DNA of 64,000 nt from Raoultibacter phocaeensis (GTDB lineage Bacteria > Actinomycetota > Coriobacteriia > Coriobacteriales > Eggerthellaceae), in NCBI RefSeq assembly GCF_901411515.1, contig NZ_CABDUX010000001.1, forward strand, positions 62,001-126,000, written 5' to 3'. A model generated the notes under the pieces. That model had not been told where the DNA came from and made no database searches. It worked only from the letters and a program-made list of their open reading frames with translations. Shown here piece by piece: positions 1 through 64,000 of this stretch (positions are counted from its first letter, which is position 1; every line of letters starts with the position of its first letter). Made by a program: the position numbers and the translations under genes.

Positions 1-246
1 ACCGAGCTCAAACTCCGCTTCAACCCCGAAGCCAAGGAGCGCGTTCGCGAGGAGTTCGCGCCCGAAATGATCACGTTTCGAGAAGACGGATACCTCGACG
101 TCGCGCTTGCCTGTACGCTCGACGAACGCACGAGGTTCTATCTGCTTTCGTTCGGCTCGATGGTCGAGGTGCTCGCACCCGCTGAAGCGAGGCAGTGGCT
201 TATTGACGAAGCGCAGCGCATCGCAAACCGCTACCGTGCGCAGTAA
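1..246 (+). CDS. C-terminal fragment of a WYL-type transcriptional regulator (partial)
   Basis: The frame is open from base 1 to a TAA at 244-246, giving 81 residues without a start, so the gene begins outside the window. The residues resemble the C-terminal WCX part of YafY/WYL regulators: a short strand, an aromatic stretch (RFYLLSFG), a hydrophobic segment (MVEVLAP) and a closing helix (EARQWLIDEAQRI). Such proteins usually carry an N-terminal winged HTH and a ligand-sensing WYL domain. Assignment rests on this short tail only. The GyrI-like gene follows 96 bases downstream on the same strand and could be a target or operon partner. Confidence 0.55.
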   Translation, partial: TELKLRFNPEAKERVREEFAPEMITFREDGYLDVALACTLDERTRFYLLSFGSMVEVLAPAEARQWLIDEAQRIANRYRAQ

Positions 247-342
247 ACGACGGTTTTCGATTTCTTTCTTAAAAGAGGACATGCCCTGTCCTCTTACTCG
301 CGGTACGCTTGCCCCGTCACCATCAATCGAAAGGAATGACCT

Positions 343-813
343 ATGGAATACACCATCGTCGAACTCCCCGAGCGCCGCGTTGTCGGACCCGTTATCCGCA
401 CCTCGAACGGAGCTCCCGACTGTTCCGAGAAGATCGGCGGTCTTTGGCAGGCGTTCATGGGCAACGGCATGGCCGAATCGGTACCCGATGCGGTAACCGA
501 ACCCTATACATGCTTCGGCCTGTATTATGATTACGCCATGGACGACGAAACGTACGCGATGATGGTCGGGTGCGAATCTTCAGGCGAACCGGTTCCCGAA
601 ACCATGGAGGAACTCGTGATACCGGCAGGCACGTATGCGAAGTTCACCGTGCACGGCGATTGCGTCAACACGGTCGTCCAGGCATGGAACGAGATCTGGG
701 CGATGGAAGATCTGACGGCGCGGCGCGCCTGGACCGTCGATTTCGAAGCGTATCCTGCGATGGAAGACGAGAACGATACCGACATCGATCTCTACATCGC
801 ACTTGCGAAGTAG
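343..813 (+). CDS. GyrI-like small-molecule-binding domain protein
   Basis: A 156-residue stand-alone protein. Its start (MEYTIVELPERRVVG) and its pattern of an IPAGTYAKF strand followed by a helix around VVQAWNEIW match the GyrI-like/AraC effector-binding fold, as in the C-terminal half of Rob- and BmrR-type regulators. The family binds hydrophobic or cationic small molecules; some stand-alone members hydrolyse or sequester toxic compounds. No DNA-binding domain is present. A GAAAGGA ribosome site precedes the ATG. It is followed 28 bases later by a second GyrI-like gene, so the two probably form an operon, perhaps controlled by the upstream WYL-type regulator. The ligand is unknown. Confidence 0.8.
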   Translation: MEYTIVELPERRVVGPVIRTSNGAPDCSEKIGGLWQAFMGNGMAESVPDAVTEPYTCFGLYYDYAMDDETYAMMVGCESSGEPVPETMEELVIPAGTYAKFTVHGDCVNTVVQAWNEIWAMEDLTARRAWTVDFEAYPAMEDENDTDIDLYIALAK

Positions 814-841
814 CCCACATACTCTTTAGGAAAGGAAACCC

Positions 842-1513
842 ATGGCAGAGAAGAAATTCGATTTCAAGAAGGAATACCCCGATCTCTATCCTTCGAAAAC
901 GAAACCGACAATCGTCGAAGTACCTGCCATGGGCTTCATCATGGTGCCCGGCACAGGAGACCCCAACGTCGAAGGCGGCGAATACGAGCACGCAATGAGC
1001 CTTCTCTACGGCCTTTCGTTCACCATCAAAATGTCTAAAATGGCAGGAACGCAACCGGAAGGGTACTTCGAGTACGTCGTCAGTCCGCTCGAAGGTCTGT
1101 GGTGGACCGATGATGTACCCTTCGAGGGCATGCCGATTCAGGACAAAAGCGCGTTTACGTGGATCTCGATGATTCGCCAGCCCGATTTCGTAACCCCCGC
1201 CGTTTTCGAATGGGCGGCAGGCGAACTCTCACGGAAAAAGCCCGAACTCGACCTTTCCCGTGCGCGCTTCGAAGTGTTCGAAGAAGGCCTCTGCGCCCAG
1301 ATTCTGCATAAAGGGCCCTATGACGATGAACCTGCGACCATCATCGAACTGAACCGCTTCATCGAAGCCGAAGGCTACGATACCGATATTTCGTCAGCAC
1401 GTGAACCGTTCCCGCTTGCCCGCAGGCATCACGAGATCTATTTAGGCGATCCACGCAAGTCGAAACCTGAGAACCTTAAGACGGTCATCCGCCATCCTAT
1501 CCGAAAGGTTTGA
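842..1513 (+). CDS. GyrI-like domain-containing protein (COG4832 type)
   Basis: 223 residues, preceded by AGGAAAGG. The N-terminus (KKEYPDLYPSK), the phrase FIMVPGTGDPN around residue 38, the central YVVSPLEGLWW and the later LHKGPYDDEP are typical of the longer GyrI-like family, which lacks any HTH. The GPYDDE element lies in the effector-binding fold and contains an acidic pair commonly found in the ligand pocket. It probably forms an operon with the smaller GyrI-like gene 28 bases upstream. The likely role is binding or hydrolysis of a xenobiotic or signal molecule in the cytoplasm; the sequence does not identify the substrate. Confidence 0.8.
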   Translation: MAEKKFDFKKEYPDLYPSKTKPTIVEVPAMGFIMVPGTGDPNVEGGEYEHAMSLLYGLSFTIKMSKMAGTQPEGYFEYVVSPLEGLWWTDDVPFEGMPIQDKSAFTWISMIRQPDFVTPAVFEWAAGELSRKKPELDLSRARFEVFEEGLCAQILHKGPYDDEPATIIELNRFIEAEGYDTDISSAREPFPLARRHHEIYLGDPRKSKPENLKTVIRHPIRKV

Positions 1514-1674
1514 CGTTCGCTCGAAAGACTTGACGCCCACCGCTCACGCGCTTCATCACTTCGAATCCGCACGAACCCCATAGGTGCGATGCCTTCCTTC
1601 GCTATACTATTTCGGTAATGAGTTATGTAGACAGCCACGCGGCTGCAAGCCGAAATAGCGAAGGAGCGCAGCGT

Positions 1675-2565
1675 ATGGTTCGCACGATTCCCGCCAAAAC
1701 GATTCTTCAGAAGTCCCGATATGAACCTTCTGAATGGTTCGGCGTCGATTACGTTATTAACCTGTACCGCGGATGCACCCACGGATGCATTTACTGCGAC
1801 AGCAGAAGCAATTGCTACGGGATAAAGGATTTCGAAGACGTGCAGGTCAAGGAAGATTCCGACGTACTTTTGGCGAAAGCGCTCCATGCAAAGAAGAAGA
1901 GCGGCGTCATCAGCACCGGCGTCGTTTCCGACTGCTACAACATACACGAGCAAGACCTCCGCGTGACGAGAAGCGCCCTTTCCATCATCGCCGACTGTCG
2001 GTTCGGGGCCGATGTCAACACGAAAAGCCCACTCGTCACCCGCGACATCGATGTGCTGCAGAGAATATCGTGGGCGAATTCGGCATCGGTCAGGTTCACC
2101 GTCACCGCTGCGGACGATGCGCTGGCGAAAACGGTAGAGCCGCATGCGCCTTCAAGCAGCGAGCGGTTTTCCGCTCTGAAAGAAGTCAGCGACGGCGGCG
2201 TGTTCACCGGCATCATGCTCACCCCTCTCATCCCGTTTGTCACCGACACGAGGGAAAACATCGAGCAGATCGTCGAGCTTGCCCATCAAGGCGGCGCGAA
2301 GTTCATCTACACGCTCGGCGGCATTTCCATCCGCGACGGGCAGAAAGAATTCTTCCTCGATAACCTGAAGCACATATCGCCGAAGCTCGCCCGGCAATTC
2401 AAGGAAGTGTACGGAGCGTCGTACTTTTGCTACAGCCTCGAATTGAACGATATTCTCAAGCGCATGAGAGAGCTGTGCGATAAGGCGAACATCGCGTATC
2501 ACATGGACGACATCATCAAAGCAAGCAAATGCCAAGCCGATCGGGAGCAGGCAACCCTGTTCTGA
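1675..2565 (+). CDS. Radical SAM protein, SPL-like COG1533 family (paralogue 1)
   Basis: 296 residues. The radical SAM cluster motif CTHGCIYC places Cys34, Cys38 and Cys41 as ligands of a [4Fe-4S] cluster, and the downstream pattern (SDCYN, TKSPLVTRDID, LTPLIPFVTD, AKFIYTLGG) belongs to the spore-photoproduct-lyase-like family of unknown function. The reading frame extends upstream to 1618, but AAGGAG at 1661-1666 lies 8 bases before the ATG at 1675, and the protein then starts exactly like its paralogue at 5385. A possible -10 (TATACT, 1603-1608) precedes it. Substrate unknown; the catalytic type is clear, the reaction is not. Confidence 0.85.
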   Translation: MVRTIPAKTILQKSRYEPSEWFGVDYVINLYRGCTHGCIYCDSRSNCYGIKDFEDVQVKEDSDVLLAKALHAKKKSGVISTGVVSDCYNIHEQDLRVTRSALSIIADCRFGADVNTKSPLVTRDIDVLQRISWANSASVRFTVTAADDALAKTVEPHAPSSSERFSALKEVSDGGVFTGIMLTPLIPFVTDTRENIEQIVELAHQGGAKFIYTLGGISIRDGQKEFFLDNLKHISPKLARQFKEVYGASYFCYSLELNDILKRMRELCDKANIAYHMDDIIKASKCQADREQATLF

Positions 2566-2697
2566 TCGTTCGGCTATCGCTTTCGGGACAGCAGACGAAG
2601 CGCATCGCCTATCGTATGCAGACACATTTGGAGAACGAAAGATGTGCTTCCGCCTGCCAGCATGCGGCCGCAGAGCAAGGTGCGGCCGCATGCGCGT

Positions 2698-3117
2698 TTA
2701 CTCCACCGTGAAATCTTCCGACGAGAAATTGCGGTAGTAGCGTCCACGCTCGGCGGTGAAGCGCAAAACGCAGTAATCGGGATCGGTCACGCCCTCGGGA
2801 TAGTACGTTGTATCACCCGGTTGCCAGATCATCTCTTTGAAGGTTGCGTCTTCGAGCACCTCCATCATGCCCTGAAGCATGACACCGCGGAAAAAACGCC
2901 GATCGACGAAATAGATGCACGCTTTCGGGTCACGACGAAAATCGGCCACCCGCCTCGACGACGTGTTGGTGGTGAAGTAGAACGTTTTGATGCCTTCGCG
3001 CTTTCTCGGAGGCAGCATCGCTTTGACGCCAGGGTAGCCGTCTTCGCCGACCGACCCGAGAAACGACGTATTCTGATGATCGATGAGCTTTCCGATGGTC
3101 GCTTCGATATCCCTCAT
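2698..3117 (-). CDS. Pyridoxamine 5'-phosphate oxidase-like flavin-binding protein
   Basis: 139 residues with the split-barrel pattern of the PNPOx-like family: N-terminal helix, TSFLGSVGEDGYPGVKAM, then FTTNTSSRRVADFRRDP and a C-terminal strand with YCVLRFTAERGRYYR. These small proteins bind FMN, F420 or haem and usually act as general flavin-dependent reductases; few are true PNPOx enzymes. The start codon overlaps the stop of the upstream tfoX-N gene (ATGA), so the two are translationally coupled. No substrate can be assigned from sequence. Confidence 0.8.
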   Translation of the reverse strand: MRDIEATIGKLIDHQNTSFLGSVGEDGYPGVKAMLPPRKREGIKTFYFTTNTSSRRVADFRRDPKACIYFVDRRFFRGVMLQGMMEVLEDATFKEMIWQPGDTTYYPEGVTDPDYCVLRFTAERGRYYRNFSSEDFTVE

Positions 3118-3443
3118 GGCTGCACCTTCTTTTTCTTCGGCTTAGGATCGGGAAGCTCGGCGCACGTTGCCTTGACGAGTTCGACCAGCAGATCTCGGTC
3201 CTCGAGATCTTCAATGAGCAGCGCTTCTTTCGCGCCTTCGTACGGAACGCCGAGCGGGCAGTGCGGCACGAGGGCCCTGCCCGCTTCCGTGATTTTGATC
3301 ATGAATCGATCGTCGCATATGAGCCCGAAGTACTTTCCCCCGAAGTACACCCCGTACTCGCCGAACATCTTTCGCGTATGCACCTGCCCTAAAGGTGCAA
3401 GCTGGTCGCATACGTACGCTACGAACTCAGGACTCGAAGCCAT
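3114..3443 (-). CDS. TfoX N-terminal domain protein
   Basis: 109 residues from the chosen start. An AGGAGG lies 6 bases before the ATG at 3443, better than the in-frame ATG at 3461. The sequence VHTRKMFGEYGVYFGGKYFGLICDDRFMIK is interrupted here as RKMFGEYGVY and FGLICDDRFMIK; both pieces are signatures of the TfoX/Sxy N-terminal domain. The C-terminus is Lys-rich (PKPKKKKVQP). Stand-alone TfoX-N proteins are common and of uncertain role; full-length TfoX regulates competence in proteobacteria. A separate TfoX C-terminal-domain gene lies at 51311-51562. First gene of a two-gene operon with the PNPOx-like gene. Confidence 0.8.
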   Translation of the reverse strand: MASSPEFVAYVCDQLAPLGQVHTRKMFGEYGVYFGGKYFGLICDDRFMIKITEAGRALVPHCPLGVPYEGAKEALLIEDLEDRDLLVELVKATCAELPDPKPKKKKVQP

Positions 3444-3495
3444 AAAACCTCCTCGCAACACGCTGCGCGCGAGCCCAGCTGAAACCGTTCGGACG

Positions 3496-3525
3496 ATGAT
3501 ACTATAGCGAACATATGTTTGTCAA
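3496..3525 (-). promoter_or_regulatory. Promoter of the tfoX-N/PNPOx-like operon with internal palindrome
   Basis: On the minus strand TTGACA (3520-3525) is followed after 18 bases by TATCAT (3496-3501). The spacer contains the perfect 10-base palindrome AACATATGTT (3510-3519) directly against the -35 box, a position where a repressor would block polymerase. The regulator is not identifiable. Seen directly; the function is inferred. Confidence 0.5.
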
Positions 3526-3697
3526 TTGTAACCACACATGGCGTAGCTTACCGAATTCCGCCCGAACGAGGCTGTTCATCCCACTGTTATCGAACGGAAA
3601 CCGAAGGCTTGGAGCCGACATGCTATCATGCGCTCACCCGCAGAGCGCGATCCTGAGCGCGCAAAGGGAAACCAAAACGAGACAAGGATTTTATCGC

Positions 3698-4477
3698 ATG
3701 GGTATCTACGTGATAACCGGTGCCACAAGCGGCATCGGTGCCAGAACGGCCTCGATCCTCAAAGATCAGGGGCACACCGTAGTCAACATCGACCTCAAAG
3801 GAGGCGATATCGACGCGAATCTCGCCACGAGGGCGGGAAGACAGCAAGCGCTCGCCGAACTGCATGACCTGCATCCCGAAGGCATCGACGCCATGATCTG
3901 CAACGCAGGCGTGTCGGCGGCCAACGGAAACATCCCGCTGATCATTTCCCTCAATTACTTCGGTGCCACCGAAATGGCAATCGGGGCGAGGGATCTGCTC
4001 GAGAAAAAAGGCGGCAACTGCGTCGTTATCTCGTCGAACACGATCGCGCAGGGCGCGGCACGCATGGACGTTGTCGGCATGCTCAACAACCACGCCGACG
4101 AAGACCGCATCCTCGAACTCGTCAAAGATTACGATCCTTCGACCGCCCACGCGTTCTACGCGGCGACCAAGTACGCGCTCGCCCGCTGGGCCCGACGCGT
4201 GAGTGCCGACTGGGGCGCTCGCGGAGTCCGAATGAACGTTGTCGCTCCAGGAAACGTGCGCACCGCAATGACCGACCAGTTGACCGATGAGATGCTCGTT
4301 GCCGTCCGTGCGCTTCCCGTGCCCACAAATTACGGCGGCGATCCGCTCATGGACCCAACCGAAATAGCCAACGCCATCGTGTTTCTCTCTTCGCCCGAAG
4401 CGCGGGGCATCAACGGCGTCGTGCTGTTCGTCGACGGCGGAACCGATGCGCTGCTGCATTCCGAGAAAGTCTACTAG
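3698..4477 (+). CDS. Short-chain dehydrogenase resembling 3-alpha-hydroxysteroid dehydrogenase/carbonyl reductase
   Basis: 259 residues. The nucleotide-binding loop TGATSGIG sits at residues 7-14; an acidic residue after the second strand (NIDLKGG, Asp32) suggests NAD(H) preference. NAG is at 69-71, the serine is in VVISSN, and the catalytic Tyr154/Lys158 are in YAATK. Local phrases such as [18 protein letters not shown] and the C-terminal FVDGGTDAL resemble Comamonas 3-alpha-HSD more than generic SDRs. The frame is open upstream to 3515, but AAGGA lies 10 bases before the ATG at 3698 and the fold starts there. Eleven bases separate it from an NTF2-like gene. A steroid or bile-acid substrate is plausible for a gut Eggerthellaceae but unproven. 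Confidence 0.85.
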
Positions 4478-4488
4478 GAGGTTCCGAG

Positions 4489-4836
4489 ATGATCGTCAAC
4501 GCTTTCGTCGATGCAATGCTGAAGAAAGACCATGAAGCTCTGGCGGCGTGCTTCACCGATTCATGCCGTCTGTTCGACTACTGCCCTCAGCTCGTCGGCC
4601 TTGAGAACTTCTTCACCTACGGCAAGCGCGCCATCGACATGTTCTACCACAACCAGTTCGTCTTAAGCGGGTTTTCAATGCTCGACCCCCGCATTATCGA
4701 TGAGCGAACCGTTAATTTCTACGCTGACTACAACGGCACCGTTGTGCATGCGATCGCCACGATAGAGAATTGCAACGACTCGAGCTGCTCGCTCGACAAC
4801 AGCCTCATCCAAGAGCTCGTGATTCGCCCGGCGTAG
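4489..4836 (+). CDS. NTF2/SnoaL-like fold protein, partner of the SDR
   Basis: 115 residues. The order of a first helix (VNAFVDAMLKKDHEALAACF), a strand with SCRLFDY, a middle YGKRAIDMFYHNQF and late strands (RTVNFYADYNGTVV, LIQELVIR) matches the NTF2/SnoaL cone fold. GAGGTTCCGAG precedes the ATG by a few bases, and the gene starts 11 bases after the SDR stop, so co-translation is likely. The fold hosts ketosteroid isomerases, bile-acid dehydratases (BaiE) and polyketide cyclases, as well as non-catalytic binders. Pairing with a steroid-type SDR makes an isomerase/dehydratase or binding role conceivable; catalytic residues cannot be assigned with confidence. Confidence 0.65.
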   Translation: MIVNAFVDAMLKKDHEALAACFTDSCRLFDYCPQLVGLENFFTYGKRAIDMFYHNQFVLSGFSMLDPRIIDERTVNFYADYNGTVVHAIATIENCNDSSCSLDNSLIQELVIRPA

Positions 4837-5115
4837 GTGCACCGCCTGCGGTTAACCAGCATTCATCCAGGACCGAAGGAAAACTCGGGATTCCCCTTTC
4901 GACCTTCCATCATGCATGCGATGCGCTCCTTCAAACCGCGCGTTTGGCGGAGCGCCCTTTTCGCCTAGTTCGGTGACGGTTCTTCTTTGATGGGTGTTCG
5001 ACACCATGAGAGTGGCAAAACGAAACAACGGTCAACGTTTGATGCTTGCCGCACCATACAGGCAATCGCTCGCATGACTCGACATCCTCTAGCAGCGAAA
5101 CGCTCCCGATATGCG

Positions 5116-5269
5116 CAGTTTCTCGCGTTGTGTTGCGTTTTTCGGCAGCATGTTTCGCTTCGATCAGGTTGCTCTTTCTAGTCATCGGGGGAAACGCTCC
5201 CAGGTCAGCGCCGGGTAGCGGCCGTACAGCTTCGCTGGCGCCCAAAGCGCAACACAACGCGAGAAACTG
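5116..5269. repeat. Long inverted-repeat element in a 548-base gene-free stretch
   Basis: Bases 5116-5137 and 5248-5269 form a perfect 22-base inverted repeat (outer ends CAGTTTCTCG and CGAGAAACTG) around 110 bases. The interior holds further short complementary stretches near 5205-5245. The surrounding gene-free region 4837-5384 also contains a direct repeat GAAACGCTCCC (5097-5107, 5191-5201) and carries no convincing gene on either strand: the frames crossing it have no family resemblance or start signals. It could be a MITE-like mobile remnant, a structured RNA, or a long terminator behind the NTF2-like gene. Confidence 0.6.
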
Positions 5270-5341
5270 TGTCGAAAAACCCCGCGCCATTGTTAGAGAA
5301 TATGAACTGGATTTTTCGGGTTTGTTCCATTTGCGTTCATA

Positions 5342-5371
5342 AAGCGGACGCAATCTGTCCGCTTCTTTTTG
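5342..5371 (+). terminator. Rho-independent terminator just upstream of the second radical SAM gene
   Basis: AAGCGGAC (5342-5349) and GTCCGCTT (5357-5364) form an 8-bp perfect stem with a 7-base loop, followed by CTTTTTG. It would stop transcription arriving from the left. A -10-like TATGCT at 5373-5378 follows immediately, so the next gene is transcribed from its own promoter. Confidence 0.75.
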
Positions 5372-5384
5372 CTATGCTTGCCTT

Positions 5385-6269
5385 ATGAAAACGATCAAGG
5401 CAAAGAGTATTCTCCAAAAAGTCCGCTACGACGGGTCGCAGTGGTTCGGCATCGACTACACCATGAACCTGTACCGGGGATGCACGCACGGCTGCATCTA
5501 CTGCGACAGCCGAAGCGACTGCTACCGCATCGATACCTTCGACGAGGTGCGCGTGAAGTTCGACGCGCTCGCCATCTTAAACCGCGAGCTGCGCTCGCGC
5601 AGGAACAAGGGCGTCGTCGGCATCGGTGCCATGTCGGACACGTACAATCCGTTCGAGCGCGAGCTTAAGGTAACGCGCGGTGCCCTCGAACTCATCGAGC
5701 AGTACGGATTCGGCGTGTCGATCGACACGAAGAGCACGCTCATCACCCGCGACATCGACCTTCTGCAGCGCATCGGACAGCAGCACTCGGCGATAGCCAA
5801 GCTCACGATAACCACCGTCGACGACGAACTCGCCCGCCTGCTCGAGCCGGGCGCGCCCCTTCCGAGCGAAAGGTTCGCAGCGCTCGCCGAGCTCGCCCGC
5901 GCAAACATCTTCTGCGGCGTGCTGTTTTCCCCAATGCTTCCGTTCATCACCGACAACGACGAGAGCATCGAAGCCCTGGTGGCCGCTGCGGCGAAAGCGG
6001 GTGCGAAGTTCATCCATACGCTCGGAGGCGTAACGATGCGCGCCGGCCAGAAGGAGCACTTCCTTGCCCGCCTCGCCGATGTGTCACCCGACCTGCCCGA
6101 ACGCTACACGAGCACGTTCGGCGACCGATACTTGTGCAACTCGCCGCGCAAACGCGAAGCGCTCGCCCTGTTTCGCAAGCGCTGCAACGAAGCGGGCATC
6201 CTCTATCGGATGCCCGACATCATCGAGGCGTACAAGAAGCAGGAACCGAACCAGATGGGGCTGTGGTAG
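5385..6269 (+). CDS. Radical SAM protein, SPL-like COG1533 family (paralogue 2)
   Basis: 294 residues, collinear with the gene at 1675-2565 and by eye about half identical. The cluster motif CTHGCIYC gives Cys33, Cys37 and Cys40. Conserved family blocks MSDTYNPFE, DTKSTLITRDID, LPFITDNDES and AKFIHTLGG follow; the C-terminus ends in GLW. No Shine-Dalgarno precedes the ATG. A TATGCT box lies only 7 bases upstream, directly after a terminator, which suggests a leaderless transcript. Function unknown; the two copies within 4 kb may divide substrates. Confidence 0.85.
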   Translation: MKTIKAKSILQKVRYDGSQWFGIDYTMNLYRGCTHGCIYCDSRSDCYRIDTFDEVRVKFDALAILNRELRSRRNKGVVGIGAMSDTYNPFERELKVTRGALELIEQYGFGVSIDTKSTLITRDIDLLQRIGQQHSAIAKLTITTVDDELARLLEPGAPLPSERFAALAELARANIFCGVLFSPMLPFITDNDESIEALVAAAAKAGAKFIHTLGGVTMRAGQKEHFLARLADVSPDLPERYTSTFGDRYLCNSPRKREALALFRKRCNEAGILYRMPDIIEAYKKQEPNQMGLW

Positions 6270-6329
6270 GGCCTGCCCTGCAATTTCGATGATGGAGAAC
6301 AGGGCGGCCCGTTTCGATGCGGCGCACCC

Positions 6330-6357
6330 GAGCAACGAGCAACGAGCAACGAGCAAC
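6330..6357. repeat. Tandem heptamer GAGCAAC, four copies
   Basis: Four exact, contiguous copies of GAGCAAC fill 6330-6357 in the 125-base gap between the radical SAM gene and yjdF (convergent). Repeats of 7 bases change a reading frame when copy number slips, but no gene appears to span them. Confidence 0.8.
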
Positions 6358-6394
6358 CGATGCTAACACGGACGAATCGGATCTGAAAGCGTTC

Positions 6395-6829
6395 TCAATG
6401 CCCTCGCTTCTTCTCCTTGCGTTTCTGCTGCTTGAGTTGGAAACGGCGCTGCGCCTCATCGTGGCGCTCGGCGCGATCTTCTTTCTTGCGCTCGGTCTTC
6501 GCCGCCTCGTAGCCTTCGCGCACAGCCTGCTGGGCCTTCGTGCCGACACCGCGGTCTTCTATTGTACGGCGCACGATGCGCTGCATACGTTTGGGGTTGA
6601 TCTTGCCGCGCCGAACCGGCGATTCCCGCCCTTCGCGGGTCCCCATCCGAAACGCAAGCCGGTGCCAACGAGCGCATACGAATGCGAGCACGGTTTCATC
6701 GGTCGGCTCATGGGGGCCGAACACGATGCGACGGGCACCGTAGAGCCCGTCTTCCTCGCGTTCGCAGATGCCGACCCAAAATTGGCCGTCGTGAAGTATC
6801 GTCAATGTCGATGATGAATTGACCTGCAT
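6395..6829 (-). CDS. yjdF: YjdF-family protein (DUF2992)
   Basis: 144 residues from the ATG at 6829, which has GAGGAGG a few bases upstream; the longer frame to 6997 is promoter and leader. The N-terminal strands (STLTILHDGQFWVGICE and GLYGARRIVFG) and KINPKRMQRIVRR are hallmark blocks, and the Lys/Arg/Gln-rich tail (FQLKQQKRKEKK) is the charged coiled end seen in YjdF. In Firmicutes yjdF is controlled by a riboswitch for azaaromatic compounds; the protein's own activity is unknown. Here a leader of about 150 bases precedes it. Confidence 0.85.
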   Translation of the reverse strand: MQVNSSSTLTILHDGQFWVGICEREEDGLYGARRIVFGPHEPTDETVLAFVCARWHRLAFRMGTREGRESPVRRGKINPKRMQRIVRRTIEDRGVGTKAQQAVREGYEAAKTERKKEDRAERHDEAQRRFQLKQQKRKEKKRGH

Positions 6830-6991
6830 GAATCCTCCTCTATCACGGTAGTGCGCGAAGAAGGGACAACCAAGGAGGCAGGTTACTGACGGAATTCGTT
6901 CGAGGCGCGCTCCACGAAACGCAAACCCGGGCAAACACCGCATCCGGACTACCGGCCGGATCGTGTTTTTATCTTCGCAACGCCCAGTATA
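6830..6991 (-). promoter_or_regulatory. Promoter and long 5' leader of yjdF (candidate riboswitch)
   Basis: On the minus strand TATACT (6986-6991) can serve as a -10, placing the transcript start near 6979 and leaving a 5' untranslated leader of about 150 bases. The leader contains a stem ATCCGG/CCGGAT at 6942-6961 and GC-rich complementary pieces nearer the gene. Known yjdF genes carry an azaaromatic-sensing riboswitch in this position. I could not match the published consensus base by base, so the riboswitch call is inference from position and length. Confidence 0.35.
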
Positions 6992-7026
6992 GCGCACTGC
7001 GAACTTTCTTCGGACACAAGCGTGAG

Positions 7027-7218
7027 CTAATCCAAGTGGAAAAGCTCTTCCACCGTTGTTTCCAGCTCGCGCGCCAGATGTATGGCAAGCGAAAGAGAGG
7101 GATCGTATTGGTTGTTTTCGATGGCGATAATCGTCTGGCGGCTTACGTCGCAGCGATTCGCAAGGTCTTCTTGACGAAGGCCCGCTGCTTTGCGCAAGGC
7201 CTTAATATCGTTTCTCAT
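7027..7218 (-). CDS. Small Cro/CI-type HTH regulator
   Basis: 63 residues that are almost entirely one HTH_3 domain: LRKAAGLRQEDLANRCDVS is the first part and RQTIIAIENNQYDPSLSLA the recognition helix region, followed by LARELETTVEELFHLD. This is the short YozG-like class usually co-transcribed with a small membrane protein and repressing its own operon. The gene starts 6 bases after the membrane gene ends. The duplicated palindromes at 7577-7647 are the likely operators. Confidence 0.9.
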   Translation of the reverse strand: MRNDIKALRKAAGLRQEDLANRCDVSRQTIIAIENNQYDPSLSLAIHLARELETTVEELFHLD

Positions 7219-7224
7219 AGCGAG

Positions 7225-7557
7225 CTACCCGATATACAGGGCCATGAAGCCCACGACGAACGTCACAAGCATGACGCCGACTGCAGTTACGAGACCCTGC
7301 ATTAAACGACTCGGCTCTTGGTATTCGTCATCCCCCGCTACCATCTTGCGTTTCATCGATTGCTCGTACAAACCTTGGACGAGCAAGGCTGCTATCAGGA
7401 AAAGCGAAGGCACGTAGTTATAGACACGGTTGAACCCGAGATAAAGAACCAGCTCTACAATCGTCCAAGCGATCAAGACAATGAGGACGAACTTGAATCC
7501 GAGAGACTCGGACCTCATTCTGATAGACCGTTCCATTTCATCCATCTTCACCTTCAT
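7225..7557 (-). CDS. Small membrane protein partnered with an HTH repressor
   Basis: 110 residues from the ATG at 7557 (GGAGG seven bases upstream). A charged N-terminus (KVKMDEMERSIRMRSES) precedes three hydrophobic segments around residues 20-40, 47-65 and 88-108. The first charged part resembles DUF6442-like proteins, which are often found with YozG-type regulators. First gene of the operon, with the HTH gene 6 bases downstream. Probable role: a membrane sensor or partner controlling the repressor; not demonstrated. Confidence 0.75.
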   Translation of the reverse strand: MKVKMDEMERSIRMRSESLGFKFVLIVLIAWTIVELVLYLGFNRVYNYVPSLFLIAALLVQGLYEQSMKRKMVAGDDEYQEPSRLMQGLVTAVGVMLVTFVVGFMALYIG

Positions 7558-7576
7558 ACCTTTGCCTCCGATACTC

Positions 7577-7647
7577 AAATGTCAAACTTCCTTTACATTT
7601 TGAGTATTCCATGATCCGTAGAAAATGTCAAATACTTTTTACATTTT
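7577..7647 (-). promoter_or_regulatory. Promoter with two identical 25-base operators
   Basis: AAATGTCAAA, five free bases, then TTTACATTTT occurs twice: 7577-7601 and 7623-7647, 46 bases apart. Each copy is an imperfect dyad. On the minus strand the distal copy contains TTGACA (7626-7631), followed after exactly 17 bases by AATACT (7603-7608); the proximal copy overlaps the expected transcript start. This is a classic layout for autorepression by the HTH protein encoded in the operon. Confidence 0.75.
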
Positions 7648-7824
7648 GCCCTTGAACAAAGCTCGGCAACCGCAACATATGCCGTATGCGCAAAACCGCC
7701 CGGCCCAATCGTAAGGAAACCGCAAGGTTTGCCGAAGGTGGATGCAAGGCGGCGTGTGTACGATGGAAACGAGCCGGGAAAGAACGCGGCTCAAGCGCAA
7801 AACACCCAGGCGAAAGGACACGCC

Positions 7825-7920
7825 ATGCACGTACTCCCGAAAGCACTTTTCCTCACCATCGCTGCAGCAACCGCCGTTGTCGTCGTAATCGGCACGAAAG
7901 AGATGAGGCGTTGCCGGTAA
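7825..7920 (+). CDS. Candidate 31-residue single-span membrane peptide
   Basis: An ATG at 7825 with AAAGGA 8 bases upstream opens 31 codons ending TAA at 7918. The product has one hydrophobic span (ALFLTIAAATAVVVVIG) and a basic tail (KEMRRCR), the shape of small membrane regulators. It ends 71 bases before the response regulator of an ABC/two-component module and could belong to it. Too short for homology; it may be chance. The rest of the gap 7648-7991 shows nothing recognisable. Confidence 0.35.
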   Translation: MHVLPKALFLTIAAATAVVVVIGTKEMRRCR

Positions 7921-7991
7921 AGCACGGCCTCGCTGGCAACCGCACGGGACCGACATGGTATAGTGCCATCGCAAGCTACGAAAGGCGATAC

Positions 7992-8687
7992 ATGGCACGC
8001 ATTCTCATTGTCGACGACGACGCCGATCTCTCGGCCATAACAGCGCGATTTCTCGAGTCGGAAGGGTACGAGACGACGCGGGCGGGCTCGGCCGAGGAAG
8101 CGTACGATCTCCTCACCCGCCACCCCGTTGATCTCGTGCTGCTCGACATCAACCTCCCAACCGAAGACGGATTCGCTATCTGTTCGGAAATCCGACGCGC
8201 AAGCACCGTTCCCCTTATCTTCGCCTCCGCGCGCACAAGCGAAACCGACCGCATAACCGGGTTCGACATCGGTGGGGATGATTACCTGCCGAAACCCTAT
8301 TCCCTGCGCGAGCTCCTCTCGCACGTGAAGGCTCTTTTGCGCAGAGCGTCCGATTTCTCGAACCCGACGGCGACGTCCCGCACCGTCGGGCCGTTTGCCA
8401 TAGACGAAGCCGCAGGCATTCTTGCCAAGAACGGCGAGCCTGTTGCGCTTTCGCCGAAGGAGTTCGCTCTCGCTTGCCGCCTCATGAGAGCGCCGGGTAC
8501 CGCGGTGTCCAAAGAGCAGCTCCTTGGCGATGTGTGGGGACCGTTTTCCGATGTCGAGCCGCAGACGGTTTCAGTCCATATGAACTGGCTGCGCACGAAG
8601 CTCGAGGACGATCCCCAGCATCCGCGCCATTTCGTCACCGTACGCGGAAAGGGTTACCGGTTCGACCCGTGCGAGACGGCATCGTGA
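7992..8687 (+). CDS. OmpR-family response regulator
   Basis: 231 residues. The receiver domain starts RILIVDDDADL (acidic pocket), has phospho-acceptor Asp52 in LLDINLP and Lys in LPKPYS near residue 101. The C-terminal winged helix includes LSPKEFALACRLM, VSVHMNWLRTKL and VTVRGKGYRF. The start is at 7992 because the receiver fold begins there; the open frame upstream is non-coding. It overlaps the kinase gene by 4 bases. It probably controls the ABC genes downstream, whose upstream region carries a CTTAA direct repeat with 11-base spacing (9897-9912). Confidence 0.93.
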   Translation: MARILIVDDDADLSAITARFLESEGYETTRAGSAEEAYDLLTRHPVDLVLLDINLPTEDGFAICSEIRRASTVPLIFASARTSETDRITGFDIGGDDYLPKPYSLRELLSHVKALLRRASDFSNPTATSRTVGPFAIDEAAGILAKNGEPVALSPKEFALACRLMRAPGTAVSKEQLLGDVWGPFSDVEPQTVSVHMNWLRTKLEDDPQHPRHFVTVRGKGYRFDPCETAS

Positions 8688-9901
8688 CGAAACCCGCTGC
8701 ACATCCCCGAACGTCCCGCGAAGCTCGCCGCATCACCAGCAGGCTCGTCGGCTTCGTCGCATGCGCGTCGCTTGTGCTCGTCGCGCTTGCAATCGCCGCG
8801 ACGGTGATCCTCGGAAACGACCAGACCGCCTCCGAGACCAGAAGCCGCATCATCGAGCTCAACGAAACCCGCGCCCTCTTGGCCGATGCAACCGACGCGC
8901 ACGGCGCCGAAGGCGCGAATGCGCTCCAGGAGGCCGATGACTCGCTCGCACGGGCCCAGGAATCTCTGCGGGCGGCGGCCAGCGCGCAGAGCCTGAAGCC
9001 ACTTGCACTCGTATGGATCGTATGCGCTGCAGGCATTCTCGCCGCATGCGCGGTAGCGGCGTATGTGTACGCGAGCGTCGTGAGGCCGTTCATGCGGCTC
9101 GAATCGTTCGCCGACGAGGTGGCGTCCGGCAATCTGGATGCGCCCCTCGCCTATGAACGCAGCAATCCGTTCGGCCGATTCACCTGGGCGTTCGATAACA
9201 TGCGCAAGGAGATAAAGCGGGCACGCGCCGCCGAAGCCGAAGCCATCGATCAGAACAAGACCATGATCGCCGCGCTCTCCCACGATATCAAAACGCCCAT
9301 TGCCTCAATCCGAGCCTACTCCGAAGCGCTCGAGCTCGGCCTCGCGCGAAGCGAAGAAGAACGCGCTTCCTACGCGGGAACGATCATGCGCAAGTGCGAC
9401 GAGGTATCCGAGCTTACCGACGACCTGTTTCTCCACGCCCTCGCCGACCTCGACGTCATCGAAGTCGGCACCGTAAACGCATCGGTCGATACAACCGTGC
9501 GACGCGCCGTAGAAGACTTCGACGCAACGGGAACCATCGTTATCACGCGCCTCGACGAAGCCATCGTCGCCCACGACCCCAAGCGCCTCGGCCAGGTGCT
9601 CGAAAACCTCATCGCGAACGCCCGCAAGTACGCGCCTGATTCGGCGATCGAGATCTCGGGGATGCACACGCCGGATGCCTACCGCATCGAAGTGCGCGAT
9701 TTCGGACTCGGCATAGCGCCCGAAGATCTGCCGTTCGCATTCGACCGCTTCTACCGTGGCGCAAACGCAGGCGACGCGCCGGGAGCGGGGCTCGGGCTGT
9801 TCATCGCCCAACACCTTACCTTGCGCATGGGCGCAACCATAGCGCTCGAAGATGCGCGGCCCGGGCTGCGGGTTTCCGTTGAATTTCCCGCGGCTTCTTA
9901 A
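8684..9901 (+). CDS. Two-component sensor histidine kinase
   Basis: 405 residues from a GTG that overlaps the regulator stop by 4 bases. Two membrane spans (about 21-43 and 107-130) enclose a short, roughly 60-residue external helix rich in Ala/Glu. A HAMP linker follows (RPFMRLESFADEVASG). Phospho-acceptor His200 lies in LSHDIKTP; ATP-binding motifs are NLIANARKY (N box), DFGLGIAPEDL (G1) and GAGLGLFIAQ (G2). The short sensor and ABC linkage fit kinases that detect envelope stress or antimicrobial peptides, often through the transporter itself. Confidence 0.92.
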   Translation: MTKPAAHPRTSREARRITSRLVGFVACASLVLVALAIAATVILGNDQTASETRSRIIELNETRALLADATDAHGAEGANALQEADDSLARAQESLRAAASAQSLKPLALVWIVCAAGILAACAVAAYVYASVVRPFMRLESFADEVASGNLDAPLAYERSNPFGRFTWAFDNMRKEIKRARAAEAEAIDQNKTMIAALSHDIKTPIASIRAYSEALELGLARSEEERASYAGTIMRKCDEVSELTDDLFLHALADLDVIEVGTVNASVDTTVRRAVEDFDATGTIVITRLDEAIVAHDPKRLGQVLENLIANARKYAPDSAIEISGMHTPDAYRIEVRDFGLGIAPEDLPFAFDRFYRGANAGDAPGAGLGLFIAQHLTLRMGATIALEDARPGLRVSVEFPAAS

Positions 9902-9912
9902 GGACGTCTTAA
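9897..9912 (+). promoter_or_regulatory. Putative response-regulator direct repeat before the ABC genes
   Basis: CTTAA occurs at 9897-9901 and 9908-9912, an 11-base period expected for tandem binding of an OmpR-type regulator. It lies at the kinase stop codon, 56 bases before the ATPase start. Recognition by the adjacent regulator is inferred. Confidence 0.45.
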
Positions 9913-9967
9913 TGTTGGGGCGCATACCATGCCTTTCAGAACGAATGCGAACCGAAAGGCTAAACCC

Positions 9968-10738
9968 GTGAAACGAACGATACTCCAAACCGACAGGCTC
10001 TCGAAGAGCTACGCCTCCGACGGGGTGCAGACCCATGTGCTCAGCGCCATCGACCTCTCGCTGTACGAAGGCGACTTCACCGCCATCATGGGGCCGTCGG
10101 GCTCTGGAAAATCGACGTTGCTCTATTGCCTTTCGGGCATGGATGCCGTCACGGCAGGCGACGTTCGCTACCGAGAAACAAGCATCGTCGGCATGCGCGA
10201 ACAGGATATGGCGAACCTGCGCTCCCAGCACTTCGGATTCGTGTTCCAGCAAGCCCATCTCGTATCGAACCTCACGCTTTTCGAGAACATCGCCGTACCC
10301 GGATACCTCAAAGAAAACCGCAGCGCCGCCGAAACGCGCACGGTCGCCCAAGCGCTCATCGAGCGCATGGGGCTTGCCGCTGACGCCCATCATCTTCCCA
10401 GCCAGACATCGGGCGGTCAGCAACAGCGCTGCGCCGTGGCCCGCAGCGTCGTAAACGATCCCGACATCCTGTTCGCCGACGAGCCTACCGGCGCCCTCAA
10501 CCGCGCGAACACACTCGAGGTGCTCGCGCTTTTAGGCGAGCTCAACGAAGCGGGACAGACCATCTGCATGGTCACGCACGACGTGCAGTGCGCTGTACGC
10601 GCGAACCGCATCCTCTACCTTGAAGACGGTGCGATCAAAGGAGAGCTCGAACTCGCTTCTTGGGTGGCGAGCGGCACCGATTCCGCCAAACCGCGCGAGG
10701 CGCAGGTTAGCGCCTGGCTTTCGTCGTTTTCGTGGTAG
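9968..10738 (+). CDS. ABC transporter ATP-binding protein (MacB/BceA type)
   Basis: 256 residues from the GTG at 9968 (GAAAGG 8 bases upstream); an ATG at 9929 in frame is possible but lacks a clear ribosome site. Walker A is GPSGSGKST, the Q-loop VFQQAHLV, the signature SGGQQQR, Walker B ILFADEPTGALN and the H-loop VTHD. The ordering and length match ATPases that energise FtsX-like permeases. The permease follows 9 bases later. Together they probably extract or expel a peptide or lipid-active compound, or signal to the kinase. Confidence 0.9.
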   Translation: MKRTILQTDRLSKSYASDGVQTHVLSAIDLSLYEGDFTAIMGPSGSGKSTLLYCLSGMDAVTAGDVRYRETSIVGMREQDMANLRSQHFGFVFQQAHLVSNLTLFENIAVPGYLKENRSAAETRTVAQALIERMGLAADAHHLPSQTSGGQQQRCAVARSVVNDPDILFADEPTGALNRANTLEVLALLGELNEAGQTICMVTHDVQCAVRANRILYLEDGAIKGELELASWVASGTDSAKPREAQVSAWLSSFSW

Positions 10739-10747
10739 GAGCGCGCC

Positions 10748-13186
10748 ATGGCATTCATACGAACGCTGGCGAGCGCCGGCATCAAACGCAGTAAAGGCTC
10801 CTTTCTCGGGTTGTTCTTCCTCATGGCGCTTACCTCAACGGCGCTGTGCTTCACCCTTTCGCTCTACGTCGACCTCAACGTTCGCGAGGAAATGGCCTTA
10901 GCGGAAGCGGGAGCCGGCGATGTGTACGCTTACGACCTTGCAAGCAACCTCACCGACGACGTTATCTTCGAGATAGAATCCATCGACGGGGTGGCCTCGG
11001 CCGAAACGAACGAAGCGCTCAGCATTCCATCGCAGTACCTTGCCAGCGAGGGTGCGGTCGATCATAATCCGACGACCACCACGCTGTACGCGGCATGGGG
11101 CGAGGGACTGGACTACCGGGTATTCGCAGACGACAGAGCGTCGCTCGTCGACAACCCTCAGGCCCCGGGAACCGACGAAGTCTACGCTCCCATCTCGTTT
11201 CTCGTATCGCCGGGCGTCGACATCGGCGATACGGTCGAACTAAAAATGGGCGATCGCACGAAAACCCTCACCATCGCAGGTTTTATCGAAGATCCTCAAA
11301 TCGGCACCCCGTTCATGGAGAGCAAGCGACTCATCATGGATCCGAACACCTTTGACGAACTCGCCGACACGGTTGACTCCCTGGCCTACGAACAAGGCAC
11401 TCCCAAAGATGTGTTTACCGCAGCGCAAATCCCCTGCCGCCTCGTCGAGCTGAACGTAACCATGACCGACGAGGCGCGGGCGACGGGCATGACCCCCAAC
11501 GACCTCACCCACATGATCGCCGAAGAAACCGCATGGGGCGCATCGACGTCGGGAATGTTCAGCGCAACCACGCTTGCAGGATACGCCATGATCGTCGTCA
11601 TCATCGGCTCGGCCATCATGGCAGTTTTCGCACTCATGCTCTTCGTTGTTGCGCTCGTTATCTGCACACACACCATCTCATCGTCCATCGAGAAGGATTA
11701 CGCCGATTACGGAACGCTCAAGGCCCTCGGCGTTCCCAACCGCGCCCTCGCCCGCGTGCTCGTCATCGAATATGCGGGTACGAGCCTGATCGGCCTCGCT
11801 GTCGGCCTCATAGCTTCGATGGCGCTCGTCCCCCTCGGCCTTCCCTTCTTCGCGCAGCTCACGGGCATCCTCGCAAACAACAACGCCGTCCCGCTCGCTT
11901 CGATGGCGTGCCTCGGCGCGCTCATGGCGCTTGTCCTAGCCGTCATCGCGTGGAAGGCGCGCAAGCTTGGAGCCATCTTTCCCCTCGTAGCGTTCAGGAG
12001 CGGAAAGGCCGACGTCCACTTCAAGAGCCGCGCCTCCCGCACGGTTTCGGGATCGTGTCTCAATCTCGAGCTCGCCGTTCGCTCCGTCCTTTCGGCGAAG
12101 CGCCGCTACGTGGGCCTGCTTGCCTGCTCGATCCTCATGTGCGCGTTCATCGTGCTCATTTTCGGCATCGGCGGCGCTTTAAGGGAACCCGGAGCCGTGT
12201 ATGACGCCTTCGGCATGTGGAAAAGCGATCTGTCTGCCGTGGCCGCGACCGCCGATGACGCACTTGATTTCGATGAGGTGGATTCGATCGTCGAGCAAAC
12301 AGCCGGCATCAAGAACACGTGGCAGGAATCGTTCACCATGGTGAACCTCAGTGGCGAAAGCCGCTCGTTCGTCGGACTCAGCGACCCCACCATCCCCCTC
12401 GGCATCGCCGAAGGAAGGGCGCCGAAACTCGACAACGAGGTGCTCGTGGGCATGAACCTTGCTTCGGCGAAGGAGTTGGAGATCGGAGACGAATTCCCGG
12501 TTACCAGCCCCGACGGCACGGAGCATATGCTCATCGTATGCGGGAAGCTCTCCGCCATGTTCAACGCCGGCTACGGGTGCATCCTCACGTTCGACGGGCT
12601 GTGCTCGACGTTCGGCATGGACGCAACCGATCCTGCGATCGGGCATCAGTACACACTCGACGATCCCGCAAAGATCGACGAGGTGAAAGCAACGCTCGAA
12701 GCGCGGTTCGGGGATCGCATCGACCTTCGCGCGAGCGGGCTGTTCAGCAACACCAGCACAATCATCGAACTCATCCAGATGCTCTTCACCACCATGGGCT
12801 ACATCATGGCAGCCATCGCGGCGGCCCTCGTCTTCCTAGCCGTGTCGCTCATCATCGGGCGCATGTTCTTGGTGGAGCGGCAGGATCTCGGCGTCTACCG
12901 CGCGCTCGGGTTCACTTCGACGAGGCTACGCGTTCAGTTCGCCCTGCGCTTTTTCCTCGTGGCGCTCGCAGGTTGCGCGCTCGGCGCACTCGCGACCTCG
13001 CTCGGAGGCAGCTGGCTCGCGAGCCAACTGTTCGGCATGTTCGGCGTCACCCAATTCGCCATCGACACAAACCCCGTCATGGTCTGTGGCTTGACGCTTG
13101 GGCTTGCGCTCGTGTTCCTTGCTGCGGCCTATGTATCGGCGCGCAAGGTGAAGCGCATCGATGTGCGCGAACTCGTGATGGACTGA
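10748..13186 (+). CDS. FtsX-like ABC permease, large form
   Basis: 812 residues. The architecture is one N-terminal span (about 20-40), an extracellular domain to about 260, three spans around 275-300, 325-370 and 380-400, an internal span near 455-475, a second extracellular domain and three C-terminal spans. This is the duplicated FtsX/MacB_PCD arrangement of peptide-resistance permeases. Residues LIIGRMFLVERQDLGVYRA and the final ARKVKRIDVRELV are family features. It is the last gene of the regulator-kinase-ATPase-permease module. Substrate unknown; such systems often confer resistance to bacitracin-like or cationic peptides. Confidence 0.88.
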   Translation: MAFIRTLASAGIKRSKGSFLGLFFLMALTSTALCFTLSLYVDLNVREEMALAEAGAGDVYAYDLASNLTDDVIFEIESIDGVASAETNEALSIPSQYLASEGAVDHNPTTTTLYAAWGEGLDYRVFADDRASLVDNPQAPGTDEVYAPISFLVSPGVDIGDTVELKMGDRTKTLTIAGFIEDPQIGTPFMESKRLIMDPNTFDELADTVDSLAYEQGTPKDVFTAAQIPCRLVELNVTMTDEARATGMTPNDLTHMIAEETAWGASTSGMFSATTLAGYAMIVVIIGSAIMAVFALMLFVVALVICTHTISSSIEKDYADYGTLKALGVPNRALARVLVIEYAGTSLIGLAVGLIASMALVPLGLPFFAQLTGILANNNAVPLASMACLGALMALVLAVIAWKARKLGAIFPLVAFRSGKADVHFKSRASRTVSGSCLNLELAVRSVLSAKRRYVGLLACSILMCAFIVLIFGIGGALREPGAVYDAFGMWKSDLSAVAATADDALDFDEVDSIVEQTAGIKNTWQESFTMVNLSGESRSFVGLSDPTIPLGIAEGRAPKLDNEVLVGMNLASAKELEIGDEFPVTSPDGTEHMLIVCGKLSAMFNAGYGCILTFDGLCSTFGMDATDPAIGHQYTLDDPAKIDEVKATLEARFGDRIDLRASGLFSNTSTIIELIQMLFTTMGYIMAAIAAALVFLAVSLIIGRMFLVERQDLGVYRALGFTSTRLRVQFALRFFLVALAGCALGALATSLGGSWLASQLFGMFGVTQFAIDTNPVMVCGLTLGLALVFLAAAYVSARKVKRIDVRELVMD

Positions 13187-13232
13187 ACGCGTGGGAGCCT
13201 GCGGCGTTCGCGCGACGGCTCGCCGCCTGGGC

Positions 13233-13973
13233 TCACGTGCTTTCGATAAACGCCGCGATGGCGCGGGCGGCTTCTTCCCACTGCTCTTCGGGGGATATAG
13301 CCGCCCTCCCATCGCCCGCTTGCTCGCCGTAATTGCCGAATTGGCCGTGGTTGCCGCCTTCGATGACGACCTCCTGGAAATCGGCAGGCAGCTTGGGGGC
13401 GGCTTCGTCGTAGGCCCTACGGTTGAGCACTTCGTCTTCGCTTCCGTAGAGGGAGAGCACGCGAAGGCCGCTTTGGGAAAGATCAGCGGTGGGATACGAG
13501 GCAAGCAGCACGACGCCCTTTAGAGTATCGGCATGATCGGCAGCCCACCCTGAGGCGACCACGCCCCCCAGCGAATGGCCGCCCACGTACCACGACTTCA
13601 CATTCGGATACGCCTCGATCACCTTCGCGGCAGCATCGGGTGCGAAAAACGCGATGTTGAACGGCACCTCGACGACGGCGCAGAACACACCTTCGGCCGC
13701 GAGCTGGTCGAGCAAAGGCGCATACGCATCAAAGGCAACTTTGGCTCCCGGATAGAGAATGAAGCCCGCCTGCGCATCCGGATCACCGAAAGCAAGGTAG
13801 CCTTCACCGCGCTCGACCGCTGCATCGGCAGACGATTCGGTGTAGGCCTCGTTTCCGGGAGCAGCATGGTAGTAATCGTTCACGTACACGGCGAATCCGA
13901 TCGCACACACGGCTACAAGGGCAGCCAACGCGATGGCAATCCACCGTCCGATATGTCGTTTCTTCTTGTCCAT
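13233..13973 (-). CDS. Membrane-anchored alpha/beta hydrolase
   Basis: 246 residues. An N-terminal basic stretch (MDKKKRHIGR) and one span (about 11-30) anchor or export the protein. The hydrolase domain has YPGAKV near the oxyanion hole, the nucleophile elbow GGHSLGG, a late acidic residue in YGSEDEVL and His in EGGNHGQFG, a complete Ser-Asp/Glu-His set of the dienelactone-hydrolase-like class. It lies between two oppositely oriented ABC/two-component modules. Substrate unknown; an esterase acting outside the membrane is likely. Confidence 0.85.
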   Translation of the reverse strand: MDKKKRHIGRWIAIALAALVAVCAIGFAVYVNDYYHAAPGNEAYTESSADAAVERGEGYLAFGDPDAQAGFILYPGAKVAFDAYAPLLDQLAAEGVFCAVVEVPFNIAFFAPDAAAKVIEAYPNVKSWYVGGHSLGGVVASGWAADHADTLKGVVLLASYPTADLSQSGLRVLSLYGSEDEVLNRRAYDEAAPKLPADFQEVVIEGGNHGQFGNYGEQAGDGRAAISPEEQWEEAARAIAAFIEST

Positions 13974-14157
13974 AGCGGCCTACGATACCAGATTGACGCC
14001 TCATGCTGAAATCTCGACGTTCATTTGTCACCGACGAGCATTTTTCCGATTCTTTTCCGAACGTCCAGCGCCCGGCGCTCGGTTCTCTCTCGCCAGATTC
14101 TCGATTTGCCCTTGTTGGATCCTCGATTTGCTCTCGATGGGCGGTCCGTGTTGCAGA

Positions 14158-14179
14158 AATCGTGCCATATGGCACGATT
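14158..14179. promoter_or_regulatory. Perfect 22-base palindrome (copy 1)
   Basis: AATCGTGCCAT is followed directly by its exact reverse complement. A related palindrome lies 110 bases to the right at 14288-14303, sharing CGTGCCA and TGGCACGATT. Both lie in the gene-free stretch 13974-14475, upstream of the hydrolase gene. The shape suits a dimeric regulator. Other than these palindromes and a short one at 14257-14270, I see nothing in that 502-base stretch. Confidence 0.6.
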
Positions 14180-14256
14180 GTTGTCACGCCTGTCGCGTCG
14201 CGTTTCGGCATGCGAATAACATTTTTGCAGAGCGCCTGATCAGAGCAGTATGCTTC

Positions 14257-14270
14257 TTATTCAAGAATAA
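14257..14270. promoter_or_regulatory. AT-rich palindrome between the two GTGCCA palindromes
   Basis: TTATTC and GAATAA flank AA in a 14-base perfect dyad. It lies in a locally AT-rich patch (about 14218-14278) that could hold a promoter for the hydrolase gene. Confidence 0.35.
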
Positions 14271-14287
14271 TATTCTCCGACACGGAC

Positions 14288-14303
14288 CGTGCCATGTGGC
14301 ACG
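14288..14303. promoter_or_regulatory. GTGCCA palindrome (copy 2)
   Basis: CGTGCCA, TG, TGGCACG: a 16-base dyad followed by ATTTTGG, matching copy 1 at 14158-14179 in both half-sites and in the right flank (ATT). Two copies of one dyad within 150 bases suggest a specific DNA-binding protein rather than a terminator. Confidence 0.55.
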
Positions 14304-14475
14304 ATTTTGGTCGGAAGTTTGCCTGGACTTCGCACCCAGTAAGGCGTATCGGGCTTGGTCTCGGCAGATGGGATGTGCCGCCTTCCCGTCATCGGCGCAG
14401 AGTCGACAAAGCAGCAAGCGCGAAGCCCCGGCAGACCGATGGCTCGCCGGGGATTCGCGCTCGTACGATCGCCGC

Positions 14476-15363
14476 TTACGCCTCGAACTCGACCGTAATC
14501 GCGAGCAGATCGCCTTCGAGCGTCGCGCGCGCCGTAGCGCCCATCGCGCGGCACAGTTGCGACACGATGGCGAGCCCGAGGCCCCCGCTGCCGTCGGCAC
14601 GCACCTCTCCGCCCTGGTAGAATCGCTCGAACAGCCGCTCAACGTCGAGGGACGCCGGATCGGCCACACGATTCGCAAACGTTATCGCGCAGCCTCGCTG
14701 CGTGATTGTCGGAGCTGCCGCACCGTAGCGCAGAGCGTTGACGGCAAGATTGCGGAACGTCCGCTCAAGCGCATCGGCATCGGCGAGCACCGTGAGCTCT
14801 TCGTCGGCCAAATCGATGGCAGGCGTCCATCCCCTTTCCTGGAATTGCGGATAGAGCGACGCGAGCGTTTCAGCTAAAACCTCGTTTGCGTCGAGCGGTT
14901 CGCGTTCGAGCCGATAATCGGGGTCCTGCACCTGCGCGAAAGCGAACAGCTGATCGAGGAGTTTGGACGCATCGTCGATCCTGCGATCGATCGCCTCGAG
15001 ATAGCGCTGCCGCACTGCGGGATCGATCTCCCCTTCGAGCAGCTGCGCATAACCCTTCGCGCCCGCAAGCGGCGTTCTGATATCGTGGGAAAGGTAGGTG
15101 AGCCCGCGGCGCATCTCGGCCGCATGCTCGTCGGCGGCGATGCGCTCGCCCTGGTGGCGGTCGAGCTGACGGTTGATCGCCTGACCCAGCTGCACGAAAC
15201 CGCGTGTATGCACCGAGGTGGTCGTACGCGCGTTGCTCGATGAATCCCGCCGGTTCAGGAACCGCGCGAAAGCGCGCAGTTCCCGTTCGGAGCGGACGAG
15301 CTGGATCGCAAGCACGATGATCGCGCCGACAAGAACAACGATGATCGCCACCAGAGCTTCCAT
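14476..15363 (-). CDS. Single-span sensor histidine kinase of an ABC/two-component module
   Basis: 295 residues. One N-terminal span (about 3-22) and no extracellular domain: this is the intramembrane-sensing type. His93 lies in LSHDIRTP; the ATP-binding part has NLAVNALRY (N box) and GSGGLGLAIVSQL (G2), while the G1 box is reduced (FANRVADP). The gene follows the ABC-2 permease by 4 bases. Kinases of this form usually serve lantibiotic-type immunity transporters, here the ATPase and permease upstream. Confidence 0.88.
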   Translation of the reverse strand: MEALVAIIVVLVGAIIVLAIQLVRSERELRAFARFLNRRDSSSNARTTTSVHTRGFVQLGQAINRQLDRHQGERIAADEHAAEMRRGLTYLSHDIRTPLAGAKGYAQLLEGEIDPAVRQRYLEAIDRRIDDASKLLDQLFAFAQVQDPDYRLEREPLDANEVLAETLASLYPQFQERGWTPAIDLADEELTVLADADALERTFRNLAVNALRYGAAAPTITQRGCAITFANRVADPASLDVERLFERFYQGGEVRADGSGGLGLAIVSQLCRAMGATARATLEGDLLAITVEFEA

Positions 15364-15367
15364 GGGC

Positions 15368-16252
15368 TTAGATATCCTTCTTCTTGAGTATGAGCAGACT
15401 CAAAGCGGCGTATCCGGCCAAGAACACGAGACCGACGGCTGCTATGTGCACGCTCGTGAGCCCGCCGGTGAAATCGATGCCGGAGCCGAGCGAGCGCATG
15501 CAGGCGTATAACGTGAAGTTCCCGAGATCGGAGATGCTCGGAAAGAGCGAAAGCACCGCTTGGACGAGCGAGACGATAATACCGCTTCCCACTACGATGC
15601 CGATGGCGATAGCTGCGGCCATCTTGCGGGTCAGCCACACAAACAGGGCCGTGAGCATGCCCATGCCCGAAAGCACCAACACCACAAGCGCAAACCATAA
15701 CGCCATGTCGCCCATGGGCGCAGCGAGCATTTCTATCCCGAACACGGCAGCGCCGATCAACGTGGCACCTACGGTAACGAGCGTGAATACAACGGCAAAC
15801 AGCACGATTTCAACGACACGGGTTATGAGGAACACCGCGCGGTTCGGAAAGGCGGTGAACACGTTTTTGCTGAAGCCGTTCTCGAACTCAGCAGCGAAGA
15901 AGATGCCGATGAACACCACGAACAGGCACGCCAATCCCCCGCCGTTCATGAAGATATTGCCGACAAGCGCCATGGGCGTGAGCCCCGAGAGCATGTACTG
16001 CGCTTGCTCGATGCTTTGGCTAACCTCGCCCATATCCACTTGATCGCCGCCGGGCGTTGTTATGCCGAAATGAAATCCCGAGCTCGCCGCTGCACCGCTT
16101 GCGTTCTGCATCGTTTCCAAAAATTCCGGAGAGAGCATATAGCTGATCGAGCCCATGGCGACGAGACCGAGGATCACGATGCACCCGAGCAGTATCCAAA
16201 GCGACTTGCTGCGGACGGCGCGGTAGAAATCCATTCTCAAGATATTAACCAT
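15368..16252 (-). CDS. ABC-2 type permease
   Basis: 294 residues with six hydrophobic segments, beginning with a cytoplasmic helix and span 1 (about 18-38), then spans around 106-125, 145-170, 180-210, 220-245 and 265-288. The large loop between spans 1 and 2 (about residues 40-100) lies outside. This is the layout of lantibiotic-immunity and bacitracin-type ABC-2 permeases. The start overlaps the ATPase stop by 8 bases, so the two are coupled. Confidence 0.85.
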   Translation of the reverse strand: MVNILRMDFYRAVRSKSLWILLGCIVILGLVAMGSISYMLSPEFLETMQNASGAAASSGFHFGITTPGGDQVDMGEVSQSIEQAQYMLSGLTPMALVGNIFMNGGGLACLFVVFIGIFFAAEFENGFSKNVFTAFPNRAVFLITRVVEIVLFAVVFTLVTVGATLIGAAVFGIEMLAAPMGDMALWFALVVLVLSGMGMLTALFVWLTRKMAAAIAIGIVVGSGIIVSLVQAVLSLFPSISDLGNFTLYACMRSLGSGIDFTGGLTSVHIAAVGLVFLAGYAALSLLILKKKDI

Positions 16253-17156
16253 GGTACTCAGCCCCCATCAAACCTACGAAGAACTCCTCAAGATCGCGCC
16301 GGTGGGCGTAGAGCCCCTGGACGGCGATGCCGGCATCGTTAAGCGTGCCGCCGATTGCGGCCGCATCGGCGATACCGAAGATCCTGATCGAGTTGTCGGG
16401 CATGACCACAAACCGTGCCTGCGGAAAACGCTCTTCGAGCACGGCGAGCGAACGCGTAGGGTCGACCGTAGAAAGCTGCAGGCAATCGCTGCATTCCTGC
16501 TCGACTTCGGCAGCGGTGAGCTCGCGCACCATCTGCCCGTTGCGGATGACGCCGTAGCGCGTAGCCATGCGCCCGAGCTGTTCGAGAATATGCGAGCTGA
16601 TAACCACCGTAATGCCCCGTTCGGCGTTCAACCGAACGATGAGCTCGCGGATTTCGCGAGCGCCTTCGGGGTCGAGCCCGTTCAGGGGCTCGTCGAGCAG
16701 CAGCACGTCGGGATCGCCCAACAGCGCAAGGCCGAGTCCGAGGCGCTGCTTCATACCCATCGAGAACTGCTTGGTCTTCTTCTTGCCCACGGCGCCGAGA
16801 CCGACGAACCCGAGCAGCTCTTCCACTTTGCGCTTCGGATCGACAAGACCCAGGCACAGGGCCTTCATCATCATGTTGTCGTACGCGGTCATGTTGCCGT
16901 ACAAACCGGGGGCTTCGATGAGCACGCCCATGCGCCTGATAGCTTCACCGCCGCTCTCGCCGCCGAACAGCTTGATGTCGCCTCCCGTCGGGGCCGCCAA
17001 TCCCGCCAGCATCTTCATGACGGTCGATTTACCGGCCCCGTTCAGGCCGACGAATCCGTATATGTCGCCTTTCGCCACGTGCATGTCGAAGTGATCGACG
17101 GCGCGCTTGCCGCCGTACGTCTTCTCAAGCCCGTAGGTTTCGATTACGTTCACCAT
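16245..17156 (-). CDS. ABC transporter ATP-binding protein (BcrA/lantibiotic-immunity type)
   Basis: 303 residues, AAAGGAG upstream. Walker A GLNGAGKST, signature FSMGMKQRLGLG, Walker B VLLLDEPLNGLDPEG and H-loop SSHIL. The sequence after residue 215 is the extra C-terminal domain common in ABC-2 ATPases such as BcrA. It pairs with the overlapping ABC-2 permease. With the regulator upstream and the kinase downstream it makes a four-gene peptide-resistance-like operon. Confidence 0.92.
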   Translation of the reverse strand: MVNVIETYGLEKTYGGKRAVDHFDMHVAKGDIYGFVGLNGAGKSTVMKMLAGLAAPTGGDIKLFGGESGGEAIRRMGVLIEAPGLYGNMTAYDNMMMKALCLGLVDPKRKVEELLGFVGLGAVGKKKTKQFSMGMKQRLGLGLALLGDPDVLLLDEPLNGLDPEGAREIRELIVRLNAERGITVVISSHILEQLGRMATRYGVIRNGQMVRELTAAEVEQECSDCLQLSTVDPTRSLAVLEERFPQARFVVMPDNSIRIFGIADAAAIGGTLNDAGIAVQGLYAHRRDLEEFFVGLMGAEYHG

Positions 17157-17251
17157 CCGCTCCTTTCTCGTTCGTTTCCGTTTCGGTATGCTTTCACGAT
17201 ACGGAAAGGGTGTTCAGCAATCGTCTCGAAATCTTTAAGAAAGGGTAAAGA

Positions 17252-17377
17252 AGCGGCATAGAACACTCGCGGGCTCCGTCCAACATTCGTGCGCCTCTCG
17301 TGCCGCAACAACAAAGCGGCGCGAAACACCCGCGGTTCCGCCCGATTTGCGCGCCCACTGTACACAACGGGAAAACG
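17252..17377. repeat. Imperfect tandem repeat, unit about 63 bases, two copies
   Basis: Copy 1 begins AGCGGCATAGAACACTCGCG at 17252 and copy 2 AGCGGCGCGAAACACCCGCG at 17315; similarity is strongest in the first 30 bases and fades. It lies in the 258-base gap between the regulator and ATPase genes. No function is evident; a duplicated leader or regulator site is possible. Confidence 0.4.
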
Positions 17378-17414
17378 GTGCGGGGTGCCCACAGTTCGCT
17401 GAGAACCATGCGCC

Positions 17415-18293
17415 TCATTCCGCCAGTTTGAACCCGATACCCCACACCGTTTCGATGTAGGAATCGGTGTGTGTCGCCTTGAGCTTGCTGCGAATGTTGC
17501 TGATGTGCACGTTGATGGCCTTTTCCTCGATGAAGCAATCTTCGTTCCATGCCGCTTCGTACAGCTCGCGCTTGGTAAACACCTTCTTCGGACGACGGAC
17601 GAGCGCTTCGACGATGTTGTACTCGAGTCGCGTGAGCTTTACCGGCTCGCCCGCAGCGGCAAGCGTGCGCGATTCGGGATCGACTTCCCAAAGTTTGAAC
17701 CGGACGGTTTGGCCTCGTCCCGAGGCGTCCCGTTCGGCTTCGCCGCTTCCTTGCGCAGACGCAGCAACCGCCGCCGCCTTCGACGCATGGCGCAGCTGCA
17801 CGAGCACGCGCGCGAGCACTTCGTCGAGGTCGAAGGGTTTGGCGAGATAGTCGTCGGCACCGAGTCCGAGAAGCTCCACCTTGTCGGCCGCCGCTCCGCG
17901 CGCCGAAAGCACGATGACGGGCACATCGCCGCATCTGCGGATTGCGGCCACGATTTCTTCGCCCGACATCCCCGGCAGCATGAGATCGGTGATCACGAGA
18001 TCGAACGGAAGCGGCCGGGTGCGAGGCGAAGCCGCATCCGAAAAGCTCGCGGCGCCCGAATCGCCTGCGGAGTCCGAAGGCCCAACGGCATCAGGCTGGT
18101 CCGAGAAGCACGGGGAGCCTGCAGAGCCCCGAATGTCCGTAGCGCTCGTGGGATTCAGCCCGAGGAGAAGCCGCGCCTCGCTGCCCGAATACGCTTGCGT
18201 GCACGCGAAACCGTGCCGCGAAAGAAACGCCGCGAGCACTTCGTTGATGTCGGCGTCGTCTTCGATGATGAGTATGGAAGGTTTGTCGCTCAT
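17415..18293 (-). CDS. OmpR-family response regulator with an insertion in its receiver domain
   Basis: 292 residues, about 50-60 more than usual. The receiver starts normally (ILIIEDDADINEVL, then YSGSEARLLLGL), but about 47 residues rich in Ser, Ala, Asp, Gly and Pro (about 46-92) separate this from PFDLVITDLMLPG, so phospho-acceptor Asp103 sits far later than the usual position near 52. The rest is intact: VIVLSARG, Lys in LAKPFD, then a winged helix with LTRLEYNIVEALV and INVHISNIRSKL. Another low-complexity linker (about 168-190) precedes the DNA-binding domain. The frame is continuous through the insert. TACAAT at 18300-18305 lies 6 bases before the ATG. First gene of the peptide-resistance-like operon. 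Confidence 0.9.
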   Translation of the reverse strand: MSDKPSILIIEDDADINEVLAAFLSRHGFACTQAYSGSEARLLLGLNPTSATDIRGSAGSPCFSDQPDAVGPSDSAGDSGAASFSDAASPRTRPLPFDLVITDLMLPGMSGEEIVAAIRRCGDVPVIVLSARGAAADKVELLGLGADDYLAKPFDLDEVLARVLVQLRHASKAAAVAASAQGSGEAERDASGRGQTVRFKLWEVDPESRTLAAAGEPVKLTRLEYNIVEALVRRPKKVFTKRELYEAAWNEDCFIEEKAINVHISNIRSKLKATHTDSYIETVWGIGFKLAE

Positions 18294-18345
18294 GGGCCTA
18301 TTGTAGCGAACATGCGCCGCTTGGGAGCGGAATCGCGCAAGAAAG

Positions 18346-18375
18346 AGCCGCCCAGTGGAAGGGAACTGGGCGGCT
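18346..18375 (-). terminator. Terminator of the flavoprotein gene
   Basis: AGCCGCCCAGT (18346-18356) pairs perfectly with ACTGGGCGGCT (18365-18375), an 11-bp stem with an 8-base loop. On the minus strand the stem is followed by TCTTTCTTG. It lies 158 bases after the flavoprotein stop and 53 bases before the regulator start, so it insulates the two. Confidence 0.65.
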
Positions 18376-18532
18376 CGGGGATGATCAACAGGGTACAGGG
18401 TGCGGCTCCGGCGTTACGTACGCGACCAGCTTTGGCCTATACGGTGCACAATCGGCGACGCTCTTGCCGCACGTGCGCCCTTCGCCAGCGATCCTTCGGA
18501 CCACCGAGGCGCCGTCACCCGACCTACTCGTT

Positions 18533-20191
18533 CTACTTGCCGAGATACTCCGCTGCGTGCTTAGCGGCCAGACGGCCCGAATTGATGGCCCAGCTTGCCT
18601 GGGATCCCGGCGCGCGGCTTACGTCGTACGAATCGCCGTACAATCCGCCTGCATCGGAGCCTCCGGCATAGAGCCCGGGGATGACTTCGCCGTCCATGTC
18701 GACAACCTCGGTGTTCGGCGTGATCTTGATGCCGCCGCACGTGGTGTAGTACCCGTCGGCAACTTCGCAGATCCAGTACGGTGCTTCGATCTTCTTGAGG
18801 TAGGCGGCATCTTTTCCGAAATTCTTATCGATACCCTCTTCGCACGCGGCGTTGTACGCCTCGACCGTCGCCTTGAGCGCCGCAGCGTCAAGATCGACTT
18901 CCTTGGCCAGATCGTCAAGGGAATCGCCGATATGCACGGCATCGAGGTCCTCGAGCTGCTTGCGCGCATCAGCCATGGGAGTTCCGACCTGTCCGAAGGT
19001 GAACACGGGACCGTACGGGCCGTTGTTCACAAAGTACTCGATATCGGCATCCGACATGACTGCGTACGTGCGCTTCTGGTTGCGCACCGCCATGCCGGCG
19101 GCGGCGAAGTCGTCAAGCCACAGATCCTCGTTGCAGAAGCGCTCGGCATCCTGGTTGATCCACAGCGTCGGCTGCACCGATGCGCAGTAGCCGTCGGAAC
19201 CCCAGGCAGATCCCATGATCCACGGTCCGCACCACATAACCGTTCCCGGGCTTTCAGCGAACGCCGCACCGGCATCCTTCGCCATTTTGAGCCCGTCACC
19301 GTTGCGCTGTTCGGCACCGACCGAGAAGATGTTCTCGTTCACGAGCTCGGAAAGCTCGTAGATCATATCGGTGTTGGTGGAGTAGCCGCCCGAGCCGATG
19401 ATAACCACGGGGGCTTCGATCTTCAGAACCGAGCCGTCCTTCTTTTCGGCAAGCAGACCCGCAACCTTGCCGTCCTCGACGATGACCTTCTTGCCGACTG
19501 TCTCGAAATACGCTTCTACGCCGAGGTCTTTTGCCGCGTTGCCGAGGCCCTCCATGAACGTTGCGCCAGGACTCGATTTGGCGGTACGCTCGTATACATG
19601 CCACGTGGTATCGGAAATTCCAAGGGAAACGACATCGCGGTACTTCACGCCGAGCGCTTCGACCCATTCGACGGTCTCGGGCGTTTGACCGAAGAAGTTC
19701 ATGTAGAGCTGGTGGTTCGGGATCCAGTGATGGTACGTCAGGCACGCGTGCACAGATTCTTCGAGCGTGAGGTCCTCGCCCGCTTCCTTGGTCCAATGCG
19801 TCTCGACACCGAACATGCCCTCGGTCCCGATGAACGATCCGCCGTAGTTCTGCCCGCAGTCGACGACGATCGGATTGAGACCGAGCTGTTTGCACTGGAT
19901 CGCCGCCGCCGTGCCGGTACCGCCGCCGCCGACGATTGCCACATCGGCCTGCACAGTCTCGCTCGGCTCGGCAAGCTCGTCGATTGCCCAGATGCCACTC
20001 GCCTGCTCGGCACTACCCGAGGCAGCAGCAGGAGCACTCGGTGCGCCACCCTGCCCGTCCTTGGCATCCGGGCTGCATCCGAACAACGCAAGCCCGGCTC
20101 CGCCGATCGCGGCAAGCGATGCGCCCGCCAAAAAGCTTCGGCGCGAAAGTCCGCTGGTTTGCAGGGCGTCGGTGTTCTCAAGATTTCCCAT
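18533..20191 (-). CDS. Exported FAD-dependent reductase (fumarate-reductase-like superfamily)
   Basis: 552 residues from the ATG at 20191, which has GGAGG 9 bases upstream; the ATG at 20200 touches the ribosome site. A Tat-type signal (LSRRSFLAG) ends in a lipobox-like LALFGC, so the protein is probably exported and lipid-anchored. A Rossmann FAD loop (VAIVGGGGTGTAAA) follows at about 85-100, and the C-terminal block GGLYAGGSDAGGL is here read as PGLYAGGSDAGGL. There is no FMN-binding domain. The C-terminal Arg-containing motif of true fumarate reductases (N-R-L-G-G-N) is absent, so another substrate is likely. A divergent LysR gene probably regulates it. Confidence 0.88.
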   Translation of the reverse strand: MGNLENTDALQTSGLSRRSFLAGASLAAIGGAGLALFGCSPDAKDGQGGAPSAPAAASGSAEQASGIWAIDELAEPSETVQADVAIVGGGGTGTAAAIQCKQLGLNPIVVDCGQNYGGSFIGTEGMFGVETHWTKEAGEDLTLEESVHACLTYHHWIPNHQLYMNFFGQTPETVEWVEALGVKYRDVVSLGISDTTWHVYERTAKSSPGATFMEGLGNAAKDLGVEAYFETVGKKVIVEDGKVAGLLAEKKDGSVLKIEAPVVIIGSGGYSTNTDMIYELSELVNENIFSVGAEQRNGDGLKMAKDAGAAFAESPGTVMWCGPWIMGSAWGSDGYCASVQPTLWINQDAERFCNEDLWLDDFAAAGMAVRNQKRTYAVMSDADIEYFVNNGPYGPVFTFGQVGTPMADARKQLEDLDAVHIGDSLDDLAKEVDLDAAALKATVEAYNAACEEGIDKNFGKDAAYLKKIEAPYWICEVADGYYTTCGGIKITPNTEVVDMDGEVIPGLYAGGSDAGGLYGDSYDVSRAPGSQASWAINSGRLAAKHAAEYLGK

Positions 20192-20351
20192 GTGATGCAT
20201 CCTCCCTCTCGGTTGTTTCGGCGGCTTCGCTTCGACGATCCATCCTGCACGCTGCAGGACAATCCCGAATCACTCCGCCTTGCATGGCATGATTGTGCGC
20301 TCCAAGGCCGCGCGCAGACAAGATCTAGAGCGCCAGCCAGCCGTTTCAGCT

Positions 20352-20368
20352 TGAAACCACTGGTTTCA
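20352..20368. promoter_or_regulatory. Probable LysR operator between flavoprotein and regulator
   Basis: TGAAACC-ACT-GGTTTCA is a perfect 17-base dyad, with an extra half-site GTTTCAG at 20343-20349. It lies in the 318-base divergent gap, closer to the LysR gene's promoter side. LysR proteins bind interrupted dyads of this size; the assignment is by position. Confidence 0.5.
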
Positions 20369-20460
20369 GCAATGCGATGACCTGCAAAAACAAACGACCG
20401 TTTTGGTTTTTCAGGCACCCACGAAAACTGGAAATGCGGTATGATCGTCGCATGCACTGC

Positions 20461-20484
20461 ACGGTTCGAAGGGATGCGAACCGT
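20461..20484 (+). promoter_or_regulatory. Inverted repeat in the LysR gene leader
   Basis: ACGGTTCG (20461-20468) and CGAACCGT (20477-20484) form an 8-bp dyad 26 bases before the LysR start. It may be a second operator for autoregulation or an RNA hairpin in the leader. Confidence 0.35.
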
Positions 20485-20509
20485 TCTGGCAGCCACAGGA
20501 GGGACCGCG

Positions 20510-21421
20510 ATGTACACCGAACAGCTGGATTATTTCATGCTCGCCTATCGGCTCCGAAGCTTCTCTGCGGCGGCAAAGCAGGTGCCCATGTCGTCGCAAG
20601 GACTCACGAAATCGATACGCGCGCTCGAAAACGAACTCGGCGTAACGTTGTTTGTCGTAGATGCCAACGGCGGCCTCAAACCGACCCCGTTCGCTGAAGA
20701 GCTTGCACCGTTCGCAACCCAGTTCGAAGAGAATCGCAAACGCCTTGCTGAATCGTTCGAGCGCATCCGGGCACGGGAACGTCATGAGATCAGACTGGGC
20801 ACCTCGCTCGGCATCATCGGGCTGCTCGGACCCGACTTCCTCGAATCGTTTCACAGCGCCAACCCTGACATCCGTGTGACGGTCAATGAGGATAGCGATG
20901 ACGTCTGCGAGAAAAACCTTGCTCGGGGTGCCTACGACCTGGCGTTCACTCTCGCCCCCTACAATCCCGACTTCGAAACCGAGAAGCTCTTCGCCACCCG
21001 CGTCTGCTTTTGGGTACCGTCTTGCGACGACCTCGCCCAAAAAAGAGCGCTATCCGTAGCCGATCTCGCCGGGCACACAATCGCCATACCGGGAAAAGAC
21101 TACAAATGCTATCGCAGCCTGCTTTCGACGTGCCAAGCCGATGGCATCGAAATCTCGGAAATCGTACCCTCGTCGGAAATATTCTGGCTGTACGAGTACG
21201 CCCTCCACGGAAACGGCCTCGGCTTCACGATCGAGCCCCACACCAAGCTGGCCATGTTCCAAACGAGCGATGCCGTGGTTGCACTGCCCTGCGAAGGGCT
21301 GTCGTGGCGATTCGGAATATCGCATGTGAAATCCCGAAACCTGACCCCTCACGAGGAGGCGTTTCGCGATTACGCCATCGAGTTCGCTCGCACCATCGCC
21401 CAGGGAGGCATCTGGGCGTAA
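20510..21421 (+). CDS. LysR-family transcriptional regulator
   Basis: 303 residues from the ATG at 20510 (AGGAGGGA upstream); the frame extends to 20441 without support. The N-terminal winged HTH is typical: LDYFMLAYRLRSFSAAAKQV, then LTKSIRALENELGVTLF. A linker helix and the periplasmic-binding-protein-like effector domain (RLGTSLGIIG, DLAFTLAPYNPDF) follow. Divergent from the exported flavoprotein gene, as expected for a regulator responding to that enzyme's substrate. Confidence 0.92.
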   Translation: MYTEQLDYFMLAYRLRSFSAAAKQVPMSSQGLTKSIRALENELGVTLFVVDANGGLKPTPFAEELAPFATQFEENRKRLAESFERIRARERHEIRLGTSLGIIGLLGPDFLESFHSANPDIRVTVNEDSDDVCEKNLARGAYDLAFTLAPYNPDFETEKLFATRVCFWVPSCDDLAQKRALSVADLAGHTIAIPGKDYKCYRSLLSTCQADGIEISEIVPSSEIFWLYEYALHGNGLGFTIEPHTKLAMFQTSDAVVALPCEGLSWRFGISHVKSRNLTPHEEAFRDYAIEFARTIAQGGIWA

Positions 21422-21555
21422 GCCGCTGGGCACGCCATGCGCACGACGCAAAGGGCGTCCCCCCCCCAGCACTCATCGCGATGCGTTTTTCTTTCCGTCT
21501 TAGCACGCATCGCGAAAGTCGGCGCTTTTCCCGCCATCAGGGGCCGCTAGATACG

Positions 21556-22389
21556 CTACCCGCGATACGCAGCACGCAGGCGCGCGATCTCTTCGCCGTG
21601 TCCGGCAAGCTCGTTGGGCGTCTCGAGATAGAAAGGAAGTTCGCGCAAAAGCGGGTGGTTGATCACCGCCACAAGCGCATCGAACCCGATTTCTCCCCTC
21701 CCGATTTTCGCGTGACGATCTTTGCGGGCTCCGAGGGGATTGAGCGAATCGTTGAGATGGATGGCCTTGAGGCGGCGAAGCCCGATGACCCGATCGAACT
21801 CGTCGAGCACACCGTCGAGATTGCCCGCGACATCGTAGCCAGCATCCCACACGTGGCAGGTATCCAAGCATACGCCCAGATGGCCCTCTAGCTCAACCCG
21901 ATCGATAATGGCTGCGAGTTCTTCGAAACGGCCGCCGACCTCGGTCCCTTTACCCGACATGGTCTCGAGGAGCACCGTGGTGGTTTGGCTTTCGTTGAGC
22001 ACCTGGTTGAGCACATCGGCCGTCTTCTCGATGCCGATGTCCATACCCTGCTTCACGTGGCTGCCGGGATGGAAGTTGTACAGCTGGTGCGGCGTGTTCT
22101 CCATCCGCGCGAGATCGTCCTTGAAGGTCATAAGCGCAAACTCCCGCACGCGATCCTCGGCTCCTGCCGGATTGAGCGTATAGGGCGCATGCGCGAGAAT
22201 GCGCTGTATGCCGTGCTCGTCTGCAAAGGCGACAAACGCCCGAATATCGTCGGGATCGATGTCCTTGGCCTTTCCTCCCCGAGGGTTGCGCGTGAAGAAT
22301 TGAAACGTGTTCGCATCGATGGAAACGGCATCCTTCGCCATGGCAAGGTAGCCTTTCGCGCTCGATAGATGGCATCCTATGGTGAACAT
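21556..22389 (-). CDS. nfo: Endonuclease IV (apurinic/apyrimidinic endonuclease)
   Basis: 277 residues, a normal length. Start at 22389 because GGAGG lies 8 bases upstream and [14 protein letters not shown] is the family's N-terminus. Zinc-binding and catalytic blocks are present: [65 protein letters not shown] and the final FYLETPNE. The enzyme cleaves 5' to abasic sites in base-excision repair. Stand-alone gene. Confidence 0.97.
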
Positions 22390-22446
22390 GTACGGAACCT
22401 CCGTATGCTTCTTCGTCATTGATGGCCATCTATGGTAGCAGATGCG

Positions 22447-22557
22447 CTACACGAATTTGATTTCGAGCTTCTTTCCGAACCCTTTCGCCAAACGCCCCAG
22501 CGTCCGCACCGTCGGGTTGGTGTTTCCCATCTCGGTTCTTGCGAGCCGTACTCGTTC
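22447..22557 (-). pseudogene. C-terminal remnant of an XRE/HigA-type antitoxin
   Basis: Minus-strand codons directly after the EcfT stop read as 36 residues with RLARTEMGNTNPTVRTLGRL and then AKGFGKKLEIKFV (start of this segment: ERV). This is the second half of an HTH_3 antitoxin: the recognition-helix end, the NPTVRTL turn and the terminal GKKLEIKF strand. There is no start codon or first half. The EcfT stop codon is in the same frame and immediately precedes it, so the remnant looks like the scar of a deletion that joined the two genes. Confidence 0.65.
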
Positions 22558-23304
22558 CTACACCAGCACTGCGAGCGCTACAAGGGCGACGATCGCTACC
22601 GCGGCGAGCGCATCGATCGCGCGAAACGGATAGTTCTTGCTACCCGACGTGCGGTCGCGCAGGTAAAAGCCGCGCACCTCGGCTGCCATCGCGGCTTGCT
22701 CGGTACGGCCCACCGACGTGATGAGCAAGGGGACGCATAAGGGCAGCATAAGCCTGAGCTTGCGCAACGGGTTCTTCGTATCGAAATCGACGCCGCGAGC
22801 CGTTTGCGACTCCATAATCGAGGACATCTCGTCGGTGAACACCGGGATGAAGCGAAGCGCCGTCGTCACGGTGAACGCGTACTTGTAGGGCAGGTGCAGC
22901 ACCTTGACAAGCGCATTGGACAGATCGCTCATCTGTGTGAGGGCGAGCATCAGCGCAAGCGGCATCGTCGCGTCGATGAGGCGCAGCACCACAAGCGACG
23001 CGATACGCAAACCCTCGTCGGTCACGAAGAGGAACACCGGCGTGCCCGCCCTAATGAAAAGCACCTGCAACACGAACAGAAACGCGCATATCTTCACGAG
23101 GCCGATAAGCAACGATACCGTGCGCTTGCCAATGCCGCCGATGAAGCCGAGTGCCACGTTGAAAGCGAGGAGCGCGAGGAGGAACGCGAAGTTGTCGCTC
23201 ATGAACGCCGCTATGCAGATGCCGAGCGAGAGCGCGATCTTCGCGATGGGATTCATCCGATGGAGCGCCGTCGAGCCCGCTGCGTAATCCAGCATTCCAG
23301 CCAT
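22558..23304 (-). CDS. ecfT: Energy-coupling factor transmembrane protein EcfT
   Basis: 248 residues with five to six membrane spans and the two short coupling motifs of EcfT, SQTARG near residue 170 and AEVRG near 210, which contact the ATPases. Its start overlaps the upstream ATPase stop by one base (TAATG). With the two ATPases and the S component upstream it completes a group-I ECF importer. The final residues (VALAVLV) abut an antitoxin remnant, so the natural C-terminus may have been altered. Confidence 0.9.
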   Translation of the reverse strand: MAGMLDYAAGSTALHRMNPIAKIALSLGICIAAFMSDNFAFLLALLAFNVALGFIGGIGKRTVSLLIGLVKICAFLFVLQVLFIRAGTPVFLFVTDEGLRIASLVVLRLIDATMPLALMLALTQMSDLSNALVKVLHLPYKYAFTVTTALRFIPVFTDEMSSIMESQTARGVDFDTKNPLRKLRLMLPLCVPLLITSVGRTEQAAMAAEVRGFYLRDRTSGSKNYPFRAIDALAAVAIVALVALAVLV

Positions 23305-24158
23305 TACGACACCATCCTTCCTTCGAACCCGGCCGCTTCAAGGGCTCGGAGCATATCAGATGACGAGGTAACGTGGTCGAACGCGCCCTTGTTTCGGGAG
23401 TCTTCGGAAAGCCGCAGCGAAAGCTCGATCATCTGCGGGGGCACGAGCGACGCCTTCGCCATGACAAAGCGATCGCGAAACACCGCTTCGGGCGCGCCAT
23501 CGGCCACGATGCACCCGTGCGCCATGGCTACCACACGCTTGGCGAAATCGAACACGAGCTCCATGTCGTGCGAGATCATGACGACGGTCGTACCGGCGCG
23601 GTTGAGCGTCTCGATGCGGCTCATGATGTGCATGCACTCCCGGTAATCGAGGCCCGTGGTCGGCTCGTCCAAGATGAGCACATCGGGCTCGCAGACGACG
23701 ACCGACGCGAGCGCGAGCAGCTGGCGCTCGCCGCGCGAGAGCATGAACGGGGCGGACTCGCCGTCGAACCCGAAATCCTCAAGCGCCCGGGCGACCCGCG
23801 CACCAGCCTCCTCGTCGGAAAGCCCCCGTATCTTGAGCCCGAACGCAAGCTCCTCGGCCACCGTATTCTGGCAGATCTGCCGATCGGGATCCTGGAAGAG
23901 CATGCCCACCGCGTGCGCGATCGCGCTCGTCTTGAGCTTTGTTGTGGGCACGCCGTTCACAAGCACGCTTCCCTCGGTCGGCTTGAGAAGGCCGTTCATG
24001 AGCTTGGACGTGGTGGTTTTCCCCGCCCCGTTTTCACCGATGATCGCTACGAACTCACCTTGATGTATCGAGAGGGAAAGATCGTTTACGACCGCATGTC
24101 CATTGGCCTGGGCCCCATAGACGTAGCTAGCCCGGATTAATTCGAGTACCGCTTTCAT
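23304..24158 (-). CDS. ecfA: ECF transporter ATPase EcfA (second copy)
   Basis: 284 residues from the ATG at 24158, which overlaps the upstream ATPase stop by 4 bases. Walker A GENGAGKTT, Q-loop LFQDPDRQI, signature LSRGERQ (a variant of LSGGQ), Walker B VLILDEPTTGLD and H-loop ISHDME. It forms the heterodimer with the upstream ATPase. The frame continues upstream inside the other ATPase gene but is only a shadow there. Confidence 0.92.
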   Translation of the reverse strand: MKAVLELIRASYVYGAQANGHAVVNDLSLSIHQGEFVAIIGENGAGKTTTSKLMNGLLKPTEGSVLVNGVPTTKLKTSAIAHAVGMLFQDPDRQICQNTVAEELAFGLKIRGLSDEEAGARVARALEDFGFDGESAPFMLSRGERQLLALASVVVCEPDVLILDEPTTGLDYRECMHIMSRIETLNRAGTTVVMISHDMELVFDFAKRVVAMAHGCIVADGAPEAVFRDRFVMAKASLVPPQMIELSLRLSEDSRNKGAFDHVTSSSDMLRALEAAGFEGRMVS

Positions 24159-25015
24159 GCGACGATCCCTTCGATCATGTCTTTCGCCTCGTCGACGTTT
24201 ACCGCAAACCGCTCGATCGCGTAGCCCTTCTCGTGCAACAGCACCGAAAGCGTGGTCACGCGCGGCACGTTCACGCCGATCGCAAGCAGCTCGGCGGCGT
24301 TGCGCAGCACGTCGCGCGTGGCCCCGCAATACGCGAGTTTTCCGTCGGCAAGCACCGCGAGCCGTTTGGCGAACTCGGCGAGCAGGCCGATCTTCTGCTC
24401 CACCACGACAACCGTGATGCCATGGCTTTCGTTGAGTTCGCGCAAGAGCTCGAATATCTGACGCGAGCTCGCGGGGTCGAGCGCACCGGTGGGCTCGTCA
24501 AGCAGAAGCACCTGCGGCTTGAGCGCAAGTACGGCGGCAACTGCCACCTTCTGCTTCTGACCCCCCGAAAGCGAAGAGATAGCGCGGGTGCGCAAATCGG
24601 CGATGCCCACGCGATCGAGCGCCTCGGCCAAGCGCGCCTCGATCTCGCCTTTCGCGACACCGAAATTCTCAAGGCCGAACAGGATTTCATCCTCCACCAC
24701 CGAGGCGACCATCTGCGCATCGATGTCCTGGAACACCGTTGCCGCCTTGCGCGAAAGATCGGTCAGACTCGTTTCGAACGTGTCGTTGCCGCCAAGCGCG
24801 ACCGAGCCGTAGAAATCGCCCTTGCAGTAGTGGGGTATGATGCCGTTCATGCTGTACAACAGCGTCGATTTACCGGCACCCGATTCCCCGATGATGCCGA
24901 GGAAATCGCCTTCGCCCACCGAAAGATCGATCGCGTCGAGGGCGCGCTTATCCGAGCCGTCGTAGGTGAAGCTCACGTTCTCGACCGTGATGATGGGTTT
25001 CGTTTCCGCCGTCAT
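24155..25015 (-). CDS. ecfA: ECF transporter ATPase EcfA (first copy)
   Basis: 286 residues from the ATG at 25015, preceded by AAAGGGA. Walker A GESGAGKST, Q-loop VFQDIDAQM, signature LSGGQKQ, Walker B VLLLDEPTGALD, then VVVVEQKIG where a switch His is usual: the H-loop is E-Q, as in one member of many ECF ATPase pairs. The long frame to 25834 crosses the S component and is not coding. It partners with the overlapping second ATPase. Confidence 0.92.
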   Translation of the reverse strand: MTAETKPIITVENVSFTYDGSDKRALDAIDLSVGEGDFLGIIGESGAGKSTLLYSMNGIIPHYCKGDFYGSVALGGNDTFETSLTDLSRKAATVFQDIDAQMVASVVEDEILFGLENFGVAKGEIEARLAEALDRVGIADLRTRAISSLSGGQKQKVAVAAVLALKPQVLLLDEPTGALDPASSRQIFELLRELNESHGITVVVVEQKIGLLAEFAKRLAVLADGKLAYCGATRDVLRNAAELLAIGVNVPRVTTLSVLLHEKGYAIERFAVNVDEAKDMIEGIVA

Positions 25016-25053
25016 GCCGTTTTCCCTTTCGCGTCGCGTACGTTCTTCGCCGG

Positions 25054-25674
25054 TTACGCCAGCGCCGTCTGCGGTGCCTCTTTTTTCAGGATCTTGGCAA
25101 GCGGCACGTAGAGGATCTGTACGATCACGCAGTTGATGAGCGCGGTGAACAGAACGATCGGCACGTAGGCGACCAAACTCGAGGCATCGGCGCCGATGAA
25201 GAGGAACAGGCAGATGGTGAACGCGCTGCCCGATACGACAGTTGCCAAGAACGTGCTCACGATGGTAGAGAAGTTCGCCTTCCCGATTTTCATGGGTATG
25301 CGGATGAGCGCCGCCATGGCAACCGCACCGAGAAATTCCGAGATGAAGTTGATGTAGGGGGTGCCGGGCAGAAGCTGGCATACCGCACCGGCGATGAGGC
25401 CGATAATGGCTGCTTGACCGAGGTTCGGACGGACGAGCAGGATAGCCAGGCAGTACATCGCGATGATGAAATTCGGTTTCATGCCGAAGAAGTTGACGAA
25501 GCTGCCGACGGTCATCTTGAGCACCGCCCCTGCCGCCAAAAGCACTGCAACCAAAATAAGTGCCGAAATGTCGAAGCCCTTCTTTTCCTCGGTCGCGAGG
25601 CTGCGCTTCTGCGCTTTGGGAGCTTTGCCCGATACGGCCTCCGCTGCGATTTCGCGTTTGATCTGATCTGCCAT
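25054..25674 (-). CDS. ECF substrate-binding (S) component, probably tryptophan-specific
   Basis: 206 residues. A charged cytoplasmic N-terminus (about 1-35) precedes about five to six spans. MKPNFIIAMYCLAILL and GLIAGAVCQLLPGTPYIN are reminiscent of TrpP-like membrane proteins. It heads the S-A-A-T operon and stands directly behind a T-box whose specifier loop reads UGG, the Trp codon. Together these point to uptake of tryptophan or a Trp-derived compound under Trp starvation. The T-box is seen in sequence; the substrate is inferred from it. Confidence 0.8.
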   Translation of the reverse strand: MADQIKREIAAEAVSGKAPKAQKRSLATEEKKGFDISALILVAVLLAAGAVLKMTVGSFVNFFGMKPNFIIAMYCLAILLVRPNLGQAAIIGLIAGAVCQLLPGTPYINFISEFLGAVAMAALIRIPMKIGKANFSTIVSTFLATVVSGSAFTICLFLFIGADASSLVAYVPIVLFTALINCVIVQILYVPLAKILKKEAPQTALA

Positions 25675-25852
25675 GTTCCTCAGTCCTTTCGTGCGGGCTT
25701 CCTAACCCGCTCTCTTCGTCCGTCCCCGGACTTTGCTTGCGGCCGGCACGAGCTCGGTTGAGGTTTTCGGCAGTCAAATGGGCGGGATGCGTATCCGACG
25801 AATTCGCACGCGAGGCGTACGGTTTCATCGGCATTCGCGCTGCCGCGGTAAC

Positions 25853-26133
25853 AAAAAAGACCTGTCCTTCGAGAAAAGGACAGGTCTTGTACCTGCGGTG
25901 CCACCTTTTTTGACTCTGAAAAGAGCCCTCTCACGAAAATGCCAACACATTTTCTGCCCTTAACGCAGGCTCACGGTCCAGATACTCGGCCTCGGTAAAA
26001 CCTCGGCCTTTCCCCTTTCCCTCGGCGAACCATTTACCATCCAGCTTCCTACGGGACTCCCAGCAACGCCCGCTCTCTGTGAGTGCTCATGATGGCTTGA
26101 CTCTCGCCTCATCGGTTTGAGGTATTCAATTGT
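25853..26133 (-). ncRNA. T-box riboswitch, specifier UGG (Trp)
   Basis: On the minus strand AGGTGGCACCGCAGGT (25891-25906) is the T-box consensus. It is followed by the terminator AAGACCTGTCCTT/AAGGACAGGTCTT (25857-25888) and a U run (25853-25858). Upstream, Stem I can be built: GGCGA pairs with UCGCC at the base and GCCAUC with GAUGGU above, leaving GAGUCAA opposite AAAUGGU. AGAGAGCGGG and CCCGU form the distal part. In the canonical register a purine-rich lead precedes the specifier, so AAA-UGG-U gives UGG (26030-26032), a Trp codon. It controls the ECF operon. Confidence 0.88.
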
Positions 26134-26139
26134 GGATGC

Positions 26140-26170
26140 ACTATAGCACATGCTCCCCTGAAGCTGTCAA
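26140..26170 (-). promoter_or_regulatory. Promoter of the T-box/ECF operon
   Basis: Minus strand TTGACA (26165-26170) and TATAGT (26140-26145) with a 19-base gap; GCTATA three bases further upstream (26143-26148) would give 16. The transcript start near 26133 gives a leader of about 460 bases before the S-component gene, most of it T-box. Confidence 0.55.
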
Positions 26171-26185
26171 CGGTTTTTTGCAAAA

Positions 26186-26213
26186 GAGGCGCGAGCCTGT
26201 TCGCCCGCGCCTC
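26186..26213 (-). terminator. Terminator of the MarR gene
   Basis: GAGGCGCG (26186-26193) pairs with CGCGCCTC (26206-26213); on the minus strand the stem is followed by TTTTGC and then a second A/T run. It sits between the MarR stop and the T-box promoter and separates the two units. Confidence 0.7.
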
Positions 26214-26262
26214 TTCGCGCTTTGCTATCGAAACCTGCGAATGCGCTGGTAAAGAATGGTTA

Positions 26263-26736
26263 CTACTCCAGCTTGAGGCCGTCGCACACCATGGAATCGA
26301 GGTTCTCGTTGAGTTTGCTCATGACCTTCGACACGTTTGCAACCTCTTTTTCGTTGACATTCTGGAACAGGCGCTCCAAGAACTTCACCTCGGCCTCGTG
26401 ATGCTTTTTGCAGAACTCGTGGCCTTTCTTCGTTGCCGTCACACGGATCTTACGCGCATCGCTCGAATCGGAGAGCAGCTTTACGTAGCCTTTCTCCTGC
26501 AGCTTCAAAGCCATCTGCTTGATGTTTTGATGGGAGCTGCCTTCGCACTCGGCAAGCTGACCGAGCGTCGGAGGCTCTTCGAACGATCCGATCGACGCGA
26601 TGAGCGTGCACTGGCGGCCCGTCAGTTCGCGAAACGTCATACGGTCGATGGTTCCGAGCTTGTTGCCGAAGCCAACCAACATCCTTAGCATAAGGTAGTC
26701 GGGGCTGTATTCGGATACGTGGTCGCTATCTTTCAT
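26263..26736 (-). CDS. MarR-family transcriptional regulator
   Basis: 157 residues. The winged helix-turn-helix is visible as LTGRQCTLIASIG, PTLGQLAECEGSSHQNIKQM (split here as PTLGQLAECEG and SSHQNIKQMAL) and the wing LLSDSSDARKIRVTATKKG. A C-terminal dimerisation helix follows. It is transcribed alone, ahead of the T-box ECF operon but insulated by a terminator. The palindrome at 26756-26771 is a candidate operator. The ligand is unknown. Confidence 0.88.
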   Translation of the reverse strand: MKDSDHVSEYSPDYLMLRMLVGFGNKLGTIDRMTFRELTGRQCTLIASIGSFEEPPTLGQLAECEGSSHQNIKQMALKLQEKGYVKLLSDSSDARKIRVTATKKGHEFCKKHHEAEVKFLERLFQNVNEKEVANVSKVMSKLNENLDSMVCDGLKLE

Positions 26737-26755
26737 GATGCTCCTATCAAATCGC

Positions 26756-26771
26756 TAATGGTAAGTCATTA
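26756..26771. promoter_or_regulatory. Candidate MarR operator
   Basis: TAATG-GTAAGT-CATTA is a 16-base dyad 20 bases before the MarR start codon, in the leader or core promoter; TATGAT-like boxes lie further upstream around 26783-26795. The position fits autorepression. Confidence 0.4.
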
Positions 26772-26968
26772 CGTCACTGATTGGTATCATAATACATGGA
26801 CAGACCTGCGACAAGAACTTTTTATCAGTTCATACCGTATATATAATTGTTTACCTTACATACCACTGCAAATGTAGGGCGAAAAACTCAGTTTTAGGAA
26901 TCGAACGCATAGATGGATGCAGGATGCCCTCTTTGCCGAGATGACCCGACACATCGGTAAGCGCGCGC

Positions 26969-27077
26969 AACGGGGTTTGTCCCGGTGCGGGACATGCAGG
27001 ATTCAGCGCGGCATCGCGGGCATGCGCGGAAAGCTCGGTTGCGGCTGTTGTAACGTGCGGTGGAAGCAAACCCCGTT
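26969..27077 (-). other. Complementary ends and hairpin at the 3' end of recN
   Basis: AACGGGGTTTG (26969-26979) is the reverse complement of CAAACCCCGTT (27067-27077), which covers the recN stop codon. Inside, GTCCCG-GTG-CGGGAC (26979-26993) makes a hairpin. The 3' tail of the recN transcript could fold into this closed structure. The remainder of the gap 26772-26968 is AT-rich upstream sequence of the MarR gene without other signals. Confidence 0.4.
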
Positions 27078-28758
27078 AGCGTACGGATGCCCGCTCGAGC
27101 ATTTCGCGCGCATGTGCGAGCGACGCCTCGGACGCATCCCCCGAAAGCATGCGGGCTACCTCGGCGACACGCTTCGGTCCTTCGAGTTCAACAAGCACCG
27201 TTTCGGGAACGGCGGCACCCTCGCCGCCAACCGAGGCTTCCGCAGCGCTACCGTCCGTGTCGCCTCCGTCCTCGCGCTTCGCAACGAGGTAGTGGATCCG
27301 CCCCATGACCGCCACCTGGGGCAGGTGCGTGACTACGATGACCTGATGCGTTTGAGCCAGATCGGCGAGCACCGACGCGAGCGCCACGGCGGTGGCTCCG
27401 CCCACCCCCGCATCGACCTCGTCGAACACGAGCGTCTCGACCTCGTCGGTTTCGCCGAGCACCACTTTGATGGCGAGCATGACGCGGCTCACCTCGCCGC
27501 CCGACGCGATACGGGCAAGCGGGCGCGCCGTCAGTCCCTCTGCCGGCTTGAAAAGAAACTCGAACCGCGACGGTCCGGTTTTGGTCCATTGGCTGCGCTC
27601 GAGTGCTTCGATTGCGCATTCTATAGCGGCTCCGCCCATCTCAAGGCGAGCCATCTGCTTGGATACCGCCTTGGCGAAACGGGGCGCGGCCTTCTTGCGG
27701 GCGGCGTCGAGCGCTTTTGCGGCGTCGGCAAGCACCGATTCCGCTTCGTTGAGCGCTTTTCGGGCGGCGCTTATGTGCTCTGCCGAGCGGTCGACAAGCG
27801 ATACCAGCTCGGCGGCTTCTGCACGGCGCTCGAGTACGTCTTCGAGGCGCGGGCCGTACGTGCGCATGAGCCCTTGGAGGGCACCCATGCGATCCTGGTT
27901 TTCTGAAAGGATATCGGGATCGTATTCGATCGAATCGCGATACGCGAGCGCCTCGCGGGCGACATCTTCGAGTACGTAGGTGGCTTCCCGCAAACTCGAT
28001 GCCTGCGCCCCGAACTGCTCGTCAACGCCGCTCATCGAATCGAGCGCCGCGGCGGCGGCGTTCACCGCGTCGATGGCCCCTGCTTCACCCGCAAGCGCCT
28101 TGTGCGCCGTATCGGCCGCTCGCGCAAGCGATTCGGCATGCTCCGAGCGTGCGAGGGCGCTTGCGAGCTCCTCGTATTCCCCCGCAATCGGATTCACCTC
28201 GTCGATCCGCTGAAGCACGAAACGCGCTTCTTCGAGCTTCGCCGACGAAGCCTGTCCCGCTTCCTCGATACGGGCGAGCTCATCTGCGGCATCCCGCGCC
28301 CGGGAAAACGCCTCCTGGTAGGCCGCGAGCACCGGCCCGATAGAATCGGCAGCCCATGCATCGAGCATGCCCACGTGCGTCTGCGGCTTGAGCAGGCGCT
28401 GATGCTCGTGTTGGCCGCACAGATCGACCGTAGCCCCTACGCGCTCGGCAAGCTCGCCCACGCTGGCCATCGAGCCATCGATCGAAACCCGCGAGCGGCC
28501 GTCGGAGCCCACCTTGCGCGACACCACCGTACCGTCCAAGTCGCCTTCCGCAAACATCCGACCTTCGACGAGAAGCGAGCGCGATCCCTCCCGTACAAAG
28601 CCCGCATCGGCACGTTCACCGCACAAGAGCTTCAACGCGGAAAGGAGCGCCGTCTTGCCTGCACCCGTCTCGCCGGTAAGCACGGTCAGCCCGCGCGCGG
28701 GCACGAGATGGGCATCCCGTATCAACGCGACATTCTGCACATGTATCTCGTCGATCAT
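27076..28758 (-). CDS. recN: DNA repair protein RecN
   Basis: 560 residues from the ATG at 28758 (AGGAG upstream); the open frame to 28851 is not needed. The N-terminus MIDEIHVQNVALI, Walker A GETGAGKT at about 29-36, the DLCGQHEHQRLL block, a central coiled-coil region (about 160-360), the signature FKPAEGLTARPLARIASGG (end ASGGE), and Walker B with LVFDEVDAGVGG are all present. RecN is an SMC-like ATPase that acts early in double-strand-break repair. Stand-alone. Confidence 0.97.
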   Translation of the reverse strand: MIDEIHVQNVALIRDAHLVPARGLTVLTGETGAGKTALLSALKLLCGERADAGFVREGSRSLLVEGRMFAEGDLDGTVVSRKVGSDGRSRVSIDGSMASVGELAERVGATVDLCGQHEHQRLLKPQTHVGMLDAWAADSIGPVLAAYQEAFSRARDAADELARIEEAGQASSAKLEEARFVLQRIDEVNPIAGEYEELASALARSEHAESLARAADTAHKALAGEAGAIDAVNAAAAALDSMSGVDEQFGAQASSLREATYVLEDVAREALAYRDSIEYDPDILSENQDRMGALQGLMRTYGPRLEDVLERRAEAAELVSLVDRSAEHISAARKALNEAESVLADAAKALDAARKKAAPRFAKAVSKQMARLEMGGAAIECAIEALERSQWTKTGPSRFEFLFKPAEGLTARPLARIASGGEVSRVMLAIKVVLGETDEVETLVFDEVDAGVGGATAVALASVLADLAQTHQVIVVTHLPQVAVMGRIHYLVAKREDGGDTDGSAAEASVGGEGAAVPETVLVELEGPKRVAEVARMLSGDASEASLAHAREMLERASVR

Positions 28759-28992
28759 TCCGTGACTCCTCACACTTGCGGTGCCCCGGCGCCGCGTATC
28801 CGCTGGGCCGAAACGGTCGAGCCGCTCCGCATCGAAACCTCTCGGGTGCATGTGCGGCGGGTTTAGTTTTCAGATAGAGGAAGTTTAGCAGGATACGACC
28901 GCTCGCGGGGTTTCCCCGATGAGAATCCACGCGGCATTTGCTATACTCGAAGTCCGCTGAGGCCGCTTTTGCCCGCCCGACGAAAGGAACCC

Positions 28993-29391
28993 ATGAAACG
29001 CTACCTCCTTCTCGCTTGCGCATGGATTGCCTGCATCGCCGGGTTCGTCGGCGTGTTCATACCCGTTTTGCCGACTACCCCGTTTCTGCTCTTGGCAACG
29101 TTTTTGTTCGCGAAGTCTTCGCCCCGCTGCCACGCGTGGATTCAATCCACCAAGGTGTACAAGAAATACGTCGTCCCGTTCAAAGAAGAAGGCGGCATCC
29201 CCGCATCGGTCAAGGTGCGCATCCTGACCATTTCGTTTTTACTTATGGGCATCAGCGCGTTTCTCGTCCAGCGCTGGTACATCTGGCTCGTGCTCGGTTT
29301 GGTGGCGCTGTGGCTTCTGTACCTCATGTGCTTCAAGATCCCCACGACATCGCTGCCTAAGCTGGATCTCGAGAAGGAAGAGGCGGAATAG
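28993..29391 (+). CDS. DUF454 (YbaN-family) inner membrane protein
   Basis: 132 residues; AAAGGA precedes the ATG at 28993. Two or three spans, with the family motif GVFIPVLPTTPFLLLATFLF (20 residues) and SSPRCHAWI directly after the first hairpin, then a pair of spans near 80-120. A TATACT box at 28942-28947 gives a leader of about 40 bases. The family has no established function; it occurs near haem or respiratory genes in some bacteria. Confidence 0.9.
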   Translation: MKRYLLLACAWIACIAGFVGVFIPVLPTTPFLLLATFLFAKSSPRCHAWIQSTKVYKKYVVPFKEEGGIPASVKVRILTISFLLMGISAFLVQRWYIWLVLGLVALWLLYLMCFKIPTTSLPKLDLEKEEAE

Positions 29392-29420
29392 GCAGGCAGC
29401 TGCGCGAACGTTCGACGCAC

Positions 29421-29484
29421 AAACATCGTCGCCCGAAAAACACGGATTCGCCGCCAAAAGCGTGTTTTTCGGGCGACGATGTTT
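29421..29484. terminator. Very long bidirectional hairpin (24-bp perfect stem)
   Basis: Bases 29421-29444 (start AAACATCGTC) and 29461-29484 (end GACGATGTTT) are exact reverse complements around a 16-base loop. It lies between the convergent DUF454 and MerR genes, and T-rich flanks on both sides allow termination in both directions. The stem is about twice the usual terminator length. A second, imperfect GC-rich hairpin (CCGCCACCGCC and TTGGCGGCGG, about 29518-29549) follows. A REP-like palindromic element is an alternative reading. Confidence 0.7.
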
Positions 29485-29601
29485 TTCGAGGCAGCCGCGA
29501 TCCGGATAAAGGCCGTCCGCCACCGCCCAAGTATGGTTTGGCGGCGGAAAAGCCCGACTCGCGCGATCGCGAGGAAGCCTGCAGCCCCCCGATTGTCAAG
29601 C

Positions 29602-30243
29602 CTACGAACAGTACGCTGCCACGGCATCGCGGAGAAACTCGGCGGCACCCGGCGCGATCGCTTCGTAGTAGCGCTTGAAGCGCTCATCAGCAACGTACAT
29701 CTCGGTGATGCCCTTATGGGTTTCGGCGCTGTACTGGCCGTCTTTCCAGAACGCCGTGAGCCACTGTCGATGAAGGTCTGCTGCGCGCGCCTCTTTTCCG
29801 TAGGTACGTTCGTTCTCTTCGACGAGCTTCTTCTTGAAGCCCTCGAACTTCTCCGTATCGTTCATCGTTATTGTTCCTTTCTTGCTCGCAAGCGTTTTCT
29901 CAACGCTTGCGATCAGGGCATCCGTTCGTTCGCGCTGCTCGACGAGGCGGGCGAGGTGATCTTCGAGCGCACGTTCGACATCGAACGCCTGGTCGTCGAG
30001 CAGCGCCTTGATGTCGGCGAGGCCGAGGCCCACTTCACGGTACAGCAAAATCTGCTGAAGCCGATCCACCTCGCACGCCTCGTACACACGGTAGTTGTTC
30101 TCGGCGCGTTTCGGGCACAGAAGCCCGATGGCGTCGTAGTGATGGAGCGTGCGCACGCTCACGCCCGAAAGCTTCGCAAGTTCGTGCACCGAGTAGCGCA
30201 CGGGATCGCCGGCCTCATGCGCCGTACAAGGACTTCCACTCAT
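29602..30243 (-). CDS. MerR-family regulator with shortened TipAS domain
   Basis: 213 residues. The HTH is clear (YSVHELAKLSGVSVRTLHHY, then YRVYEACEVDRLQQI), followed by the coiled-coil dimerisation helix (about 85-120). The C-terminal part begins KFEGFKKKLVEENERTYGKE and ends in HKGITEMYVADERFKRYYE and PGAAEFLRDAV, both TipAS blocks, but roughly 40 residues normally between them are missing. TipA-type proteins sense thiopeptides and related drugs. Whether this short form still binds a ligand is uncertain. Its own promoter has the 19-base MerR spacing. Confidence 0.85.
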   Translation of the reverse strand: MSGSPCTAHEAGDPVRYSVHELAKLSGVSVRTLHHYDAIGLLCPKRAENNYRVYEACEVDRLQQILLYREVGLGLADIKALLDDQAFDVERALEDHLARLVEQRERTDALIASVEKTLASKKGTITMNDTEKFEGFKKKLVEENERTYGKEARAADLHRQWLTAFWKDGQYSAETHKGITEMYVADERFKRYYEAIAPGAAEFLRDAVAAYCS

Positions 30244-30340
30244 TACAGTTGCTCTTTCCTTAGTAATTCAGTCTTTCGCCATACGATTTAGATGGAAGTA
30301 AGGCAGCGCCGAAAAGCACCATCGTCCATCCATGCATCTA

Positions 30341-30371
30341 AGCATAATCTATAACGTTACGTAAGGGTCAA
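30341..30371 (-). promoter_or_regulatory. MerR-type promoter with 19-base spacer
   Basis: On the minus strand TTGACC (30366-30371) and TATGCT (30341-30346) are 19 bases apart, the overlong spacing corrected by MerR activators. The spacer holds the dyad TTACGTAA (30357-30364). It lies about 100 bases upstream of the MerR gene, implying autoregulation. Confidence 0.65.
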
Positions 30372-30507
30372 CACCAACGCATGATGTTTGTCCGAAAGCC
30401 GATTGGTACCGTTTACACGACAAATCCAGGTTGGGATTAAACAGCGAGAACCAGCGTAAAAATGTTGAAGGCACCGAGCGGCGCGTCACCTTGCAACGCA
30501 GCACATG

Positions 30508-31479
30508 CTAATGATTTTTCTCAACATCTTGCCAATTTGCGTTTCTCGCAATCTCGGCGGAATCCCCGAAAAACGCTTTGCCTGCCTCTCCGTCTCCTTG
30601 GAGCCAGTAAAGCATCCACGCTGTCATGTACCCGTCCGCACGTACCTGAATATCACCGTGCTCAGCTCCCGCGATCCTCGCGCGGATCTTGAAAACATCG
30701 TCGGTTATCGCAGTATAGTTTTCGACAAGAGAAGCCAGTGGCGCAACACCGCCGTATTCCGCTTCGACATCTTCGATTCCTCGGTCATCAGAAGCGCCTG
30801 TCCCCGCCGCCATAAAGTAAGGTACCGTTATCTTAGAAGCATCGTATCTCCACCCCATGTTCTCGGCGAGCAAAGAATACGCTGCGCTTCCCGTAAACAG
30901 CGTTTTGTATTTGCTGCTCGTTTCATAGGCAGTAACCGCATTTATCGCACCTGCGCCCCCCTGAGAGTATCCAACTGCGCCTATGTTCTCATGACTGATT
31001 TTCCCGTTGAGAACGCTTTCGGGATTCCCATCCAATTCCAAAACGCACTCAAGGGTCTTAGAGGTTGATAGCCCTGTTCCCGCTTGCCGGTCGTCGTTTC
31101 CGACAACAATAAACCCCCATGACGCAAGTCTTTCGAAAAAGGGCTCGTAATTCAAGGCAGCCATGTTGCTTGCGTTAGCAACGACAACCACGGGGTATTC
31201 AAGGGTGCTGTGCTTGAGCTCGCTTGGAAACCAGATGCGTATATTCCCTATCGCAGCATCGTCGGATTTCACCACTAAATGGGATATATCATGGGAACCG
31301 AAGGCAGCATACCGTTTCTCAATATCCATGTCGGATTGGAACTTTGCATAATAATCATCCGCAAGCCAAGGCGTTCGCGATTCTATTTGATTCTTAACCA
31401 GAACCACCGCGCCCAGAAGCACAACAAGACCGATGATGCCTACGAGGACTGCTAGTGCGATCTTTACCGCGTTGGACAT
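30508..31479 (-). CDS. Membrane-anchored alpha/beta hydrolase (PET-hydrolase/chlorophyllase-like)
   Basis: 323 residues from the ATG at 31479 (GGGAG upstream). One N-terminal span (about 6-28) anchors the enzyme outside. The nucleophile motif GYSQGGAGA lies near 175-183; PVVVVANASN precedes it (oxyanion region), an acidic residue is in GTGASDDRG and the His in GAEHGDIQ. Base composition is lower in GC than flanking genes. It is divergent from a TetR gene with which it shares a promoter region, so the TetR protein probably represses it. Substrate unknown. Confidence 0.8.
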   Translation of the reverse strand: MSNAVKIALAVLVGIIGLVVLLGAVVLVKNQIESRTPWLADDYYAKFQSDMDIEKRYAAFGSHDISHLVVKSDDAAIGNIRIWFPSELKHSTLEYPVVVVANASNMAALNYEPFFERLASWGFIVVGNDDRQAGTGLSTSKTLECVLELDGNPESVLNGKISHENIGAVGYSQGGAGAINAVTAYETSSKYKTLFTGSAAYSLLAENMGWRYDASKITVPYFMAAGTGASDDRGIEDVEAEYGGVAPLASLVENYTAITDDVFKIRARIAGAEHGDIQVRADGYMTAWMLYWLQGDGEAGKAFFGDSAEIARNANWQDVEKNH

Positions 31480-31562
31480 AATCTCCCAATCAGAAACAGA
31501 AAATGAAACGCTAAAGATTGAAGCGCGTGCGAAATAGATATACTCTTTGCAGCACCTGATCA

Positions 31563-31604
31563 ACAGTACTGTCGAGTTATAACGCCGCACTTGTCGATTG
31601 TCAA
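31563..31604 (-). promoter_or_regulatory. Hydrolase promoter and candidate TetR operator
   Basis: Minus strand TTGACA (31599-31604), 17 bases, TATAAC (31576-31581): a near-consensus promoter firing toward the hydrolase. ACAGTACTGT (31563-31572), a perfect 10-base dyad, lies just downstream of the -10, around the expected transcript start, a natural repressor site. Confidence 0.6.
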
Positions 31605-31613
31605 CAAAATGAG

Positions 31614-32183
31614 ATGAGAAAGACGATCACCGATCATTATGCGGAACAAAAGAGAAGGGTTTGTGTCTTCGTGAAAAGGAATCAGACAGCGTTTTTGAAG
31701 CTCTGCCTCGCTGACGCTCTCGTAAAGCTTATGAAGTCGCAAGATTTCGAAAGCATCAGCGTTAGCGCCATCTGCGCGACGGCAGATGTCGGCAGAACAA
31801 CTTTCTATCGGCATTTCGGCAATAAAGACAGCAAAGAGGTTTTGCTAGTGTTCAAAATCATCTACGAATGGGAGTGCTATGCGGAATTGCGTGAAGAAGA
31901 GGTGAAAGAGGATAGGGGGTTTGCACTCACGAATTACGTTTACGAAAATCGCGAGCTCTTCTCCTTGCTTAACCGACACGGACTCATTACTGCGATTATG
32001 CGGGCGTTCGATTCGTTGATGCCGATGAACGAAACCAGCAGCAAAAGCCAGTCTTATCTTATGTCTTTTTTTACCTATGGATATTTTGGAATTATTCACC
32101 GATGGATGCAATACGATTTCGATGAAACCCCCGATCAGTTACAAAAGCATGTCTTAGATACGCTTTTGTCTCGAGTATCGTAA
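31614..32183 (+). CDS. TetR-family transcriptional regulator
   Basis: 189 residues. The HTH is SISVSAICATADVGRTTFYRHFGNK (in parts: SISVSAICATADVG, RTTFYRHF), preceded by the usual first helix (LKLCLADALVKLMKSQDF). The C-terminal half resembles TetR_C_7-type domains of Firmicutes. The start is uncertain: the ATG at 31614 lacks a good ribosome site, and a GTG at 31671 behind AGAAGGG would give 170 residues. The gene is AT-richer than the window average, which suggests recent acquisition together with the divergent hydrolase. Confidence 0.85.
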   Translation: MRKTITDHYAEQKRRVCVFVKRNQTAFLKLCLADALVKLMKSQDFESISVSAICATADVGRTTFYRHFGNKDSKEVLLVFKIIYEWECYAELREEEVKEDRGFALTNYVYENRELFSLLNRHGLITAIMRAFDSLMPMNETSSKSQSYLMSFFTYGYFGIIHRWMQYDFDETPDQLQKHVLDTLLSRVS

Positions 32184-32235
32184 AATCGCGTGAACTCGCA
32201 TGACATTACGCCGCCGCCAGACCTTCAGATTAGCC

Positions 32236-33432
32236 CTACTGGTACCGCAGCGACTCCACCGGATCGAGTTTCGCGGCGCGGCGGGCGGGATAGTAGCCGA
32301 ATACCACGCCGATGAGCACGCACACGCCCACCGCCCCGGCAACCACCCCAACCGAAAGCGTCGGAGAGATGGTCATGCCGGGCTGTACGGCGGCTATGAT
32401 GCCGCTTAAGCCCCAGGCTCCTAAAAACCCGAATGCGATGCCGAACACGCCGCCTAAGATGCACAGCATGATCGATTCGAGCAGAAACTGCTTCGTGATG
32501 TCGCGGCGGCGCGCACCGAGCGATTTTCGGAGGCCGATTTCACGGATGCGCTCAGTCACGTTCGTAAGCATCATGTTCATGATGCCGATGCCGCCGACGA
32601 ACAGCGAAATCGATGCCACCGCCCCCATCAGAAGCGAGAAGGACGCCATGGTAGTTTCCATCTCCTTGATGATCGAATCGAGCGCGAACACGTACACCTC
32701 TTCAGGGGAATCCAGGTTGAAGTAGCGGGCGACGACGGTTTGCGTGTTCACGGTGAGGGCTTCCATATCGACGCCCTCTCGGGCGAACCCGGTGATCTCG
32801 GAGATGCCGTAGGTGTTGCCGAGACGCGTTTCGGTGGTGGTGTAGGGCATGTAGAATGCGAGGCCGTAGGACATGAACGAAGTGCTCTCGAGAACGCCGA
32901 CTACCGTGAAGTCGTCGTTTCCGATGCGCACCGTCTGCCCGACCGCTTCAGCATCGGCGCTGCCGAACAGATCCTTGACCGACCCCGCATTGATGACCAC
33001 GAGCCGCGCGCCGTTCGCCTCTTCGCTCTCGGAGAAGAACCGGCCCGCTTTGAGCTTCGATCCGTTCGCCGTGAAGTAATCGGGCTTCACGCCGACGACC
33101 ATAGGATAGGTCATCTGCCCGTCGGCAAGCGTCATCTCGCCGCCCGAGGTTTGCGTCGAGCCGGTGATGAACTCGTATTCGGGCAGGCTTTCGGCAAGGT
33201 GGTCGAGATCGTCGAACGTGATCGGCTGGGGCGAGGGCACGCTAATGGAAACTTGTCTGGCCTGCGCAAACCCGAGTTCGCCGAGGAGCATGTTCTGGAT
33301 GCCCCCGATGAGCGAGGTCATCGCAATAACCGCAGAAATACCGATGACGATGCCGAGCACCGTGAGAAACGAGCGCCCTTTGTTCGCCGCAAGCGCATGC
33401 CACGTTTCGTACAGCAGATCGAGGAACTTCAT
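32236..33432 (-). CDS. MacB-like ABC permease
   Basis: 398 residues. One N-terminal span (about 20-45), a large extracellular MacB_PCD domain to about 270, then three spans (about 275-300, 320-350, 360-385) and the FtsX signature region GIMNMMLTNVTERIREIGLRK (in pieces: GIMNMML, TERIREIGLRK). The start overlaps the ATPase stop by 4 bases. Last gene of a fusion protein-ATPase-permease operon that exports an unknown substrate such as a peptide, lipid or drug. Confidence 0.93.
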   Translation of the reverse strand: MKFLDLLYETWHALAANKGRSFLTVLGIVIGISAVIAMTSLIGGIQNMLLGELGFAQARQVSISVPSPQPITFDDLDHLAESLPEYEFITGSTQTSGGEMTLADGQMTYPMVVGVKPDYFTANGSKLKAGRFFSESEEANGARLVVINAGSVKDLFGSADAEAVGQTVRIGNDDFTVVGVLESTSFMSYGLAFYMPYTTTETRLGNTYGISEITGFAREGVDMEALTVNTQTVVARYFNLDSPEEVYVFALDSIIKEMETTMASFSLLMGAVASISLFVGGIGIMNMMLTNVTERIREIGLRKSLGARRRDITKQFLLESIMLCILGGVFGIAFGFLGAWGLSGIIAAVQPGMTISPTLSVGVVAGAVGVCVLIGVVFGYYPARRAAKLDPVESLRYQ

Positions 33433-34127
33433 CGCGGTCCTCCTGCTGCTCCCTCTTCGGATTGCCTGCCGTCGCGGATGTGGATAATGCGGTCGGCATG
33501 GGCGGCCACTTCGGGTTCGTGGGTGATGAGGATGATGGTCTTACCCTGATCGCGCAATCCTTTGAACGTATCGAGCACCATCTCTCCCGTCGCGGTATCG
33601 AGGTTGCCCGTGGGCTCATCGGCCAAGATGAGCGCCGGGTTGTTCACAAGCGCCCGCGCGATGGCAACGCGCTGCATCTGACCCCCCGAAAGCTCGTTGC
33701 TGCGGTGATCGTAGAGCGTTTCGTCGAGCGATACGCTGCGCAGCGCCGCACGCGCCCGCTTATCGCGCTCTTTGCGCGGGCACGCCGTGTAGAGCAAGGG
33801 TACGATCACGTTGCGAAGCACGGTCGCACGCGGCAGGAGGTTGAACGACTGAAACACGAACCCGAGCCGGGCCGCCCGCACCTCGGCAAGCTCGTCTTGC
33901 GTGTACACCGATACATCGATACCTTCGAGCACATAGCGTCCCGATGTGGGCGTATCAAGGCACCCGAGGATGTTCATAAGCGTCGATTTGCCTGAGCCCG
34001 ACGGCCCCATGATGGCAAGGAACTCACCTTGCTCGACGATGAGGGAAACGCCTCTGAGCGCGTGCGTATAGCCCGATGCGCTCTCATATATGCGATGAAG
34101 TCCGTGCGCTTCGACAACGTTCGGCAT
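33429..34127 (-). CDS. MacB/LolD-like ABC transporter ATP-binding protein
   Basis: 232 residues. Walker [11 protein letters not shown]-loop [17 protein letters not shown], signature LSGGQMQR, Walker [14 protein letters not shown]-loop THEPE. Starts 4 bases after the fusion-protein gene stop and overlaps the permease. The [11 protein letters not shown] phrase is characteristic of this exporter subfamily. Confidence 0.94.
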
Positions 34128-34131
34128 GGAG

Positions 34132-35685
34132 CTACCCTACCATGACTTCGACACCTGCAGGCTCGGCAACCACCCCGCCGCTCATGCCGCCGTTCATGCC
34201 CCCATCCATGCTGCCGCCCATGCTGCCGCCAGCGACGATCATATCGCCTTCGCTCAGCGCCGAAGCTTTCACGGCAGCCATCATTCCGTCGGAAGCGAGC
34301 ACCTCCACCTCCACCAGCTTGGTATCCATCGTTTCGCTGTCGGTAACAACCAAGACCGCGTTCGGTCCCGTGCCCCCGGATTGCAGAGCCGAGATGGGTA
34401 CGAGCAGCGTATTCTCGATCGTGGTTGTAACGATGGTGGCCTTCGCGGTCATACCCGGCTTGAGACGCGGATCGGGCTCGTCGATGAGCAGATCGACCCC
34501 GTAGGTGACCGCGCCGCCGTACGAGCCGTACATATCCTGCGAGTTGCCCGAGCCGATGGCGGCCGTGGCGATACGCATGACCTGCGCGGGCAACTCGAGA
34601 TCGGGGGCGGCCGTGAACGTGGCGGTAGCCGGCTGATCGGTGCTCACCTTGAGGATATCGACCTCGCTCACGGCTATCGACACCGTCATCTGCGAAAGGT
34701 CTGCTATCTGGACCGGCGTGGTAGACGATCCCGCAGCAGCGCCGAGCGCTTCGCCCGGCTCGATGTTGACGGCGATGATGCTACCGCTGATCGATGCGGT
34801 GACCGTGCGCTTAGCCGCTCGGGCAACCGCTTCGTCGTAGGTAGTCTGCGCGCTCTGCAGCGCGAGGTTCGCGCTGTTGAGGGCAAGCTCCGCCTGCCTG
34901 ATGGCCGCATCGGCACTCGCCGCGTCGAACACGGGTTCTCCCATATCGGCAGCTCCCTCGACACCTGCCGCCTTGGCATCAGCAAGCGCCTTCGCCTGCG
35001 AAGCGGCCTGCTGCTCCCCCGAGCTTTTCGCGCGGTACGCGTCGTTGACGGCGTTTTGAGCCTGGGCTATGCCGTTGTACGCCTCGTCGATGCCCTGTTG
35101 CGCCTGGGCGACGGCCTTGTCGAGATCGTCGTTCACGATCGTATAGAGCGCATCGCCCTCCGAAACGGTATCGCCTTCGGAAACGTACACTTCCCCGATG
35201 TTTCCGTCTATTTCGGGCGTAGCGCTTACCGAGGCAACCGGCTTCAAGCTGCCCGATGCGGACACGGTATCGGTAAACGTCCCGCGCTCGACGAACGCGG
35301 TTTGCAGGGCGAAATCGTCAACCGCCCTGCTCGCTTGATCGGCCATGTACCACGCGACGCCGCCCGCCGCGAGCACGGCGAGGGCGAGCACGCTGCATAC
35401 TGCCGCGATGATCCGCTTTTTGCGTTGCTTCTTGCGCTTGGTTTTAAGATCGCGGAACGCCTGCATATCGGCAAGCGCCGCGCTGTCGAGGGCGCTTTCG
35501 GTCCAGCCCGCTCCCCCGTCGGCGAACGAAACCTGTCCGCCCGGCCCAACCTCTGGGTTCCACTCGATTCCTTCTGCGACGGGTTCGATATCGATCATAT
35601 CGCCCTCGTCTTGCTTCCCGGCACGTGCATGGTCGTAGGGCGTCGTCACAGGCATCTCCTCTTCGCGCAGCGTCGGTTCGCGCAT
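34132..35685 (-). CDS. HlyD/MacA-like membrane fusion protein with Met/Gly-rich tail
   Basis: 517 residues. A long acidic cytoplasmic N-terminus (about 1-85) precedes a basic patch and one span (about 90-113). Then come a half-lipoyl segment (GNIGEVYVSEGDTVSEGDAL in part), a coiled coil (about 190-280), the second lipoyl half (SGSIIAVNIEPGEALG) and beta-barrel domain (YGVDLLIDEPDPRLKPGM). The tail from about 486 to 504 repeats Gly-Gly-x-Met five times. The ATG at 35685 lacks a strong ribosome site; in-frame ATGs at codons 11 and 30 are alternatives. First gene of the exporter operon. Confidence 0.88.
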   Translation of the reverse strand: MREPTLREEEMPVTTPYDHARAGKQDEGDMIDIEPVAEGIEWNPEVGPGGQVSFADGGAGWTESALDSAALADMQAFRDLKTKRKKQRKKRIIAAVCSVLALAVLAAGGVAWYMADQASRAVDDFALQTAFVERGTFTDTVSASGSLKPVASVSATPEIDGNIGEVYVSEGDTVSEGDALYTIVNDDLDKAVAQAQQGIDEAYNGIAQAQNAVNDAYRAKSSGEQQAASQAKALADAKAAGVEGAADMGEPVFDAASADAAIRQAELALNSANLALQSAQTTYDEAVARAAKRTVTASISGSIIAVNIEPGEALGAAAGSSTTPVQIADLSQMTVSIAVSEVDILKVSTDQPATATFTAAPDLELPAQVMRIATAAIGSGNSQDMYGSYGGAVTYGVDLLIDEPDPRLKPGMTAKATIVTTTIENTLLVPISALQSGGTGPNAVLVVTDSETMDTKLVEVEVLASDGMMAAVKASALSEGDMIVAGGSMGGSMDGGMNGGMSGGVVAEPAGVEVMVG

Positions 35686-35776
35686 AGCGCCATTGCGCTA
35701 AGCATAGAGAATTGTACGCGAAAAAGATAGCCCCCGTGCCAGATTGGACGCCGGGCGCAGCCCGAGGGCCACAAGG

Positions 35777-37213
35777 CTACAGACGAACCTCGACCTGCTC
35801 GACCCGATCGACGAGCTCCTGCTTCGAATGCACGTCGAGCTTCGCGTACAGGTGCTTCACGTGGCCGCGCACCGTATTCTCGGAAATGAAGAACGCCTCG
35901 GCGATGTAGGTTTTGCTCCTACCGCGTGCCATCAATTCGAGGATCTCGTGCTCGCGCGGCGTCAGCTTAAGATTCTGAGCAAGGGCGGCACAGCGCAGCG
36001 CGAGCATATCGGCCGCCTTCTCTTCGTTAAGCGCCTGCTGCTGGGCGCCGAAGCGTTTCGCCGGCGTATCCTCGTCGCCCCCATCGTTCAGCTCGGTGAA
36101 GATAAGGCGTTTGCCCGCCGACGATTCGTCGAAGAACAGAAGCGTCACGATGACGAGCACCCATACGATAGCGGCCATTGCAAGCGTGGCATCGGGAGCA
36201 AGAGCCTGCATCGATTCGCCGAAAATATCGCCGAGCGCAAACGGGAGGGTATAAGCGAGCCATCCGGCAGCGAACACGGTGATAGTGCTGTACGAACTGT
36301 GCCGTGCCACGTCGGCGAGCGCCAGAAACAAGATGATGATCACAAACGTTTGCGCAACGCCGACGAACGTGAACAGATAGCCGCCGAGCGCCTCGTCGAG
36401 ATACGGGGCGAAGATGAGCGCTGTGGCCATGAGCACGAGCACAAGATTCCATATCCTGCCGAACGAGAGCCCCCGCTTGAGTGCAACCACCCACGCCAAG
36501 AGCGCAAGCGCCACGACGATTTCGCCTGCATGCTTGGCGACGATGGCGACGGTTCCGGTCGAGGCTATCTGCGCAAGCGGTGTCGATTGGATGACCCCGA
36601 CGGTGAAGCTGTACACCGCAACGCCGAACCCGACGCGCCACAGCGACCGAACGGTGCGGCTGTTGTAATAGCGGTACGGTTCGGGCGCGGGGCGCGCGGT
36701 GCCGAACGAGCGGTAGAGCGTCACGTAGGCCGCGATGGGCATGCAGGCAAGGATAACGGCTGCGGGCGCGGGAGGCAGCAGGTCGACCGCGGTTTTCGCA
36801 AGGGAACCGAGCGCCATGGTGAGCAGCACGAGCGGAGCTGCATAGTGGATGTCGAGCTCGGCGTAGAATTCGGCCCAACGCGCATACGTCCACCCTGCTC
36901 CGAGGCCGCCGAGCACAGCACCGGCGAAGGTGGTCGCCGCGCCCGACACAGGCAGGTGCAGGGTAAGCAGCACGGCCGCAGCCGCCATGCATACGGCAGA
37001 TGCCCCATCGATGCGGTGCTTCATCTGTTCGGACAGGGTTCGCGTGCTCCCGAGAAACACCATCGCAACGAGCGAGACCGACAGCACGAGGTACATGACC
37101 GTCATGAGCGGCATGCCGTCGCTTGGAACCGTACGGTGCGTCGAACAGTAGATCCAGATATGGATGCACATCAATCCGAGGTTGCACGGGCGTATTGTTC
37201 TGACGAACTGCAT
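35777..37213 (-). CDS. LuxR-type regulator with multi-span membrane domain (1)
   Basis: 478 residues from the ATG at 37213; the frame runs on to 37396 but an upstream start has no support. About 12 hydrophobic segments fill residues 10-380, an MFS-like sensor block. A cytoplasmic linker leads to a C-terminal LuxR HTH: LTPREHEILELMARGRSK, then IAEAFFISENTVRGHVKHLY and KLDVHSKQELV. This architecture is an Eggerthellaceae speciality, usually next to respiratory reductases. It is divergent from the flavoprotein at 37605 and probably controls it. Confidence 0.9.
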   Translation of the reverse strand: MQFVRTIRPCNLGLMCIHIWIYCSTHRTVPSDGMPLMTVMYLVLSVSLVAMVFLGSTRTLSEQMKHRIDGASAVCMAAAAVLLTLHLPVSGAATTFAGAVLGGLGAGWTYARWAEFYAELDIHYAAPLVLLTMALGSLAKTAVDLLPPAPAAVILACMPIAAYVTLYRSFGTARPAPEPYRYYNSRTVRSLWRVGFGVAVYSFTVGVIQSTPLAQIASTGTVAIVAKHAGEIVVALALLAWVVALKRGLSFGRIWNLVLVLMATALIFAPYLDEALGGYLFTFVGVAQTFVIIILFLALADVARHSSYSTITVFAAGWLAYTLPFALGDIFGESMQALAPDATLAMAAIVWVLVIVTLLFFDESSAGKRLIFTELNDGGDEDTPAKRFGAQQQALNEEKAADMLALRCAALAQNLKLTPREHEILELMARGRSKTYIAEAFFISENTVRGHVKHLYAKLDVHSKQELVDRVEQVEVRL

Positions 37214-37604
37214 CGGTTCCCATCTCTCGTGCCGTCGCGCTGAATCCGCCTTGGCGGCTCGCGTTTGCATCGCGCACGATTGTACCATTACCGTCCCGCG
37301 CCATCGACAAGAGCGAAAGCTGACGCGACGGGAAACGGCACCGCGTAAGCCGCGCCGGAAGCTAAGCCGAAGGCGCATTAGAGAAATGTGCGTCACGTTC
37401 GAGGATCACAGAAGCAACCCTAAAGACTTTCAAACTACCTGCTCTTTTTCGCAATAAGACCCGTTTCGGGTGGGAGGAAATACCGCATTCGACCCGTTTG
37501 GGGTTCTTACCGCCGATCCCGTACGCCCCTAGGATGGGCTCGCGGCGGAAACCCGCCGCAAGAAGGGAAGCAATCCGAAGGTAAGAAAGCAATAAGGAGG
37601 TACG
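37214..37604. promoter_or_regulatory. 391-base divergent region between LuxR gene and flavoprotein operon
   Basis: GACCCGTTTCGGGT (37459-37472) and GACCCGTTTGGGGT (37492-37505) form a direct repeat 33 bases apart, each partly dyadic, a good candidate for LuxR sites. GCGGCGG-AAAC-CCGCCGC (37542-37559) is a hairpin in the presumed flavoprotein leader. AAGGAGG sits a few bases before the flavoprotein ATG. No gene is evident. Confidence 0.4.
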
Positions 37605-39506
37605 ATGAAGACCGAACAGGGAACGGCGCACAGCCGCACACCGCATGGAACCGCCCGAGGCGCGCTTCCGCGTTTCGCGGCCCTCGCGCTCAGTTTGGTG
37701 CTCGTTTTGTCCGGGCTCGTCGCCTGCGCCCCGAGCGGCAACAACGGCAGCGACACGGGATCGGGCCAGGCGGCAGAGCAAAGCTACACGCCCGGCACGT
37801 ACACGGGCACGGGAACCGGCAACGGCGGCGACATCACCGTCGAGGTCACGTTCAGCGAAAACGCCATCACCGACATCAAGGTCGTCTCCCAATCCGAAAC
37901 CGAAACCGTAGCCGCAGGCGCACTCGAGACCATCCCGGCGGCGGTCATCGAATACCAGAGCCTCGGCGTCGACACGATGTCGGGCGCGACGGTATCGAGC
38001 CTCGGGCTCATGGCGGCCATCACCGATTGCGTCGAACAGGCCGGCGGCAACGCGAGCAAGCTCCAAAAGGTGCCTGCCCAAGAGAAGTCGACCGAAACCG
38101 TTGAGAAGCAAGCCGACGCCATCGTGATCGGCGGCGGCGGTGCAGGCATGGCCGCAACTATCCGCCTGCAGGAACTCGGTAAGAGCGTCATCTTGGTCGA
38201 GAAGACCTACCGCCTCGGCGGATCGATATCCGTAAGCGGCGGCAACCAGGTCGTCACGGGCAGCAAACTGCAGGCCGAAGCAGGCGTCACCGATGACAGC
38301 GCCGAATCGATGGTAGAAGACTTCCAGAAAAACGGCGAGGATATTTGCGTGCCCGAGCTCATCGAGCTCTACGCGAACAACGTCGGCGAAACCACCGACT
38401 GGATCCACGAGTACGCAGGCGTCGAGTACAACATGGAAGGCGGCCTGCACGATCTGGCCGAATACAGCCATAACCGCGAGCTCGCTTACGCGGGCGGCGG
38501 CGCAGGAGCTACCGAGTCGCTTCGTGCAGCTGTGAGCGCATCGGGTGCCGACGTGCTGCTTGACACGACTGCGGAAAGCCTCATCGAAGAGAACGGTGCG
38601 GTCGTCGGCGTAAACGCAGTCGGTAAAGACGGTACAACCTACGTCCTCGAAGCCGATTCGGTCGTACTCGCCACGGGCGGCTACGGCAACAGCGACGAGT
38701 ACCTGACCGAAGAGCTGCAGAATTCGCTGTACTACGGCCTCATGGGCTCAACCGGCGACGGTCTCACGATGGCCACCGCCGCGGGCATCGACGCCGACAC
38801 GCGTCTTATGGAGTATGCGAAACTCTATCCGAACGGTGCTGAGGTTTCACCCGGACGCGCCAAGTCCACGATCGACGGCAACCTGCTCGTGTGGCCCATG
38901 AGCACGATCCTCGTGAACGCCGAGGGCGAGCGCGTCGTGAACGAGAAGGCTTCGAACCACGAGATCCTCGAAGTCGAGCTCGAGCAGACCGATTCCATGC
39001 TCTACCTCTTGATGGATCAGGAAAACTTCGATGTGTGGAGCACTAAGCTCAAGGACACCGGATTCAACACGCAGGCCGTTGAAAGCTACCTTGAGGCCAA
39101 CGGTTCCACCACCCCCATCTTCGCCCACGGCGAGACGATAGAGGAGCTTGCAGGCGTGCTCGGCATGGATCCCGCCACGCTTCAGGCTACAGTCGATGCG
39201 TACAACGCTGGCGTCGACGCGGGTACCGATGAATTCGGCCGTACGGGCGAGTACCTCCAGATGAAGATCGGCGAAGGCCCCTACTACCTCGTCGAGCAGA
39301 AGCCCCGCTACGCCACCACCATGGGCGGGCTTGTGGTCAACGATTCGTTGCAGGTGATGAACAAGAGCGGCGAGCCCATCGGGGGCCTCTACGCCTCGGG
39401 CGAAGTCGTCGGCGGCGTCATGGGATCGAACTCCCCCTCTGGCGCGAACAACGGCTGGGCCTTGACGTCGGGCAAACTCGCTGCCGAAGCCATCGCCGAG
39501 CAGTAA
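37605..39506 (+). CDS. Lipoprotein flavoreductase with covalent-FMN domain and FAD domain
   Basis: 633 residues. The signal peptide ends in the lipobox LVAC (Cys41). An FMN-binding domain (about 60-140) contains DTMSGAT (Asp123-Thr129), the ApbE target where FMN is attached to the Thr. The FAD domain starts with VIGGGGAGMAA near 174-184 and ends with GGLYASGEVVGG. This is the urocanate/fumarate-reductase-like two-domain layout, but the C-terminal GSNSPSGANNG lacks the Arg of fumarate reductases, so the acceptor is unknown. ApbE is encoded 28 bases downstream, consistent with extracytosolic flavinylation. Confidence 0.93.
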   Translation: MKTEQGTAHSRTPHGTARGALPRFAALALSLVLVLSGLVACAPSGNNGSDTGSGQAAEQSYTPGTYTGTGTGNGGDITVEVTFSENAITDIKVVSQSETETVAAGALETIPAAVIEYQSLGVDTMSGATVSSLGLMAAITDCVEQAGGNASKLQKVPAQEKSTETVEKQADAIVIGGGGAGMAATIRLQELGKSVILVEKTYRLGGSISVSGGNQVVTGSKLQAEAGVTDDSAESMVEDFQKNGEDICVPELIELYANNVGETTDWIHEYAGVEYNMEGGLHDLAEYSHNRELAYAGGGAGATESLRAAVSASGADVLLDTTAESLIEENGAVVGVNAVGKDGTTYVLEADSVVLATGGYGNSDEYLTEELQNSLYYGLMGSTGDGLTMATAAGIDADTRLMEYAKLYPNGAEVSPGRAKSTIDGNLLVWPMSTILVNAEGERVVNEKASNHEILEVELEQTDSMLYLLMDQENFDVWSTKLKDTGFNTQAVESYLEANGSTTPIFAHGETIEELAGVLGMDPATLQATVDAYNAGVDAGTDEFGRTGEYLQMKIGEGPYYLVEQKPRYATTMGGLVVNDSLQVMNKSGEPIGGLYASGEVVGGVMGSNSPSGANNGWALTSGKLAAEAIAEQ

Positions 39507-39534
39507 GCACACACGAGTGAGCAGAGGTGCGAGC

Positions 39535-40584
39535 ATGCTAACCCGCAGATCATTCATCTCGCTTGCTACCTACTCCCTTGTGGGGGCGGGCCTCGCCGGC
39601 ATACTCGGCGGCTGCACTTCAGCAGCTGCCAGTGCCGCGGGGCTCGGCGCTCCCTCTCAAGGGGAGCCGTCAAGCGCGAGCTGCCTTTCGAAACTCGAGG
39701 CGTTTCTGTTCGATACGCTTGTGCGCATCGAGGCATGCTGTCCTGAGAGCGTCCTCGCGCAAGCGGAAAAGCGCCTCATGTATTTCGAGAACATCTTCTC
39801 GAAGACCGTTTCGGGAAGCGACGTCGACCTCGTGGACAACGCTGCGGGCGACGCAATCGAGCTGCATCCCGAAACGGCCGACGTTATCGCGCAAGCGCTT
39901 GCATACAGCGAGGCATCGGGCGGCCTCTTCGACATAACCATAGGCGGCGTTGTGGATCTGTGGGATTTCAAACAGGGTATCGTGCCCGAGCAGAGCGCGC
40001 TCGACGAGGCGCTCACCCACGTCGATTACCGCGCGATCGAGCTGGTCGGCACCACGGTGAGGGTGCTCGATCCCCTAGCCCGCATCGATCTCGGCGGCAT
40101 CGCCAAAGGCTACATCGCCGACGACATCGCGCGCCTGCTTGCCGATAACGGCTGCGAAAGCGCGCTCATCAACCTCGGCGGCAACACTTACGCGCTCGGC
40201 ACGAAGCCCGACGGCTCACCCTGGCAGGTCGGCTTGCAGGATCCGAACAGAGCGCGCGGCGAAGCGTTCGCCGTTATTTCCGTCACCGATACCTCGGTGG
40301 TGGCGAGCGGCGTCAACGAGCGCAGCTTCACCTTCGACGGCCGCACGTACCATCACCTGCTCGACCCCGCCACCGGCATGCCCGCCGACAACGGGCTCGC
40401 GAGCGTGACCATCACGAGCGCCTCGTCGCTTGACGGCGACGCGTACACGACGACCGCGTTTCTGCTCGGGCTCGATGCGGGCATGGAGTTCATCGAGGCG
40501 CACGAGGGGCTCGAAGCGCTGTTCGTCGGCACCGACGGCTCAACGACGGCTTCGTCGGGCATGGCGTGGGAAGCTATCGCGTAA
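39535..40584 (+). CDS. apbE: FAD:protein FMN transferase ApbE, exported
   Basis: 349 residues from the ATG at 39535 (AGAGGTG upstream). A Tat-like signal (LTRRSFISLATYSLVGAG) ends in a lipobox-like LGGC. Core motifs: SGGLFDITIGGVVDLW, RIDLGGIAKGYIAD (flavin and metal site), LINLGGNTYALG, and HHLLDPATGMPAD. Transfers FMN from FAD onto Thr in D-x-x-S-G-A-T targets outside the membrane; the adjacent lipoprotein reductase carries one. Part of a five-gene run. Confidence 0.95.
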   Translation: MLTRRSFISLATYSLVGAGLAGILGGCTSAAASAAGLGAPSQGEPSSASCLSKLEAFLFDTLVRIEACCPESVLAQAEKRLMYFENIFSKTVSGSDVDLVDNAAGDAIELHPETADVIAQALAYSEASGGLFDITIGGVVDLWDFKQGIVPEQSALDEALTHVDYRAIELVGTTVRVLDPLARIDLGGIAKGYIADDIARLLADNGCESALINLGGNTYALGTKPDGSPWQVGLQDPNRARGEAFAVISVTDTSVVASGVNERSFTFDGRTYHHLLDPATGMPADNGLASVTITSASSLDGDAYTTTAFLLGLDAGMEFIEAHEGLEALFVGTDGSTTASSGMAWEAIA

Positions 40585-40620
40585 CACGCACGATAGGAAA
40601 GATGAGGAGCTGATAGGACT

Positions 40621-41127
40621 ATGAACGGAAACGAGGGGGGCACGGCAACGGTAAAGAGCGGTACGCGGCGCAGCCTGCTTTTCGTGGCGGGACTGCTTGC
40701 GATCGCCCTTGCGGCATGGGGCTGCATGCAGTTCGCCTTCGCGGCCGGTGCCGATGCGCGTTTCGCCATCGTTACCGACGGCATAGGAGGAACGCATCGG
40801 ATTTCGCTCGATGAAGACGGAACCTACCCGATTAAAACCGATTTGGGTACAAACGTCATTGTCGTCGAGCACGGCGAGGCCCATATGGGCGACGCCGACT
40901 GTCCCGGTCACGACTGCATCGAGCAAGGGGCGATCAGCAATCCGGGAGAGATCATCGTGTGCTTGCCCCATAAGCTCATCGTGACGGTTGAAGGCACCGA
41001 CGACGAAGCAGTTTCGGCGATCGAAGGCGGAGGCGATGCGGGCAGCGCAAACGGCGACGCCGAAGCCTCTGCGCTCAACGACCGCGACCACACAGGCAGT
41101 CCGATGATCGACGGCATAGCGGGCTAA
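40621..41127 (+). CDS. NusG-domain-II-containing membrane protein
   Basis: 168 residues. One N-terminal span (about 18-42) followed by an external NusG_II-type beta domain: GTHRISLDEDGTYPI, then VEHGEAHMGDADCPGHDC and IVCLPHKLIVTVEG. The CPGHDC pair is conserved in this family and may be redox-active or bind metal. The tail is Gly/Ala/Asp-rich. Such proteins occur between ApbE and Gx transporter genes in extracytosolic flavin-based redox loci, where their role is undefined. Confidence 0.8.
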   Translation: MNGNEGGTATVKSGTRRSLLFVAGLLAIALAAWGCMQFAFAAGADARFAIVTDGIGGTHRISLDEDGTYPIKTDLGTNVIVVEHGEAHMGDADCPGHDCIEQGAISNPGEIIVCLPHKLIVTVEGTDDEAVSAIEGGGDAGSANGDAEASALNDRDHTGSPMIDGIAG

Positions 41128-41151
41128 GCGAAAGCATTCTGGAGGGAACCC

Positions 41152-41817
41152 ATGAGCGAAAAATCAAAGCATCTGGCCTATATCGCACTGTTCGTAGCAC
41201 TCACGGTAGTGCTCGGATACCTCGAAGCGATGATCCCCGTCCCCGTTGCCATACCCGGCGTAAAGCTTGGACTCGCCAACGTTGCGGTGCTCATCGCGCT
41301 GTACGTGATGGGTCCGCGCTGGGCGTTCGCCGTCATGCTGCTCAAAGTGGGCGTGACTTCGCTCATTGTCGGAGCTCCTTCGATGGCGCTCTACAGTCTC
41401 GCCGGGAGCACCCTCGCCTACCTCGGCATGCTTGCCGCATGGCGTTTCGGCAGATTCTCGCTCGTCGTCGTGAGCGTTATCGCGGCGCTGTTGCATAACC
41501 TCGGACAGATGGGCGTCGCCATCGCCGTCATGCAGACGACCGCACTGCTCGTGAATCTGCCCGTCATGGTCATCGCCGCCTGCATAACCGGAGTCGCCAC
41601 CGGCACGATTGCGCTCGGAGTTCTCAAGGCGATCCCGGCCGTGAAGGGCGCCGCCGACTCGAAGAAAGCCGCCGGAAAAGACAGCGGGCGGTTGGCCGAA
41701 CGGCACGCAGCCGCCATCGCAGGGAAACGCCCCTCGGACGAACTGCGGACAGCAGCACTTGCGAGCGAAGCCCTACCCGAACGGCAGACGGCTGCAGTCG
41801 CCTCGAAACGTTTCTAG
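41152..41817 (+). CDS. Gx transporter family protein (ECF S-component-like)
   Basis: 221 residues. Five to six spans in residues 8-165, with PVAIPGVKLGLANVAVL and FAVMLLKVGVTSLIVG typical of the Gx/HepT component I family, which is predicted to be an ECF substrate-binding protein. The cytoplasmic tail (about 170-221) repeats an LAERHAAAIAGKR-like unit (again as LPERQTAAVASKR), unusual for the family. It is followed 9 bases later by EcfT. In such clusters it may supply flavin or quinone precursors to the outside; inferred. Confidence 0.82.
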   Translation: MSEKSKHLAYIALFVALTVVLGYLEAMIPVPVAIPGVKLGLANVAVLIALYVMGPRWAFAVMLLKVGVTSLIVGAPSMALYSLAGSTLAYLGMLAAWRFGRFSLVVVSVIAALLHNLGQMGVAIAVMQTTALLVNLPVMVIAACITGVATGTIALGVLKAIPAVKGAADSKKAAGKDSGRLAERHAAAIAGKRPSDELRTAALASEALPERQTAAVASKRF

Positions 41818-41826
41818 GGCATCGGC

Positions 41827-42639
41827 ATGGGTGCACGCATAACCATCGGACAGTACGTAGCGAGCGAAAGCGCCGTGCATCGCACGGATACGCGCGTGAA
41901 ACTCGTCCTCGCTGGTGCGTATGCGATTGCCCTGTTCCTCGCAAATGGATGGATCGGGCTCGCCATCTGCGGCGCATTGGCGGGTGTGGGATACGCGCTT
42001 GCGCACCTTCCGCTCTCGCTCGCATTCCGCGGTCTCAAACCGGTGCTCTGCATCCTGGTTTTCACCATCGCCCTCAACACAATCACGTTCGATGCCGGAA
42101 CCTCGGCAGGTGCCGACGTCGGCGCCGTCGCGCTCATCGGAGCATTCGGGATCAGCCTGCAGGGGCTTGCGAGCGGGCTTTTCTTCGCGCTGCGCATCGT
42201 GCTGCTTATAGCCGCCACCTCGCTCATCACCTACACGAGTTCGCTTGTCGATATCGTCGACGCGATCCGCTCGCTCTTGAGGCCCCTCGCCCGCCTCAAG
42301 GTTCCCGTTGAGGATGTTGCCATCGTCTGCGCGATGACGCTTCGGTTCATCCCTTCGACCGTTGAAGCGGCCGAGCGCATTGCGAAAGCGCAGCAATCAC
42401 GAGGCCTTCGCCTCGATGAAGGCGGTTTGCTCGCACGGGCGAAAGCCTGGATCCCTATCGTAACTCCCTTGTTCATCAGCATGTTTCGGCGCGCCGATAC
42501 CCTCGCAGCAGCCATGGATGCCCGCTGCTATACGGGCAATGCGCGCACCCATCTGCACGTTGCCCGAATCAAGCGAGCCGATTCGTTTATCGGAGCGCTT
42601 GGCGTTGCGTTGCTCGCCTGCATCGCGGTGTTCCTGTAA
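41827..42639 (+). CDS. EcfT-like energy-coupling transmembrane protein
   Basis: 270 residues. About six spans, with the EcfT coupling motifs QQSRGL (near 196) and AMDARCY (near 236, the second Ala-x-Ala/Gly-type motif modified to ARC). Early NTITFDAG and TSSLVDIVDAIRSLL are family features. No ATPase genes accompany it; the ATPases at 23304-25015 or others in the genome would be needed. Last gene of the flavoprotein operon. Confidence 0.85.
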   Translation: MGARITIGQYVASESAVHRTDTRVKLVLAGAYAIALFLANGWIGLAICGALAGVGYALAHLPLSLAFRGLKPVLCILVFTIALNTITFDAGTSAGADVGAVALIGAFGISLQGLASGLFFALRIVLLIAATSLITYTSSLVDIVDAIRSLLRPLARLKVPVEDVAIVCAMTLRFIPSTVEAAERIAKAQQSRGLRLDEGGLLARAKAWIPIVTPLFISMFRRADTLAAAMDARCYTGNARTHLHVARIKRADSFIGALGVALLACIAVFL

Positions 42640-42852
42640 GACGGATGCGCGGGACGGTGCGCACTCTGAGCAAACGGCGAAGGATTCGTCCGTCTGCCAA
42701 AGGCGCGCGCAGGCGGATCTTGGAAGGCATCGTCGCCAAACGATGGCTTCCGCTGTGAGCACAGTTTCACCTCGCGATTCGAAGTGATGTCTTCCGCATC
42801 GGGCATAATTTCGCTCATGACTCGGAGGGAAAATCTCGTTTTTCCTTAAAAA

Positions 42853-42996
42853 TTGGCAAAGATTTGCGATCGTGAACTCTCAAAGCGGTGATTGGGGCTC
42901 GTTTCCAACTGATATTTTTGTTCATCTGCACGAGAGTTGCAGGTAAACAACTTCTCTTCTTACCTTCATGGGTTCACAATCGTAAATCTCTGCCAA
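42853..42996. repeat. 144-base element bounded by 25-base inverted repeats
   Basis: 42853-42877 (TTGGCAAAGATTT...) and 42972-42996 (...AAATCTCTGCCAA) pair over 25 positions with two mismatches and one G-U. Between them CTGCA/TGCAG and AGTTG/CAACT make small internal hairpins. The element is AT-richer than its surroundings. Substitutions that keep pairing suggest a folded RNA; a MITE-type remnant is the alternative. The rest of the 507-base gap 42640-43146 shows only a terminator-like hairpin at 43045-43072. Confidence 0.55.
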
Positions 42997-43044
42997 CATG
43001 AATGCGTTTTCGGGATGTAGCAGAAAGCTTGAACGCTTCGAGCG

Positions 43045-43072
43045 GCCTCTGCGAACGATCGGCCGCAGAGGC
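43045..43072 (-). terminator. Hairpin downstream of the GNAT gene
   Basis: GCCTCTGCG (43045-43053) and CGCAGAGGC (43064-43072) form a perfect 9-bp stem 75 bases past the GNAT stop. The T tract on the minus strand is weak, so it may be an incomplete terminator. Confidence 0.4.
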
Positions 43073-43146
43073 GCTTGCATTGTCAGTCTCGCCCGAATGC
43101 GCGTCGGATTAAGCCGATACCCGCGCATGCCTCAGGTGCAAGCGCC

Positions 43147-43596
43147 TTACCGGAGCTCCATGTGCAGCAGCGGAAACGGCCTTCCTTGATCATCGACTTC
43201 AGAGCGGCCTACCACCTCGAAACCCAGATGCTCGTAAAAGCCTCGGGCACCGGGATTGCCCTCGTTCACGTCGAGTTTTCGCGCACCGAGCTCCCGAGTT
43301 GCGCGCTCAAGCAGCTTTCTGCCGACTCCCGCGCCGAACGCTTCGGGCGCAACGAACAGCATCTCGACCTTGTCGCCCTCGACGCCGACGAAGCCGATCA
43401 CGTGCGCCTCGTCGTCGAACGCCACCGCAAGGCAATCGATAGCAGCAAGCCCCGCGCGCACCTCCGGACGCAGGTCTACGACATCGGTTTCGGATAAGAA
43501 CGCGTAGGTCGGACGCACCGATGCCTCCCACAGACGGGCGAGCTCTTCGACGAGCCGCTCGGTGCGCTCGGGTTTCGCTACCGGTTTTATCTCCAT
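43147..43596 (-). CDS. GNAT-family N-acetyltransferase
   Basis: 149 residues. Acetyl-CoA fold blocks: AIDCLAVAFDDEAHVIGFVGVEGDKVEMLFV (in parts VIGFVGVEG, VEMLFVAPEA), then FGAGVGRKLLERATRELG (the Q/R-x-x-G-x-G/A loop as GAGVGRKL) and NEGNPGARGFYEHLGFEVVG. The N-terminal TERLVEELARLWEASVRPT matches YjaB-like acetyltransferases. Substrate unknown; monocistronic. Confidence 0.9.
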   Translation of the reverse strand: MEIKPVAKPERTERLVEELARLWEASVRPTYAFLSETDVVDLRPEVRAGLAAIDCLAVAFDDEAHVIGFVGVEGDKVEMLFVAPEAFGAGVGRKLLERATRELGARKLDVNEGNPGARGFYEHLGFEVVGRSEVDDQGRPFPLLHMELR

Positions 43597-43688
43597 TTAA
43601 TCCTCTTTCGTCAAAAAGCGTGGCGACCGCGAGTCTTCGTCTACAATGTCTAGGCTGCATCGTACCCTATGACAAGAAAGCTTAGGCT

Positions 43689-44093
43689 ATGCTTTTCAAC
43701 ATTCTCGCCGTTGCAGCCGGAGGCGCCTTAGGCGCCACGGCACGCTACGGCGCCGCACTCGCAACGCAAACGCTCATCCCAACCGAACACGCGCTTGCGG
43801 GATTTCCCGTTGCTACGATGCTCGTCAACGTTCTCGGATGCTTCGCCATTGGCTTCGCTTCGCACTTCTTCATGCAGAACGAGTTTGCGGCAAGCGGAAC
43901 ATGGAAGCTCTTTTGCATCACCGGCATACTCGGGGGCTTCACCACCTTTTCAACCTTCAGCCTCGAGAGCATCGATCTCATCCAATCGGGAGCAACGGGC
44001 CTCGGACTCGTTTACGTCGCCGCGAGCCTTGCATTCTGCCTCATCGGAGTAGTCGCCGGACGCCTTCTCGCACAGATGATCTGGAAAGCATGA
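43689..44093 (+). CDS. crcB: Fluoride ion channel FluC (CrcB)
   Basis: 134 residues, four spans. Diagnostic motifs GGALGATARY near residue 11, NVLGCFAIG near 49 (pore Asn) and GGFTTFSTFS near 80 (the Phe box and Na+ site). A dimer of this protein exports fluoride. Only one copy is seen, as expected for homodimers. I did not find the fluoride riboswitch consensus in the 92 bases upstream. Overlaps the DUF368 gene by 4 bases (ATGA). Confidence 0.96.
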   Translation: MLFNILAVAAGGALGATARYGAALATQTLIPTEHALAGFPVATMLVNVLGCFAIGFASHFFMQNEFAASGTWKLFCITGILGGFTTFSTFSLESIDLIQSGATGLGLVYVAASLAFCLIGVVAGRLLAQMIWKA

Positions 44094-45013
44094 ACATGCG
44101 GACGCTCAAAGGGGTCGTCATCAACTTCATCAGGGGCTTTTGCATGGCCCTTGCCGACAGCGTGCCGGGCGTTTCGGGCGGAACGGTCGCGTTTCTGCTC
44201 GGATTCTACGACCGTTTCATCGGATCGCTCGACGATCTGTTTCACGGCACGAAGCAAGGTCGCATCGAGGCGGTGAAGTTTCTTGCCAAACTCGCCCTCG
44301 GTTGGATAGTCGGGTTCGGCGTTTCGGCGGCGGTGCTCACCGGATTTTTCGATTCGCACATCTACGAGGTGAGTTCGCTGTTCATGGGATTCATCGTGTT
44401 CGCGATCCCGATCGTCGCGCTTGAGGAGAAAGGCGTGCTCAAGGGACGCTTGGCCAACCTCCTGTTCACACTCGGCGGCATCGCGCTCGTCGTCATCGTG
44501 ACCGTACTGAGCCCCGCTTCGGGTGCCGGTGTCGACGTGTCTATCGCGCACCTCGACTTCGGGCTTGTCGCGTACGTGTTCTTCGCCGCCATGATCGCCA
44601 TTTCAGCCATGGTGCTGCCCGGCATTTCCGGTTCGACGCTCCTTTTAATATTCGGACTCTACGTCCCCATCATGGGTGCCGTCCGCAGCGTTATGGGGTT
44701 CGATTTCGCCTATGCCCCCATCCTGCTCGTGTTCGTGCTCGGCGTCGTCTGCGGAGTGCTACTGTTCGTGCGGCTCATCCGGTTCTGCTTGCGGCAGTAC
44801 CGATCGCAGACGATCTACTTCATCATCGGCATGATGGTAGGCTCGCTGTACTCGATCACCCAAGGGCCGCTCACGCTGAAAATCCCCGAACCAGCCATGG
44901 GCGTCGCCGAGTTCAGCATCGTGTTCTTCATTGTCGGCGGCTTGGTAGTGGGCGGGCTGCAATTGCTCAAGAGGAAGCTCGACGATTCACCTGCAGAGGA
45001 AAGCTTGCACTGA
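44090..45013 (+). CDS. DUF368 polyprenyl-phosphate transporter-like membrane protein
   Basis: 307 residues from the ATG that overlaps the crcB stop. The hallmark GFCMALADSVPGVSGGTVAF (20 residues) lies at about 13-33 and its inverted-repeat partner MVLPGISGSTLLLIFGLY near 183-200, within eight or nine spans. DUF368 proteins have been linked to recycling of undecaprenyl phosphate across the membrane. Coupling to a fluoride channel is unusual. The open frame upstream of 44090 is crcB shadow. Confidence 0.9.
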   Translation: MNMRTLKGVVINFIRGFCMALADSVPGVSGGTVAFLLGFYDRFIGSLDDLFHGTKQGRIEAVKFLAKLALGWIVGFGVSAAVLTGFFDSHIYEVSSLFMGFIVFAIPIVALEEKGVLKGRLANLLFTLGGIALVVIVTVLSPASGAGVDVSIAHLDFGLVAYVFFAAMIAISAMVLPGISGSTLLLIFGLYVPIMGAVRSVMGFDFAYAPILLVFVLGVVCGVLLFVRLIRFCLRQYRSQTIYFIIGMMVGSLYSITQGPLTLKIPEPAMGVAEFSIVFFIVGGLVVGGLQLLKRKLDDSPAEESLH

Positions 45014-45123
45014 GTCCACCGAGAACGCAATAGCGATCCTCGACTAGCGCAACGCACATTCGTTTTTACAGCGCCCGCACCTCGGCAAGCAACCCAAACA
45101 TGCACAAACAGATAGGCAATACA

Positions 45124-46194
45124 TTACATCAATCCGGTTGCCTTAAGGTCGAGATAGTTTTTGCGCACACCCGTTACCGCTTGAGCTTTCTCGCGGTAAA
45201 GCTCGACCATGTGCAACACCGCCCGAACTGCTTGTTCGAAACGCTCAACGGCACCATCGGCTGTCGGCAAAGAAACGGCGCAAAGCGTTTGCTTAAGATG
45301 ATCGAGATCGGAGATATCTCCCGCCCGTATCTCATTCGCCCAAGCGCGAAGCGCGCAGAACACGGTCGCCAAAGGCAGGTCGGTCGACGAATCGTCAACG
45401 TACATGCTCTTTCCAACAGGCCAGCATGGTTTCTCGGACCACAGGATCCATGGCAAAGAACCTTTAAGGCCCAAAACGATCGCGGGCCCAGAAGCAAGCG
45501 CCCGATTATGCATGCCCATCACACCGAAAGGAGATACGATAGGAAAACAGCCCGTAACGCGATCGCAAAGCGGCAAGTCGCGCCCTGACGATGGAAGAAC
45601 CGCCTCACGAAACGCGACTGTGCGCGGCGAGACGTTCGAACAAAGCGAACTCGAGCGGTTGATCAGCGCCGTATAGGCATCGTCAAGGAAGAGCAACGCA
45701 TTCCGTTCGAAATCCGCTGCCCCCTGCGCGATTGCGTTACATGAAGAAAACGCACAGGCGAGGTGCGCCGCTTCTTGTTCACCAGGATAGTAAAACTCGA
45801 TCCCCATAAGCGCATCCCGATCGATATGACAATTCGGAGAGAAATAGTCAAGCAGAATCCCCGTCGTATCGGTGTTTGCAAGCACCCGCTGCAGAAAAGC
45901 CGCGTCGCTTGCTGCCTCGATTCCATACGCAAGATAACCGCTGTCGACAAACGCCCTTCCCCGCACGACATGGGTGAGAAACGTGTTCTTCTGGGATCTG
46001 CTCCGCACTCCATCCGCTATCACAAGGTGGACGCCGTCTATATTCCAATCGTCGACCGTCGTTAGTCCTCGGTCGGATGCCTTGCCATAATAAGGGTAAG
46101 GGCCCGATCCTTGCTCGATGCGGTACCCCGAAGGAAGCTCTCGGTCGGGATCAACGAAAACGACCATTTCGGACAACCGCTTACGCATCGGCAT
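45124..46194 (-). CDS. HsdS-like (type I restriction specificity-like) protein
   Basis: 356 residues with two target-recognition-like halves. The first half has GSGPYPYYGKASDRGL, DGVHLVIADG and GRAFVDSGYLAYGI; the second has GCFPIVSPFGVMGMHNRAL, AIVLGLKGSLPWILWSE and PCWPVGKSMYV. Both match the PYYG...GKG...FW-P...Y pattern of HsdS. A C-terminal helix (about 300-345) would correspond to a conserved coiled-coil spacer. It overlaps the HsdM-like gene by 14 bases. No HsdR gene is nearby. With a degenerate M partner, sequence-specific DNA binding without modification is possible. Confidence 0.7.
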   Translation of the reverse strand: MPMRKRLSEMVVFVDPDRELPSGYRIEQGSGPYPYYGKASDRGLTTVDDWNIDGVHLVIADGVRSRSQKNTFLTHVVRGRAFVDSGYLAYGIEAASDAAFLQRVLANTDTTGILLDYFSPNCHIDRDALMGIEFYYPGEQEAAHLACAFSSCNAIAQGAADFERNALLFLDDAYTALINRSSSLCSNVSPRTVAFREAVLPSSGRDLPLCDRVTGCFPIVSPFGVMGMHNRALASGPAIVLGLKGSLPWILWSEKPCWPVGKSMYVDDSSTDLPLATVFCALRAWANEIRAGDISDLDHLKQTLCAVSLPTADGAVERFEQAVRAVLHMVELYREKAQAVTGVRKNYLDLKATGLM

Positions 46195-47488
46195 CCCTCA
46201 ACTTTCGAACTGCATCGTAGAGGTCTGAACTCGCCGATTCAATGCGTGCATCGATCTCGCGGAGTGCAGCGAGACGTGTATCGACCGATCCACTACCGTC
46301 CTGCTCTTCGCCAAAGCGTTCTGAAACGTAGAGCTCGGGAGCAAGCAGGAACTTCTTGCGTACAACCGATTCAGGAGCCACAGATCGGCATACACCCACT
46401 TTGTCGGCGTACGATCCGTCTGCCGCCAGCCATGAGTCGTATGCGCTAGAGCATATACGGATGCCGTCATCGGACATAGTTCGAGGCGATCCTTGTCTCG
46501 TACGACATATCAGGTCTTTTGCATCGACCATCAAGACCGAACGATCACGCCGTTTTTTCGCAAGAACCAAAAGGCATAACCCAAGCGATGTGCCGGGCAT
46601 CAAGCGCGAAGGAAGCGCCACCACGCACTCGAGAGAGCCAGTCTCGATAAACCTTCTTTTTATCTCAGACTCCTCTGGTTGCACCGTCCACATCACATCG
46701 TTCGGCATGATCAGACAAGCCCTCCCACCATCGGCAATCTGCGATACAGCCGATTCGATCCAAGCGAAATTCGCCTTATGCGCAGGAGGTCGCCCGAACA
46801 GCCACGTTCCATCTCCTTCGTGGAGCACTCCCGCCTCTTCTTCGCACCATGAACCTTGATTCAAAGGCGGCATTGATACAACAAGATCGAACACCGTAGA
46901 AGATGCTTCCCGCAATGCGCAACCGCTTGACGCGTTAAGCTCGCGAGCACCGATGCGCCGTCCGACGCGCTGCAATAACAGCCCATCCCGCGGATAGCAA
47001 TCAAATACGACGGGACCCGGCTGCTCTTGTTGCAGGGCCGCGCCATCGCCTCCGAAGTCCGTCGCGCACAGCCGTTCGGCATCCATCGCAAACACTCTCG
47101 CACAAATAACCGAGGCCATGCACTCGGTAAGGGCGATAACGCACAAAGGAGAGCCCATTTCCGCACCATCGGGCGAAAGCCTTCGTTTGACGGAGTTCAT
47201 AACAAGTTCGGATAGGGCTTCTTTTGGCAGGCACTCGATCGACTTGGCTATTTTCGCAAGGCTGAGAGAGCGAAAGTCCGATCTCAACACACCCGCTCCG
47301 CAGTCCGAAGCCCGCTCCGCATCGACTCCGCTATCTCGTTGCCTCGCCGAAAGCATGTCTATGATTTCGCTTCCGTGCATCCGCAGCGCTTCTTCCGACA
47401 ATGCATCGAGCAGCTGTCCGAAAAATTCGTTCACCGTCTCAGCGGCGTCGGCATAGTCTGTAAGGACCTCTTCAACATACGAAATCAT
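46181..47488 (-). CDS. HsdM-like N6-adenine methylase homologue with degenerate catalytic motifs
   Basis: 435 residues from the ATG at 47488 (GGGGTG 7 bases upstream; an ATG at 47509 is also in frame). The C-terminal half follows HsdM: FDLVVSMPPLNQGSW, then ANFAWIESAVSQIADGGRA, LIMPNDVMW, IKRRFIETGSLECVVALPS and SLGLCLLVLAKK. However, motif IV (N-P-P-F/Y) reads M-P-P-L, and motif I (D-P-x-x-G-x-G) reads FDCYPRDGLLL. Both the SAM loop and the adenine-binding Asn appear lost. It is translationally coupled to the HsdS-like gene. It is probably an inactive methylase used for DNA binding or regulation; inference. Confidence 0.7.
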   Translation of the reverse strand: MISYVEEVLTDYADAAETVNEFFGQLLDALSEEALRMHGSEIIDMLSARQRDSGVDAERASDCGAGVLRSDFRSLSLAKIAKSIECLPKEALSELVMNSVKRRLSPDGAEMGSPLCVIALTECMASVICARVFAMDAERLCATDFGGDGAALQQEQPGPVVFDCYPRDGLLLQRVGRRIGARELNASSGCALREASSTVFDLVVSMPPLNQGSWCEEEAGVLHEGDGTWLFGRPPAHKANFAWIESAVSQIADGGRACLIMPNDVMWTVQPEESEIKRRFIETGSLECVVALPSRLMPGTSLGLCLLVLAKKRRDRSVLMVDAKDLICRTRQGSPRTMSDDGIRICSSAYDSWLAADGSYADKVGVCRSVAPESVVRKKFLLAPELYVSERFGEEQDGSGSVDTRLAALREIDARIESASSDLYDAVRKLRDADA

Positions 47489-47543
47489 CGAATTCACCCC
47501 GATTCCCATTCGACTCTCAAGCTTATGGAATTGCCGACGAATT

Positions 47544-47568
47544 CCAATCCCCCGCGACGGGGGATTGG
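47544..47568. promoter_or_regulatory. 11-bp perfect dyad between HsdM-like and flavoprotein genes
   Basis: CCAATCCCCCG-CGA-CGGGGGATTGG. It lies 56 bases before the HsdM-like start and 121 bases before the divergent flavoprotein start. No T run follows on either side, so an operator or leader hairpin is more likely than a terminator. Confidence 0.45.
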
Positions 47569-47688
47569 CAAATCAATGTGATATCCCCCGTCTGCGGGTG
47601 GCGAAAGGCTTACTCAGCACCCCTACCATATCGGAAAGGCCGCCGATTCATGAGGGGATCGTTTCAGGCCAAGGGAGAAAGGGGCATC

Positions 47689-49581
47689 ATGGATGCACAA
47701 GGAAGACACCACCAGCCAGATCAAGAACGAATAACGGTACCAGATCAGAGGCATTCGCTTGAACGACGCGACTTCCTCAAAGCGGCGGCAGGGTTCGGAG
47801 CTTTAGCTGCCGGCGCTGGAATTCTCGGGGGTTGCAGCCCATCGGAACAAACACCGTCTTCCGATGGGGGCAAAACAGCAGCGTCGAACGCACCTGAAAG
47901 CGTTTCGTTCTCGGCGCAGCATCCTTGGCTTGGGGAAAAACCCGAGATCGATTCTGCCGACATTGCAGAAACGGTCGATACCGAGATCGTCATCGTAGGC
48001 GGCGGCAACTCGGGGCTTCCCTGTGCTCTTGCAGCCGTCGACGGCGGTGCGAAAGTGGTTGTACTTGAGACACAGCCGCAGGATTCGATGTCGTGGTATG
48101 GAATGGCCGACATCGCAACGCTCAACTCTGACTTCATGACAAGCATGGGAGTACCGCACATCGATCCGGTGGAGTTCCTCGTCGACATTCAGAAGAGAAC
48201 TCAAAACCGTTCTGACCCCCGCATCATCAAAAAGTACATCGACCACAGCGGCAGCATGCTCGACTGGCTCGTAAGCGAACTCGACCCCGAATTCGTAGCG
48301 TCGGCACAAGTACCGAACTTCCCCGGAGGCAACGCTACGTACTTTGAAAACGGAGGCGATATCCACGGTTTCAAAACCTGGGTTGCCTGCTTGCGCCTCA
48401 TCAACGCATCGGCCCCGAACGGCTGGCCGGTGCTCGTGCAGAAAGCCGTCGATCGTGGCGTTGACTGGCGTTGGGAGCACACCGGCGTCGTTGTAGTCCA
48501 GGATGACTCCGGCAAAGCGACCGGCGTCATCGCGAAGGATGCAGACGGAGCGTACAAGCAGTTCAACGCAAGTAAAGCAGTTGTGCTCGCCGGCGGAGAC
48601 TACGGCGGCAATCCCGAAATGTACGTATCGCTGCAAAACGAAATGCGCGAGGAGTGGCAGGCGCGCGGACTCGACCCGACCGGCATCACGAGCGCATTCG
48701 GCCGCGATGGAAGCGGCATTAAGATGGGTATGTGGGCAGGCGGCGTAATCGAGCCTGGCCCCCATTGCAAAATCTGGCCCGACATCGTCTTCAACAGCCA
48801 GACGTATGCCCCCAATGAGCTCAAATGGGGCGCAAGCTACGATCTAGGCCCGAACCCCGAGCATGCCGACATGGATCCTATCGGAACAGCTTGGTTCTGC
48901 GTAAGGGCCTCTGACGGACGCCGTTTTACCGACGAGGGCATGATGGGCATCGTAGGCATGACGAACCGCGTCGAGCACCTGCCTGAAGAAAAGTACATCC
49001 ATATCTGGGACGATAAGTGGCCCGAATTCTTGCCGCGCATGTCTGCCGAGCACTTCATGCCGTACTCAACGCCTGATCAGATCGAACGCTGGCGCAAGCG
49101 CCTCGACGGCTGGATCGCAGCCGGTGCGGCAGGCGAACCGCGAACCGACGACGGCGAAGTAACGTGTTGGGCGGCAAACAGCCTTGAGGAACTGCTCGAC
49201 TACATGGGAGTCAAAGGCGATATCAAAGCAAAAATTCTCGATGAGATCGAGCGATTCAACGGCTTTTGCGCCAACGGAGTCGATGAGGATTTCGGCAAGG
49301 ACCCGCAGCTACTCATGTCGATCGATCAGCCTCCGTACTACGGCATGTACAACGTGAGCGAGAAGCCGATGGTCGGCACGTGCGCCTTGAATGGCCTCAA
49401 CATCGATGTGCAGCAACACGTCCTTTCGACAAAAGGCGAACCGATTCCCAGCCTGTACGCTACCGGGAACAATTCAGGCGGGCGTTTTTCCATCCAGTAC
49501 TCCGAGCCTTCGCCGGGCGTAAGCATCGGCATGGCGCTCACGCTGGGACGCGAACTCGGCAAGGAGCTTGCGGAGCTGTAG
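47689..49581 (+). CDS. Exported FAD-dependent reductase (third flavoprotein)
   Basis: 630 residues from the ATG at 47689 (AAAGGGG upstream); the frame is open to 47578 but without support. A Tat signal (LERRDFLKAAAGFGALAAG) with lipobox-like LGGC. The FAD loop is EIVIVGGGNSGLPCALAA (near 100-117). The C-terminal block is SLYATGNNSGGRF. No FMN-attachment motif. It differs from the other two flavoproteins in many blocks, including a Trp-rich middle, so a different substrate is likely. A LuxR/membrane regulator gene lies 173 bases downstream. Confidence 0.9.
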   Translation: MDAQGRHHQPDQERITVPDQRHSLERRDFLKAAAGFGALAAGAGILGGCSPSEQTPSSDGGKTAASNAPESVSFSAQHPWLGEKPEIDSADIAETVDTEIVIVGGGNSGLPCALAAVDGGAKVVVLETQPQDSMSWYGMADIATLNSDFMTSMGVPHIDPVEFLVDIQKRTQNRSDPRIIKKYIDHSGSMLDWLVSELDPEFVASAQVPNFPGGNATYFENGGDIHGFKTWVACLRLINASAPNGWPVLVQKAVDRGVDWRWEHTGVVVVQDDSGKATGVIAKDADGAYKQFNASKAVVLAGGDYGGNPEMYVSLQNEMREEWQARGLDPTGITSAFGRDGSGIKMGMWAGGVIEPGPHCKIWPDIVFNSQTYAPNELKWGASYDLGPNPEHADMDPIGTAWFCVRASDGRRFTDEGMMGIVGMTNRVEHLPEEKYIHIWDDKWPEFLPRMSAEHFMPYSTPDQIERWRKRLDGWIAAGAAGEPRTDDGEVTCWAANSLEELLDYMGVKGDIKAKILDEIERFNGFCANGVDEDFGKDPQLLMSIDQPPYYGMYNVSEKPMVGTCALNGLNIDVQQHVLSTKGEPIPSLYATGNNSGGRFSIQYSEPSPGVSIGMALTLGRELGKELAEL

Positions 49582-49615
49582 CAGACGGAAGGGCGCGCGC
49601 TAGTGCACCTTGCGC

Positions 49616-49646
49616 GGCGGGTCGCCTCGGCGGCCCGCCTTCGTTT
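49616..49646 (+). terminator. Terminator-like hairpin after the third flavoprotein
   Basis: GGCGGG (49616-49621) and CCCGCC (49634-49639) with a 12-base loop, followed by TTCGTTT. It lies 35 bases after the flavoprotein stop and ahead of the LuxR promoter. Confidence 0.5.
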
Positions 49647-49754
49647 GCCGCACACCCAGACTTTGTTTGCTGGCAATTTACGCGGGGTGCCCTATAATGT
49701 GATACAAGGATGCTTCATAGGGGATGATGATGCATGTTCAGGGGGTAATGCACC

Positions 49755-51290
49755 GTGAAACAGCCTGTTCGCGGCTCCGCAAACAGGGGCGGAGCACCGC
49801 CTTTGCACACATCGCAGAAATCGTCTGCGTCGAACGTAACGGACCAAATCGCGACGTTCCCATGGAGCCGTAAATCAACCTGCCAGCTCTTCGGATTTAT
49901 GTCGTTTCAAATATGGGTTTGGATGGTGTTCTGGTCTCCGACATTCAGCGGGTCCACGATTTTCGACGAGGCAGATTCGTCTTCGACGCTTTTTTTCCTC
50001 TCGCTCGTTGCCAATGCCGCAACCCTTGCTTTTTTCTTCGCGTTTTGCCGGTATGTCAATCCGCTTTATCGCTTCACCTGGCTCCCGATAGCCTCATGTG
50101 CTTTCATGAGTGTCGGATGCCTGCTTTTGTCGGCCGATCAACCCGGATTCGGCACGCTTGCGGGGTCTGTTACCACTGGCATTGGAAGTGCTACGATGAT
50201 GGTGCTGTGGGGCGAAAACCTCAGTCGGGTAAAGACACGGCAGGTGCTTTTGTGCTGCGTTCTTTCCTCGATTATCGGGGGGCTTATCAGCATTGTTGTC
50301 ACATGGCTTCCCCGCATGGGGGGCCGAGGAATAGCCATAGCGCTGCCGATCGTATCTGCCGCATTCTTCGTTGCCGTAAAAAGATGCCTTGAACAGTCGG
50401 AAAAGCCCGTTATCGACGTTCGGCCCCCTATCAAACTACCCGTTCGCATCGTCGTCACCTCGGTTTTTTTCGGCTGCTGTTTCGGGCTTATGAGGGGTCT
50501 GTTCTCTTCTGAGTATTTTGTGAGCCACCATCCCGATACGGTCATGAACATGCTTGCATTCGTTGCAGCCGGCCTTATCGTGCTGGTGACCGCTGTGATA
50601 TTTAAACTTGATTTTCGAAGGCTTACCTATCAGATTGCGCTTCCCTTGATGGCCCTCGGATTCATTTTCCTCACCGTAAGCGGTATGCAAGGCTGGGCTA
50701 TGCCTGTGCACAATCTCGGTTTCCAACATTTTTACATTATTCTTTGGACACTCTGGGCATATCTCGGCATCAGAAAAGACATACCGGCTAGCTGGATGTT
50801 CGCCTGCGGTATGCTGTTTCTCCAGATCGGCCAAATAGTCGGATCGCAACTCGGCCATCTGTTCACCAGCCAATGGCCAAGCCACGAAGCGTTGAGCACT
50901 CTTTCGCTGCTCACGTTATTCAGCATTCTCATCATGGCTTTGTTTTTTCTTGGCAGCAAAGATTTCCAGATGGGATTCAGCCTCATCAAGCCTGGGATCA
51001 AACAGCAGAATCCGTGCGAGTACGGACAAGCTGACCTGCTTTTATGCTGTACGGCAATCGGGCGGACAAACGGGCTGTCAGATCGAGAGATCGAGGTGCT
51101 CAGCTTGCTTGCACAACGATACAACCGTCCTCAAATTTGCGAATTGCTCGTCATCAGCGACGAGACCGTAAAGACGCACATAAAGCACATCTACCAAAAA
51201 CTTTCGATCCATACACGCGAAGACCTCGTCGATCGAGTGAATCGCGAACTAGAACTTGTGAAAAGCGACGACTTTCTTGATTCGATATAG
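49755..51290 (+). CDS. LuxR-type regulator with multi-span membrane domain (2)
   Basis: 511 residues from a GTG. Around 10-12 spans cover residues 42-415. The C-terminal HTH is GLSDREIEVLSLLAQRYN, then ICELLVISDETVKTHIKHIY and KLSIHTREDLV. A consensus -10 TATAAT (49693-49698) lies upstream. It is transcribed separately, downstream of the third flavoprotein, which it may regulate. Members of this class pair a transporter-like sensor with a DNA-binding domain held at the membrane. Confidence 0.9.
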   Translation: MKQPVRGSANRGGAPPLHTSQKSSASNVTDQIATFPWSRKSTCQLFGFMSFQIWVWMVFWSPTFSGSTIFDEADSSSTLFFLSLVANAATLAFFFAFCRYVNPLYRFTWLPIASCAFMSVGCLLLSADQPGFGTLAGSVTTGIGSATMMVLWGENLSRVKTRQVLLCCVLSSIIGGLISIVVTWLPRMGGRGIAIALPIVSAAFFVAVKRCLEQSEKPVIDVRPPIKLPVRIVVTSVFFGCCFGLMRGLFSSEYFVSHHPDTVMNMLAFVAAGLIVLVTAVIFKLDFRRLTYQIALPLMALGFIFLTVSGMQGWAMPVHNLGFQHFYIILWTLWAYLGIRKDIPASWMFACGMLFLQIGQIVGSQLGHLFTSQWPSHEALSTLSLLTLFSILIMALFFLGSKDFQMGFSLIKPGIKQQNPCEYGQADLLLCCTAIGRTNGLSDREIEVLSLLAQRYNRPQICELLVISDETVKTHIKHIYQKLSIHTREDLVDRVNRELELVKSDDFLDSI

Positions 51291-51310
51291 AAGCCCTTGC
51301 TGCGCTCCCC

Positions 51311-51562
51311 TTACTTCTCCGCGTCGAAAAACGCCTTGAGTTCGGCTTTGCGTTCGGGGGAAAGCTCCTTTTTCGGAATGCCCTCAACAGCGCCTTCGAG
51401 CGCATAGAGCATATGCAGGCATACACCCGGATCGATGGTTTTCACCTGCAACCACGCCTGCTCGGCACCTGCCTCGACCAACGCTTCGGCCGTTGCGATA
51501 CCCACTTCGGTGAGCTGCTTCTCGGCGTTCGGTCCGATGTTGGGAAGATCGGTCAGCTTCAT
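51311..51562 (-). CDS. TfoX C-terminal domain protein
   Basis: 83 residues. LTDLPNIGPNAEKQLTEVGI is the helix-hairpin-helix start of the TfoX_C domain, and GVCLHMLYALEGAVEGI and the terminal ERKAELKAFF complete it. Stand-alone copies are common in gut bacteria. Whether it cooperates with the TfoX-N protein at 3114-3443 is unknown. Its start lies 2 bases after the flavodoxin stop, so the two are co-transcribed. Confidence 0.85.
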   Translation of the reverse strand: MKLTDLPNIGPNAEKQLTEVGIATAEALVEAGAEQAWLQVKTIDPGVCLHMLYALEGAVEGIPKKELSPERKAELKAFFDAEK

Positions 51563-51564
51563 AG

Positions 51565-52077
51565 CTACCGTGCCCTTTCTATCGCCTGCTTGAGATTCTC
51601 AAGGTCCGTTTCGTCGGGATGGCTGCTCGCCCGATCGAAGTTCTCGATGAGAAACCGCGCTCTCGTTTCCTGATCGGGATCGTCGAGCATCCTCTCATAG
51701 CGCTCCCGTACGCCCGAGGGCATCGAGCCTTGGCACATGAACTCGCCGACAATGCGTGCGCTGTTCGGCACGTGCTCCCGCACGCGCGCAAGGATGCCGT
51801 CGAAGTAATCTTGGCTTTCACCGAACCCTGCGGTTCCGAATAGGAACACTTCTTTGCCCGCAAGCCTCTGGAGGAATTCCGCAACCGCATCGGGACAGGT
51901 GCCGCGGTTGGTCCAAAAGCCCACATAGGCCCGCTTCGCCTCCACGATATCGTGCGGCCCGATCATCATGGTGGAACCGAAGTTTACGAGGTCTCCCGGC
52001 GGCAGCGCGTCGCGAACAGCTTGGGCGAGCATTTGGGTATTGCCCGTGGCGCTTGCATAGGTGATGAGGTATTTCAT
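51565..52077 (-). CDS. Flavodoxin family protein (BilS-like)
   Basis: 170 residues. The FMN phosphate loop is YASATGNTQML at residues 6-16; AYVGFWTNRGTCPDAV and FLFGTAGFGESQDYF form the isoalloxazine-binding loops. These blocks resemble the flavodoxin-like family that includes BilS, the partner of bilirubin reductase BilR in gut bacteria, but no BilR-like gene is adjacent. It is an electron-transfer protein in the cytoplasm; partner unknown. Confidence 0.85.
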   Translation of the reverse strand: MKYLITYASATGNTQMLAQAVRDALPPGDLVNFGSTMMIGPHDIVEAKRAYVGFWTNRGTCPDAVAEFLQRLAGKEVFLFGTAGFGESQDYFDGILARVREHVPNSARIVGEFMCQGSMPSGVRERYERMLDDPDQETRARFLIENFDRASSHPDETDLENLKQAIERAR

Positions 52078-52154
52078 GGTTTGCTCCTAACATCGCTATG
52101 ATAGCAGCGTCGTGAAACAAGGGGAACGCACGCAACCCAATCGTTAACCGAGCA

Positions 52155-52781
52155 TCAAAAGGCGGCGTCGAACGGCGTGCTCACCTCGATCGGGGATTGT
52201 CCGCGCGAAAGCTCGGCGAGCTTTTCGATCAAAGGGGCTTGCGTGCCGTCGAGCATGCGAAACGCGAGTGACACTTCGTCGGAGAATTCGCTGCGCTCCA
52301 CGTTCGCACCACTTGCATCGGCAATGCGTATAGCCTGATCATAAAGCGCATAGGGAATAGTCGTCTCGATATCGACGCAGCGCGATATGGTTTTGACGGT
52401 TGCTGCGGCGACGGCAGCCTGGGCGGCAGCCGTGTACGCTCGAACGAGGCCGCCTGTCCCGAGCAGCACCCCGCCGAAGTAGCGCGTGGTCACCAGCACC
52501 ACATCGACGAGCCCCGCATGCATGAGGGCCTCAAGCGTCGGCAAACCGGCCGTCTTCTGTGGTTCGCCGTCGTCGGAATAGCGCACGCGCCCGCCCTCGC
52601 GCAGCACGTAGGCGTACACGTTGTGACGCGCCATGCGATGGGCGGCCCTCACCTCTTCGAGAAAAGCCAGCGCTTCTTGCTCGGTCTTAACAGGAGCAAT
52701 CTGACCGATGAAGCGGCTTTTCTTTTCGATAAGCTCCGCCTCAGCGCGGCTCTCGATGGTTTTGTACGATTGATCGGCCAT
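52155..52781 (-). CDS. yigZ: YigZ/IMPACT family protein
   Basis: 208 residues, normal length. The signature is complete: KKSRFIGQI near the start, HNVYAYVL, RYSDDGEPQKTAG, then VTTRYFGGVLLGTGGLVRAY. A second alpha-beta domain (DUF1949-like) follows (about 140-208). Function is not settled; the fold is related to ribosomal S5 domain 2 and eukaryotic IMPACT. It lies 21 bases after the ArsC-like stop and may share its transcript. Confidence 0.95.
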   Translation of the reverse strand: MADQSYKTIESRAEAELIEKKSRFIGQIAPVKTEQEALAFLEEVRAAHRMARHNVYAYVLREGGRVRYSDDGEPQKTAGLPTLEALMHAGLVDVVLVTTRYFGGVLLGTGGLVRAYTAAAQAAVAAATVKTISRCVDIETTIPYALYDQAIRIADASGANVERSEFSDEVSLAFRMLDGTQAPLIEKLAELSRGQSPIEVSTPFDAAF

Positions 52782-52802
52782 TCGCGTTCCTGCTTCGAGA
52801 CG

Positions 52803-53165
52803 CTACGAAAGCGCCTGCTCCCATTCGGCCTCGCGAAAGCCTACGAGCACGAGTCCCTCGCCCACCACAAGCGGGCGCTTGACGAGCATGCCGCTCGTAG
52901 CCAAAAGCTCAAAGGCCTCTTCATCGGTCATGCCCTGATCGAGCTTTGCCTTGATATTCTGTTCGCGGTACAGCATACCGCTCGTATTGAAGAACCTCCT
53001 GATGGGAAGCCCGCTTATAGCGTGCCACTCCTTGAGCTCGCCAGCTGTGGGATTTTCGAGCGAAATGTCGCGTTCGGTATACGAGATGCCATGGGCATCG
53101 AGCCAGGCTCGCGCCTTCTTGCACGTCGAGCATTTCGGATAGCAGATAAAGGCGATATTGGCCAT
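52803..53165 (-). CDS. ArsC/Spx-family thioredoxin-like protein
   Basis: 120 residues with the CxxC-type active site YPKCSTCKKARAWL (Cys12-x2-Cys15) and RPLVVGEGLVLVGF, the loop after the family cis-Pro. RDISLENPTAGELKEW and RRFFNTSGMLYRE match the YffB/ArsC-like glutaredoxin class rather than arsenate reductases next to ars genes. No ars genes are present. It is followed by yigZ after 21 bases. Confidence 0.9.
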   Translation of the reverse strand: MANIAFICYPKCSTCKKARAWLDAHGISYTERDISLENPTAGELKEWHAISGLPIRRFFNTSGMLYREQNIKAKLDQGMTDEEAFELLATSGMLVKRPLVVGEGLVLVGFREAEWEQALS

Positions 53166-53211
53166 TTCGATCCTTTCTTCGATACGGGGCTCAGGGGCCG
53201 ATCGGGAGAGA

Positions 53212-53279
53212 CCGCTTACGTACAGCTCGCTCGATCGCCCGGTCGAGGCCGCTTACGCACGGCTCGTCTCGATCGCCCG
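53212..53279. repeat. Imperfect direct repeat, two units of about 30 bases
   Basis: Unit 1 (53212-53241) starts CCGCTTACGTACAGCTCG; unit 2 (53249-53279) starts CCGCTTACGCACGGCTCG; both end CTCGATCGCCCG. They differ by two substitutions and a 2-base gap. They lie in the 271-base divergent gap between the ArsC-like and EFR1 genes, near the ArsC-like promoter side. The rest of that gap has a TATACT box (53404-53409) before the EFR1 gene. Confidence 0.6.
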
Positions 53280-53436
53280 ATTCTATTCCGCGTAAAACCG
53301 GGGCGAACCCCGCCTTGCTTTTGGTTTTCATGATAGCAAAGTATCGGCCCTTTGCCTTTTCAACAAGTAGGTCACACGAAACGCCGCATCCGGTGCCGGT
53401 GTTTATACTGATACCAAGTATCCAGGAAGGACAACG

Positions 53437-54219
53437 ATGATCTTCTATTTCACCGGCACGGGCAACTCGCTTGCCACGGCGCAGATTCTCGGCGACGAAA
53501 CGAATGACGCAATCGTCGATATCGGCGCGTCGTACAAATATAAGCAGTTCGATTTTACGATGATCCAGGGGCAGAACCTTGGGTTCGTGTTTCCCGTCTA
53601 CGCCTGGACCACGCCTCCCATCATCGATGCGTTCCTCAAGCGCGCTCGGTTTACCGGACGCGATGGAAAGCCGTTCATGCCGGGATATTGCTACGTCGTC
53701 TTGACGTGTGGGGCATTCGTGGGCAATACCGCGCGGTTCTTCGCCGACGAACTCAGACGAACCCAAGCCATCAACCTCGACGCGTCGTTCAGCGTGAAAT
53801 CGGTAGGAAACTGCACGTACCTGTACGCTCCCGCCGAGGGCAAAAAACGCGAGAAGCTTCTGGAAGATGCGCTTGCGAAATCGTACCGCATCGCCGAACA
53901 GGTGAAAGAGCGAGCTGTCGTGCACGAGGAGCAACGCAATCCGATCGGCATGCTGTTATCGAAGTTCACCGAAAGCGACGAGAAGCCTCGTTCGACGGCT
54001 GAATTCTATACGCTCGATACCTGCATCGGCTGCGGCCGGTGCGCCGAAAATTGCCCGACGAATACGATCACCATCATCGACGAGCGCCCCCGTTGGGCCG
54101 AAATGGGTTGTACCCAATGCCTTGCCTGCCTCCATCGCTGTCCCTTCAAAGCCATCCAGTACGGCAAGAAAACCGAGGCGCGCGGACGCTACGTCAACCC
54201 CGTACTTGCCGGTAGATAG
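53437..54219 (+). CDS. EFR1-family ferredoxin/flavodoxin fusion protein
   Basis: 260 residues. The N-terminal flavodoxin-like part begins [13 protein letters not shown] and has [14 protein letters not shown] and [11 protein letters not shown]. The C-terminal part has two [4Fe-4S] motifs, [12 protein letters not shown] and [12 protein letters not shown]. This is the EFR1 (flavodoxin plus ferredoxin) family common in anaerobes, which moves low-potential electrons. AGGAAGG precedes the ATG. Partner enzyme unknown. Confidence 0.92.
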
Positions 54220-54350
54220 GCGCGGTGGCACAGCGCGTTCCGCATGGCGATGAGCGCGCGTACCTTACGAATGCGGGGGTATGCGGCGGCGCGGCGTGTG
54301 CGTTGTGGCACAATAAAGCACCGCAGATTCACGACGAGGAAGGCAAAAGC

Positions 54351-54797
54351 ATGAGGGCTCTCATTCAACGGGTGTCGCGCGCGCAGGTCGATATCGACGG
54401 CGAAACGGTCGGGGCCATCGGAAAGGGGCTTGTGATCCTGCTCGGCGTGGGCCAAGAAGATACCGAAGCGCAGGCCGATAAGCTCTGGACCAAAATTTCA
54501 AAACTCCGCATATTCGAGGACAGCGAAGGGAAAACGAACCTTTCGCTTGCCGATGTGCGCGGAGACGTGCTCGTCGTCTCGCAGTTCACGCTGTTCGCCT
54601 CTTGTAAAAAGGGCAACCGCCCCTCGTTTACCGATGCGGGAAAGCCCGATGAGGCCAACCGACTCTACGAGTACTTCGTGGGCCTCGCACGCACAGAAGT
54701 GCCGCACGTTGCAACCGGCATATTCGCCGCGATGATGGATGTTGCGCTCGTGAACGAGGGGCCGTTCACGGTGTGGCTTGATACCGACGAGCTGTAA
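54351..54797 (+). CDS. dtd: D-aminoacyl-tRNA deacylase
   Basis: 148 residues from the ATG at 54351 (GAGGAAGG upstream). Full-length Dtd: N-terminal [15 protein letters not shown], the SQFTLFA motif with catalytic neighbourhood, and the second conserved strand [11 protein letters not shown] (G-P of NxGPVT-type motif). It recycles D-aminoacyl-tRNAs. The stop is 3 bases from the convergent stop of the PIN toxin gene. Confidence 0.97.
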
Positions 54798-54800
54798 GGT

Positions 54801-55247
54801 TTAAAAGTCGATTTCCTCGTAGCTCAATCCATGGTCTCTTTCGAGCATATCAAAAAACTCATCTGGTGAGCATACGGCGGTTTTCGCCTGCGCGAACCCC
54901 AACCGGTCTCGAGTCACAAGATAGTCCGCTTTGACTTTCTCGGCGGCAATTGAAACAAGGCAGTCTTCGAAATCGGGCCAAGATCGCTTCGAAGCTGTCC
55001 GAATATCGTCGCCATCGATGGAGCACACCTTAACAGCGAGAAGGTTTTCGAGGAATAATTCCTGAATCGTTTCGCTCGTAAAATTTTTCCGCATGATATA
55101 GAAGATGTCGGTAAACGATTTAGCCGAAACCCACACTTCGATTTCCCCGACAAACCCAAGCGCTTTTATGAGAGACGCGGTTCGGCGGAAAGGCTCCCGT
55201 TCGGCAAGCATGTCGAGCACGACGTTCGTATCGAGCATAAGCCGCAT
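54801..55247 (-). CDS. PIN-domain toxin
   Basis: 148 residues. The PIN core acidic residues appear in LMLDTNVVLDML (first Asp), SAKSFTDIFYIMRK (second helix), WPDFEDCLVSIAA (third and fourth acidic set) and ADYLVTRDR. It is a VapC-like RNase fold. It starts 9 bases after the antitoxin stop. GC content is lower than the neighbours, and its 3' end meets dtd with 3 bases between stops, suggesting insertion of a toxin-antitoxin cassette. Confidence 0.92.
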   Translation of the reverse strand: MRLMLDTNVVLDMLAEREPFRRTASLIKALGFVGEIEVWVSAKSFTDIFYIMRKNFTSETIQELFLENLLAVKVCSIDGDDIRTASKRSWPDFEDCLVSIAAEKVKADYLVTRDRLGFAQAKTAVCSPDEFFDMLERDHGLSYEEIDF

Positions 55248-55256
55248 ATCTGCCCC

Positions 55257-55577
55257 TTACGCCTCAGCGAGGAAATCGGGGTATCGATCCCGCATTGCCT
55301 CTTCTCGAAGATCTTTATACGTTTTGCCTTCCCAAGAAGCAGGGGCTTTTACTGCCGAACGATCGAGAAAAGCTTTCAGACTACTTTTTTCATCGTCCGT
55401 TAGATTGAGAATCTTTTTCCCAGCGGGAACGTGCGTATCCGGAAGTCGTTTTGAATGCAGCACGTAACGATACGCCGTATTTATGAGTTCCGTGGGAGTT
55501 GATCCGATATCCTTGAGAATGCCGTTTACCTGCTCCTTTACTTCCACGGGAACCCGTGCCGTCACGGTTGCATCCAT
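55257..55577 (-). CDS. RelB/DinJ-family antitoxin
   Basis: 106 residues. The ribbon-helix-helix N-terminus (ATVTARVPVEVKEQVNGIL, then IGSTPTELINTAYRYVL) is that of RelB/DinJ antitoxins, which usually pair with RelE/YafQ toxins; here the partner is a PIN domain. The C-terminal part (about 60-106) is charged and would cover the toxin. A perfect 19-base dyad lies 42 bases upstream of the start. Confidence 0.9.
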   Translation of the reverse strand: MDATVTARVPVEVKEQVNGILKDIGSTPTELINTAYRYVLHSKRLPDTHVPAGKKILNLTDDEKSSLKAFLDRSAVKAPASWEGKTYKDLREEAMRDRYPDFLAEA

Positions 55578-55615
55578 GCCTACCTCCGTCTCGAAATAAC
55601 GAGCTTCATCTTATT

Positions 55616-55651
55616 GGTATTGTAATACAGTATTACAAGTTTTGCAATACC
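55616..55651 (-). promoter_or_regulatory. Nested operator of the RelB/PIN cassette
   Basis: TTGTAATAC-A-GTATTACAA (55620-55638) is a perfect 19-base dyad, enclosed by GGTATTG (55616-55622) and CAATACC (55645-55651). Ribbon-helix-helix antitoxins bind such sites to repress their own operon. The site overlaps the 3' end of the zinc-ribbon gene. Confidence 0.7.
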
Positions 55652-55842
55652 TGTAGTCGAACCGCTGCGCGCCCGTCTATCCCCTTCGCCTCCCGAGCCG
55701 ACGATCCAGCTATGGGCGGATACGCATACCCGCAGAAGGCGCACACGGTTGCGCCCACCTCGTTTTCCTTCCAACAGCTGGGACAGGTCTGCATCGTGAA
55801 CTTGGGCCGGCACTTTCCGCACCCACGGCAGGGGTAGCACAT
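55633..55842 (-). CDS. Small zinc-ribbon protein
   Basis: 69 residues from the ATG at 55842, which has AGGAG 6 bases upstream; a longer frame to 55914 lacks a ribosome site. Cysteines pair as MCYPCRGCGKC near the start and CPSCWKENEVGATVCAFCGY in the middle, the second being a standard zinc ribbon (CxxC-x10-CxxC). Function unknown. Its 3' end runs into the toxin-antitoxin operator, so the last residues may be altered by the cassette insertion. Confidence 0.7.
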   Translation of the reverse strand: MCYPCRGCGKCRPKFTMQTCPSCWKENEVGATVCAFCGYAYPPIAGSSAREAKGIDGRAAVRLQVLQNL

Positions 55843-55967
55843 GTTCGCTCCTCGCATCGATACGGGCAGGCGCCGAAACGCCTGCCCGATTTCCAGTTTC
55901 TTCATGCGCGGCAAGCACGCACGGTCGCCCGTATGCAGGGCGCACGCGCGGGCGCATCAGACTCGCA

Positions 55968-57188
55968 CTATTTCGCAGCCGCCATCTTCTTGCGGTAGAT
56001 GCTGCGCCACGCAAACGATATGCCAAGGGCCACAACCGACACGCCGCCCATCACCATCGCCGCCATCATGAACGACGAGGCATCGAGCACCATGCCGACC
56101 ACGGTGGGAATGATCAGCGTGCCCATGTTCTGCCCGAGCACGATCACGGCGTTCGCCGATCCAACCGTGTCTTTCGACCGCGCCGTCATGGGCGCAACCG
56201 CAAAGAACGCCGTAGGTGCAGCACCGAGCACACAGCCTATGAAGAACGCAATCACGTACGTCGCCTCAAGGGGAAGATCGATGCTGAACCATACGAACAA
56301 GCCGATGGCCGCAAGCACAATGTTCACGATGAGCACGAGCCCCTTGTCCTTCGCCTTCGCGAACACGAAGCCCATGATGACCGCCCCCACCAAAAGGCCG
56401 ATCGATGCGATGAAAGAGCAGAGGTTCGCCGCGCCGTAGTCGTAGCCGAGCTCGACGTTCAGATAGGTGATCGTGAAGCTGTTGAACGCATCGGTCGCGC
56501 CGCCTACGAGGAAGAACATGAGCGCAGCAAGGATGGGCAGCGGAGCGAGGTATCCCCATAAGACTCCGTGCTTTTCGCCTGCTTCCGCTGTCGATCCATC
56601 GTCCAAGAAGAGGTCTTGGCGCTGATCGTCGGGCGGCATGCAAACGCAGATGGCAACCATGAGCAGAGCGAGGACGGCGCCGATAAGCGCGAACACCCAC
56701 ATGCCCGACCAGTCTGACACCGCAAGGATCGGGTTTGCGGCACCCGTGCAGATGAGCATGCCCACGCCCACATTCGCGCCCCACACGCCGTAGGCGAGCC
56801 CGCGTTTAGCAGGCGCGTACCACGCCGATATGATCACCGGCCCGCCCGTCATCACGGCACCGTACCCGAAGCCCTCCATAACGCGCGACACCAAAAGACC
56901 CGCATCGGACGTCCAGAACAGGCTCAGCACGTTTCCGATCACCGATACCACAAGCGCGATGCTCACGATCTTGCGAGCGCCGAATCGGTCGATGAGCGTA
57001 CCGCCTACAAGGCCCATCACGATAGCCGCAATGGAGAACGAGGTCATGAGAAGGCCCTGCATCGTATAGGAAAGGCCCAAGACTTCGATCATCGAGGGTT
57101 GCGACGGCGGCACTTTACCGTATTCGAAGCTGATGAGAATGCTGGCGACGATGATCGCCCACACGGGAATCCACGCGTGCTTTTTCAT
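55968..57188 (-). CDS. MFS transporter of the molybdoenzyme locus (1)
   Basis: 406 residues, 12 spans. The start IPVWAIIVASILISFEYGKV, the LIDRFGARK loop between spans 2 and 3 and the paired half-repeat are those of the OxlT/NNP-like MFS group. The frame upstream of 57188 is only the Fe-S gene shadow. It ends an operon with the Fe-S protein (5 bases) and the molybdopterin enzyme. It probably imports the enzyme's substrate or exports its product. A paralogue lies at 59965-61194. Confidence 0.9.
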   Translation of the reverse strand: MKKHAWIPVWAIIVASILISFEYGKVPPSQPSMIEVLGLSYTMQGLLMTSFSIAAIVMGLVGGTLIDRFGARKIVSIALVVSVIGNVLSLFWTSDAGLLVSRVMEGFGYGAVMTGGPVIISAWYAPAKRGLAYGVWGANVGVGMLICTGAANPILAVSDWSGMWVFALIGAVLALLMVAICVCMPPDDQRQDLFLDDGSTAEAGEKHGVLWGYLAPLPILAALMFFLVGGATDAFNSFTITYLNVELGYDYGAANLCSFIASIGLLVGAVIMGFVFAKAKDKGLVLIVNIVLAAIGLFVWFSIDLPLEATYVIAFFIGCVLGAAPTAFFAVAPMTARSKDTVGSANAVIVLGQNMGTLIIPTVVGMVLDASSFMMAAMVMGGVSVVALGISFAWRSIYRKKMAAAK

Positions 57189-57193
57189 GGCGG

Positions 57194-57544
57194 CTACCCC
57201 TCGCTTACTTCGGTCGGGCAGAACAGGGACTGCTTGGGCTTCTCGGCAAGCTTCTGCGCGAGCTCGTCGATCGGGCCGTATGACAGGCACTTCGCCTGGC
57301 AATGATGGACGCACGTCGGGGGCTTGCCCTTGCCCGTGCGCGTAGCACACAGGTCGCACTGGTCGGTGGGTACGGGCAGGTAGGTGTACTGCCACGTTTT
57401 CGGGGCGTATTCCCACGGCCCTACTTCAGTCAGCTTAATCCCCCATTGATCGACGGGAAAGCCGTGTTCCATCTGGCACGCGACTTCGCAGGTATGGCAG
57501 CCGGTGCACCACTGGTAATCGATGAGCAAACCGTACGCTTTCAT
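57194..57544 (-). CDS. Small [4Fe-4S] electron-transfer subunit
   Basis: 116 residues. The first cluster motif is C13-x2-C16-x2-C19-x3-C23 (CTGCHTCEVAC); a second set is CDLCATRTGKGKPPTCVHHC (20 residues) with CLSYG after it. It is shorter than DmsB-type subunits (about 200 residues) and carries two clusters at most. No membrane anchor or signal. It starts 3 bases after the molybdopterin gene and would deliver electrons to it. Confidence 0.9.
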   Translation of the reverse strand: MKAYGLLIDYQWCTGCHTCEVACQMEHGFPVDQWGIKLTEVGPWEYAPKTWQYTYLPVPTDQCDLCATRTGKGKPPTCVHHCQAKCLSYGPIDELAQKLAEKPKQSLFCPTEVSEG

Positions 57545-57547
57545 GGT

Positions 57548-59800
57548 CTATTCCCCTTCCTCTACGCGGTAGATCTTGCAGAGCAGCGTTTTGTAGTTGG
57601 CACCGAAGCCGGATTTACCGCACTTGTATTCGATCAGGTTGCCGATATCGAGGTCGAACATGCCGTACAGGCCGTCTTCGAGTTCGCCGGGCGCTTCAGG
57701 CAGCCACCAGGCATGGTCGGTGCTGCATACCCGCTCGTCCATGACCGGCGTTTCGACGACGCGGCGCTTGCACCGTCCGCGCTGGTTCTCGACCCACACC
57801 CAATCGCCTGACTTCACGCCGTGTTTCGCCGCCGTCTTGGGATTGATCTGGATGATCGCATCGGGATGGAGTGCGCGCAGATGCGGGATCTGGCGATGCT
57901 CGGAATGGAACATGCTCCAGATGCGGGCACCCGTGGTGAGCACGAGCGGATACTCGTCGAGCAGTTCGGGCGTCGCGCCGGGACCCGGCGAGGGCTCTTC
58001 GAAGTACGGCAGCGGGTCGAGGTCGGCGTGGTTGTAGTAGTGCGACCACAGCTCGATGCGGCCCGTCGGCGTCTGGAATCCAGGCTGGCCGTCTTCGCGC
58101 AGCGTGCCCTTTTCGTGCATGTGGTATTCGAACGGCGGAAACCCGGGAGCGACCTTCTGCATCTCTTCGAAATCGTAGCCGGTTTCGGCGAGAATGCTCG
58201 TGTACATATCCTCGACGCTCTCCCAGGGCCACGCCTCGGGCGAGATGCGCCTTCCGATCTCAAGGTCGATCTCCATGTCGGATTTGCACTCGCCGAGCGG
58301 CTCGATCACCTGGTTGATGGTCTCGCCGCGCTGCATGCCGTCGCCGATGCGCAGGCCGTTGCGTTCGGGAAACGTCGTCGCGGGCAGGAAGATATCAGCG
58401 AGCGCCATCGCGGTCGGCGTCATGAACAGATCGACGCACACGATGAACTCGTAGGCGTTGTGAGCCGCGAGCGTGCGCTCGGGATCGGGGCTCGTGCATG
58501 CGAGGATGTTGGTGGTCTGCAGCCACGCCGCCCGCAGTTTGTAAGGCTTGCCTGTCTCGAGGGTCTCGATGAGCACGTCGGTGGCGCACTCCTGAAAGCC
58601 TAGGTTCAGAAGCGGGTACTCGGGCAGGCCGATGCGCTTGTTGTACTGTTCTTCGGTCAGGAACTCGGCGCCCCAGCCAGCAGCGTAGTACAGGATGGAG
58701 GGCGGGTTCACCATCGCGCCTGGCTTGTCGATGTTGCCGGTGATCTCGAAGACGGCCAGAAGCGCCTGCGCGGTCGGGATGGTTTCCTTGGTCTGGTCGA
58801 TCGCGACGCCCCATTGGAGAATCGCGTTGTTCGCCTCGGCGATGAAACGGGCTGCTGCTACGATGTCCTCTTCGGGCACCCACGTGATGGCGGCCACCTC
58901 GGCAAGCGGGAATTCGGCCGCACGGGCTGCCAACTCGTCAAAGCCGTAGCACCACAGATCGACGAACTCGTGATCGTACAGATCGTTCTCTATGATGTAA
59001 TTGATCATGCCGAGCGCAAGCGCCGCATCGGTACCAGGCCTGATCTGCAAGAATATCTCCGATTTGGCAGCAAGCCACGTGAGGCGCGGGTCGATCGTCA
59101 CGAGTTTGCTTCCCCGTTTCATGCAATCCACGACCCAGTGACCGTACAGGCCGTCGGAGTTCGAGACGAGCGGGTTGTTGCCCCACACGACGATGCATTC
59201 AGGAAGCACCCAGTTGGGATTGTCGTAGCGATCGGGGAACTGCTGCGAGTAGTCGCCGAGCCAAAACGCACCCGTGTTTGCGAAGCATCCCGCAACACGC
59301 GGCGAATAGCATGACTGGCCGCTCATGGCGAACACGAAGTTCGGACTACCAAATCCCCAGCTCAAACGCGTGATGTACTGCCCAATATCGCGACCGGTGC
59401 CGGAATAGAACGCGATGCACTCAGGCCCGTACTGTTCTTTGAGATCCAGAAACGTGGTGGCGATGGTGTCGAGCGCCTCATCCCACGAGATGCGTTCCCA
59501 AGCATCCTTACCGCGGTCTTCCCGAGCGCGCTTCATCGGGTAGAGGACGCGATCCTCGTGATAGACGACCTCAGGCAGCGCGAGGCACCGGCAGCAGAGC
59601 CTTCCCTCGTTGAAGGGATTCTCTGGATCGCCCTCCACCTTAACGAGCCTTCCTTCGTCATCGGTATACATGAGCAGGCCGCACCCGAGATGGCACCCCG
59701 GTCCCGACCATGCGCTTCCGCGCGTCACATGCAGGCCGTCTTCGTCGTATTTGAACGGCTTCTGATGATCGACGAGGGCGTATTCCCTTTTGTCTTCCAT
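57548..59800 (-). CDS. Molybdopterin oxidoreductase, catechol-dehydroxylase/transhydroxylase-like
   Basis: 750 residues from the ATG at 59800 (AGGAGGAG upstream). N-terminal iron-sulfur ligands CHLGC and LCCRC; then ISWDEALDTIA, FYSGTGRDIGQY and a block AMSGQSCYSPR where the Mo ligand is expected; C-terminal dinucleotide-binding domain with PLVLTTGARIWSMFHSEHRQ (20 residues). There is no Tat signal, so it is cytoplasmic. The set of large subunit, small Fe-S protein, MFS carrier and LuxR regulator matches published catechol-dehydroxylase loci of Eggerthella and Gordonibacter. Substrate cannot be read from sequence. Confidence 0.9.
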   Translation of the reverse strand: MEDKREYALVDHQKPFKYDEDGLHVTRGSAWSGPGCHLGCGLLMYTDDEGRLVKVEGDPENPFNEGRLCCRCLALPEVVYHEDRVLYPMKRAREDRGKDAWERISWDEALDTIATTFLDLKEQYGPECIAFYSGTGRDIGQYITRLSWGFGSPNFVFAMSGQSCYSPRVAGCFANTGAFWLGDYSQQFPDRYDNPNWVLPECIVVWGNNPLVSNSDGLYGHWVVDCMKRGSKLVTIDPRLTWLAAKSEIFLQIRPGTDAALALGMINYIIENDLYDHEFVDLWCYGFDELAARAAEFPLAEVAAITWVPEEDIVAAARFIAEANNAILQWGVAIDQTKETIPTAQALLAVFEITGNIDKPGAMVNPPSILYYAAGWGAEFLTEEQYNKRIGLPEYPLLNLGFQECATDVLIETLETGKPYKLRAAWLQTTNILACTSPDPERTLAAHNAYEFIVCVDLFMTPTAMALADIFLPATTFPERNGLRIGDGMQRGETINQVIEPLGECKSDMEIDLEIGRRISPEAWPWESVEDMYTSILAETGYDFEEMQKVAPGFPPFEYHMHEKGTLREDGQPGFQTPTGRIELWSHYYNHADLDPLPYFEEPSPGPGATPELLDEYPLVLTTGARIWSMFHSEHRQIPHLRALHPDAIIQINPKTAAKHGVKSGDWVWVENQRGRCKRRVVETPVMDERVCSTDHAWWLPEAPGELEDGLYGMFDLDIGNLIEYKCGKSGFGANYKTLLCKIYRVEEGE

Positions 59801-59887
59801 GTCTCCTCCTCTGAACTCCTTGCTTGCATCATGTCTGGCGTGCGCTTCGGATACTGCCGCAAGGCTGCGCTGTTTGAAATCGGCCAA

Positions 59888-59904
59888 CGTTCGTATTTCG
59901 AACG
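59888..59904 (-). promoter_or_regulatory. Dyad upstream of the molybdoenzyme operon
   Basis: CGTTCG-TATTT-CGAACG, 88 bases before the molybdopterin gene start. A direct repeat GGTATGA (59936-59942, 59948-59954) lies further upstream, 12 bases apart. Either may bind the LuxR regulator encoded at 61322-62788. Confidence 0.4.
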
Positions 59905-59964
59905 GAATCCGGTGATGATCGTATACGGAGCGCGCGGTATGACCTCTGGTATGAATACGCTTGA

Positions 59965-61194
59965 TCAGCGGTTTTGTTCGATCTCTCCCGAAAGCTCGCG
60001 CTTGCGGAACTGCGCCCTGAACACGAACGCCGCCACGAGCGCGATGTAGGAAAGCCCGCCCATCACAAGCGCTGCCGCCGAGTAGCCCACGGTGTCGAGC
60101 ACCGAGCCAACGAGCGTAGGTACGGCAAGCGTCCCCAGGTTCTGACCGAGCACCACAAGCGCAACAGCTGCACCCACCGTCGTCGAGGAACGTGCGACAA
60201 ACGGCGGTATGGCGAAGAAGATCGCCGGGGCGGCACCGAGCGCGCATCCGGCGAAAAACGCGACTGCGTACATGACGGGCAGGGAGGCGTCGAGGTTGAA
60301 CCAGGCGAACTGCACGATGATGCAGAGGATGATGTTCACGATGAGCACCATACCCTTATCGCGCACGCGCGCGAACACGACACCGACGATGATGGACCCG
60401 ACGAGCATACCGAACGAGGCGATCATCGACGCCATGTTGGCATCCTCGTAGCTGTGCCCGAGATCGAGGTTCAAATACGTGATGGTGAAGCTGTTGAATG
60501 CATCGGTAGCGCCGCCGACCAGAAAGAACATGAACGCCGTAAGCATGGCGAGCGGTGCCATGTAGCCCCACAGCACACCGTGCTTCCTGCCTTCACGTTC
60601 GGCCTCCATTTCCGCTCGATCACGCCTTTCGGCATCGACGGGCATGCGCACGCAGATGATAACGAGCAGGGCGGCGGCAACCGTTGACACGAGCGAGAAC
60701 ACCCACATGCCCGTCCAATCGGCCGACGACAAGATAGGATTCGCGGCACCGAGCGAGATCAGCATGCCGATGCCCACGTTCGCTCCCCATACTCCCGAAA
60801 CAAGGCCGCGCTTCGCGGGCTCGTACCACGCGGCGATGATCACCGGTCCCGCAGTCATCGTCACACCGTAACCTGCGCCCTCGAGCACACGCGATGCGAG
60901 CAAACCGGCATCGCTTGCCATGAACATGCCGATGACCGTTCCCGCAACGGATACGGTAAGCGCCGCGCTCACCACCTTGCGCGCCCCAAACCGATCGATG
61001 AGTGCTCCCCCGAACAGCGCCATAACGAGTGCCGACGCCGAAAACGCCGTCATTAAGAGCCCCTGCATGGTGTACGAGAGGCCAAGCGTTTCGATCATCG
61101 ACGGCTGTGACGGTGGAACTTTCCCATACTGGGTGGCGATCAGGATGCTGGCGATGATGATCGCCCATACGGGTATCCAAGCTTTGCGACGCAT
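59965..61194 (-). CDS. MFS transporter of the molybdoenzyme locus (2)
   Basis: 409 residues from the ATG at 61194 (GGGGAG upstream). Nearly collinear with the MFS protein at 55968-57188: both begin with AWIPVWAII and share YGKVPPSQPSMIE, LSYTMQGLLMT and LIDRFGARK. It stands alone between the LuxR gene and the molybdopterin gene. The two copies could handle substrate and product respectively. Confidence 0.9.
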   Translation of the reverse strand: MRRKAWIPVWAIIIASILIATQYGKVPPSQPSMIETLGLSYTMQGLLMTAFSASALVMALFGGALIDRFGARKVVSAALTVSVAGTVIGMFMASDAGLLASRVLEGAGYGVTMTAGPVIIAAWYEPAKRGLVSGVWGANVGIGMLISLGAANPILSSADWTGMWVFSLVSTVAAALLVIICVRMPVDAERRDRAEMEAEREGRKHGVLWGYMAPLAMLTAFMFFLVGGATDAFNSFTITYLNLDLGHSYEDANMASMIASFGMLVGSIIVGVVFARVRDKGMVLIVNIILCIIVQFAWFNLDASLPVMYAVAFFAGCALGAAPAIFFAIPPFVARSSTTVGAAVALVVLGQNLGTLAVPTLVGSVLDTVGYSAAALVMGGLSYIALVAAFVFRAQFRKRELSGEIEQNR

Positions 61195-61321
61195 ACTGCT
61201 CCCCTTTCCGCAACACTTCCTTGCGTGCAAGTATGGGACGCGAAACGCATGCGGCGCATCGAACCGCCGTCGCCATTTTCCCCTTAAACCGCGGTATGAC
61301 ACCGAGTATGAGAAACCGTTT

Positions 61322-62788
61322 TCACAGCTCAGCTTCCACCATGTCGATGAGTTCCTGTTGAGAATGGATGTCGAGCTTCTTGTAGATGTGGTACACGTGG
61401 GTCTTCACCGTATGGACTGAAACGTAGAGCTCATCCGAGATATGCTGGTAGTTGCGACCGCGCGCGAGCATGACGAATACACGTTCTTCCTGTTTGGTGA
61501 GCGTATGGCTTTTCGCAACGCTTTCGCAGCGCTCCTTCCACGAGTCGCGAAACTCCGTCGACTTCGCAACGCCGCCGCCCTCGCCGCCCTCCGTTCGGTC
61601 CATGACGAGGTTGAGGATGAGGAGGATGACGAGCACGATCGAAATGATGCCGAACCCCGTTTCGTAGCCCTGATCGCCCAAAAGCGAAAGCAGCAGATAC
61701 CCCGACGCCCATCCCGCGAAAATGCCCGCGAAGTTGATAGCCGACGCTGCGCTGAGATAGCCGAAGAGCTTGAGCCCCCGATCGCGAACCTCATCGGCCA
61801 AATCGCCCCACCCGATGGCATCGAAGCACGTGAACCCGAACACGGCAACCGACAAGAACACCACTTTCATAACCGGCGTCAGATACGGAAACGGCAGCAG
61901 TGCCACCGCGATGAGTGGCAGCAACATCCTGCGAACGCGCTCGGCTGCCAAGTTCGCACGGAAGACGAACGCGCTCACGGCAGCGAATACCGAAGAGACG
62001 AAAATGGAAAGCGCAATGACTATGATCAGGCCGTTCGCTGATGCAAGGTAGAGCACGACACTCGACACGATACCGAAGGAAACGGTGTAGATGAGTGTCA
62101 ACGGAGCGAAGTGCTTGAGCTCGGCTATGCGCGAGCCGAACGATTCCTTCCTTTTATCGACCACGGCACGGCTGCCTTTGTCCGCGGGCTTCTCGACGGC
62201 CATGTAGCGATCAGCCGCAAAGGTGCAGATACAGGAAACAACGGGAAGCGCCATCACCAACAACACGCCCGCCGCAGGCTCTAAAAGAAGCGATGTCGCG
62301 TACAGCATCGCCGCCAAGAGAAAACTGAGCGCAATGCAACGGGACAGCTTGGCGCGCCTGAGCCACACGAAAAACGCGCCGGTGCGCAGGAACACGAGCG
62401 ACGATACGAACGTCGAAACGAACCAGGGGACGACCGCTTGCGCAAACGTGATCTCGATACCGACGCTGCCCAAAAACGCAGGAATGCAGCCGATGGGAGA
62501 CAGCACCGCGAGGATGACCGTGCCGCTCGTGCCGCGGAAGAACGCTTCCACTTTATCGGGAACGAGTGCGGTCATGAGCATGCAGAGCGCAGACGATCCC
62601 GCCGCGACGACAAGCAGAGCGAGATAATCGTGAATCCCCGCGGGGCCGAACGGGTTGATAACCGTCGAAGAGAACATCGAGAATATCCAACCCCAATAAG
62701 CGGCAAGCGAAAGTACGCCCGCGATCAGCGTTACGCCGCTTCTGCTGAAAAGCATCTGCTGTTGGTCGGCATCGGTAGCGGTGGACAT
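61322..62788 (-). CDS. LuxR-type regulator with multi-span membrane domain (3)
   Basis: 488 residues. About 12 spans occupy residues 15-400; the C-terminal HTH is LTKQEERVFVMLARGRNY, then ISDELYVSVHTVKTHVYHIY and KLDIHSQQELI. It stands at the head of the molybdoenzyme locus, in the position of regulators of substrate-inducible catechol dehydroxylases. Promoter at 62934-62962. Confidence 0.92.
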   Translation of the reverse strand: MSTATDADQQQMLFSRSGVTLIAGVLSLAAYWGWIFSMFSSTVINPFGPAGIHDYLALLVVAAGSSALCMLMTALVPDKVEAFFRGTSGTVILAVLSPIGCIPAFLGSVGIEITFAQAVVPWFVSTFVSSLVFLRTGAFFVWLRRAKLSRCIALSFLLAAMLYATSLLLEPAAGVLLVMALPVVSCICTFAADRYMAVEKPADKGSRAVVDKRKESFGSRIAELKHFAPLTLIYTVSFGIVSSVVLYLASANGLIIVIALSIFVSSVFAAVSAFVFRANLAAERVRRMLLPLIAVALLPFPYLTPVMKVVFLSVAVFGFTCFDAIGWGDLADEVRDRGLKLFGYLSAASAINFAGIFAGWASGYLLLSLLGDQGYETGFGIISIVLVILLILNLVMDRTEGGEGGGVAKSTEFRDSWKERCESVAKSHTLTKQEERVFVMLARGRNYQHISDELYVSVHTVKTHVYHIYKKLDIHSQQELIDMVEAEL

Positions 62789-62933
62789 GGTTTCCCCCTT
62801 GCAAGCGAAAGCGAATCGTCTGGAACAGGCGCCCGTCAGAAACGCGCATCCGACCGATCATGTGAGATCGGCAGCGCCCGAACGTACCCCACGGCCGAGC
62901 GAAATGCGCGCCCGAGCGCGCTCACGTAGGCAC

Positions 62934-62962
62934 ATTAGAAACAAATCGAGCTCGTTTGTCAA
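62934..62962 (-). promoter_or_regulatory. Promoter of LuxR gene (3) with operator-like spacer
   Basis: Minus strand TTGACA (62957-62962), 17 bases, TCTAAT (62934-62939). The spacer is a near-perfect dyad: ACAAA, T, CGAG/CTCG, TTTGT (62941-62959). Transcript start near 62927 gives a leader of about 140 bases. The remaining gap up to 63013 shows nothing else. Confidence 0.6.
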
Positions 62963-63013
62963 GGAAGCACGCAAACCGTCAGACGCTTTCTGAAAAATGT
63001 CCCGCAGCGTGTC

Positions 63014-63068
63014 TTGACGGCTGTGCATATCGTGGGTATAGTGTGCATATCGGGTATATACACTATAC
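63014..63068 (+). promoter_or_regulatory. Promoter and operators of the GntR/ABC operon
   Basis: TTGACG (63014-63019), 17 bases, TATAGT (63037-63042). Overlapping it, TGTGCATATCG is repeated at 63022-63032 and 63042-63052, and GTATAGTGT (63036-63044) pairs with ACACTATAC (63060-63068). The dyad covers -10 and transcript start, the place for autorepression by the YtrA-type GntR protein. Confidence 0.7.
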
Positions 63069-63189
63069 TCGTTGATGGCATCGGCGAACGTGGTCGGCGC
63101 CATCGGGTCGGAAGCAGGACGCTGCCACCGACCGCCGAGACGGCGGGGACGCCAGTCGTCTCACCGCACACGGTACCCGAGGAGCACTA

Positions 63190-63573
63190 TTGGACATCAT
63201 CATATCGAATTCGAGCAACAAGCCTATCTACGAGCAGATTACCACGCAGATGAAAGATCTCATCGTAAGCGGTGTCCTCGCAGAAGGCCAACAGCTCCCC
63301 TCCATCCGCGCGCTTGCGAGCGATTTGCGCATCAGCGTAATCACCACCAAGCGCGCCTACGCCGATCTCGAAGCCCAAGGCTTCATCGAGACCGTGCAGG
63401 GAAAGGGCAGCTTCGTTGCCGGCGGCAACTTCGAGCTTTTGCGCGAAGAGCGGCTCCGGCACATCGAAGAGCTTCTCTCCCAGGCGATCGACGAAGCGCG
63501 CAGCGCCGATGTCGATCCTGCCGACTTATACGACATGCTCGCCCTCTTGATAGAAAGCAACGACCATGAATAA
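63190..63573 (+). CDS. GntR-family (YtrA-type) transcriptional regulator
   Basis: 127 residues from a TTG with GAGGAG 8 bases upstream. Winged HTH with PIYEQITTQMKDLIVSG, LPSIRALASDLRISVITTKR (20 residues) and QGKGSFVA; then the short C-terminal dimerisation helices of YtrA-type regulators. It overlaps the ABC ATPase gene by 8 bases. These regulators repress cell-wall-antibiotic-inducible ABC operons. Confidence 0.93.
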   Translation: MDIIISNSSNKPIYEQITTQMKDLIVSGVLAEGQQLPSIRALASDLRISVITTKRAYADLEAQGFIETVQGKGSFVAGGNFELLREERLRHIEELLSQAIDEARSADVDPADLYDMLALLIESNDHE

Positions 63574-64000
63574 CCTGCTTGACATACGAAACGTGTCGAA
63601 GCACTACGATGGCTTCGATCTTAAGAACGTCAGCCTGAGCGTTCCCGCCGGAAGCGTCGTCGGATTCGTCGGCTCGAACGGCGCGGGAAAGACGACTACG
63701 ATCAAGGCGATACTCGGCCTCATCGATACCGACGGCGGCTCGATCGACGTGTTCGGCCAACGCATGGGACCGCGCACCCCTTCCGGCCAAACCGTCGCCG
63801 TGAAGCAGCGCCTCGGCGTCGTGTTCGATACCTGTTCGTTTCCCGAAGAGATGACCGTCGCAAACGTCGGTAAGCTCATGAGCTACTGCTACAGCGCCTT
63901 CAACCCCACCGTATTCGAAGGCTACCTCGACCATTTCGAGCTTCCCCGCACCAAAACCGTCAAGGATCTTTCCCGCGGCATGGGCATGAAGCTCTCGCTC
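63566..64000 (+). CDS. ABC transporter ATP-binding protein (partial, YtrB type)
   Basis: The first 145 residues only; the window ends in the signature motif (LSRGMGMKL). Walker A is GSNGAGKTTT and the Q-loop VFDTCSFPEEMT. The ATG overlaps the GntR stop. As in ytr operons, a permease is expected beyond the window end. Confidence 0.93.
   Translation, partial: MNNLLDIRNVSKHYDGFDLKNVSLSVPAGSVVGFVGSNGAGKTTTIKAILGLIDTDGGSIDVFGQRMGPRTPSGQTVAVKQRLGVVFDTCSFPEEMTVANVGKLMSYCYSAFNPTVFEGYLDHFELPRTKTVKDLSRGMGMKLSL

Follow-up and report, generated by a model that had tools for sequence, protein, structure and literature searches.

A degenerate type I M/S-like gene pair of Raoultibacter phocaeensis belongs to a small conserved family and has probably been repurposed for gene control, not virus defence

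The closest described systems are the type I methyltransferases EcoR124I (M2S) and PacII (M1M2S; 7vru/7vs4); the Asn and the aromatic residue of the NPPF/Y motif are catalytic-pocket residues that were mutated in PacII, where the C-terminal helix of M packs against S (PMC9613975). The gene pair that we report here resembles both systems in the fold of the C-terminal half of M, an S protein with two recognition domains, overlapping M and S genes and the C-terminal M helix, but it lacks the NPPF/Y motif, the SAM loop, the GEFYTP motif and an adjacent HsdR; its relatives depart further, with S-M fusions of which some have one recognition domain and no SAM half. In Eggerthella lenta, transmembrane LuxR regulators (TM-LuxRs) activate co-localised enzyme genes, and 50 of its 83 transmembrane LuxRs are close to flavin enzymes (PMC9734109). 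The LuxR and FAD-dependent reductase beside our pair match the pattern of the E. lenta activators with 10-12 TM segments and co-localised reductases or dehydroxylases; the main text of that paper describes no M/S-like partner of such units, the word "methyl" being absent from it and "restriction" occurring in a cloning passage (PMC9734109).

We analysed a stretch of 64,000 nucleotides of the R. phocaeensis genome (the window), which contains the following features.

45124..46194, minus strand: HsdS-like protein, 356 aa (PADLOC type I specificity models, 2e-11; aligns with the S halves of fused relatives)
45346..45627, minus strand: second recognition domain, TRD2-like, approximate limits (PADLOC Specificity_I, 5.7e-12 for this half)
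45715..46194, minus strand: first recognition domain, TRD1-like, GPYPYYG...DDW, approximate limits (alignment with relatives)
46181..47509, minus strand: degenerate HsdM-like protein, 442 aa (alternative start at 47488)
46862..46873, minus strand: motif IV position, MPPL instead of NPPF/Y, aa 213-216 (sequence, and alignment with 16 canonical and 16 degenerate proteins)
46973..47005, minus strand: motif I, remnant of the SAM loop, FDCYPRDGLLL where DPxxGxG is expected, aa 169-179 (alignment)
47147..47167, minus strand: GEFYTP position, reading GAEMGSP (sequence and alignment)
47544..47568, no strand: dyad CCAATCCCCCGCGACGGGGGATTGG, a candidate operator in the divergent promoter region
47578..49581, plus strand: FAD-dependent reductase carrying a Tat-type signal (FAD_binding_2, 3.9e-24; TAT_signal matched weakly, under the cut-off; start codon uncertain)
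49755..51290, plus strand: LuxR-type regulator of the TM-LuxR type, its N-terminal part long and hydrophobic (GerE, 1.3e-12 at aa 441-493)

The M-like and S-like reading frames are both intact, lie in the order M-S and share 14 nt, so that the overlapping pair described in an earlier, sequence-only reading is confirmed at 45124-47509; that reading had started the HsdM-like frame at the second ATG, 47488. The GC content of the pair gives no sign of a foreign origin. The M protein matched Pfam N6_Mtase with an E-value of 3.3e-27, the match being limited to aa 204-398 (model positions 123-306), and the same search gave no match in its SAM-binding half. Its homologues in the PDB (3khk, 7vru and EcoR124I) are M subunits of type I enzymes, the best Foldseek match being PacII M1 (2.5e-15), in agreement with the type I methylase fold proposed from the sequence. 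The loss of NPPF/Y and of the SAM loop that had been proposed also held, with MPPL and FDCYPRDGLLL in their places, and a third motif, GEFYTP, was found to be lost as well; the GEFYTP aromatic, the catalytic Asn and the SAM loop are thus all gone, and the C-terminal helix is retained (aa 409-441). Comparison of motif I among the window protein (FDCYPRDGLLL), relatives (FDPCMRDGSVL, YDPHLGTGDAL) and canonical HsdM (YDPCCGSGGMF) makes the placement of the remnant by the sequence-only reading look right, though MAFFT gaps the region otherwise. Judged from these motifs, the pair has very probably lost methylation.

The S-like protein was likewise said to keep two recognition-domain patterns, and it does, TRD2 by HMM and TRD1 by alignment with relatives alone; the TRD1-like half searched by itself with HMMs gave no significant match. 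Alignment with the S part of fused relatives covered both halves (E 6e-8 to 1e-5). AlphaFold2 models of the window M protein (mean pLDDT 58.9) and of a fused relative (mean pLDDT 49.8) are both weak outside the C-terminal half of M: in the window protein that half is confident and matches 7vs4, 7vru and 3lkd, and residues 1-202 mostly are not. In the fused relative two long helices part the predicted domains and the M part follows, a layout which fits the S-M order and is no evidence on its own.

A profile built from the C-terminal half of M, with members taken at E <= 4e-71 and canonical HsdM starting at 3e-45 (a sharp gap), recovered 16 members in 12 genomes, the window included; the 15 others are in 11 other genomes of two related bacterial families. 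Conservation across Eggerthellaceae, the window's own family, had been named as a check, and 11 of these relatives belong to it and four to the sister family; Enteroscipio rubneri, Rubneribacter badeniensis and Gordonibacter sp. An230 are among the named hosts. A further member, beyond the 16 analysed, was found in a Bifidobacteriaceae MAG (L104). We found no close orthologue of the window pair. In most relatives the two proteins are joined as S-M fusions of two sizes, long (about 660-900 aa, for the most part with two recognition domains) and short (about 456-512 aa, with a single one), whereas the window has two genes, M before S. No NPPF/Y occurs in any of the 16 proteins analysed (aligned letters MPPL, FPPP, LPPN, LPDN, FPAP and similar), and in a tree with 16 canonical HsdM proteins a single branch divides the two groups (99/99, 98% of bootstraps); placement within the degenerate group is unsure because several branches, including that of the window, are long. 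This is not one decayed gene but a small conserved family, so the picture of a lone pair did not stand. Among the papers listed by our search of open-licence literature, none described this M/S-like family.

The SAM loop forms a series, kept in four fused proteins (DPHLGTG, DPHVGAG, DPHLGAG and DPCLGVG, all like DPxxGxG), broken in others and absent with the entire SAM half from six short ones. The four kept loops speak for an active methyltransferase with non-standard motifs; against such an enzyme stand the six proteins without a SAM half, the replacement of the catalytic Asn in every member and the threefold motif loss in the window, and we regard it as highly improbable. The pair could instead be what is left of a type I restriction-modification system in decay, functionless now and on its way to loss, as the missing catalytic motifs and HsdR, the long branch of the window copy and the absence of the pair from G001, the one further genome of this genus that we searched, would suit. 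The intact, operon-like overlapping frames argue against a remnant, as do relatives in several genera with common motif loss and conserved gene order; their dN/dS values of 0.17-0.31 over whole genes and 0.08-0.19 over TRD1 reveal purifying selection, measured in the relatives. We consider decay unlikely.

One protein that matched the profile, from a Ruthenibacterium MAG (L105:7305-8744, plus strand), was left out of the family because it keeps NPPF (NPPFNQTGW). It has an odd SAM loop, YDPHCACGALL, and NQ and PPPRSN features in common with the dead family, and is possibly near the ancestor of that family. A single-protein query of viral contigs returned no relative, and phage and plasmid records gave distant matches alone, below 35% identity, among the matches listed; the two plasmid matches that we examined carry NPPF plus an S and an R gene.

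Rapidly varying recognition domains are a hallmark of type I systems that the fused relatives do not show. Across species of the fused subgroup, TRD1 identity was 70-92% as against 52-87% for M, with TRD1 higher in 10 of 10 pairs. As a control we took 151 pairs of canonical systems of that class whose M proteins share 70% identity or more: their TRD1 identity had a median of 19% and was above 50% in two pairs, individual values being rough since a simple rule fixed the limits of canonical TRD1. Among the short fusions the recognition domain (40-81%) and M (46-67%) change at about equal rates. The constancy of TRD1, measured in the relatives, would suit a regulator with a fixed DNA target more than it would suit a defence enzyme.

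This conservation bears on a suggestion of the sequence-only reading, that the pair is an anti-restriction decoy; such a protein, or a phage-defence component, would occupy type I sites or block type I enzymes. Its descent from a defence protein would suit that role, and the window genome offers a possible target in a canonical type I system. That system is separate from the pair, complete, and contains the single HsdR_N match of the genome; no HsdR adjoins the pair in its neighbourhood, as had been reported. The HsdR_N match is absent from seven of the 12 host genomes, among them G095 (one contig) and G097 (two contigs), both of 99% completeness; absence is less sure in G045 and G053, which are fragmented and 89-90% complete. 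Furthermore, the neighbourhoods examined look metabolic or regulatory, unlike defence islands. The failure to find HsdR in most hosts, together with a recognition domain that stays constant in the relatives, weakens the case for a decoy or defence role, which we consider unlikely. The canonical system (G000:C2:195118-202168, outside the window) consists of HsdR, S and an NPPY-bearing M; downstream of this M lies one more S-like ORF.

DNMT3L is a eukaryotic, catalytically dead DNA methyltransferase paralogue with a non-catalytic role; like DRM3 it assists an active enzyme, whereas the window pair has no apparent active partner. DRM3, also a dead eukaryotic paralogue, is an inactive relative kept for a non-catalytic role (PMC2965745), and in this it is like our pair. 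A helper subunit of this DNMT3L type, or one half of an M1M2S enzyme, would need an active M partner; the retained C-terminal helix, which in PacII contacts S, and PacII M1 as the closest structure are consistent with it. By the family-search profile, one profile alone, G028, G032, G095 and G097 have no other HsdM, and the only other HsdM of the window genome belongs to another subfamily and has S and R partners of its own, making a helper distinctly improbable.

We then consider the neighbouring genes, where the preferred reading, a regulatory role with the LuxR/reductase unit, finds its linkage evidence. The pair is divergent from the reductase across a strong dyad, as the sequence-only reading had it: the dyad has two perfect 11-nt arms and a 3-nt spacer, and 0 of 100 shuffles gave such a dyad. 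The window pair is physically linked to an enzyme gene and to a TM-LuxR but shares no operon with the latter. Since reductase and LuxR genes are abundant in the window genome (82 and 114, respectively), this single adjacency is weak evidence; by our own estimate it could arise by chance for roughly 15-30% of genes. Among the relatives LuxR, not named by the sequence-only reading, is the more consistent neighbour. Of the 11 relatives in the window's bacterial family, 10 come immediately after a TM-LuxR gene that has the same orientation, and the remaining one comes after a reductase; the LuxR and relative frames overlap in at least six cases, and where LuxR is present the reductase is upstream of it or divergent from it. 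In the Bifidobacteriaceae MAG, LuxR follows. In the sister family one of four members adjoins a reductase and three have neither reductase nor LuxR alongside. Same-strand order and overlapping ends across genera are the stronger part of the linkage evidence, compared with a single adjacency; the cases are not independent events and perhaps reduce to four or five lineages.

Taken with conservation, this linkage makes a regulatory role with the LuxR/reductase unit the best-supported function, at a probability of about 0.55, and the pair has probably been repurposed for gene control and not for virus defence. The earlier proposal of specific DNA binding without modification as a regulator accordingly fares unevenly: its non-methylating part is strongly supported because the catalytic motif is lost family-wide, and its regulatory part is indirectly supported through TM-LuxR/reductase linkage, purifying selection and the unusual conservation of TRD1 in relatives. 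On the preferred reading, the pair derives from a type I methyltransferase (S plus M), has lost methylation and most likely acts as a site-specific, non-covalent DNA clamp in the control of this unit. It would bind within the unit's promoter, which in the window may mean close to the dyad, and once bound it would repress or assist the LuxR activator. We propose tentatively, at somewhat less than even odds, that the M/S complex was domesticated as a sequence-specific transcription factor or a reader of DNA-methylation state which, with TM-LuxR sensors, controls anaerobic reductase genes. If true, restriction-modification machinery has turned regulator without methylation in gut Actinobacteria, hosts with many reductase/LuxR units, which process drugs and dietary compounds, and a class of transcription factors has a restriction-modification origin. 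Automatic annotation is likely to label the pair "type I methylase" plus "specificity subunit", and methylome and defence inventories would be misled by such labels.

We found no target motif for the pair. One further copy of the window dyad, with two mismatches, occurs in the genome outside the window (CCAATCCCC-N7-GGGGATTGG; G000:C2:321970-321994). Comparison of dyads across the loci of the relatives revealed a different dyad or none at each locus, and there is therefore no common operator. Within the fused subgroup, a dyad block TGGGTGAATTTCGCCGTTTTCACCCA, the last bases of which vary in L093, is found in the divergent promoter of reductase and LuxR (L093:4920-5260, L095:5020-5380, L096:4650-5010 and L092:5350-5730); this conserved dyad upstream of LuxR may be a candidate LuxR or M/S site.

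Two LuxR-less members of the sister family, L040 and L043, are adjoined by a similar small membrane protein, and L040 and L044 have a similar gene pair nearby, the first gene being flavodoxin-like by eye. Just upstream of the reductase-LuxR-M/S unit of Gordonibacter sp. An230 lies a 404-aa ORF (L097:1703-2917, plus strand) that is tyrosine recombinase/integrase-like by eye, and the unit may be mobile in this strain.
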